IMG/VR virus record: IMGVR_UViG_3300017773_000087
Span: 1 to 30,022 of that record
Reading direction: 5' to 3' (one strand)
Length of the DNA stretch: 30,022 nt
Source of the DNA: a virus
The notes under the pieces are model-generated. The model did no database searches. It saw only the letters and a list, made by a program, of their open reading frames with translations, and was not told the origin of the DNA. Positions 1 to 30,022 of this stretch are shown piece after piece (positions within the stretch are counted from its first letter, which is position 1; every line of letters begins with the position of its first letter). The position numbers and the translations under genes were made by a program.

Positions 1-665
1 ATTTCCGCAATCTCCTGAGCATCAAGGGGTTCGCCATCGTCACCTTCAGCGTCGATCACAACTCCGGTGCCGGTATCGTCGGCGAAAGGATCACCGCCGC
101 CTTGCGGAGCATCGTCATCACCGCCGCCCGTGTCGCTGTCATCACCGTCACCTTGCGGGGTATCATCGTCACCGCCGCCCGGCTGGGGTGATGTGGGTTG
201 CTCCTGAGCAAACTCGTCGGCCAGAATCTCAGTTGAATATTCAGACCGGTCCCGCTTCAGATCACCGACAGCGCTCCAATCAAGAGCGCTAGCCGGTAGC
301 GACTTGCTATCCTTGCGGAGCAAGTCATTGATGATCACGTCACCGCAGATATTCCATAACTTGGGATCACGAGAACCCCGTCGCAGATGGTGGAAAAATA
401 TCTTGTGATAAACCTCGTGGGCAAGCACCGCTTGCACCTCGTGATCCGATAACGTCAGCGCGAAGTCGGGATTGATATAAAGACTCTTGCCGTCGGTTGC
501 CATGGTCGGCAGCGTGTCCGTCCAGACGGTTGGCATTTGGATCAGCATTGCAGCGGTGAACGGGTCCGTCATCTGCAATTTGATCTTGGCGCGGGTGACG
601 TGCCGCACCGCCTCAGCAGACGGTTCGACAGCCCCATCATTTAATTGCGATACAAGTGAACTCAT
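1..665 (-). CDS. Zinc-metallopeptidase / VWA-like phage protein, third gene of the MoxR operon (3' end cut off)
   Basis: This open frame has no stop before the window edge, so only the first 221 residues are visible. The start is the ATG at 665-663, preceded by a GGAGG ribosome binding site, 3 bp after the stop of the upstream gene. Residues 83-87 read HEVYH, an HExxH zinc-peptidase signature, followed by a second helix containing NICGDVIIND. Residues 160-215 form a Gly/Asp/Gln-rich acidic linker. This layout (N-terminal HExxH helix, acidic linker, expected C-terminal VWA-like domain) is that of the putative metallopeptidase/VWA family (DUF2201-like, CobT-like) often encoded beside MoxR-type ATPases. 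By analogy the ATPase may remodel or load a target with this protein as adaptor. The C-terminal MIDAS motif lies outside the window, so the VWA assignment is inferred. Peptidase activity is unproven in this family. Confidence 0.75.
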   Translation of the reverse strand, partial: MSSLVSQLNDGAVEPSAEAVRHVTRAKIKLQMTDPFTAAMLIQMPTVWTDTLPTMATDGKSLYINPDFALTLSDHEVQAVLAHEVYHKIFFHHLRRGSRDPKLWNICGDVIINDLLRKDSKSLPASALDWSAVGDLKRDRSEYSTEILADEFAQEQPTSPQPGGGDDDTPQGDGDDSDTGGGDDDAPQGGGDPFADDTGTGVVIDAEGDDGEPLDAQEIAE

Positions 666-668
666 TTT

Positions 669-1577
669 TCAACCTCCAAAAAAACCAGCAAGGCGATCAG
701 TGATTTCCGACGCCTCAGATTGCACAACCTTGACCACCTCAGCATTCGAAGGGTCTTTGAACTCAGTCACATCGTGACGGAGCAATTCACTGCCCTTGAT
801 ATCATCGACAAGGGCAGCAAGGTCAGGATCACCGGCGACATTCAACGCCGGTAAGATGTTCACGAGGTCGCCCAGGTTGGTGATCATCGTGTCGTAAAGG
901 CGGCGATTAGCCTCCGTCTTTTTCTTGCCACCCGCCTTGCGAACCTCAACAGACTCGTACCCGTCGAGGCACGTAGCGATATGCGAGACCGCCTTGTGCA
1001 GTCTCTCGAACGTGTGACGGGTAGCACTCCGCAGCAAGTCGGCGTTGTCGTCGTCGATCTCCGCACGTATCTGCGCGGCCTTATCGTCAACGATCTTGGC
1101 ATAGAAGTTCGCGCCAGTTGGCACGTCCCGCGCCCGCCATTTGAATTCATACATGGATTCAAGATCGGCGTAGCGTAGGTAATCGTCTTCGCGGAACATG
1201 CCGTTCAGTTGCTTGCGGCGCTGTTCGATTAGCTGGGGGAGCTTCCCGGCCAAGTCGGAAACGGCGGTATTAAACCGGCGCTTGTGATCATCCATGGTGG
1301 TCATGTATTGATCGAAAAGCTCAACGGGTAACAGGCGATAGGTGCCATCCCATGGAAGGGTCAACCGCTCGTGGTCACCACGTGCCGCACGTGCCGCACG
1401 CTGCGGCCCATCCACCATGCGCGGATCAAGTAGGTGCTTGTCATACTTGCCAGCGTTGTGCGAAGCGGCATGCTCCGCATTAACCTTGTCGGTAACGTCC
1501 CGATCTTTGCGCGTGAACCCGGCACAATTGATCTGCAATGTGATAAGCATCGCGTTTTCTTGGATAATGTTTTCCAT
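669..1577 (-). CDS. Hypothetical middle gene of the MoxR/VWA operon (possibly DUF3150-like)
   Basis: The protein has 302 residues if it starts at the ATG at 1577-1575. An in-frame TTG at 1595 would add six residues, but the purine-rich GGAGAGG lies between the two, so the ATG fits better. That ribosome binding site overlaps the TGA of the ATPase gene, indicating translational coupling. The sequence is mostly charged and predicted helical, with basic stretches and no membrane segment or signal peptide. Visible landmarks are KYDKHLLDPRMV near residue 50 and LPWDGTYRLLPVELFDQY near 80. A protein of this size often sits between CobS/MoxR-like ATPases and CobT-like VWA proteins in phages and plasmids and is classed as DUF3150. 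I suspect this family from context and the N-terminal pattern, but cannot confirm it. Its role is unknown; it may be a substrate adaptor of the ATPase. Confidence 0.75.
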   Translation of the reverse strand: MENIIQENAMLITLQINCAGFTRKDRDVTDKVNAEHAASHNAGKYDKHLLDPRMVDGPQRAARAARGDHERLTLPWDGTYRLLPVELFDQYMTTMDDHKRRFNTAVSDLAGKLPQLIEQRRKQLNGMFREDDYLRYADLESMYEFKWRARDVPTGANFYAKIVDDKAAQIRAEIDDDNADLLRSATRHTFERLHKAVSHIATCLDGYESVEVRKAGGKKKTEANRRLYDTMITNLGDLVNILPALNVAGDPDLAALVDDIKGSELLRHDVTEFKDPSNAEVVKVVQSEASEITDRLAGFFGG

Positions 1578-1580
1578 GTT
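1563..1580 (-). repeat. 18-bp identical start-region repeat, copy 2
   Basis: On the minus strand this reads AACATGGAAAACATTATC and covers the start codon of the middle operon gene (MENII). The same 18 bases occur at 2617-2634 over the ATPase start. Confidence 0.85.
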
Positions 1581-1581
1581 C

Positions 1582-2631
1582 TCAGCCCTCTCCAATCAGG
1601 TTGGATGTTTCAATCAGGATATCGGTGAATCCTGCGGTTGATATTTTCTTGCCAGGATCACCAGCGGCCTCGTTCCGACGTAACAGCGCGGAAACAGCAA
1701 CCGAATGATACTCAGGCGGCAAGCGCTTGATGTAGGCGGCGCATGCTTTGGCGGTTTTGTTGGTGACGGAGGCAATCAAGCTCCCGATCATGGCGTAACG
1801 AACGTCGGCCTTTTCGGGAACCGGTGCCGCCTCAGGATTGGCGAACACCTCAGACGGTGCCACAAGGTCCCGCCAAATGCGCAGGAACCCGGTGAACTTC
1901 GCTTGTTCTCCGACGCCAATGGCACCGGCAATCATTGGCATTTCGATTGCTTTGGGAACCTCCGCCTTGATCACGTCGGAGACTGCGACCCATGTACGAG
2001 GGCATGGGAACGGCGTACCGTCGGCGGCGTGGCGGTGCAGCGCGTCGGGAAACTGGGTCAGATACGTGGTGACCTCAGGCGCTACGTCGATCTTAGCGAA
2101 GTGTGCCAGCGTCGGATCAAGCTCCGCCTCAACAGTGACAATGTTGAACCGGGAAACCAAATGCTCAGGTATCGACTTAACCGCCGCCTTGTCTGCTTTT
2201 CGGTTGCCGTTAGCTATTATTAGGCAATTTTCAGGGAGGCGGTACCCGGCAACGCGCCTATCCCATATGACCTGAGCGCTAGCCTTTTGAACGTCGATAT
2301 CACATTGGGGGAATTCCTCAAATATGATCAGCGACTTGGAACCGGCCTTGCTAGCGTCGATCACGTTGCGGCCCCAAACGGGTAGCAATTGATCCATGGC
2401 GTCACCGACTTGGGTGACCCAGCCAGTGACCTCAGACGGTTGATAGTTGGAAAGGTTCACAACCTCAACATGCCAGCCCTCCTCACGTGCGACTTGAACC
2501 GGCGCTTGCGACTTGCCGACACCAACGGGACCCAAGATCAAGAGCGGGAAACCGTCAACGCGCTCAGATTGAATCGCCATAGCGGAGCGAATGTAGGCCG
2601 GTAGGTTTGAAATGCTGATAATGTTTTCCAT
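1582..2631 (-). CDS. MoxR/CobS-type AAA+ ATPase
   Basis: The start is the ATG at 2631-2629, with the Shine-Dalgarno GAGGA at 2640-2636, giving 349 residues. Longer versions would run back through the hammerhead ribozyme and are unlikely. Residues 34-41 (GPVGVGKS) are a Walker A motif. LIIFEE at 101-106 is the Walker B motif. ANGNR near 140 fits sensor 1, and EHLVSRF near 156-162 fits the arginine-finger region. The family (MoxR, CobS) comprises hexameric ATPases that act with VWA-domain partners in metal insertion or complex maturation. The two downstream genes match that partnership. It is the first gene of a minus-strand operon diverging from the structural genes. What the phage uses it for is not known; maturation of a virion or host protein complex is a guess. 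Confidence 0.9.
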   Translation of the reverse strand: MENIISISNLPAYIRSAMAIQSERVDGFPLLILGPVGVGKSQAPVQVAREEGWHVEVVNLSNYQPSEVTGWVTQVGDAMDQLLPVWGRNVIDASKAGSKSLIIFEEFPQCDIDVQKASAQVIWDRRVAGYRLPENCLIIANGNRKADKAAVKSIPEHLVSRFNIVTVEAELDPTLAHFAKIDVAPEVTTYLTQFPDALHRHAADGTPFPCPRTWVAVSDVIKAEVPKAIEMPMIAGAIGVGEQAKFTGFLRIWRDLVAPSEVFANPEAAPVPEKADVRYAMIGSLIASVTNKTAKACAAYIKRLPPEYHSVAVSALLRRNEAAGDPGKKISTAGFTDILIETSNLIGEG

Positions 2632-2634
2632 GTT
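2617..2634 (-). repeat. 18-bp identical start-region repeat, copy 1
   Basis: This is an exact copy of the element at 1563-1580, in the same register relative to the ATG, so both proteins begin MENII. The two proteins are otherwise unrelated. The repeat may therefore be a shared translation-control site rather than a remnant of gene duplication. Confidence 0.85.
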
Positions 2635-2640
2635 ATCCTC

Positions 2641-2700
2641 ATAAGCGTTTCGGCGGTGCTGCCGCCTCATCAGTGCCCTAGCAACAAGGGCAGACACTAA
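2641..2700 (-). ncRNA. Type III hammerhead self-cleaving ribozyme in the 5' UTR of the MoxR operon
   Basis: Read on the minus strand, all conserved hammerhead parts occur in the correct order. The stem III 3' strand UUAGUG (2700-2695) is followed by UC (2694-2693), so G2695-U-C forms the canonical GUC cleavage triplet, with cleavage expected between 2693 and 2692. Stem I is UGCCCU (2692-2687), a 7-nt loop UGUUGCU, then AGGGCA (2679-2674). The core CUGAUGA is at 2673-2667. Stem II is GGCGG (2666-2662), loop CAGCA, CCGCC (2656-2652). The core GAAA is at 2651-2648. The stem III 5' strand CGCUUA is at 2647-2642. Stem III pairs C-G, G-U, C-G, U-A, then a U-U mismatch and A-U. Loop II AGCA can pair with loop I UGCU, the kind of loop-loop contact natural hammerheads use. 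The ribozyme ends beside the Shine-Dalgarno at 2640-2636, so cleavage would give an ATPase mRNA with a 61-nt leader and a 5'-hydroxyl end. Confidence 0.93.
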
Positions 2701-3387
2701 TTCAAATGTGGCCGGATATTCTTTCCCTCCGTAGGGGCACGAGACTAACTCTCTTTAGAGCTTGTCCCTACTTTGTGCAGACTACCGGGCTTTCAGAGCT
2801 ACTTCGTAGCTTTGGGCGTTACCGCCTCTTGTCGTTACCGGATCAGAGCCATCGTTCACAAAGCATCGCTAGGCTTGCTAGGCCTGAATTTCACAAGTAG
2901 CTGGAACCTCCTGTTAAAAATTTGCGACTCCGTGGCCGCAGTTGGTTTAGATCATACTCTGATCTGCATAGCAACCCCTTTATTCAGGAATAGTCCACAT
3001 TATTTAGGGTCACCATTCCCAGCCTTCTAGCCGGTCACTTGATAGGTGACGTATGGCAGCGGGAAACCTTACAGCATGATCTATTCTGCTGAGTCTTTAT
3101 ATATAGGGTCTATACAAGGGGTATCTGAGGGGTACGACAAGGCCTAGCCTAGCCCTTGGCATGCTCTAAGAAGAATGTTCTTGACTTTGGAAAAGTGTAA
3201 CAAGATCAAGCACTTAGGTACCCACAAAAGAAGTGTGGTCTTATTTAGGCTGTAAGCCCTTGATATTAAAGGCGGAATCCTAATAGGCCCAAGTCGGAGG
3301 TCTCTGGTGGGGTAGGTGCTGAGAACCTCTAATCATGCTCTATGGGGCTTAAAATGGACGACAGGCCGTCAAGCACAAAAGCGCCAT
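2701..3387. other. Non-coding, hairpin-rich region between divergent transcription units
   Basis: No credible gene is present; the short open frames lack ribosome binding sites and recognisable sequence. On the minus strand, as the upstream leader of the ribozyme transcript, several hairpins can be read. GTAGGG pairs with CCCTAC (2774-2769 and 2735-2730) around an inner AGCTCT/AGAGTT stem. AGCTAC-GAA-GTAGCT lies at 2812-2798. GGCG-GTAA-CGCC lies at 2826-2815. TGCGGC/GTCGCA (2940-2923) is followed by AAATTTTT. AGATCA-N5-TGATCT lies at 2965-2949. CCGGCT-AGAA-GGCTGG lies near 3033-3018 and pairs better on the minus strand, because its G-U pairs become mismatches on the plus strand. GTCAC-N7-GTGAC lies near 3050-3034. 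I found no tRNA-like fold and no convincing sigma-70 promoter. Confidence 0.55.
2817..2840 (+). repeat. Two direct repeats CGTTACCG, 16 bp apart
   Basis: CGTTACCG occurs at 2817-2824 and 2833-2840 with identical orientation and a 16-bp period. It could be a pair of protein-binding sites, such as iterons or operators, or parts of the structured leader. Two copies of an 8-mer are weak evidence alone. Confidence 0.4.
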
Positions 3388-3410
3388 TGTGGATAACTTT
3401 CTGTGGATAA
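3388..3410 (-). promoter_or_regulatory. Two tandem perfect DnaA boxes
   Basis: TGTGGATAA occurs at 3388-3396 and again at 3402-3410. Its reverse complement, TTATCCACA, is the consensus bacterial DnaA box. The repeated unit extends to TGTGGATAACTTT with a 14-bp period. The pair sits inside a short inverted repeat, CAAAAG near 3376 and CTTTTG near 3411. Tandem strict DnaA boxes in the divergent non-coding region point to a replication origin using host DnaA, or to DnaA-linked control of the flanking operons. No replication genes lie in the window to decide between these. Confidence 0.75.
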
Positions 3411-3428
3411 CTTTTGCACGCCAGAATA

Positions 3429-3457
3429 TTGACGGGGACCGCTCCGCAGCAGATAGC
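3429..3457 (+). promoter_or_regulatory. Possible sigma-70 promoter for the terminase small subunit
   Basis: TTGACG at 3429-3434 is followed, after 17 bp, by GATAGC at 3452-3457. The -35 is good (5/6) and the -10 poor (3/6). Position and orientation suit transcription of the packaging module, but this is only a candidate. Confidence 0.3.
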
Positions 3458-3539
3458 TCGCCGGTTTAGCGAAAACCCTTTTCGCCATTTGGCGCTCCAT
3501 GCTATAGGGGAGCGGTACACAATAGAGGGGTCTAAGCGC

Positions 3540-4064
3540 ATGACTGAAAAGAAACCATATCTCACGTTAGTGGACGGATCATTGGTACAACAACGGGACG
3601 TGAAGCTAACCGCCAAGCAGGCGGGTTTCATCAGGTCCGTTATGGGAACCGACGACAACGGGAAACCGAACACGCTATCTCAAGCGTACCGGGACAACTA
3701 TGATTGCTCGAACATGACGGACAAGACGGTTCACGAGAAGGCGAGCAAGCTAGCTGCGCAGGACAAGATTGCGGCAAGGCTAAGGGCCTTAGAGCAGCAA
3801 AAGGATGACACTGCGCTGCGCTCCGCGCACTCTCGATTGGAATTCATTCTTGAGCGCCTTGAAGTAGAGGCGCTAGGCCAAGGTGACGATAGCAACAGCG
3901 CTAGCCGGGTACGTGCCCTTGAGCTAATTGGCAAACTGGCGCACGGCGGCGGCTCTCTGTTTCAGGAGCGCATTGCGACTGAAGATGCACGCGACAGCGG
4001 CGCGATACGTGAGGAACTTGAGCAGCGTTTGTCCCGCCTACTGGCAGGGAACAGCGCGGAATAA
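3540..4064 (+). CDS. terS: Terminase small subunit (putative)
   Basis: The protein has 174 residues from the ATG at 3540, preceded by GAGGGG about 12 bp upstream. A longer frame using a TTG at 3414 would cover the DnaA boxes and lacks a ribosome binding site. The N-terminal part (LTAKQAGFIRSVMG near residues 23-36, then SQAYRDNYDC and EKASKLAAQDKIAARL near 67-82) has the helix-turn-helix-like pattern of small terminases: a growth motif, AYR..Y, then renaming of K-rich helices. The rest is helical and charged, as expected for the oligomerisation part. The family binds the pac or cos site and hands DNA to the large subunit, which here lies 2.6 kb downstream with small genes between. The family call rests on pattern and position. 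Confidence 0.7.
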   Translation: MTEKKPYLTLVDGSLVQQRDVKLTAKQAGFIRSVMGTDDNGKPNTLSQAYRDNYDCSNMTDKTVHEKASKLAAQDKIAARLRALEQQKDDTALRSAHSRLEFILERLEVEALGQGDDSNSASRVRALELIGKLAHGGGSLFQERIATEDARDSGAIREELEQRLSRLLAGNSAE

Positions 4065-4373
4065 CCCCCTACCCCTCCCCTTGTGCCGTGCCGCTCCCCA
4101 CCTACCCGGCACTATCAGCCTGCGTTACGGAGTGCATGGCGCGACTGATCTACCTGATCAGCCCGGCGCTGCCCCTAGCCTGCCCGGACCCTGGACCCCG
4201 GCCCCTTGATCGGGACCGCTCCCGGCTAGGGGTACCCACCCCGAGCCCCCCTTGAGCCGAGCAAGCTACCCCACCACCACCACAGGCTAATCCCCACGAA
4301 CAATTCCCCCCCTTTGATACTTTCGTTCTTCTTAGGCCCCCCCTTTTATTCTTCTTCAGGACTCCTTTAAGAG
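4065..4373. other. C-rich non-coding stretch
   Basis: About 310 bp without a supported gene. The plus strand is strongly biased to C and pyrimidines, with runs of five to seven C, for example near 4065, 4307 and 4337. The minus strand therefore has G-tracts. Hairpins present are GTGCCG/CGGCAC (4088-4093 with 4107-4112), CTGATC-N5-GATCAG (4145-4161) and CGGGA-CCGC-TCCCG (about 4210-4223). None has a following T-run, so none is a clear intrinsic terminator. Location next to the terminase small subunit makes a packaging site possible but unproven. Confidence 0.5.
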
Positions 4374-4402
4374 TTGACCCCCTACCCCCTTTTTTGTACA
4401 AT
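4374..4402 (+). promoter_or_regulatory. Strong sigma-70-type promoter
   Basis: TTGACC at 4374-4379 and TACAAT at 4397-4402 are separated by exactly 17 bp (5/6 matches each). Transcription would begin a few bases before the ribosome binding site GGAGG (4411-4415), giving a very short leader for the gene at 4421. Confidence 0.75.
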
Positions 4403-4420
4403 GGTTCCATGGAGGTTGAT

Positions 4421-4849
4421 ATGAAAAAAATATTTATACTGGTACCGGTACTACTCTCTACGTTAGTACCTACTATTGTATTATCTAAAGAATGTACCCG
4501 TACTAACTCTAGTACAGATACTAAATTAGAACTTGTACCTAAGTTAGTACCTATGGTACCTAAGGTACCTAGCAGGCCGCTGGAGAAGAAAGAACTTGTT
4601 AAAGGTAAGCGGTATCTTTCCCTACATTGTGATGTGCCCAAGGATATACAGGAGCAGCTTCGGAAGAAGTACAAGATGGTTCCTGTGTGGTGGGGCGTGA
4701 ATGAGTATGAGAACACGTACCTTGTTCACCGTAACCCTGAGACAAATGGCTGGGCTATGTTCGCTGCGTTTAAGAGTGGCGCTATATGTTATGTAGGTAC
4801 AGGCCCTACAGGTGCCCTTGTTGATGTGAAGAGTGGCGAGATCCATTGA
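4421..4849 (+). CDS. Exported small protein, moron-like
   Basis: The protein has 142 residues from the ATG at 4421, preceded by GGAGG with 5-bp spacing. The N-terminus is a signal peptide: MKK, a hydrophobic core (IFILVPVLLSTLVPTIVL), then SKEC. A Cys lies just after the likely cleavage area, but no proper lipobox is seen. Residues up to about 52 contain repeated V-P units (LVP, LVP, MVP, KVP). The C-terminal part is a compact domain with VPVWWGVNEYENTY, GWAMFAAF and AICYVGTGPTG, probably secreted or periplasmic. The gene has its own promoter and its first 180 bp are AT-rich between GC-rich neighbours. These are typical signs of a moron, an accessory gene expressed independently of the lytic programme. 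I recognise no family; superinfection exclusion or envelope modification are possible roles. Confidence 0.75.
   Translation: MKKIFILVPVLLSTLVPTIVLSKECTRTNSSTDTKLELVPKLVPMVPKVPSRPLEKKELVKGKRYLSLHCDVPKDIQEQLRKKYKMVPVWWGVNEYENTYLVHRNPETNGWAMFAAFKSGAICYVGTGPTGALVDVKSGEIH
4466..4571 (+). repeat. Five dispersed GTACCTA microrepeats
   Basis: GTACCTA occurs at 4466, 4535, 4547, 4556 and 4565, inside the exported-protein gene. The last four lie within 37 bp at spacings of 12, 9 and 9. In frame they mostly encode Val-Pro, so protein-level selection for VP units and DNA slippage are both possible causes. Confidence 0.6.
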
Positions 4850-5124
4850 CGGATGATGTGGCGGCGCTCCTGACGGAGCGTGAGAAGACACACGGCGATG
4901 CAGCCAGCACGTTCTCTCTTGCGGGAGATTTGGTTACGGCGCTGTTGGCGCATCGTGAGGGGCCGATCAAACCGCACGAGTTTGCTATCGTAAATATCCT
5001 GCATAAGATTGCCCGGATATCCTGTGGCAGTTACCACGATGATCACTGGGATGACATTAAGGGCTATGCAGACCTGGGGAAGAAACTACACAAGGAGTTG
5101 ACAGAAACCTGTCAAGGGGGGTAG
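4846..5124 (+). CDS. DUF6378-like small phage protein
   Basis: The protein has 92 residues. The likely start is the TTG at 4846, which overlaps the upstream TGA (TTGA) and implies coupled translation. No strong ribosome binding site is visible, and a GTG at 4858 is an alternative. The N-terminal LLTEREKTHGD and the C-terminal ILHKIARISCGSYHDDHWDDIKGYADL match the pattern of the DUF6378 family found in many phages. His and Asp residues recur in the second motif (HKIAR, DDHWDD), reminiscent of all-alpha metal-binding nucleotide hydrolases, although no enzymatic role is established for the family as far as I know. It is soluble with no signal peptide. Confidence 0.7.
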   Translation: MTDDVAALLTEREKTHGDAASTFSLAGDLVTALLAHREGPIKPHEFAIVNILHKIARISCGSYHDDHWDDIKGYADLGKKLHKELTETCQGG

Positions 5125-5127
5125 AAG
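5098..5127 (+). promoter_or_regulatory. Palindromic operator candidate overlapping a -35 box
   Basis: TTGACAG-AAAC-CTGTCAA (5098-5115) is a perfect 7-bp inverted repeat with a 4-bp spacer. Its left arm contains the consensus -35 TTGACA. TAGAAG at 5122-5127, 18 bp on, is a possible -10 (4/6). The site lies at the end of the DUF6378-like gene, facing the methyltransferase gene. Confidence 0.45.
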
Positions 5128-5213
5128 TTGTATGTTCGCTGTATAGTGTGTGTTGATCATGGTGACGATACAAAACTTTGTGGTGAGCATGATTCTCTCG
5201 ACCTCCCCATATT

Positions 5214-5248
5214 AGGCCCCGTTGTTTCTCCCTGTTTCGACGGGGCCT
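5214..5248 (+). terminator. Strong hairpin upstream of the methyltransferase gene
   Basis: AGGCCCCGTTG (5214-5224) pairs with CGACGGGGCCT (5238-5248): 11 bp including one G-T, with a 13-nt loop. There is no T-run on either side, so it is not a standard intrinsic terminator. It ends 15 bp before the start at 5264 and close to the GGAG ribosome binding site, so it may instead act as an attenuator or mRNA-stability hairpin. Confidence 0.4.
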
Positions 5249-5263
5249 GATTATGGAGATCAG

Positions 5264-5758
5264 ATGAGAAAGATGCACGACAACTACCCGACGCCGATGA
5301 GTATCGTTAACGAACTCGTCAAGCGTTGGGCGAAAGAGGGTATGATATTTTGGGAACCGTGTTCTGGAGACGGCAGGATAGCCGAGGTGTTGAGAACCAA
5401 AGGGTGTCGGACAATGACAACCGATATCTCTATGGGTCAGAACTTCTTCGACTATCAAAGGGGCATCTGTCCCAACGTGATAACGAACCCGCCGTTCAAA
5501 GACATTCGGCCTTTTATTGATCATGCTTTCGCTATCGGTGTTCACAGTATGGCGCTCGTCTGTCCTGAAAGGCTTTGGGCTTGTAAAAAAGGGCGCGAGC
5601 AGTTTATGCGGCATAGGCCGACAAGGTTTGCGAATATGGATTGGCGTGAAGACTATTTGCAGAAAGGCGGCTCGCCGGATCGGGCGCTGGCTGTAGCGAT
5701 GTGGGACACGCCCCATTCAGAGACTTGCTCTTATGAAGTCTGGACAAGGACAGAGTAA
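5264..5758 (+). CDS. Small DNA methyltransferase (N6-adenine type, putative)
   Basis: The protein has 164 residues from the ATG at 5264, with GGAG upstream at 7-8 bp. Residues 31-37 (EPCSGDG) are the S-adenosylmethionine-binding motif I. TTDI at 52-55 is the acidic motif II region, and NPPF at 75-78 is the catalytic motif IV of amino-methyltransferases. The N-terminal DNYPTP is common in phage adenine methyltransferases of this short type. There is no room for a separate target-recognition domain and no restriction enzyme nearby, so this is an orphan enzyme. It probably modifies phage DNA to evade host restriction or to mark packaging. A non-DNA substrate cannot be excluded. The stop overlaps the next start (TAATG). 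Confidence 0.85.
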   Translation: MRKMHDNYPTPMSIVNELVKRWAKEGMIFWEPCSGDGRIAEVLRTKGCRTMTTDISMGQNFFDYQRGICPNVITNPPFKDIRPFIDHAFAIGVHSMALVCPERLWACKKGREQFMRHRPTRFANMDWREDYLQKGGSPDRALAVAMWDTPHSETCSYEVWTRTE

Positions 5759-6006
5759 TGATCACTTACCGTGGCGAAAAGTTTGGTGGGTACAACAAAC
5801 CCAAACGCACGCCCGGTAAGAACAAGAAGTTTGCTGTGCTGGCAAAGCAGGGCAAAGAGGTGAAGCTGGTTCGGTTTGGTGATCCGAACATGAAGATCAA
5901 GAAGGACCAGCCGAAGCGAAGAAAAAGTTTCAGGGCGCGTCACGGATGTGACAGCAGGCCCCCCAGCAAACTCAGTGCCCGTTACTGGTCTTGTAAGAAG
6001 TGGTAG
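5758..6006 (+). CDS. Small basic phage protein with RFGDPNM and SFRARHGC motifs
   Basis: The protein has 82 residues, starting one base inside the stop of the methyltransferase. It is rich in Lys and Arg. The C-terminal half carries VRFGDPNMKIKK, RRKSFRARHGCD and ARYWSCKKW, a set of conserved blocks with two cysteines that I recall from many marine phage proteins, sometimes fused to capsid-maturation proteins. The function is unknown. The Cys/His arrangement could bind a metal or nucleic acid, which is inference only. Confidence 0.7.
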   Translation: MITYRGEKFGGYNKPKRTPGKNKKFAVLAKQGKEVKLVRFGDPNMKIKKDQPKRRKSFRARHGCDSRPPSKLSARYWSCKKW

Positions 6007-6012
6007 GGTAAG

Positions 6013-6189
6013 ATGGCAAAAGGCGTTCCTCATTATTTCCGAGATGGAACCAAGCATACTGGGGGTATGCACAAGATGCCCAACGGTGAGATGCACAGTG
6101 GCGCTCGTCATACAAACAACAGCAAAAAACTTTTCCATCTTGCTGATCTTTCAGCAACCGCAAAAAAGAAAGCGAAGAGTAAAAAGTAA
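6013..6189 (+). CDS. Tiny basic protein, 58 residues
   Basis: The ATG at 6013 follows a weak AGGGTAAG ribosome binding region. The protein begins MAKGVPHYFRDGTKHTGG, has repeated Gly-Met-His turns (GGMHKMPNGEMHSGARHT) and ends in a Lys-rich tail (KKKAKSKK). Its stop overlaps the next ATG (TAATG), fixing it in a coupled gene string. Small proteins of this H/G/K type are common before the terminase in marine phages. The function is unknown. Confidence 0.75.
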   Translation: MAKGVPHYFRDGTKHTGGMHKMPNGEMHSGARHTNNSKKLFHLADLSATAKKKAKSKK

Positions 6190-6398
6190 TGGCTAAGTTG
6201 TGTGCCAAAGGGAAAGCTGCCGCCAAACGTAAGTTTGATGTGTACCCTTCGGCTTATGCGAATATGTACGCAAGTGCCGTATGTAGTGGCAAGGTCAAGC
6301 CCGGTGGGAAAAAGAAAAAGGAAGCGGGTGGATCTGTCGGTAGAGGGTGCGGTGTTACAAGAAAAGGTTCCGGGGCTGTTATGAGAGTCACGGCATGA
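6189..6398 (+). CDS. Small basic protein with KRKFDVYPSAYAN motif
   Basis: The protein has 69 residues, coupled to both neighbours (TAATG upstream, ATGA downstream). The block LCAKGKAAAKRKFDVYPSAY, followed by ANMYASAVCSGKVKPGG, is a well-conserved phage motif known from cyanophage and pelagic phage small proteins. The tail GRGCGVTRKGSGAV is Gly/Arg-rich. It is likely nucleic-acid-binding or virion-associated from its charge, but no function is established. Confidence 0.75.
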   Translation: MAKLCAKGKAAAKRKFDVYPSAYANMYASAVCSGKVKPGGKKKKEAGGSVGRGCGVTRKGSGAVMRVTA

Positions 6399-6649
6399 GC
6401 CTCCGTAAGTGGGTGGATGAACAGTGGGTGGACATAGGTGCGCCTAAGAAAAACGGGAAGTACCAGCCTTGTGGCAGGAAGTCCTCCTCATCAAGTAAGC
6501 GGAAGTATCCGAAGTGCGTTCCGCTTGCTAAGGCAAACAAGATGTCGTCTTCGCAGAAGAAAAGCGCGGTGTCTCGTAAACGATCTAAAGCGCAGGGTGT
6601 AAAGGGAAAGCCGACAATGGTTTCAACCTTTGCGAAAAAGAAGAAGTAG
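6395..6649 (+). CDS. Small basic Cys-containing protein (possibly DUF5872-like)
   Basis: The protein has 84 residues from the ATG at 6395, overlapping the preceding TGA (ATGA). The N-terminus MSLRKWVDEQWVDIGAPKK is followed by YQPCGRK, then KYPKCVPLAKANKMS and a Lys/Ser-rich tail. This W-x-D-I-G, C-G-R, Y-P-K-C-x-P pattern is a recurrent phage family that I tentatively associate with DUF5872. Two cysteines 20-odd residues apart could form a metal site. It ends directly against the terminase start, with no gap. Confidence 0.72.
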   Translation: MSLRKWVDEQWVDIGAPKKNGKYQPCGRKSSSSSKRKYPKCVPLAKANKMSSSQKKSAVSRKRSKAQGVKGKPTMVSTFAKKKK

Positions 6650-8146
6650 ATGCAGACTCTGGCTACCCTTCAGTCTCAGATAAGCCAACTGCCCTATCAC
6701 GAGCAGTGTGAGCTTTTAGAACTGATGGAGAAGCTGGAGACAGCAAAGACACGCGAAGCAAGTCAGACAGACTTTCTTTCATTCGTTAAAGCCGTGTGGC
6801 CCTCTTTCATCGAAGGCAAGCACCACAAGACCATGGCTGAGGCTTTTGAGCGTGTAGCTGAAGGCAAGTTGAAGCGGCTTATTGTCAATATGCCTCCTCG
6901 ACACACGAAGTCTGAGTTTGCGTCCTACCTGTTGCCAGCTTGGTTCTTAGGGAAGACGCCAGAAAAGAAAGTTATTCAAACAGCACACACCGCAGAGTTG
7001 GCTGTAGGTTTTGGACGTAAGGTGCGTAACCTGTTTGGTGACCAGACGTTCAAGGATATATTCCCTGGATCTCAGTTACAGTCCGACAGTAAAGCGGCGG
7101 GACGCTGGAACACCAACAAAGGCGGTGAGTATTTCGCCATCGGTGTTGGCGGCGCGGTGACCGGTAAAGGCGCAGATGTTCTGATCATTGACGATCCTCA
7201 CTCAGAACAGGATGCAGCCCAAGGCCAGTATCACCCTGAAGTTTTTGACCGTGTGTATGAATGGTACACATCCGGTCCACGACAACGACTACAGCCCGGT
7301 GGGGCCATCATTGTGGTGATGACCCGTTGGAGTAAACGAGATCTGACCGGGAAGATTATAGATAACTCTGTGAAGCGAGCGGGTTCTGATGAATGGGAGG
7401 TGATTGAACTCCCGGCGATTATGCCCTCCGGTAATCCACTTTGGCCCGAATACTGGGGCATCAAAGAGTTAGAAGCCCTGCGGTCAGAGCTTCCGCTATC
7501 GAAGTGGTCAGCGCAGTACCAGCAAGACCCAACCTCAGAAGAGGGTGCGCTGATCAAAAGGGAATGGTGGCAGGAGTGGAAGGGTAAGCACCCCCCTCCC
7601 TGTGAGTTTGTTATCCAGAGTTGGGACACGGCGTTTCTTAAAACCGAAAGGTCTGACTACTCAGCTTGTACAACGTGGGGCGTTTTCCTGAATGAAAACG
7701 AAAACGCCATGCACATTATTCTGCTGGATGCTTTCAAAGAACGCATGGAGTTTCCAGAACTCAAGAAGCGTGCATACGAGATGTGGCAGGAAGCAGAGCC
7801 TGATGCGTTTCTGGTAGAGGGCAAGGCCTCCGGGATGCCCTTGGTGTTTGAGCTTCGACAGATGGGAATACCTGTGTCGGAGTATGTCCCATCAAGGGGC
7901 AATGATAAGATTGCTCGGGTTAATTCTGTAGCGGATATGTTTGCTTCAGGAATGGTCTGGGCTCCGGCCACACGGTGGGCTGAAGAAGTTGTTGAGGAGT
8001 TTGCTGCGTTTCCCGCTGGGGACCACGACGACCTTGTGGACAGTTCAACGCAAGCATTGATGAGGTTTCGACAGGGTGGGTTTATTCGCAATCCTTCCGA
8101 TGAGGAAGACGAGTGGATGCCGCCCCGTTATGCGGAGTATTATTGA
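6650..8146 (+). CDS. terL: Terminase large subunit
   Basis: The protein has 498 residues, the normal length. The ATG follows the TAG of the previous gene directly. It is the DNA-packaging motor: an N-terminal ATPase translocates DNA into the prohead and a C-terminal RNase-H-like nuclease cuts the concatemer. The Walker A region is MPPRHTKSE (81-89), a variant P-loop usual in this terminase class. Walker B is VLIIDD (177-182). The coupling motif is MTRW (224-227). The nuclease acidic residues are D326 in SWDTAF, E390 in LVEGK and the DHDDLVD cluster at 458-464. All key residues are present, so the gene looks functional. The stop overlaps the portal start (TGATG). Confidence 0.96.
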   Translation: MQTLATLQSQISQLPYHEQCELLELMEKLETAKTREASQTDFLSFVKAVWPSFIEGKHHKTMAEAFERVAEGKLKRLIVNMPPRHTKSEFASYLLPAWFLGKTPEKKVIQTAHTAELAVGFGRKVRNLFGDQTFKDIFPGSQLQSDSKAAGRWNTNKGGEYFAIGVGGAVTGKGADVLIIDDPHSEQDAAQGQYHPEVFDRVYEWYTSGPRQRLQPGGAIIVVMTRWSKRDLTGKIIDNSVKRAGSDEWEVIELPAIMPSGNPLWPEYWGIKELEALRSELPLSKWSAQYQQDPTSEEGALIKREWWQEWKGKHPPPCEFVIQSWDTAFLKTERSDYSACTTWGVFLNENENAMHIILLDAFKERMEFPELKKRAYEMWQEAEPDAFLVEGKASGMPLVFELRQMGIPVSEYVPSRGNDKIARVNSVADMFASGMVWAPATRWAEEVVEEFAAFPAGDHDDLVDSSTQALMRFRQGGFIRNPSDEEDEWMPPRYAEYY

Positions 8147-10611
8147 TGGCGATTGACAAGGCCCTATTAGGATCAGGAACGCCAATGCAGGAGGGCGGTT
8201 CTGTAGAGATTGAGATCGTCAATCCTGAGGCGATGTCCATTAACACACCAGACGGTGGGATGGTTATCGACTTTGATCCTGAAACCGAAGACCTTATTGA
8301 ACATGGCTCTAACCTTGCGGAGTACATTGAAGACAACGACTTAGGCTCTGTCAGATCTGAGATTATGGGTGCGTTTGAAGCAGATCGTTCTTCACGTAGC
8401 GAGTGGGAAGAAACGTACATTAAGGGTCTTGATCTCTTAGGTTTAAAGATTGAAGAGAGGACAACGCCCTGGCCGGGGGCGTGTGGCGTTTTCCACCCCG
8501 TCTTGTCGGAAGCGGTTATTCGTTTTCAAGCACAGTCGATCATGGAAACTTTCCCTGCGAAAGGTCCTGTGCGAACTCAAATTGTCGGGGACCTGACGGA
8601 AGAAAAAGAAGCCCAGGCTATTCGTGTTCAGACTGAGATGAACTACCAGCTTACGGAAGGTATGCCCGACTACCGGAGCGAGCATGAGAATATGTTGTTC
8701 GCTCTGCCGTTAGCGGGGAGTGCGTTTAAAAAAGTTTACTATGACGCTGACATGGAGCGGCCAACCGCCGTCTTCGTTCCTGCGGAAGATATGGTTGTTG
8801 CTTATGGAGCAAGCGATCTTTTGAGTTGTGGGCGCTATACCCACGTGATGAAGAAGACAAAGAACGAGGTTCGCAAACTACAGGTTGCTGGGTTCTATAG
8901 GGATATTGATCTTGGCAATCCGTCTCCTGACTACACCAAGGTGCAAGAGCAATATAATTCTTTGCAGGGCGAGCGTCCTGACTTTGAGTACGATGATCGT
9001 TACACGCTCCTTGAGTGTCATGTCGATCTGGATCTGGTTGGCTTTGAAGATGAGCGTGACGGTGAAGAGACCGGTATAGCGTTGCCTTACGTGGTAACTA
9101 TCGACAAGTCATCCGGGAAGGTGCTTTCAATTTATCGAAACTGGGAAGAGACGGACCCCGCTAAAAAGAAACTGTTACACTTCGTTCATTACAAGTATCT
9201 GCCGTCCTTGGGGTTTTATGGTTACGGGCTTATCCATTGCATTGGTGGCCTGACAAAATCTGCAACGTCCATACTACGACAGCTTGTTGACGCAGGCACC
9301 TTGTCAAACCTCCCGGCTGGTTTGAAGTCTCGGGGGCTAAGGATCAAGGGTGATGACAGTCCAATCATGCCCGGCGAGTTCCGGGATGTTGATGTGCCTG
9401 GAGGCGCTATTCGGGACAACATTACCTTTATGCCCTACAAGGAACCCAGTGGGGTTCTCTACCAGTTGTTGGGGAACATTGTAGAAGAAGGAAGAAGGTT
9501 TGCTTCGTTGGCTGATATGAAGATCAGCGACATGAACAACGAAGCTCCTGTGGGCACCACTCTCGCCATCATAGAGCGTGGCATGAAGGTTATGTCTGCG
9601 GTGCAAGCTAGACTTCATGCGTCGATGCGCAAAGAGTTTGGCATCCTTGCCAACCTGATCAAGACGTTTCTTCCTGCGGAGTACGCCTACGAAACTGGTT
9701 CCGTAAGGGCTGAAGACTTTGATGACCGTGTAGATATCATTCCAGTATCTGATCCAAATGCGACAACCATGGCGCAGCGGGTTATGCAGTATCAGGCTGC
9801 GTTGCAGTTAGCGGCACAGGCTCCGCAGATGTACAATTTGCCTGAGCTTCATCGTCAGATGTTAATGACTATGGGGCTTCAAGACGTTGATAAGATTGTT
9901 CCCGATACAGATGATATAAAACCGACAGACCCTGTTACAGAGAACGAGAACATTATCAATGGCAAGCCTGTAAAGGCTTTCTCGTATCAAGATCACAAGG
10001 CTCACATTACCGTTCACATGAACGCTTTGCAGGACCCCAAGATCATGCAGCTTGTTTCTCAGTCTCCACAAGCAGGAGCTATCCAAGCCGCAGCAGAGAC
10101 ACACATCCGCGAGCACTTGGCGTTTGAGTATCGTAACGAGATTGAGCAGCAGATGGGCGTCCCGCTTCCACCAGAGGGTGAGCCGTTGCCACGAGATGTA
10201 GAAAAAGAACTGGCTATGTTGTTGGCTCAGGCTTCAACCAAGTTGTTGCAGAAGGATCAAGGAGAGGCTCAGCAGAAGCAGGCTATGGAGCAGGCTCAAG
10301 ATCCAATCGTTCAGCAGGCTCAGGAAGAGCTTAACATCCGACGAATGGAAGTTGAGCGGAAAGTCCAGGCAGACAAGATGAAGGCTGACGTGGAAATGGA
10401 TAAAGCAGAAATGCTTGATGCCCGTGAGCGTGAGAGGATTGAATCTAACGAGCGTATCACCGGTGCGCAGATTGGAGCGAAGATTGCCAGCGAGGTCTTG
10501 GAGGGAGAGATCGAAGGCGTTCAATTGGCAGAGAAAGAAAAGATGGAGGGGGCCAGACTTGGTGTTGAGATAGCCAAGGCGGTCTTAAACAATGAAGGGA
10601 AAAAGGACTAA
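8146..10611 (+). CDS. Portal protein (P22-like, long)
   Basis: The protein has 821 residues from the ATG at 8146 that overlaps the terminase stop. Portals form the dodecameric ring at the unique vertex through which DNA enters and leaves. The N-terminal and central parts have typical portal blocks: TPWPGACGVFHPVLSEA, DYRSEHENMLFALPLAGSAFKK, LGFYGYGLIHCIGGLTKSAT and the stretch around EAPVGTTLAIIERGMKV. The last 130 or so residues are a charged, Gln/Glu/Lys-rich coiled coil, which fits the helical barrel seen in long P22-type portals. The size exceeds P22 gp1 (about 725). Position right after the terminase supports the call. Confidence 0.93.
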   Translation: MAIDKALLGSGTPMQEGGSVEIEIVNPEAMSINTPDGGMVIDFDPETEDLIEHGSNLAEYIEDNDLGSVRSEIMGAFEADRSSRSEWEETYIKGLDLLGLKIEERTTPWPGACGVFHPVLSEAVIRFQAQSIMETFPAKGPVRTQIVGDLTEEKEAQAIRVQTEMNYQLTEGMPDYRSEHENMLFALPLAGSAFKKVYYDADMERPTAVFVPAEDMVVAYGASDLLSCGRYTHVMKKTKNEVRKLQVAGFYRDIDLGNPSPDYTKVQEQYNSLQGERPDFEYDDRYTLLECHVDLDLVGFEDERDGEETGIALPYVVTIDKSSGKVLSIYRNWEETDPAKKKLLHFVHYKYLPSLGFYGYGLIHCIGGLTKSATSILRQLVDAGTLSNLPAGLKSRGLRIKGDDSPIMPGEFRDVDVPGGAIRDNITFMPYKEPSGVLYQLLGNIVEEGRRFASLADMKISDMNNEAPVGTTLAIIERGMKVMSAVQARLHASMRKEFGILANLIKTFLPAEYAYETGSVRAEDFDDRVDIIPVSDPNATTMAQRVMQYQAALQLAAQAPQMYNLPELHRQMLMTMGLQDVDKIVPDTDDIKPTDPVTENENIINGKPVKAFSYQDHKAHITVHMNALQDPKIMQLVSQSPQAGAIQAAAETHIREHLAFEYRNEIEQQMGVPLPPEGEPLPRDVEKELAMLLAQASTKLLQKDQGEAQQKQAMEQAQDPIVQQAQEELNIRRMEVERKVQADKMKADVEMDKAEMLDARERERIESNERITGAQIGAKIASEVLEGEIEGVQLAEKEKMEGARLGVEIAKAVLNNEGKKD

Positions 10612-10853
10612 TGGCTAAGGAAACGGCTCGTAGAAGAGCACGCACATCAAAGGGACATTACAGGCCTGACGATCCATCCACACCGGATGTGAACGAAGCA
10701 TTTGTTTCAGTTGGCGGCGTAGAAGCGAAGCCAGAAGTTAAGAAGGCTGCGTCAAAGAAGAATGTTATTCCTTTGGTTACGCTTGAGGGAGATCGTATGT
10801 ACCCTGAGCAAGCCAAGAAGTATTGGGCAAAGATCAACAAGAGCAGTTCTTAA
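10611..10853 (+). CDS. Small hypothetical protein after the portal
   Basis: The protein has 80 residues. The start overlaps the portal stop (TAATG) and the stop overlaps the next ATG in the same way. The N-terminus is Arg-rich (MAKETARRRARTSKG). The C-terminus VTLEGDRMYPEQAKKYWAKI looks like a small helical segment. There is no membrane segment or signal. The function is unknown; tight coupling suggests a virion-assembly role. Confidence 0.7.
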   Translation: MAKETARRRARTSKGHYRPDDPSTPDVNEAFVSVGGVEAKPEVKKAASKKNVIPLVTLEGDRMYPEQAKKYWAKINKSSS

Positions 10854-11047
10854 TGGATGTCCAAACCCTCGCTGCCCTATTGCAGAAGCGTCTTCGTGAA
10901 TACATGAACGAAGGTGCGGACCATCTTGCAACAGGAGGCGCAAAAGATTACCCGGAATACCAAAGAATGGTAGGCCGCATCGACGGGATAGCTCTCGCAG
11001 AACGTGAACTCCTTGATCTTGTTAAGGACAAAGACGAGGAGGAGTAG
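10853..11047 (+). CDS. Small helical hypothetical protein
   Basis: The protein has 64 residues from the ATG at 10853, coupled to the previous gene. The sequence MDVQTLAALLQKRLREYMNE, a short Gly linker, then MVGRIDGIALAERELLDLV suggests a helical hairpin with an acidic tail (DKDEEE). Similar short proteins follow portals in many marine phages. I recognise no function. The downstream 51 bp contain a weak AAAGGG/CCCTTT hairpin near 11051-11073. Confidence 0.7.
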   Translation: MDVQTLAALLQKRLREYMNEGADHLATGGAKDYPEYQRMVGRIDGIALAERELLDLVKDKDEEE

Positions 11048-11098
11048 CGCAAAGGGAACCGTTGCCCCTTTTGAAAGCAACGCGCAATGAGGAATATT

Positions 11099-11464
11099 AT
11101 GTCTGAAGTGGTTGAGTTAAAGAAAGATACACCAACTCAACTCCCTGAACCGCAAGGTTACAGGTTGTTGATAGGCATGCCTGAGGTTGAAGAGAAAACA
11201 GTCGGAGGCATATACAAAACAGATCATGCTATGGAAACAGAATCTGTTGCCAGTATTGTCGGCTTCGTTCTTAAAATGGGGCCTGATGCGTACAAGGATG
11301 AAAAGCGGTTTCCTTCGGGACCGTGGTGCAAGGAGGGAGACTTTATTCTCTTCCGCGCTTTTCAAGGGACACGTATCAGAATACATGGTAAAGAGTTTAG
11401 GCTGATTAACGATGATGGCGTTGAAGCTGTTGTTGATGATCCGCGTGGATACACGAGGGCATGA
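11099..11464 (+). CDS. GroES-like co-chaperonin (Cpn10 family)
   Basis: The protein has 121 residues from the ATG at 11099, supported by GAGGAA 7 bp upstream; the ATG at 11087 has no ribosome binding site. The fold pattern of Cpn10 is clear: PQGYRLLIGMPEVEEKTVGGIY (19-39), a flexible segment KTDHAMETESVAS in the mobile-loop position, then IVGFVLKMGPDAY, KEGDFILFRAFQGTRIRIHGKEFRLIND and a final EAVVDD. A 12-15-residue insertion (about 62-78) separates the strands compared with cellular GroES. Phage co-chaperonins such as T4 gp31 adapt host GroEL to fold the capsid protein. Its place between portal and scaffold supports that job here. Confidence 0.85.
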   Translation: MSEVVELKKDTPTQLPEPQGYRLLIGMPEVEEKTVGGIYKTDHAMETESVASIVGFVLKMGPDAYKDEKRFPSGPWCKEGDFILFRAFQGTRIRIHGKEFRLINDDGVEAVVDDPRGYTRA

Positions 11465-12372
11465 TGGCTGAAGAAGCGGTAGAAGTCGCAACCGAAAGCG
11501 ACGTAGAGGTTGAAGTAATTGACGATACTCCTGAAGAGGATCGTGTTGCTCCCCGTGATCAAGAGGCAGCAGCCGACTTCGATATCTCAGAGGATGAGAT
11601 CGGGCAGTATTCGGATCGTGTGCAAAAACGCATCAAGCGTTTGAAGTACGAGTTCCATGAGCAGCGCCGTGCCAGAGAGACGGCAGAGCGTCAGAACCAA
11701 GAAGCAGTGGCTCATGCACAGCGCATCGTGCAAGAGAACCGCGAACTGAAGGGCCTGTTGCAAAGAGGAAACGAGGCCCTGTTTAAAGCTACTGAAGCAA
11801 AGACGGACAGCGAGCTTCAGATGGCGGAAAAAGATTTCCGGGAAGCCTACGAAGCGGGTGATACAGATCGCATCGTGGATGCTCAGAAGCGCGTTAATGA
11901 CGCGCAGTTTTCTCGACGGACAGTTGAAGAGATGCGTCCGTCAGAAGCGGGACAAGCTCCAGTGGCTCAGGCGCAGCCTCAGCAGCAGGAGTATGTTCCA
12001 CCCCCAGATCCTCGCGCTATCGAATGGTTGCGTGAGAATCCGTGGTTCGGTCAGGATAAGGAAATGACTTCCTTTGCTTATGGTCTACACGAGAAACTAG
12101 TAGTGGACGAGCGGATATCTCCAAAATCCGAAGACTACTACCAGCGTATAGATGAGCGGGTAAGACAGGTCTTCCCTGACCATTTTGATGGTGGCGAACC
12201 TCCTCGTGGGGAAGCGCCCCGTAAGTCCGTGGTAGCTCCTGCAACACGTGCAGGTAAAACTCCACGCAAGGTTTCGTTGTCACAATCTCAAGTGGATCTC
12301 GCCAAAAAACTTGGAGTTACAACGGAGCAATATGCTAATCAGATAGCAAAGGATATGGCGCATGGTAGATGA
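11464..12372 (+). CDS. Capsid scaffolding protein (putative)
   Basis: About 302 residues. Two adjacent ATGs at 11461 and 11464 both overlap the GroES stop region; the second has better spacing from GAGGG (11455-11459). The N-terminus is very acidic, and a long charged coiled coil spans roughly residues 55-150 (rich in R, E, Q, A). A Pro/Gln-rich linker follows (VAQAQPQQQEYVPPPDP), then a basic C-terminal end with a small helix-turn-helix-like region (KVSLSQSQVDLAKKLGVTTEQYANQI). Acidic, helical, 300-residue proteins before the coat gene are typically scaffolds, whose C-terminus binds coat protein. Assignment is by composition and place. It overlaps the next gene by 11 bp. Confidence 0.75.
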   Translation: MAEEAVEVATESDVEVEVIDDTPEEDRVAPRDQEAAADFDISEDEIGQYSDRVQKRIKRLKYEFHEQRRARETAERQNQEAVAHAQRIVQENRELKGLLQRGNEALFKATEAKTDSELQMAEKDFREAYEAGDTDRIVDAQKRVNDAQFSRRTVEEMRPSEAGQAPVAQAQPQQQEYVPPPDPRAIEWLRENPWFGQDKEMTSFAYGLHEKLVVDERISPKSEDYYQRIDERVRQVFPDHFDGGEPPRGEAPRKSVVAPATRAGKTPRKVSLSQSQVDLAKKLGVTTEQYANQIAKDMAHGR

Positions 12373-12829
12373 CCCTCGGACTAAACGAGAGCATGAAAAA
12401 CGCGAACAGGCTTCGCGCACAGAAACTGGGTGGGTGCCGCCTTCGATCTTACCCAATCCCGACCCGCAAGAGGGATGGGTGTTTAGGTGGATACGCACTT
12501 CTGTAGTTGGTCACGCTGACAACACGAATGTCTCTAAGATGTTTCGTGGTGGTTGGACGCCCTGTAGGGCAGAAGATCATCCTGAGCTTTGCATCCAATC
12601 GGATGTGGACTCACGTTTTGGATCAGACGGAAACATTGAAGTTGGTGGATTGCTTCTTTGCAAGATGCCTAAAGAGAAGAGTGTTCAGCGGGCAGAATAC
12701 TACAGGGAATTAGCTGCCCAACAAATGGCGGCAGTGGATTCTAATTTCATGCGGGAACAGGACCCACGTATGCCTCTTCTACAACCGGAGAGGAAGACGC
12801 GGGTTGACTTTGGCAACGGGGGGCAATAG
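12362..12829 (+). CDS. Conserved phage protein with DPRMP motif
   Basis: The protein has 155 residues. The ATG at 12362 lies inside the scaffold gene and is preceded by AAGGA. The middle part has GGLLLCKMPKEKSVQRAEYY, followed by AVDSNFMREQDPRMPLLQPE, and the C-terminus is basic (RKTRVDFG). I recall similar proteins between scaffold and coat genes in many aquatic podo- and siphophages, without a known role. A virion-associated or assembly function is likely from position only. Confidence 0.72.
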   Translation: MVDDPRTKREHEKREQASRTETGWVPPSILPNPDPQEGWVFRWIRTSVVGHADNTNVSKMFRGGWTPCRAEDHPELCIQSDVDSRFGSDGNIEVGGLLLCKMPKEKSVQRAEYYRELAAQQMAAVDSNFMREQDPRMPLLQPERKTRVDFGNGGQ

Positions 12830-12861
12830 CTCTCCCTTTTTTCGTAAGGAGAAATTGAATC

Positions 12862-13476
12862 ATGGCTGGTTCAGTAGAAGCGCCTTATGGGATGGTTCAA
12901 GTCGGAATACTTGGTCAAGGGTACAATACCAGTGGTCAGACCATGTATCCGTTGGGTTCCAATAACACCAATGCGATTTTTTCGGGTCAGCCCGTACATT
13001 TTGCTGGCGGTGTTACGACGGCTATCGCAGCCACCCCAACGACTACGTTTTCGGCAACCAACACTCCCATAGGCATTGCTTGCGGGTTCCGTTATGTAGA
13101 CGGAACTACGGGGGCTTTGACATTTTCAAACCATCTTGTAGCTAGTGCGATGACTGCTTCTGGACACTCTGACGTTCAGGTTTATGTCTGGGACAATCCT
13201 CGCGCCATCTTCAAGGTACAGGCAGATGCCGCGATGGCTTCGACAGACGCAGGAAAGAACTCTGCTCTGACGAACATCACGGCGGTCAACACGCTCGACT
13301 TGAGTAAGCAGAGCAAGATGACCGTCGATGCGGACGCTGCTACCACTGCAACTTTAGCTGTTCGCATTATCGGGCTCTACGAATCGCCCAATAATGAGTT
13401 TACTGACGCTTTCCCCGACGTTCTTGTAACGTGGAATCCGGGTGTGCATCAGTACGACATGAGCACGTTGGCATAG
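12862..13476 (+). CDS. Capsid decoration-like structural protein
   Basis: The protein has 204 residues from the ATG at 12862, with AAGGAG about 10 bp upstream. It is low in charge and rich in Ala, Thr, Gly and Ser with a beta-strand pattern throughout, and no signal peptide. The opening MAGSVEAPYGMVQVGILGQG and the later VQVYVWDNPRAIFKVQADA fit a folded beta protein of the sort that decorates capsids. It lies 12 bp before the major capsid gene, the usual place for a decoration or cement protein. No conserved domain can be named by eye. Confidence 0.7.
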   Translation: MAGSVEAPYGMVQVGILGQGYNTSGQTMYPLGSNNTNAIFSGQPVHFAGGVTTAIAATPTTTFSATNTPIGIACGFRYVDGTTGALTFSNHLVASAMTASGHSDVQVYVWDNPRAIFKVQADAAMASTDAGKNSALTNITAVNTLDLSKQSKMTVDADAATTATLAVRIIGLYESPNNEFTDAFPDVLVTWNPGVHQYDMSTLA

Positions 13477-13488
13477 GGGGTTAGATAG

Positions 13489-14406
13489 ATGGCTATTTCA
13501 AGAGCACAAATGCTGAAGGAGCTTCTTCCTGGCCTCAATGCTTTGTTTGGGTTGACCTATGAAACCTATGAAAATGAAAGTGACGAGATCTACGAGACGG
13601 AGACCTCGGATCGTTCATTTGAAGAGGAGGTCAAGCTGACGGGCTTCGGGCAGGCACCGGTTAAGCCTGAAGGAGAAGCGATCTCTTACGATACCGCAGG
13701 CGAGAGCTTTTCGGTTCGTTACAACAACGAGACCATTGCTATGGGCTTCGCCATTACGGAGGAGGCCATGGAAGACAACTTGTATGATTCGCTTTCAGCG
13801 CGTTATACAAAAGCATTGGCACGGGCTATGGCTTACACCAAGCAGGTGAAAGCTGCGGTTCCTCTCAATCAAGGTCTCCCAACGGTCAACAACTACAACT
13901 CTGGTGATGGCGTGTCTCTCTTTAACACGGCTCACCCGACTGTAGCTGGCGGCACAAACTCAAACACTCCGACTACTCAGGCAGATTTGAATGAGACCAG
14001 CCTTGAAGCTGCTGTTATTCAGATTGCCGGTTGGGTGGATGAGAAGGGTCTCCTGATCGCTGCGCGTCCTCGTAAGTTGGTTGTACCGCCGAACAATATG
14101 TTCGTGGCTACTCGCATCCTAGATTCGGATGGTCGCACCGGTACGGCTGACAATGACATTAACGCCATTAAGCACAACGGGACTATTCCTGAGGGTTATG
14201 CGGTGAACCACTATCTCACCGACACTGACTCTTGGTACATTATGACCGATGTGCCAAATGGCATGAAACACTTTACTCGTGTTCCGCTCCAGACTTCTAT
14301 GGACGGTGACTTCGACACGGGCAACGTGCGTTACAAGGCTCGGGAGCGCTATTCGTTTGGTGTCTCCGATCCGCTTGGTATCTTCGGCTGCGAAGGTGCT
14401 GCTTAA
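13489..14406 (+). CDS. Major capsid protein (HK97 fold, Mu gpT-like)
   Basis: The protein has 305 residues from the ATG at 13489, preceded by GGGGG about 8-13 bp upstream. Features match HK97-type coat proteins of the Mu gpT-like group: a short helical N-terminus, a Glu-rich region likely forming the N-arm and E-loop (20-65), MGFAITEEAMEDN at 84-97, the LFNTAHPT motif at 144-151, and RPRKLVVPPNNMFVATRIL in the A-domain. The C-terminus RYSFGVSDPLGIFG is typical too. There is no protease domain, consistent with scaffold-directed assembly. A strong terminator follows at once, as expected for a highly expressed coat gene. Confidence 0.92.
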   Translation: MAISRAQMLKELLPGLNALFGLTYETYENESDEIYETETSDRSFEEEVKLTGFGQAPVKPEGEAISYDTAGESFSVRYNNETIAMGFAITEEAMEDNLYDSLSARYTKALARAMAYTKQVKAAVPLNQGLPTVNNYNSGDGVSLFNTAHPTVAGGTNSNTPTTQADLNETSLEAAVIQIAGWVDEKGLLIAARPRKLVVPPNNMFVATRILDSDGRTGTADNDINAIKHNGTIPEGYAVNHYLTDTDSWYIMTDVPNGMKHFTRVPLQTSMDGDFDTGNVRYKARERYSFGVSDPLGIFGCEGAA

Positions 14407-14409
14407 TTA

Positions 14410-14440
14410 TAGGGGGGGCGCATGCCCCCCTTATTCTTTC
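14410..14440 (+). terminator. Rho-independent terminator after the major capsid gene
   Basis: GGGGGGC (14413-14419) pairs with GCCCCCC (14424-14430) around the loop GCAT, extended by G-T, A-T and T-A pairs, and is followed by TTATTCTTTCT. It starts 4 bp after the coat stop codon. The next 84 bp carry a TTGACT box (14447-14452) without a clear -10, and the ribosome binding site for the next gene. Confidence 0.85.
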
Positions 14441-14524
14441 TGGGATTTGACTAGCCCTAGCGACTGACCCAGCAGACGCTTACGAAGACTCTAGGGCGAA
14501 ACCTTTCGTAAGGAGGTAGCACAG

Positions 14525-15001
14525 ATGAGTGCAACAACTTTTTCTGGTCCCGTTAAGGCGGGTCCTATTGACACGACAACTGGAACCACACTTGGCACTG
14601 ATGTTAAAAACACAGGACAGGTGGTAATGGCACAGACGTTCTCAACGGGAACTGCTCTTTCGAGTGGGGCTTCTACTGCGAACTCTACGACTGTCGTTAT
14701 TCCAGCTAACTCACAGATTGTTGATATAGTCCTTGATAAGCCAACAGCGATGGGAAATGCGACTTGCGTTTTCAGTGTTGGGGACACAGTTGGTGGAAAC
14801 AAAACTTTCATCAATGACTTCTCAATCACCACAGGTTCTGGGGCTGGAAGAGCATATCCAACTACTGAAGCTGGTGGAGCATTAGCCTGGGCTGATGTAG
14901 GGACGGCTGATGTCAAACTTACCTGGACAAGCACCGGTGCTACTAATGCGGGTGAAGTTAGAGTTACTGTTCTGTACCAACAAAATATTAACCTGCAATA
15001 A
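14525..15001 (+). CDS. Virion structural protein, Thr/Ala/Gly-rich
   Basis: The protein has 158 residues, with an excellent ribosome binding site TAAGGAGGT just upstream of the ATG at 14525. It is nearly free of charged residues in its first half and rich in Thr, Ser, Gly and Ala with alternating hydrophobics, a beta-sandwich type of composition. VVIPANSQIVDIVLDKPTA and VKLTWTSTGATNAGEVRVTV are the clearest strands. Such proteins after the coat gene are often head decoration or fibre proteins in marine phages. No specific function is recognised. Confidence 0.7.
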   Translation: MSATTFSGPVKAGPIDTTTGTTLGTDVKNTGQVVMAQTFSTGTALSSGASTANSTTVVIPANSQIVDIVLDKPTAMGNATCVFSVGDTVGGNKTFINDFSITTGSGAGRAYPTTEAGGALAWADVGTADVKLTWTSTGATNAGEVRVTVLYQQNINLQ

Positions 15002-15013
15002 GAGGAGGGCGTA

Positions 15014-15991
15014 ATGACTGGGTTAAAGTCATTTACCTACACCTATTCGGGTTCTGCGGAAAACAAAAGCAACCCCGCCGCTGATAATGATGCGTGCGGG
15101 GATGCGGCTGCGTTAACTAATGACCAGTTCTATATGCTTCTTGACGGTGGCATGGCAACGGCTGGTGATGGTGACGGTATCTGTACGTCTCAAAGCGTAG
15201 CAGGTCAGCTTTCCATTGATGGTGCAGATTCTGATGAAGCTAGTGGGCAGAGACGTGTGAACTATGGCGTGTCATCTCCAAGGCGGGTTTCTATATCTTC
15301 CGGTGCCAACAACTCTGCTTTAACCTTTACGGTCAAAGGTATGAACGGCAGTGGATTGGAAGTAACGGAAACCCTGACGGGACCTAATGCTGCCAGTGTT
15401 TATACAGCCAACATATACTCTCGCGTAGATATGGTTTTTAGTGACGGTACCACTAATGCTGTAACTGTCGGGGATAATGCTGGTCATGTGGATTTTGGCA
15501 GCTTGTGCCGTCAAATAAACATTACGTCCGATGGTAACTCCAGTGCACGTACATTTGCGGTTACCGGCCTTGACGTATATGGCGCGGTGCAAACTGAAAC
15601 TATTGCAGGACCTAGTTCAGCTACAACTACAGGGTCCAAGTTTTTTAAGTTTGTATCCTCGGTTCAAGCGTCAGCTTCTGATAGTAACAGCGTTAGTGCA
15701 GGTGTCTTGGCCGGTATTCGTGTTATGATTAATAATCAGGATACGCGCCTCAAGAACTGGTACATGGTGCAAGCTGCTAACGCAGCCAAAGCGGAGATCG
15801 ACATGGAAGACGGCGCAACGTCAAGTGCGGCGGGTAGCTCCAAGCTGGTCTTTAATCCGGGTCAGGGTGATGGTGTTGTTAACTACCCAAACATTGGTGG
15901 GTCCGGGATTCGGTTTGCTTCAAGTATGAGTTTTGACATGCCTGTAGATGCGGATCTTCTTACCTCAGCTACGTTTATGTTTGATGGCTGA
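15014..15991 (+). CDS. Structural protein with an internal duplication
   Basis: The protein has 325 residues; the ATG at 15014 follows GAGGAGGG. Two related segments of about 68 residues are visible, 90-157 (RRVSISSGANNSALTFTVKG ...) and 165-234 (CRQINITSDGNSSARTFAVTG ...). Both run through a T-E-T-(L/I)-x-G-P motif and end with a V-x-x-(D/V)-x-A-G type close. This is a duplicated beta domain, probably exposed on the virion. The N-terminal 80 residues are different and Asp/Ala-rich. The function is unknown. It overlaps the next start by 8 bp. Confidence 0.72.
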   Translation: MTGLKSFTYTYSGSAENKSNPAADNDACGDAAALTNDQFYMLLDGGMATAGDGDGICTSQSVAGQLSIDGADSDEASGQRRVNYGVSSPRRVSISSGANNSALTFTVKGMNGSGLEVTETLTGPNAASVYTANIYSRVDMVFSDGTTNAVTVGDNAGHVDFGSLCRQINITSDGNSSARTFAVTGLDVYGAVQTETIAGPSSATTTGSKFFKFVSSVQASASDSNSVSAGVLAGIRVMINNQDTRLKNWYMVQAANAAKAEIDMEDGATSSAAGSSKLVFNPGQGDGVVNYPNIGGSGIRFASSMSFDMPVDADLLTSATFMFDG

Positions 15992-16148
15992 CAGTAACTT
16001 GGCCGCTGAACTTATGGCACATGAGCGAGAATGTGCTGTACGTTGGGAAGCAATAGAGAAACGCTTGGCTCGTCTTGAGTTGATGAGTTGGGCGTTCAAC
16101 ATTGCTATTGTATCGGGGCTGTTTGCAATTGTGATGAAGGTTGTCTGA
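15984..16148 (+). CDS. Small one-span membrane protein (XhlA/holin-like)
   Basis: The protein has 54 residues from the ATG at 15984, inside the end of the previous gene. An amphipathic charged helix (LMAHERECAVRWEAIEKRLARLE) precedes a single membrane segment (about 35-53) and a short KVV tail. This layout, a soluble helix then one transmembrane segment at the C-terminus, is that of XhlA-type hemolysin/holin accessory proteins. A role in lysis or membrane anchoring is an inference; no endolysin gene is in the window. The stop overlaps the next start (TGATG). Confidence 0.72.
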   Translation: MADSNLAAELMAHERECAVRWEAIEKRLARLELMSWAFNIAIVSGLFAIVMKVV

Positions 16149-16558
16149 TGTCTTCTGCCCGTGACAAAAAAGTTGCAAAGGTTATGGGTGAGTATAAACG
16201 TGGTACTCTTAAAAGCAGTTCAGGCAAGAAGGTTACAAATCGCAAACAAGCCCTAGCAATAGCTAGTAGTGAAGGAGATAGAGTTATGCCTCAAGGTAAG
16301 GGTACTTATGGGAGCACGCGTGGCCGTCCCCCGAAGAAGGCCATGTCGAAGGGTGGCCCGGCAAAGAAGAAGCCTGCTGGAAAGAAGAAGCAGGGGTTCA
16401 ATGCTCGTCTGGATGAGTCATTAGGCTCACGTAACAAGGCCAAAGGAAACTTGGGTTCCCGCCGCCGCGAGAGCGAAGGCATGGAGAAGAAGATGGGCCG
16501 TAAGAAGTTTGCTGCGGCAAAAACCATGGACAAGGGTTCAAGGAAGAGGAAAGCCTGA
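16148..16558 (+). CDS. Basic protein: DUF6496-like N-terminus fused to an AT-hook-like basic domain
   Basis: The protein has 136 residues. The first 45 (KKVAKVMGEYKRGTLKSSSG, then KKVTNRKQALAIASSE) match the DUF6496-like motif of phages. Residue 47 is a Met encoded by the ATG at 16286, which has its own ideal Shine-Dalgarno AAGGAG (16272-16277, 8-bp spacing). The sequence from there (MPQGKGTYGSTRGRPPKKAM) resembles the start of a separate small basic protein known from other phages. RGRPPKK at 58-64 is AT-hook-like. The gene may therefore make two products, or be a natural fusion of two genes. Charge suggests DNA binding; the role is unknown. Confidence 0.7.
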   Translation: MSSARDKKVAKVMGEYKRGTLKSSSGKKVTNRKQALAIASSEGDRVMPQGKGTYGSTRGRPPKKAMSKGGPAKKKPAGKKKQGFNARLDESLGSRNKAKGNLGSRRRESEGMEKKMGRKKFAAAKTMDKGSRKRKA

Positions 16559-16761
16559 TGCCGACATTAAATCCGAAGACGGCCTCCAAGAACAAGGTCA
16601 GCAACCAAGAAGCGTATGGCAGCATGCCCGTTGAAGTTGAAGGCACGGGCGGCGATGTCGGGGAAGCCAAGCAGCGCCGTGTCGCAGCCTATGGCAACAA
16701 CAAAGGCGGTAATGTAATCAGGCAGACCAAGGGCCTGTTTACCTACGGCCCTATGGCGTAG
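16558..16761 (+). CDS. Small hypothetical protein
   Basis: The protein has 67 residues and its ATG overlaps the TGA of the previous gene. It begins MPTLNPKTASKNKVSNQEAY and ends with GGNVIRQTKGLFTYGPMA. It is polar and probably poorly ordered, with no membrane segment. I recognise no family. It belongs to the run of tiny genes between structural genes, and coupling makes expression with them likely. Confidence 0.65.
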   Translation: MPTLNPKTASKNKVSNQEAYGSMPVEVEGTGGDVGEAKQRRVAAYGNNKGGNVIRQTKGLFTYGPMA

Positions 16762-16770
16762 GAGAGCGAC

Positions 16771-17337
16771 GTGCGTAGTGATTATTATAAAGGTAAGGTC
16801 ATAGATCGGGTTATACGCCGGAAGGACGCTAAGACTCGTCGCCATATAGAAGCCGATGATGCGGCTGACAAAGAGTTTAAAGATCGTGGCGAAACTGGGT
16901 CGGAGATGAGGCGGGAGGCGCGCCGTAAAAATTTAGACGAGGCGGTTAAAAGCAGTAGGGCTCTGGATCATGACTTCCACAAAGACATGGCCCTTGTGAG
17001 AGAATACGGGAAGGACGCCCCTAAAGGCAGGGGCTTTAATACCAGTAGAGAAGGCGGCGGTATAGTAAGAGACATGCGTGATGGAATGGCTATGGGTGGG
17101 CGCACTCGCCTTCCTAGAGCAGACGATTCCAAGGTCCTTATGGAAGCTGGTGGGTACTCCGGTGGCTTGGCTGAGAGTGGACGTGGAACTATGGCTGGAG
17201 AGATGGGCCGCAAAGGATCTATGTCTGTGCGCGAGGCTGGCGAGGATATGTTTGAACTCAGCAAGCGCAAGCGTGGTATGCAAGGCGGTGGTGCTGCAAG
17301 TTCTTATAACCGTCGCTACAACAATCAGAACAAGTAA
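16771..17337 (+). CDS. Basic, low-complexity hypothetical protein (GTG start)
   Basis: The protein has 188 residues from the GTG at 16771, preceded by GGAGAG about 5-9 bp upstream. The N-terminal 70 residues are highly charged and helical (VIRRKDAKTRRHIEADDAAD). The C-terminal part is Gly/Met/Arg-rich (GMAMGGRTRLP, GEMGRKGSM) and ends with YNRRYNNQNK. The composition suggests a nucleic-acid-associated or disordered virion protein. No family is recognised. Confidence 0.62.
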   Translation: MRSDYYKGKVIDRVIRRKDAKTRRHIEADDAADKEFKDRGETGSEMRREARRKNLDEAVKSSRALDHDFHKDMALVREYGKDAPKGRGFNTSREGGGIVRDMRDGMAMGGRTRLPRADDSKVLMEAGGYSGGLAESGRGTMAGEMGRKGSMSVREAGEDMFELSKRKRGMQGGGAASSYNRRYNNQNK

Positions 17338-17343
17338 CCCGTC

Positions 17344-18045
17344 ATGGTTGTTGAGACGACTGCCACTTTCAATCTTGATATAAACGAGATGGCCGAAGAG
17401 GCGTTTGAGCGTTGCGGTTTGGAGATGCGCACAGGGTACGATCTTAAAACTGCAAGGCGCAGCCTCAACCTTATGGGGCTTGAGTGGCAGAATCGTGGGC
17501 TAAATCTGTGGTGTATTGAAGAGAAATACTTCGACTTTACGCAAGGCACGCAAGAGTACACGCTTGATGCAGACACGATTGATGTAATTGAAGCGGTTGT
17601 CCGGACAAACCCTGGCACTCAAAACTTACAGATCGACTCAAGTATCTCGCGGGTGTCTCCTGTTACATATGCAACAATCCCTGACAAGTTGGAGCAGGGA
17701 CGCCCAAATCAGTATTGGGTGGATAGGCAACGCGCTGCTCCCGTTATTCATATTTACCCAACGGCGAGTAGTGATTTCACCAGCGCACAGTTTGTGTACT
17801 GGCGAGTAAGGCGCATGACTGATACGGGTATCAAGGGCTCTAACAACTATGATATTCCCGCGTTGTTTCTACCGGCTATGGTAGCTGGCCTTGCGTACTA
17901 CATTGCCCTCAAGAAGCCTGAGGTGTCAGACCGTGTCGGTATGCTTAAGCAGATATATGAAGAGCAGTTCCAGTTAGCCGCAGAAGAGAACAGGGTCAAA
18001 GCGCCGTTCCGGTTAATTCCTCTAGCGGAGTATTACTCAGCATGA
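17344..18045 (+). CDS. Head-tail connector / adaptor protein (putative, P22 gp4-like role)
   Basis: The protein has 233 residues. The blocks RRSLNLMGLEWQNRGLNLWCIEE (near 39-61), FDFTQGTQEYTLDADTIDV and PAMVAGLAYYIALKKPEV (near 180) form the pattern I know from connector or tail-adaptor proteins next to portal modules in podophages. Such proteins form the dodecameric ring below the portal. The C-terminal half is helical (LKQIYEEQFQLAAEENR). It overlaps the next gene (ATGA). The specific equivalence to P22 gp4 is inferred from the portal type and gene order. Confidence 0.65.
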   Translation: MVVETTATFNLDINEMAEEAFERCGLEMRTGYDLKTARRSLNLMGLEWQNRGLNLWCIEEKYFDFTQGTQEYTLDADTIDVIEAVVRTNPGTQNLQIDSSISRVSPVTYATIPDKLEQGRPNQYWVDRQRAAPVIHIYPTASSDFTSAQFVYWRVRRMTDTGIKGSNNYDIPALFLPAMVAGLAYYIALKKPEVSDRVGMLKQIYEEQFQLAAEENRVKAPFRLIPLAEYYSA

Positions 18046-18395
18046 GTTACCCATACGCAAGAGGCAAATATGCTTATGGGTACTGTGATAAGACAGGCTT
18101 TCGGTACCCGCTGAGTGAGCTTGTGTATGAGGTGCAAAAAGGAATACGCACGGGACTTCGCGTAGGTAAGGATGTTTTTGATCCTGATCAGCCACAAAAC
18201 TGGCTAGGCACTATTCCTATTAGTGACCCACAGGCTCTGTTTGATCCTCGTCCTAATGGAGCTACAGCAGGACGAGGTTTGTTTTCTTGGGACCCGGTAG
18301 GGGATGGGAACAGCGCACAGATCTTAGGGGATCAGGGCATGCAGACGATGCAGATTGATTCTGCTATTGGTACAGTGACCATTGTGACGAGTTGA
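18042..18395 (+). CDS. Conserved small phage protein with GYCDKTGFRYPLSELV motif
   Basis: The protein has 117 residues and overlaps the connector stop by 4 bp. The N-terminus AYGYCDKTGFRYPLSELVYE is followed by TGLRVGKDVFDPDQPQNWLG, a combination frequent in aquatic phages between the two adaptor genes. It could be a connector or stopper component. The C-terminal 35 residues, with Gly/Asp turns, look like a beta segment. The function is unknown. Confidence 0.7.
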   Translation: MSYPYARGKYAYGYCDKTGFRYPLSELVYEVQKGIRTGLRVGKDVFDPDQPQNWLGTIPISDPQALFDPRPNGATAGRGLFSWDPVGDGNSAQILGDQGMQTMQIDSAIGTVTIVTS

Positions 18396-18399
18396 TATT

Positions 18400-19041
18400 A
18401 TGGCATTAACATATTCAACATTAGTTCAGTCGATTAAAGATTATACGGATTATGAGGAAACAGTATTTGTTTCTCAGATAGACCGTTTTATCTCAAATGC
18501 TGAACAACGCATCTTGCTTGATGTTCAGTTACCTGTGTTCAGAAAAAACCAACAGGGTACACTTAATGCAGACAATAAGTATCTTGCGCTACCTGATGAT
18601 TTTCTTGCGCCGTTTTCTTTATCGGTTGTGTCGTCAAACACCTATGACTTCCTTCTGAACAAGGACGTTAATTTTATTCAGGAGTCTTATCCAGACATTA
18701 CGGAAACGGGTAAGCCAAAGTTCTATGCAATTTTTGATGATACCAATCTTATCGTGGCCCCGATGCCTGATGCAGCGTACACAATGGAGTTTCATTACTT
18801 CTATGCGCCAGAAGGTTTGTCGGCTACAAACACATCAACTTGGCTTTCAAGCAATGCTTACGACTCGTTGTTGTATGCTGCTCTTGTGGAGGCCTACATC
18901 TTTATGAAAGGCGACACAGAATTGTTGAGCTACTATCAGGGGCGCTATCAAGAGACGCTACCGAGGCTCAAGAATTTGGGCGAAGGCCGAGATAGAAAAG
19001 ATGTATATCGCTCAGGACAGCTTAGGATTCCGGTGACATGA
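18400..19041 (+). CDS. Tail adaptor protein (SU10-adaptor / T7 gp11-like)
   Basis: The protein has 213 residues, with the ATG at 18400 only 4 bp after the previous stop. The pattern IDRFISNAEQRILLDVQLPVF, NKYLALPDDFLAPFSLSV, GKPKFYAIFDD and VAPMPDAAYTMEFHYFYAPE is that of phage adaptor proteins such as the SU10 adaptor and T7 gp11 group. These proteins bridge the portal ring and the tail nozzle in short-tailed phages. The C-terminal helix LKNLGEGRDRKDVYRSGQLR is consistent. It overlaps the next start by 4 bp. Confidence 0.78.
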   Translation: MALTYSTLVQSIKDYTDYEETVFVSQIDRFISNAEQRILLDVQLPVFRKNQQGTLNADNKYLALPDDFLAPFSLSVVSSNTYDFLLNKDVNFIQESYPDITETGKPKFYAIFDDTNLIVAPMPDAAYTMEFHYFYAPEGLSATNTSTWLSSNAYDSLLYAALVEAYIFMKGDTELLSYYQGRYQETLPRLKNLGEGRDRKDVYRSGQLRIPVT

Positions 19042-19334
19042 GCTTAGAAGGATCAGTTGGAAGTGGAGAGATCGGCCCGGTTACTGTTCATACTACTCAG
19101 AACAGAGGGCATTCTCCTGAAGAAATAGCAGAGATGTGTGTTAACAAGATTGTTCATATCTCTCAAGATGCGCCGCCGCATGTGCGTGAACAGGCCCTTG
19201 CCTTCCGCGAGAAGGTGAAAGCAGTGGTTGCAGAATATATGCACAGGGCCGTGCAAAGTGACCGTACAACCCTGTGGAATGTTCTAAAGAAAGAAGGGTT
19301 CCACGATGAAGCTGAGATTATAAGGAGACTATAA
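19038..19334 (+). CDS. Small helical conserved phage protein
   Basis: The protein has 98 residues. After a Gly-rich start (EGSVGSGEIGPV) and RGHSPEEIAEMCVNKIVHIS, the sequence is helical (QALAFREKVKAVVAEYMHRA, then VQSDRTTLWNVLKKEG). Homologous short proteins occur between adaptor and fibre genes in marine phages, with no known function. Coupled upstream and downstream (ATGA, TAATG). Confidence 0.7.
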   Translation: MSLEGSVGSGEIGPVTVHTTQNRGHSPEEIAEMCVNKIVHISQDAPPHVREQALAFREKVKAVVAEYMHRAVQSDRTTLWNVLKKEGFHDEAEIIRRL

Positions 19335-19843
19335 TGGCAATTAACCAAGCAATGTGCGGTTCTTATAAGCAAGAGATTACCGCAGGTATTCATTTTTGGG
19401 CACAGCACACACGAACCGGGTCAAGTGCTATTGCAGCGGACACGTTCTACATCGCAATGTTCACTGCTAGTCGAACAGACGCAAACGAAGACCTCACTGG
19501 TTATACGGCAACGAACGAAGTCAGCGGCACGAACTACACCGCAGGGGGGCAAGCGCTGACCAGCGTTACCCTTGGCTTATCGGACAACAGCAGTGCGGTG
19601 CCCACAGCGTTCCTCGACTTCGCGGATACGACATGGAGTTCTTCCACTATTTCTAACGCACGGGTTGCCGTTATCTATAACTACACCTTGGCTACCGCAG
19701 GAACTGGAGCCACGATAAACCACGCAGCAAAGCCATCTGTGTGCGTGTTAGACTTTGGTGGGAACAAGTCCTCCAGTTCTGGAGATTTTACCATCCAGTA
19801 TCCTGCTAATGATGCGAACAACGCCATTATAAGATTGGCGTAG
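19334..19843 (+). CDS. Virion structural protein, beta-rich
   Basis: The protein has 169 residues, starting within the TAATG overlap. It is rich in Thr, Ala, Ser and Asn, with blocks DTFYIAMFTASRT, LGLSDNSSAVPTAFLDFADTTW and VAVIYNYTL. This is a common aquatic-phage structural family that often precedes repeat-rich fibre genes. It is probably exposed on the tail or baseplate-like region. No specific function is known. Confidence 0.7.
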   Translation: MAINQAMCGSYKQEITAGIHFWAQHTRTGSSAIAADTFYIAMFTASRTDANEDLTGYTATNEVSGTNYTAGGQALTSVTLGLSDNSSAVPTAFLDFADTTWSSSTISNARVAVIYNYTLATAGTGATINHAAKPSVCVLDFGGNKSSSSGDFTIQYPANDANNAIIRLA

Positions 19844-19846
19844 TCT

Positions 19847-20458
19847 ATGTCCTCTGTAACCATTATCTTTGGCACCGGCTGGGGAAGAGCCGGTTGGAAC
19901 CAGGGTGCGTGGAACGCAGGGGGTATTAGCTCCTTATCTATGGCGGGCGCTGTCAATAGCGTTACGGCTGTAGAGGGTACGGGTGTAGCAGTGTCTCCGT
20001 CTGCGGTGCAGGCAATCTTTTCTTTTGGCACGTACAGTGTTGGTGAAGGTACAGGGATTACGATAGTAGAGTCAGGAGTTGTTGCGGCCTCTGCTATTGG
20101 AACGGGGTACACGGTTTCTGGAAAGGCGGTGGTGTCGCCCACGGAAGTGGGGAGCGTATCAGCTAGTTTCTCTCTTGGGACATTTGATGTTACGGGCGGC
20201 ATTGCGTTCTCAGTGACGGGCGTTCAGGCGGCTGGCACCACAGGAACTGAAGCGGTTGTCGAAGGGACGGGAATCGCAGTAGTTACTACGGGAACGCAAG
20301 CGGCCAGTGCAATCGGCACGGTGACTACATCAAGCATGGTTGTCGGTGTGACAGGTGTTTCAATTTCGGGGACAATTAACTATCCGGTTATATGGCAACC
20401 CATTGTTCCTGATCAGTCTCCAGGGTGGGTTCCCATAGGCAGCAGAGACGCAGCGTGA
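19847..20458 (+). CDS. Val/Gly repeat-rich fibre-like protein
   Basis: The protein has 203 residues. After MSSVTIIFGTGWGRAGWNQGAW, the sequence consists of degenerate units of about 16-20 residues such as VEGTGVAVSPSAVQ, VGEGTGITIVESG and VEGTGIAVVTTGTQA. It ends with YPVIWQPIVPDQSPGWVPIG. This looks like a beta-strand repeat protein, probably a fibre or spike stem. It has almost no charge and no Cys. Repeats suggest length variation among relatives. Confidence 0.7.
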   Translation: MSSVTIIFGTGWGRAGWNQGAWNAGGISSLSMAGAVNSVTAVEGTGVAVSPSAVQAIFSFGTYSVGEGTGITIVESGVVAASAIGTGYTVSGKAVVSPTEVGSVSASFSLGTFDVTGGIAFSVTGVQAAGTTGTEAVVEGTGIAVVTTGTQAASAIGTVTTSSMVVGVTGVSISGTINYPVIWQPIVPDQSPGWVPIGSRDAA

Positions 20459-20466
20459 GGTAAAAA

Positions 20467-21780
20467 ATGGCAAGTACATATACAACAAATTTTGGTATTG
20501 AGAAGATTGGGTCTGGTGATCAATCAGGATCGTGGGGAACTACGACGAACTTTAACTTGGATATTCTGGACCGCGTCTCTTCCTTCAAAGCCGTTGCAAT
20601 ATCTGGGACGACACACACCCTAACTGTTAGGGAGGCCTCCCCAGACTCGGGGACAGAGAACCTTCAGGACGGCATGTTCCGTGTCATTAAGTTTACCGGA
20701 GCGCTTGGTGCAAACAATACTGTAACTATAGCGCCGAATACGACGACGGCATACTTCATCTTTGTTAACTCAACAACGGACTCTGGCTCCAGTGGCCCGT
20801 ACTCTGTAGTTATAAAACAGGGTTCCGGTGCCGAGATTACTATTCCGAATGGGCACTCATCGGTTGTCTTCTGTGACGGGGCAGGATCTGGCGCTGCTGT
20901 AACGGATGCCTTTGCAAAGCTGTACGTCTCTGATGCAATACAGATTGGATCTGGTGCCGCAGAGGATACAAAGATCGTCTTCGATGGCAACGCCCAGGAC
21001 TTTTACGTTGGCTTAGATGATTCAGCCGATGATCTAATTATCGGATCTGGCTCTGCTGTGGGCACCAACCCAGCGATAGCTGTTGATGAGAACCAACTGG
21101 TGACCTTTCCAGCGGCAGCGGTGACCATCGGTGACGGTACGGCAGAAGACACAAAGCTGGTGTACGACGGCAATGCCAAAGATTTCTACGTTGGCTTAGA
21201 TGACAGCGCAGATAAGCTAGTAATGGGTGTTGGTTCCTCCGTGGGAGTAAACTCTATACTTACCTTAGACGACGACTCTGTGGTAATTGGTGATGGCGAT
21301 GCGGTAGACACAAAGGTTGTGTTTGATGGCAACGCTCAGGATTTCTACATGGGCATAGATGATTCGGCTGATGACTTTGTGTTTGGTCAGGGGTCAACGG
21401 TTGGCAGCAATGTTGCCTTTGCGATTGATGAGAATCAAGTCACGCAGTTCAGTCATGCAGCGGTGGGTTCTACGCAGACGGCTTCAATCTCTGGAGGCAC
21501 TACATTAGATTTCCAGACATACCAGAATTTTGTTCTGACCTTTACCGGCAACGTAACGTTCGACAACCCAACTACTGAGGCAGTTGGTCAATCTGGTTTT
21601 ATCTTTGTCATACAAGATGGGACGGGAAGCAGAACGCTTGCGCTGGGGACTGATTACGAAACAATAGGAGGTGCGGGCCTGACTATCTCAACAACGGCTG
21701 CGGCGGTTGATCTCATCCCATATGTTGTTAAAGCAAGCGGGTCTATTCAGTTAGGCACCGCGCAGTTGGCGTTTGCCTAA
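20467..21780 (+). CDS. Tail fibre / structural protein with three long repeats
   Basis: The protein has 437 residues, with GAGGT before the ATG at 20467. The N-terminal domain (YTTNFGIEKIGSGDQSGSWG, then TTTNFNLDILDRV) is a frequent phage fibre start. It is followed by a Thr/Ser-rich beta region and three repeats of about 50-60 residues from residue 158 on, each with (G/D)TAEDTK(L/I)V-(F/Y)DGNA-DFYVGLDDSAD. The C-terminal part (TYQNFVLTFTGNVTFDNPT, QDGTGSRTLALGTDYE) is beta-rich, as in trimeric fibre stems. It is likely a tail appendage. The stop overlaps the next start (TAATG). Confidence 0.75.
   Translation: MASTYTTNFGIEKIGSGDQSGSWGTTTNFNLDILDRVSSFKAVAISGTTHTLTVREASPDSGTENLQDGMFRVIKFTGALGANNTVTIAPNTTTAYFIFVNSTTDSGSSGPYSVVIKQGSGAEITIPNGHSSVVFCDGAGSGAAVTDAFAKLYVSDAIQIGSGAAEDTKIVFDGNAQDFYVGLDDSADDLIIGSGSAVGTNPAIAVDENQLVTFPAAAVTIGDGTAEDTKLVYDGNAKDFYVGLDDSADKLVMGVGSSVGVNSILTLDDDSVVIGDGDAVDTKVVFDGNAQDFYMGIDDSADDFVFGQGSTVGSNVAFAIDENQVTQFSHAAVGSTQTASISGGTTLDFQTYQNFVLTFTGNVTFDNPTTEAVGQSGFIFVIQDGTGSRTLALGTDYETIGGAGLTISTTAAAVDLIPYVVKASGSIQLGTAQLAFA
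20938..21440 (+). repeat. Three tandem repeats of about 160-180 bp within the fibre gene
   Basis: Repeat units begin near 20938, 21118 and 21280, each coding the block DTK-V-DGNA-DFY-G-DDSAD. They are conserved in protein but diverged in DNA, so they are old repeats maintained by selection rather than recent copies. Confidence 0.75.
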
Positions 21781-24700
21781 TGCCTGTTTGGTCGCCAGCA
21801 TTATTCTTCTCTTCGACTAGCGAAGAGGCGTATGTCATACAGGATTCTGTGATGTTTGATGGCAGCGCGGATTACTTGACGCTTACGCCAAGTTTTGATG
21901 CTTCAAACAATAACAAGGTTACTTTCTCATGGTGGCAGAAGCGTTCTAATTTTGGTGCTGTAAGTTGGTTGTATGATGCTGGAAGTAACAACGATCAAAT
22001 GCAATTCGCAGCAGCGGATGATTTAGAAGTTTCCTTAAATGCCACTACAGATGCTTACTTAAATACAACAGCACTTTTCCGTGATCCAACGGCATGGCAA
22101 CATTTTGTTGTGTCATTTGATACAGGCAACTCAACTTCTGGAGACAGAATGAGGATCTGGAATAATGGTACGGAAATAACTGCTTTTGATACAGATACTA
22201 TGCCAAGCGCCGGGTACGCTTTGGATTTTCTTGCAAACGGTATTGTCCAGAACCTTGGAAGACGGGGCAACAACTCTCAATTTTGGGGAGGCTACCTTGC
22301 AGAGTTCATTGGCTTAGACGGCATATCTGTTACTGATGCGTCGAAGTTTGGCGAAACAAATGATGACGGCATATGGATTCCGAAAGACCCATCAGATACA
22401 GACAATATTGCCGATTGGGGCGGGAGCAATTCTTTTTGGTTGAAGTTCGCAGATGCAACAAACTTAGGGTTTAACAGTAGGCCGACAGCGCTTACTGCCA
22501 ATGCTGGAACTTATAAGATAGATAACTCGCTGTGGCTGGATGGAAGCGCACAGTATTTGAACAAAACTTTTAGTGGATCGGGAACAAGTCGCAAGAAAAT
22601 TACTCTTTCATCTTGGTTCAAGCTAGGAAGCACAAGTACAACTCAGACTTTGATATCGTGTGACGACACAGGCAGCGATAAAGAGTTTATGATTTGGGTG
22701 CAGTCTGATGCTACAATTCGTATTGCTAACTATGAGGGTGGGACTAACCACTTAAATCTTATTACAACCCCATTATATCGTGATCCTACAGCTTGGCAGC
22801 ACCTTGTATTCCAAGCGGACACCGATACAGTATCTAATACTAATTCAATTAAATTGTGGATTAACGGCGTTAAAGTCACGGCGTTTAGTACAGAAACTTA
22901 TCCAGCGATAGATTTTGAATTTGCTTTGGGAAATTCTTTTGATCATGAGATAGGTCGTTATGCTCTTTCAAATAACAATCTTTGGAATGGCTATATTGCC
23001 GAAATGATTTTCCTTGATGGGTCTTCTAAGCCTGCTTCGGATTTTGGTGGGTGGGATGCAAGCGGGAACTGGTTACCTGTTGATCCTACAAGTGTTGTTT
23101 CTAGCGGCAAAGGCACGAATGGGTTCTGGTTAGATTTCGCAGACTCAAGTGCGCCGGGAAATGATGTAAGCGGCAACAACAATGATTTTTCTGCTAATGG
23201 CACTATTGCTACAACTCAGACAAATACTGATTCGCCCACTAATACCTCTGGTGATAATGAAGGTAACTACGCCACGCTTAACCCTCTTAGTAAAAGTTCA
23301 GGCGGCGCAACCACTGCAACGATTAGTGAGGGTAATACAAGATGGCTTCGGCCTAATGACGGTAGCAATAACCAACAATGCTACGCCACCTTTGGTGCAG
23401 ATGAGGGCAAGTTCTATTTCGAGTTTAAGCTGCTTCAAGCCAACAACGGTTTTGATACTGGACTTTTTGCTGAAGGGGAAATAAACGGCAACGAAGGCGG
23501 TGGCTTTTCGGGTTATGATGTTCAGGGGTATTACCTTGAGAACTATGGAACTGGTGTTGTATGGAAGGTGACCACCGCTGATGGATCAGGTAGTGGCTCA
23601 AGGACGGACACTGGGGACAGTTGCACAGCAAACGATGTGATGAAGATTGCCGTAGATTTTGACGCTGGAAAAATCTGGTTAGGGAATGTCACTCAAGATA
23701 CTTATTACAATTCATCTGGGGCAGATGTAGCTTTTAACACAAGCACGCCAACCTTTACGTTTACAGCTAACACGCGACTGTTTCCTTATATCTTTGGTCA
23801 CGCCCAAGTAAACGAAGCAAAGTTCCGCTTTCTTCCAGCAGAGTGGACAGGCTCCGCACCAACTGGGTTTGAGCCTTGGAACACATCGGAGCTTGCAGCG
23901 CCAACTGTGACCGACCCACGTAAATATTGGTCTAATACATTATACGTAGGTTCAGCCGCAATTCGTTCGGTGCGTCAATGTTTCGATAGTACAGGCACAG
24001 CATGGGCACCTGATTTTGTGTGGATAAAAAATAGAACAGGGGTAGTAGCATCACACCATTTGTATGATGTTGTGAGAGGGGCAAATAAGTTTATTAAACC
24101 CAACAATACCGATGCTCAAGATAGTTCAAGAACTGATATGCTTACATCATTTGACAGCGGTGGGTTTAGTCTTGGTGTTGATGCAAGTGAAGAAGCAATC
24201 AATAAAAACAATGATACTTATGTTTCATGGTGCATGAAAGCTGGAGGCGCGGCTTCAAGTAATAGCAACGGCAATATTTCAAGCTCAGTGAGTGTTGCAG
24301 ATCATGGCGGGTTTTCGATTGTTAAGTACGATCCGGGCGGCAGTGGTTCCCCAGGCGATACTGTGGGTCATGGTCTTTCACGCGCACCAAACTTTATTAT
24401 ACTGAAAGTATTAGAGGCTGTGGGCGATCAGAATTGGTCAGTTGGCAGCGATGACATTGCGTGGACAAATAATATATTCTTAAATCTTGATCTTGCTGCA
24501 AGTGCTGGATCAGGTCCGTGGAATAATACCGCACCCACTTCGTCTGTATTTAGCATTGGTTCTGACAGAGACAATGATGCCGCATATATTGCGTATTGTT
24601 TTGCCAAGACACCGGGCTTGATTGCTTGCGGAACTTATACAGGAAATGGCTCTGACGATGGTCCGGTAGTAATTGTTGATGACGGTGCATCTGGTTTTAG

Positions 24701-24959
24701 ACCAACTTGGGTCATGTGCAAAAGAACAGACAGTACCGGAAACTGGGCTATTAATGATGCGGCTAGAAGTCCGTACAACGAAACTAATTCGCCACTATTT
24801 GCGGATCAAACCGCTATTGATGGCTCTGGAATTAACATGGATTTTATAGCGAATGGATTTAAAATTAGAAATTCATCCACGACGTTTAACGCTTCTTCCG
24901 GAACGTATATCTACCTAGCATTCGCAGATGAACCATTTAACTTAGCGCGGGCGAGGTAG
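21780..24959 (+). CDS. Large tail fibre / receptor-binding protein with LamG and SPRY-like domains
   Basis: The protein has 1059 residues. Two LamG/concanavalin-like domains (about 20-195 and 240-420) share the block RDPTAWQH(F/L)V and end in a Y-(L/I)-AE-(F/M)-I-x-LDG closure. A third beta-sandwich region of SPRY type spans about 510-690 (GKFYFEFKLLQANNGFDTGL). The last 340 residues form a domain with FDSGGFSLG, NNDTYVSWCMKAGGAA, GHGLSRAPNFIILK and VVIVDDGASGFRPTWV, which I take as DUF7483. LamG/SPRY folds often bind sugars, so host recognition is the likely role. The C-terminal domain recurs in the next gene. Confidence 0.8.
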   Translation: MPVWSPALFFSSTSEEAYVIQDSVMFDGSADYLTLTPSFDASNNNKVTFSWWQKRSNFGAVSWLYDAGSNNDQMQFAAADDLEVSLNATTDAYLNTTALFRDPTAWQHFVVSFDTGNSTSGDRMRIWNNGTEITAFDTDTMPSAGYALDFLANGIVQNLGRRGNNSQFWGGYLAEFIGLDGISVTDASKFGETNDDGIWIPKDPSDTDNIADWGGSNSFWLKFADATNLGFNSRPTALTANAGTYKIDNSLWLDGSAQYLNKTFSGSGTSRKKITLSSWFKLGSTSTTQTLISCDDTGSDKEFMIWVQSDATIRIANYEGGTNHLNLITTPLYRDPTAWQHLVFQADTDTVSNTNSIKLWINGVKVTAFSTETYPAIDFEFALGNSFDHEIGRYALSNNNLWNGYIAEMIFLDGSSKPASDFGGWDASGNWLPVDPTSVVSSGKGTNGFWLDFADSSAPGNDVSGNNNDFSANGTIATTQTNTDSPTNTSGDNEGNYATLNPLSKSSGGATTATISEGNTRWLRPNDGSNNQQCYATFGADEGKFYFEFKLLQANNGFDTGLFAEGEINGNEGGGFSGYDVQGYYLENYGTGVVWKVTTADGSGSGSRTDTGDSCTANDVMKIAVDFDAGKIWLGNVTQDTYYNSSGADVAFNTSTPTFTFTANTRLFPYIFGHAQVNEAKFRFLPAEWTGSAPTGFEPWNTSELAAPTVTDPRKYWSNTLYVGSAAIRSVRQCFDSTGTAWAPDFVWIKNRTGVVASHHLYDVVRGANKFIKPNNTDAQDSSRTDMLTSFDSGGFSLGVDASEEAINKNNDTYVSWCMKAGGAASSNSNGNISSSVSVADHGGFSIVKYDPGGSGSPGDTVGHGLSRAPNFIILKVLEAVGDQNWSVGSDDIAWTNNIFLNLDLAASAGSGPWNNTAPTSSVFSIGSDRDNDAAYIAYCFAKTPGLIACGTYTGNGSDDGPVVIVDDGASGFRPTWVMCKRTDSTGNWAINDAARSPYNETNSPLFADQTAIDGSGINMDFIANGFKIRNSSTTFNASSGTYIYLAFADEPFNLARAR

Positions 24960-24961
24960 TC

Positions 24962-26743
24962 ATGCCGCAATCATATTCCCCGGTCTACTTTCCACAGGAT
25001 TGGTCCGCAGTAAGTATGTCGGCTTCTAACCAGTTCACTGACGCGCCCACTGATAATGCCGATGATGGTATTGGAAACCACTGGACGTTATCTCCCCTTG
25101 CATCTACCGACACGCCAACAGGCGGCAATTTGTCGTTTACTGGAGCGGCTAACTTTTCGACCTATGCTACTGCACCAGCTTTACCCATGACAGGTAAGTG
25201 GTACTATGAAGTGAAGGCTACAGGTGGCGATGCACCGATTGGACCAAGTGCCAGTTATGATGCTTATCTAGGATTGGTCAGAACGGACATTGCAATTCCA
25301 ACTGGATCGCATACTTCAAATGCGGGTTTATGGGTTATCGCAAACTGGAACCCAACTCCTTCAGGACAGAAGAATAACAACTCAACAGCAACTTACACGC
25401 CAACAACTGGCTTCGCTGATGGCTCTATCATAATGGTTGCTGTGGACCTAGACAACAATGCAATATGGTTTGGAAATGACGGAACTTGGGCTGGATCGGC
25501 TACAGCTTCAGAGATTGCTGCTGGTACAACAACTAATGCTGCGTTCACTAGTTCTAATAATAGTTTCGGCTCCCATCAAATGATGCCGTATCAAGCAAAT
25601 TATTCTGACTTAGCTACCTATAACTTTGGTGCAACAGCTTTTGCTCATACGCCGCCGTCAGGTTTTAAGGCTCTCAATACCGCTGATCTTCCGACTCCAA
25701 CTGTGAAAGACTCAAGTGAATTTTTTAAGGCTGTAACTTTTTCTGGCACTGGCAGCGCACAAAATGTTGATACAATAGGGTTTCGGCCCGATCTTTTAAT
25801 TATTAAATCGGCAACCTCAGCCGCAAACTTCAACTGGATTGATGCAGTTCGTGGTGCCAGTGAACTTTTATGGTCAAACGCTAGCGTCGCACAAAGTGAA
25901 GAAACAACAAGTGTTACCGGATTTCGGGATGCAGGGTTTTCAGTAGGATCAGATAGCGGAGGCTATGTGAATATCTCTGGTCAAACAATGGCGGCGTATG
26001 GGCTTAAAGCTGGAGGCGCTACCACTTCAAGTAACTTTGAGGGCAGTATAACAAGTGAGGTAACTGCTGCTAGTCATGGTGGATTTAGTATCGCTAAGTA
26101 TACTGGAACTGGGTCTAATGGTACTTTTGGGCATGGCTGTTCCCGTGCGCCTAAGTTTATTTTAGTTAGGGCTTATGAACAGGCTTACAGTTGGACAGCT
26201 TGGCATGAAGGATTAACTTCTGGCGACTATATAATTTATCTTAATGGTGCTGCGGCTGAGAGTAATCAAGGTGGTCTTGCTTGGCAATCAACACCGCCAA
26301 GTGCGACTGTTGTAACACTAGGCACCCAAACTGGACAGAACGGGTCTGGTCAAGTTCATGTCTGTTATTCGTTCGCTCCAACGCCGGGATTGATTGGCGT
26401 TGGAAGTTATATTGGCAATGGCAGTGCTGATGGTCCAGTGGTAGTTGTGGATGATGGGGCATCTGGGTTCTTGCCAGCTTGGCTAATGATAAGAAGTACA
26501 GCGTCTGGAAATTGGAACATTGTAGATGCGGCTAGAGACCCCTCTAACCCAATGAGTGATGGACTAAGAGTCAACTCAAGCATTGCAGAATTTAGTGGGC
26601 AAACAATGGATTTCCTCGCTAATGGTTTTAAATTACGTTTGTCTGGTGCTGATTATAATACAAGCAGCCAGAAATACATTTATCTAGCATTTGCAGAAAA
26701 TCCATTTGGTGGTAGCGGCATAGCTCAAGCAAGAGCTAGGTGA
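24962..26743 (+). CDS. Second tail fibre protein, paralogue of the C-terminal half of its neighbour
   Basis: The protein has 593 residues from the ATG at 24962, 2 bp after the previous stop. Residues 40-235 are a SPRY-like beta-sandwich (GKWYYEVKATGG, IMVAVDLDNNAIWFGNDGTW). Residues 245-590 repeat the neighbour's C-terminal domain, including GFSVGSD, AYGLKAGGA, FGHGCSRAPKFILV, VVVVDDGASGFLPAWL and the end YIYLAFAENPF ... AQARAR, against YIYLAFADEPF ... LARAR. It lacks the LamG pair. It arose by partial gene duplication and probably acts as an alternative receptor-binding protein or a partner in the same fibre. Confidence 0.8.
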   Translation: MPQSYSPVYFPQDWSAVSMSASNQFTDAPTDNADDGIGNHWTLSPLASTDTPTGGNLSFTGAANFSTYATAPALPMTGKWYYEVKATGGDAPIGPSASYDAYLGLVRTDIAIPTGSHTSNAGLWVIANWNPTPSGQKNNNSTATYTPTTGFADGSIIMVAVDLDNNAIWFGNDGTWAGSATASEIAAGTTTNAAFTSSNNSFGSHQMMPYQANYSDLATYNFGATAFAHTPPSGFKALNTADLPTPTVKDSSEFFKAVTFSGTGSAQNVDTIGFRPDLLIIKSATSAANFNWIDAVRGASELLWSNASVAQSEETTSVTGFRDAGFSVGSDSGGYVNISGQTMAAYGLKAGGATTSSNFEGSITSEVTAASHGGFSIAKYTGTGSNGTFGHGCSRAPKFILVRAYEQAYSWTAWHEGLTSGDYIIYLNGAAAESNQGGLAWQSTPPSATVVTLGTQTGQNGSGQVHVCYSFAPTPGLIGVGSYIGNGSADGPVVVVDDGASGFLPAWLMIRSTASGNWNIVDAARDPSNPMSDGLRVNSSIAEFSGQTMDFLANGFKLRLSGADYNTSSQKYIYLAFAENPFGGSGIAQARAR

Positions 26744-26749
26744 TTAGGG

Positions 26750-26866
26750 ATGGCTCAAAAGATACAAACAAAAGTAGAGCGAAAGATAATCCGCCGCAGG
26801 AGTAAGCCTGTTCATCTTCGGCATCGAAAGAAGCTGGGGCCGAAATCGCACATGCGCGTTAGATAG
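26750..26866 (+). CDS. Tiny Arg/Lys-rich protein, 38 residues
   Basis: Between the second fibre and the next gene, the ATG at 26750 opens a frame that reads MAQKIQTKVERKIIRRRSKP, then VHLRHRKKLGPKSHMRVR. It is about 45 percent basic. The ribosome binding site is weak (TAGGG directly before the ATG). Fully basic micro-proteins of this sort are real in many phages but easy to mispredict. It fills an otherwise empty 137-bp gap in a tightly packed region, which favours it. Confidence 0.55.
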   Translation: MAQKIQTKVERKIIRRRSKPVHLRHRKKLGPKSHMRVR

Positions 26867-26880
26867 ATTGGAGACGCAAG

Positions 26881-27462
26881 ATGACTACGATTTATAAAGT
26901 TGGCGATCAGTCAATCAGACCCGGAAGGTCATGGAAAGATGCCGCTGGCACTGTGCAGCCAAAGAATTGGCACATCTGGAGCGCAGAGGAGAAGAAGGCT
27001 GCTGGGATTAAAGAAGTTGTCTTGCAACCGTTTCCCGATAAGCGCCTCTACACTTCTTCTCACACAGCTACAGGCAGCGTCACTTCTAAAAACAAACCGC
27101 TAGATGACACCAACGAAGTTGACAAAGACGGCAAGCCCATTCTGGATGCTAATGGTAAGCAGCTAGTCACCCTTGGCGTTAAGAGTAAGTTGAAGAACGA
27201 AATTAAAGACCAACAACAGTCTCTGCTTTTTCAGACAGATTGGGCCGTTATTCGTAAGGCAGATAAAGGGACCGAGATTCCAGCGAACATTCAGACATGG
27301 CGTGACGCGATCCGCGCAAAGGCTACCGAAATGGAAGAGGCCATTGATAAGGCTTCTAACACAAAAGCAGTTGAGGCTTTGTTTGTTAAGCACACAACGG
27401 ATAGCGATGGCAAAACCACGAAGTCAGGCATCCTGTACGACTGGCCTGAACTCGCGGAGTAG
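26881..27462 (+). CDS. Tail fibre assembly-like protein
   Basis: The protein has 193 residues from the ATG at 26881, with GGAG 9 bp upstream. The C-terminal region LLFQTDWAVIRKADKGTEIP, followed by NIQTWRDAIRAKATEMEEA, has the D-W-x-x-x-R...W-R-x-x-(L/I)-R pattern of tail-fibre-assembly and related chaperones. The N-terminal 50 residues (KVGDQSIRPGRSWKDAAGTV) look like a small beta domain. Its place directly after the fibre genes supports a chaperone role in fibre folding or attachment. The hit is by pattern only. Confidence 0.65.
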   Translation: MTTIYKVGDQSIRPGRSWKDAAGTVQPKNWHIWSAEEKKAAGIKEVVLQPFPDKRLYTSSHTATGSVTSKNKPLDDTNEVDKDGKPILDANGKQLVTLGVKSKLKNEIKDQQQSLLFQTDWAVIRKADKGTEIPANIQTWRDAIRAKATEMEEAIDKASNTKAVEALFVKHTTDSDGKTTKSGILYDWPELAE

Positions 27463-27468
27463 ACTTTT

Positions 27469-29766
27469 ATGCCGTATCAGAACATCACTCTCCGTCCCGG
27501 TATTGTGAGGGAGACTACTTCCTATGCAAACGAAGGGGGATGGTTTGATTGTGACATGGTGCGGTTCAGGTATGGTTTGCCTGAGAAGTTCGGCGGTTGG
27601 ACAAAAGCAACGTCCTCCTCTTTTCAAGGAGCGTGCCGGTCTCTACACAATTGGGTTGCCGCAGACGGGTCAAACTATCTTGGGGTGGGGACTAACTTAA
27701 AGTTCTATATAGAAGAGGGGAACAATTTCTACGACATTACCCCAGTTAGGAGGACGGCCTCCCTGACAGCAGCAGCGCTGGCTACTGTAAACACAGAGAA
27801 AACTGTTACTGTTACTGACCCCGGCCACGGAGCTTTGCAGAGTGATTTTGTTACCTTTACAGGTTTGAGCGCAGTTAATGGTATTGTTGCTGGCGACCTT
27901 AACAAGGAGCACCAGATAACAAGTGTCACAGATTCCAACATCTATGTTATTACAGTCGCTGGGGCAGCAACCTCGACGGGAACTGGTTCGGGGGGAGATG
28001 CGTTCACAGCGACGTATCAGATTAATACTGGTCCCAATTCGACCGCTGGCGGTACTGGTTGGGGTGCTGGTTTGTGGGGTGGCATTGTTACGGGCGCTAC
28101 AGCTACTACCCTAAACGGAGCTATATCTAGCCCGACATCTACGTCGAACATTACATTAACTTCTGCCACTGGTTTCTCGTCAGGCAGTAGCACCTTAGGA
28201 ACAACCATCACCGATGCTAGCACTGCGATCACCGTGGCTAGCTCTACAGGGTTTCCTGATAAAGGAACAATCACGGTAGGATCTGAAGTTATTAAGTACA
28301 ATAACCTGTCCGGGAATGTATTTACAGACCTCACTCGTGGGGCCTTAGGAACAACTGCCGCCGCTCATACATCTGGGGCGACTGTAACTTATCTGGGAGT
28401 TGTCCTGATAGACGATGAGCTTATCACCTACACTGGCGTTTCAACTAATGACCTGACAGGAATAACACGGGGTACCAGAGGAACAACTGGGGCTACTCAC
28501 AGTGACGCTACTCCAGTTCAGGATGCTCGTACTTACATTGGGTGGGGAGACGCTTCCTCTGTTACCGTAACGAATGAGCTTCGCTTGTGGTCACAAGATA
28601 ATTACGAAGAGGATCTTCTCTTCAATGTGCGTGATGGCGCTATTTATATATGGCAGAAAGTTAATGGTCTTTTAACAGCAGGGGTTGATCTTACTTCTTT
28701 GGCAGGTGGCATTGATGTTCCGGTGGTTGCAAAGCAAGTGCTTACTTCTGATCGTGACGGCCATGTGATCTGTTTTGGAACCAACCCTGCTGGATCTAGT
28801 ACACAAGATCCTTTGTTGGTTCGTTGGTCTGCTTTAGAGAGCTTTACCGATTGGGATGTAACGGGTCCAGCGGCAGGAGATATGCCGTTAGGGTCCGGTT
28901 CGACTTTTGTCAAAGCTGTTGAGACTAAACGCGAGATTGTTATTTGGACCGATACTGCGATGTACTCCATGACATTTATCGGGAGTCCAGATACATTCAA
29001 GTTTACGCAGATATCAAATAACACCACCATTATTTCTCCAAATGCTGTGGGGAATGTTGATGATGTGTTGTTCTGGATGGGGCGCGAAACTTTCTATAGG
29101 TATGATGGGCGTGTCCAGCAGATACCGTGCCCGGTTAGGTTTAAAGTGTTTGGAGACCTGAACACAACTCGGATAAGTACAATTTATGCAGGGGTTAATT
29201 CAGAGTTTACGGAGGTGATCTGGTTTTATCCCTCTGCCGATTCTGAAGAGAATGATTCTTATGTAGTCTACAACTATGGTGAGAACGTCTGGTACTACGG
29301 AAAACTTTCCCGCACCGCTTGGCTGGACCGGGGGGTTCGTGATTTCCCTCAAGCCACAGGGGTAGAGTCCAACCCCTACTTGTACAACCACGAAAGTGGC
29401 AACGATAATGATGGCTCCGCTATTACGGCTTTTGTAGAGAGTTCTCAGTTTGATATTGGACAGGGAGATCAATTTAGTTTTGTGGATCGTCTAATTCCTG
29501 ATCTCACTTTTGACGGATCAACAGGAGTAGACCCCGCCGCAAACTTTACCATACAAGCGCGTAATTTTCCCGGCGCTACTTATGATCAATCTCAGTCGGC
29601 TGGCGTCACCAAAACTGCAACAACCCCAATCCAGCAGTTTACCAATCAGGCATTCTTACGAGTGCGGGGTAGGAGCATATCATTAAAGGTATCAAGTGAT
29701 GCCGAAGGAGTGCAATGGAGGCTAGGTGTTCCGCGTCTAAACATTAGACCGGATGGCAGAAGATGA
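27469..29766 (+). CDS. Tail nozzle / hub protein (P22 gp10 / T7 gp12-like)
   Basis: The protein has 765 residues. The N-terminus has MPYQNITLRPGIVRETTSYA and VRFRYGLPEKFGGW, typical of nozzle-type proteins. From about 360 on it shows beta-propeller-like blocks: GHVICFGTNPAGS, RWSALESFTDWDVT, REIVIWTDTAMYSMTF, FWMGRETFYRYDG and VVYNYGENVWYYG. Residues 85-340 are an insertion with two IG-like or sandwich modules (TRGALGTTAAAH, TRGTRGTTGATH), which explains the large size relative to P22 gp10 (about 470). Nozzle proteins close the tail tube. It overlaps the last gene by 4 bp. Confidence 0.75.
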   Translation: MPYQNITLRPGIVRETTSYANEGGWFDCDMVRFRYGLPEKFGGWTKATSSSFQGACRSLHNWVAADGSNYLGVGTNLKFYIEEGNNFYDITPVRRTASLTAAALATVNTEKTVTVTDPGHGALQSDFVTFTGLSAVNGIVAGDLNKEHQITSVTDSNIYVITVAGAATSTGTGSGGDAFTATYQINTGPNSTAGGTGWGAGLWGGIVTGATATTLNGAISSPTSTSNITLTSATGFSSGSSTLGTTITDASTAITVASSTGFPDKGTITVGSEVIKYNNLSGNVFTDLTRGALGTTAAAHTSGATVTYLGVVLIDDELITYTGVSTNDLTGITRGTRGTTGATHSDATPVQDARTYIGWGDASSVTVTNELRLWSQDNYEEDLLFNVRDGAIYIWQKVNGLLTAGVDLTSLAGGIDVPVVAKQVLTSDRDGHVICFGTNPAGSSTQDPLLVRWSALESFTDWDVTGPAAGDMPLGSGSTFVKAVETKREIVIWTDTAMYSMTFIGSPDTFKFTQISNNTTIISPNAVGNVDDVLFWMGRETFYRYDGRVQQIPCPVRFKVFGDLNTTRISTIYAGVNSEFTEVIWFYPSADSEENDSYVVYNYGENVWYYGKLSRTAWLDRGVRDFPQATGVESNPYLYNHESGNDNDGSAITAFVESSQFDIGQGDQFSFVDRLIPDLTFDGSTGVDPAANFTIQARNFPGATYDQSQSAGVTKTATTPIQQFTNQAFLRVRGRSISLKVSSDAEGVQWRLGVPRLNIRPDGRR

Positions 29767-30022
29767 TTTTTACTGCTGGCGTTCCTGTATTTCCGACACC
29801 TCCTGAGGAGTACGACGCAGCATATGTCGCTGATCTTATAAGGGCTTTAAACTATTTTGTAGATCAGGCAGGCAATGCTGGCCCGATGCGAGGCACAACT
29901 CTAGTTCTGACTGACCTCCCTACAAGTGGGGCGCAGTTAGAAACTGGTACGGTGTACAACGATAATGGTACACTCAAGGTAGTTCTCGTGAACGTGGGAT
30001 ATGCAAGTTCAGTGAGTGCCGC
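29763..30022 (+). CDS. Hypothetical protein, 3' end cut off
   Basis: The ATG at 29763 overlaps the nozzle stop (ATGA). The visible 86 residues begin MIFTAGVPVFPTPPEEYDAA and continue YVADLIRALNYFVDQAGNAG, then a beta segment with TLVLTDLPTSGAQLETGTVY. The frame is open to the window edge. Small proteins of this kind follow nozzle genes in aquatic phages; possible roles include a tail tip component. No function can be assigned. Confidence 0.7.
   Translation, partial: MIFTAGVPVFPTPPEEYDAAYVADLIRALNYFVDQAGNAGPMRGTTLVLTDLPTSGAQLETGTVYNDNGTLKVVLVNVGYASSVSA

Follow-up and report, generated by a model that had tools for sequence, protein, structure and literature searches.

A predicted type III hammerhead ribozyme directly ahead of the MoxR-like ATPase gene of a phage operon

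The ATPase operon and the region upstream of it

We analysed a 30,022-nt stretch of viral DNA, the whole of which is referred to here as the window (IMG/VR virus record IMGVR_UViG_3300017773_000087, positions 1 to 30,022), in which a three-gene operon on the minus strand is preceded by a short RNA element and a long intergenic region (Table 1). The succession of a MoxR-like ATPase and a DUF2201 metallopeptidase/VWA-like protein is that of N4 gp24/gp25-like genes, with one extra gene between them. This bears out the original prediction, made from the letters of the window, that the element lies in the leader of a MoxR/VWA operon: the ATPase belongs to phrog_1297, and a 302-aa protein followed by a DUF2201/VWA-like protein is encoded downstream. 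Family searches with the second gene (669..1577) returned no match. The homologue of the third gene in a related contig (L003:4960-6258) matched PF13203 (E 8e-44) and PF09967 (E 3e-22). Relatives of the ATPase gene are present in IMG/VR, while none were confirmed in bacterial genomes, and a search of solved structures with the ATPase gave no match.

Table 1. Features of the operon and its leader, in window coordinates
Feature	Position	Strand	Basis
Type III hammerhead ribozyme (predicted)	2641..2700	-	predicted cut 2693/2692; RF00008 and R1 models, compensatory changes
Stem I, 6 bp, 2692-2687/2679-2674, loop UGUUGCU	2674..2692	-	sequence; U-A to C-G in L004 and L005
Catalytic core CUGAUGA	2667..2673	-	sequence; L005 has CUGACGA, differing only at free position 7
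Stem II, 5 bp, 2666-2662/2656-2652, loop CAGCA	2652..2666	-	sequence; two double-sided changes in L005
GAA core (2651-2649) and 3' strand of stem III	2644..2651	-	sequence; stem III pair changes in relatives
Shine-Dalgarno GAGGA of the ATPase gene	2636..2640	-	sequence; 4 nt ahead of the ATG
MoxR-like (N4 gp24-like) AAA ATPase, 349 aa	1582..2631	-	phrog_1297, E 4.7e-64; tblastn to Schitoviridae gp24-like ATPases
Second operon gene, no family assignment, 302 aa from the ATG at 1577	669..1577	-	ORF; 98% identical homologue in L003
Third operon gene, DUF2201 metallopeptidase/VWA-like, HEVYH motif	1..665	-	sequence; runs off the window end
Conserved, probably structured leader RNA	2711..2915	-	closing stem 2865-2857 with 2777-2769; alignment A3

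The operon diverges from a small terminase gene (homologue at L003:1609-2259) across about 700 nt that hold no plausible gene and are conserved in relatives. Within this region, the putative leader RNA is closed by a long stem (UGCUUUGUG/CACAAAGUA), and 5 of its 37 predicted pairs show a two-sided change in alignment A3, which comprises four sequences. The leader folds no better than shuffled sequence, and in one relative (L010) it is replaced by unrelated sequence. An Rfam scan of positions 2690-3420, together with the replaced segment of L010, returned only the hammerhead, in L010. A tRNA-like leader was rejected, as ARAGORN finds no gene, and so was a widespread motif, the conserved blocks being confined to this clade. 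No sigma-70 promoter-like site was found upstream of the ribozyme, so the transcript of the ATPase leader is one that we infer. A search for phage-type RNA polymerase (PF00940) found no match in four relative contigs; the control genomes were likewise silent, which renders this result uninformative. The same intergenic region holds two perfect DnaA boxes (TTATCCACA) 14 bases apart (3388-3410, minus strand), which are conserved in L002, L003, and L010 and mark a possible phage replication origin.

Elsewhere in the window, positions 6169-6283 are 80-84% identical to pelagiphage and cyanophage DNA (HTVC203P, 023Pt_psg01, and P-SCSP2). This 115-base match was considered as an RNA and rejected, since it appears coding, apparently for a small basic protein. 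A phage GroES-like co-chaperonin gene lies amid structural genes at 11087-11464 on the plus strand (Cpn10, E 1.3e-9).

Identity and conservation of the ribozyme

Judged by covariance models and by comparison with relatives, the element at 2641-2700 is almost certainly a self-cutting type III hammerhead ribozyme placed just ahead of the phage ATPase gene. Read on the minus strand from 2700 to 2641, it is UUAGUGUCUGCCCUUGUUGCUAGGGCACUGAUGAGGCGGCAGCACCGCCGAAACGCUUAU, and it divides into UUAGUGUC, the predicted cut, and then UGCCCU-UGUUGCU-AGGGCA-CUGAUGA-GGCGG-CAGCA-CCGCC-GAA-ACGCUUA. The three stems stand in type III order with stem III open, and their pairing is kept through compensatory change. 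Stem III (2698-2694/2648-2644) has 5 bp, counting A15.1-U16.1 and including one G-U. The cleavage-site triplet GUC lies at 2695-2693, with a residue 17 other than G in keeping with the NUH rule, and the core residues (C3, U4, G5, A6, N7, G8, A9, G12, A13, A14, and A15.1-U16.1) are all present in the sequence and in the cmscan alignment. The original prediction had described a canonical core, a GUC site, stems I and II of 6 and 5 bp, and complementarity between UGCU of loop I and AGCA of loop II, all of which the sequence confirms; stem III, which it described as short but supported, has five pairs with one G-U and shows compensatory changes in relatives. Folded by itself, the 59-nt element has the hammerhead as its minimum-energy structure, and for a longer piece the energy model prefers a competing fold in which the Shine-Dalgarno and part of stem II are paired. 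The 3' end of the ribozyme directly abuts the Shine-Dalgarno, and the predicted cut falls 61 nt ahead of the ATG at 2631, in agreement with the predicted placement.

Classical type III hammerheads belong to plant satellite and viroid RNAs, where they process rolling-circle RNA. The phage element is like the RF00008 type III family in its CUGAUGA/GAAA core, GUC site, closed stems I and II, open stem III, and complementary loops I and II, whereas it differs from the classical members in sitting in the leader of a DNA phage and in its score, 39.7 bits against a cut-off of 48.5. This score comes from an end-to-end RF00008 alignment by cmscan (E 2.3e-7 for a 351-base stretch, 4.6e-9 for the record), and a default scan at the gathering score, which is a curated threshold and not a biochemical criterion, reports nothing. 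Every other phage type III hammerhead that we scored also fell under the cut-off, reaching at most 46.9 bits, and the cut-off therefore probably mirrors the composition of the family rather than a defect of the element. A second model, R1, was built from 13 type III hammerheads on contigs outside the clade of the window; in its alignment 94.7% of cells are paired, 11 pairs are changed on both sides, and covariation is 0.646 versus 0.07-0.13 when slid. R1 matches the window element with 51.3 bits (E 2.7e-13) and also recovers the ribozymes of L002, L004, L005, and L010. Moreover, a structural descriptor has one match in the window and none in 200 dinucleotide shuffles of it (12 Mb, both strands). 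The assignment to type III is thus supported by two covariance models, by compensatory changes in relatives, and by an intact core.

The hammerhead is in place in all relatives with at least 79% ATPase protein identity (L002-L006 and L010). Stem changes were compared in a hand alignment of five distinct clade sequences, that of L003 being the same as that of L002. Among these five, the core is invariant except at free position 7, while stems and loops vary. Five base pairs distributed over the three stems change compatibly, each with at least one two-sided change or via a G-U step: U-G/U-A/C-G and G-C/A-U in stem III, U-A/C-G in stem I (L004 and L005), and G-C/U-A and G-C/C-G in stem II, where one position next to the loop is mismatched in L004. 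The presence of compensatory changes in every stem, the covariation that the original prediction had proposed to look for in related phages, shows that selection acts on the fold. The complementarity of the loops is also kept in the clade with 3-4 pairs, as UGCU/AGCA in the window, L002/L003, and L004, with those loops recurring in L010, and as GCU/AGC in L005. The distance from cut to ATG is 60-65 nt in all five distinct members. The tests put forward with the original prediction favoured it, in that RF00008 matches and the relatives covary and keep the core, with two qualifications: the score lies under the cut-off, like those of the other phage type III hammerheads, and the ATPase leaders of two relatives at 71-73% ATPase identity (L007 and L008) go without the hammerhead altogether.

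Recurrence in related operons and ahead of other phage genes

The ATPase operon carries such ribozymes in three lineages, one of which has the ribozyme before the second gene and with a changed stem II. In L068/L069, whose ATPase identity is 45%, the ATPase leader carries a hammerhead-like element with an extra U after A9 (R1 42.5 bits, E 1.4e-10), and a regular hammerhead lies two genes earlier. In L009/L064 and L065 (51-56% identity), the ATPase leader is without a hammerhead and a variant is found in the leader of the second gene. As seen in L009 and L065, this variant has a GUA site, an intact CUGANGA and GAAA, and a U-U replacing the pair at 10.1-11.1 of stem II. The two copies differ by compensatory changes in stems I, II, and III, which argue for selection. 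R1 scores the L065 copy at 21.8 bits (E 4e-4) and reports nothing for that of L009 at E<=1, so that we base this variant on the descriptor and the pairwise comparison. In L009 (1122-2402) and L064, no stop interrupts the ATPase frame before it has passed the hammerhead-like element and entered the second operon gene, which places the element within a single long ORF; a Shine-Dalgarno and ATG of its own are also present for the second gene. In eight reference phages with a gp24-like ATPase, R1 found no match and the flanks examined held no hammerhead; since these phages, as well as L007 and L008, have the ATPase without the ribozyme, it is not essential to the operon.

Hammerheads directly ahead of phage genes are widespread. 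A gene-blind search of viral contigs for a pattern made up of the core and stem II yielded 44 stretches, most of which are type III hammerheads, with a good part of the rest resembling type I. A Shine-Dalgarno, a start, and an ORF of at least 40 codons follow within 110 nt in 29 of the 33 distinct matches (three or four of which come from the window's own clade), as compared with 19% of random same-strand positions, and most of these 29 lie 14-35 nt from the gene. Several other contigs carry two or three hammerheads, typically each ahead of a gene. The downstream genes vary; two bear a weak resemblance to the anti-restriction proteins ArdA and ArdC, which agrees with the ardA association given in PMC3088659. 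Type I hammerhead-like elements were also seen shortly before phage starts in L012, L017, L028, L038, L039, L040, L047, and L055, and no Rfam type I match was obtained at E 0.01 for the four scanned (L012, L017, L028, and L039). One contig that holds a type III hammerhead has, in addition, a RAGATH-1-hammerhead match under cut-off (L035:3653-3735, minus strand, 41.2 bits).

That hammerheads occur in some phages, as the original prediction stated, is already known: Perreault and colleagues in 2011 described them adjoining or flanking phage genes including ardA, with several per genome, described the processing of long phage transcripts, and showed cleavage for some prophage examples in vitro and in E. 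coli (PMC3088659). The present element shares the position next to a phage gene with those hammerheads, but the accessible portions of that paper do not name the MoxR/N4 gp24-like operon or report a general placement at ribosome-binding sites. A further parallel in the same paper is the HHphage hammerhead of haloviruses HF1/HF2, which likewise precedes the start codon of a replication-type ATPase, there a helicase, by only 13 nt, although it is a variant hammerhead, from an archaeal virus, and before another gene (PMC3088659). A 2017 review called the function of hammerheads in bacteria and phages open (PMC6155905), and we found nothing later than these 2011 and 2017 papers on hammerheads in phage leaders. 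No paper containing both "hammerhead ribozyme" and "MoxR" turned up in a literature search that reached few subscription papers, in line with the earlier statement that the MoxR/VWA link was not known to have been described; the recurrence in the gp24-like ATPase operon appears to be undescribed so far.

A proposed role at the 5' end of the ATPase mRNA

We propose, with a probability of roughly 70%, that a self-cutting type III hammerhead in the leader of the three-gene operon defines and stabilises the 5' end of the ATPase mRNA, as a natural counterpart of RiboJ. Once transcribed, the ribozyme would fold, cut itself after GUC, and release the upstream leader. The ATPase mRNA would then start with a 5'-OH on the opening nucleotide of the 6-bp stem I, which would become its 5'-terminal hairpin; the hairpin of stem II and then the ribosome-binding site would come next. 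Such an mRNA would have a uniform 5' end with no triphosphate and no free single-stranded end. In E. coli mRNA decay, RppH acts on 5' triphosphates and RNase E prefers accessible 5' monophosphates, preferences that would predict a stable mRNA from a 5'-OH, hairpin-closed end. The transcript may thereby be less subject to 5'-end-dependent decay (RppH, RNase E) and to interference from upstream sequence.

RiboJ is an engineered element that carries an added downstream hairpin. The phage element, by contrast, is natural and has no added downstream hairpin. In E. coli, RiboJ, which places the sTRSV hammerhead in synthetic 5' leaders, raised transcript levels twofold and protein two- to tenfold (PMC6206723). 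The likeness lies in the predicted cut, which would leave the mRNA with a 5'-OH and with its very 5' end in a hairpin, followed by the ribosome-binding site (PMC6206723). The predicted cleaved leader of the phage element has the RiboJ layout, in that stem I begins with its first nucleotide, 60-65 nt ahead of the ATG. The sequence, the fold, selection on that fold, and the place ahead of the ribosome-binding site in this and many other phages are shown here; cleavage in the cell, stabilisation of the mRNA, and a benefit to the phage are what we infer.

A different role, which we consider unlikely, is that the ribozyme serves the RNA upstream of it, freeing the 3' end (with a 2',3'-cyclic phosphate) of a functional noncoding leader RNA of some 200-600 nt. 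The conserved, apparently gene-free stretch of about 700 nt between terminase and ATPase would suit such an RNA, as would the compensatory pairs within 2711-2915, but the leader shows no folding beyond that of its shuffles and other phages place the hammerhead between tightly packed genes, with no long leader RNA. Moreover, in L010 the 150 nt just upstream of the ribozyme are unrelated to those of the other members, with the next stretch further up common to them, and L010 nevertheless keeps the ribozyme, which indicates that the ribozyme goes with the gene and its mRNA and not with the upstream RNA.

We regard as improbable a regulated switch, in which ATPase translation is toggled by cleavage or by a ligand or ribosomes that prevent it. 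The ribozyme ends directly at the Shine-Dalgarno, a conserved and possibly structured element lies upstream, and the HF1/HF2 hammerhead ahead of the helicase gene has been proposed to act in regulation (PMC3088659); yet that upstream element is not kept in L010, and in each of the five members cleavage makes no difference to the computed probability (0.3-0.5) that the Shine-Dalgarno is unpaired. A translational switch is for this reason not favoured, unmasking of the Shine-Dalgarno by cleavage was rejected, and the suggestion in the original prediction that cleavage could control translation finds no support. An inert hammerhead-like sequence that has lost its activity, for which the sub-threshold Rfam score and the short stem III might speak, is very improbable, because preservation of the core (bar free position 7) in five distinct members whose stems and loops vary, with compensatory changes in the stems, is not what one expects of a dead element.

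The preferred reading, a ribozyme that forms the 5' end of the ATPase mRNA, touches on phages more broadly, as the many hammerheads lying just before phage gene starts suggest that phages trim and protect the front ends of their mRNAs with them. More tentatively, and at somewhat less than even odds, tailed phages may generally use hammerheads as makers of mRNA 5' ends, with the gp24/gp25-like operon having them in at least three lineages and its genes being expressed from self-cut mRNAs. The hypothesis that hammerheads fix the 5' ends of phage mRNAs and protect them is both concrete and cheap, and the set of phage hammerheads would provide candidates for natural insulators of varied sequence.
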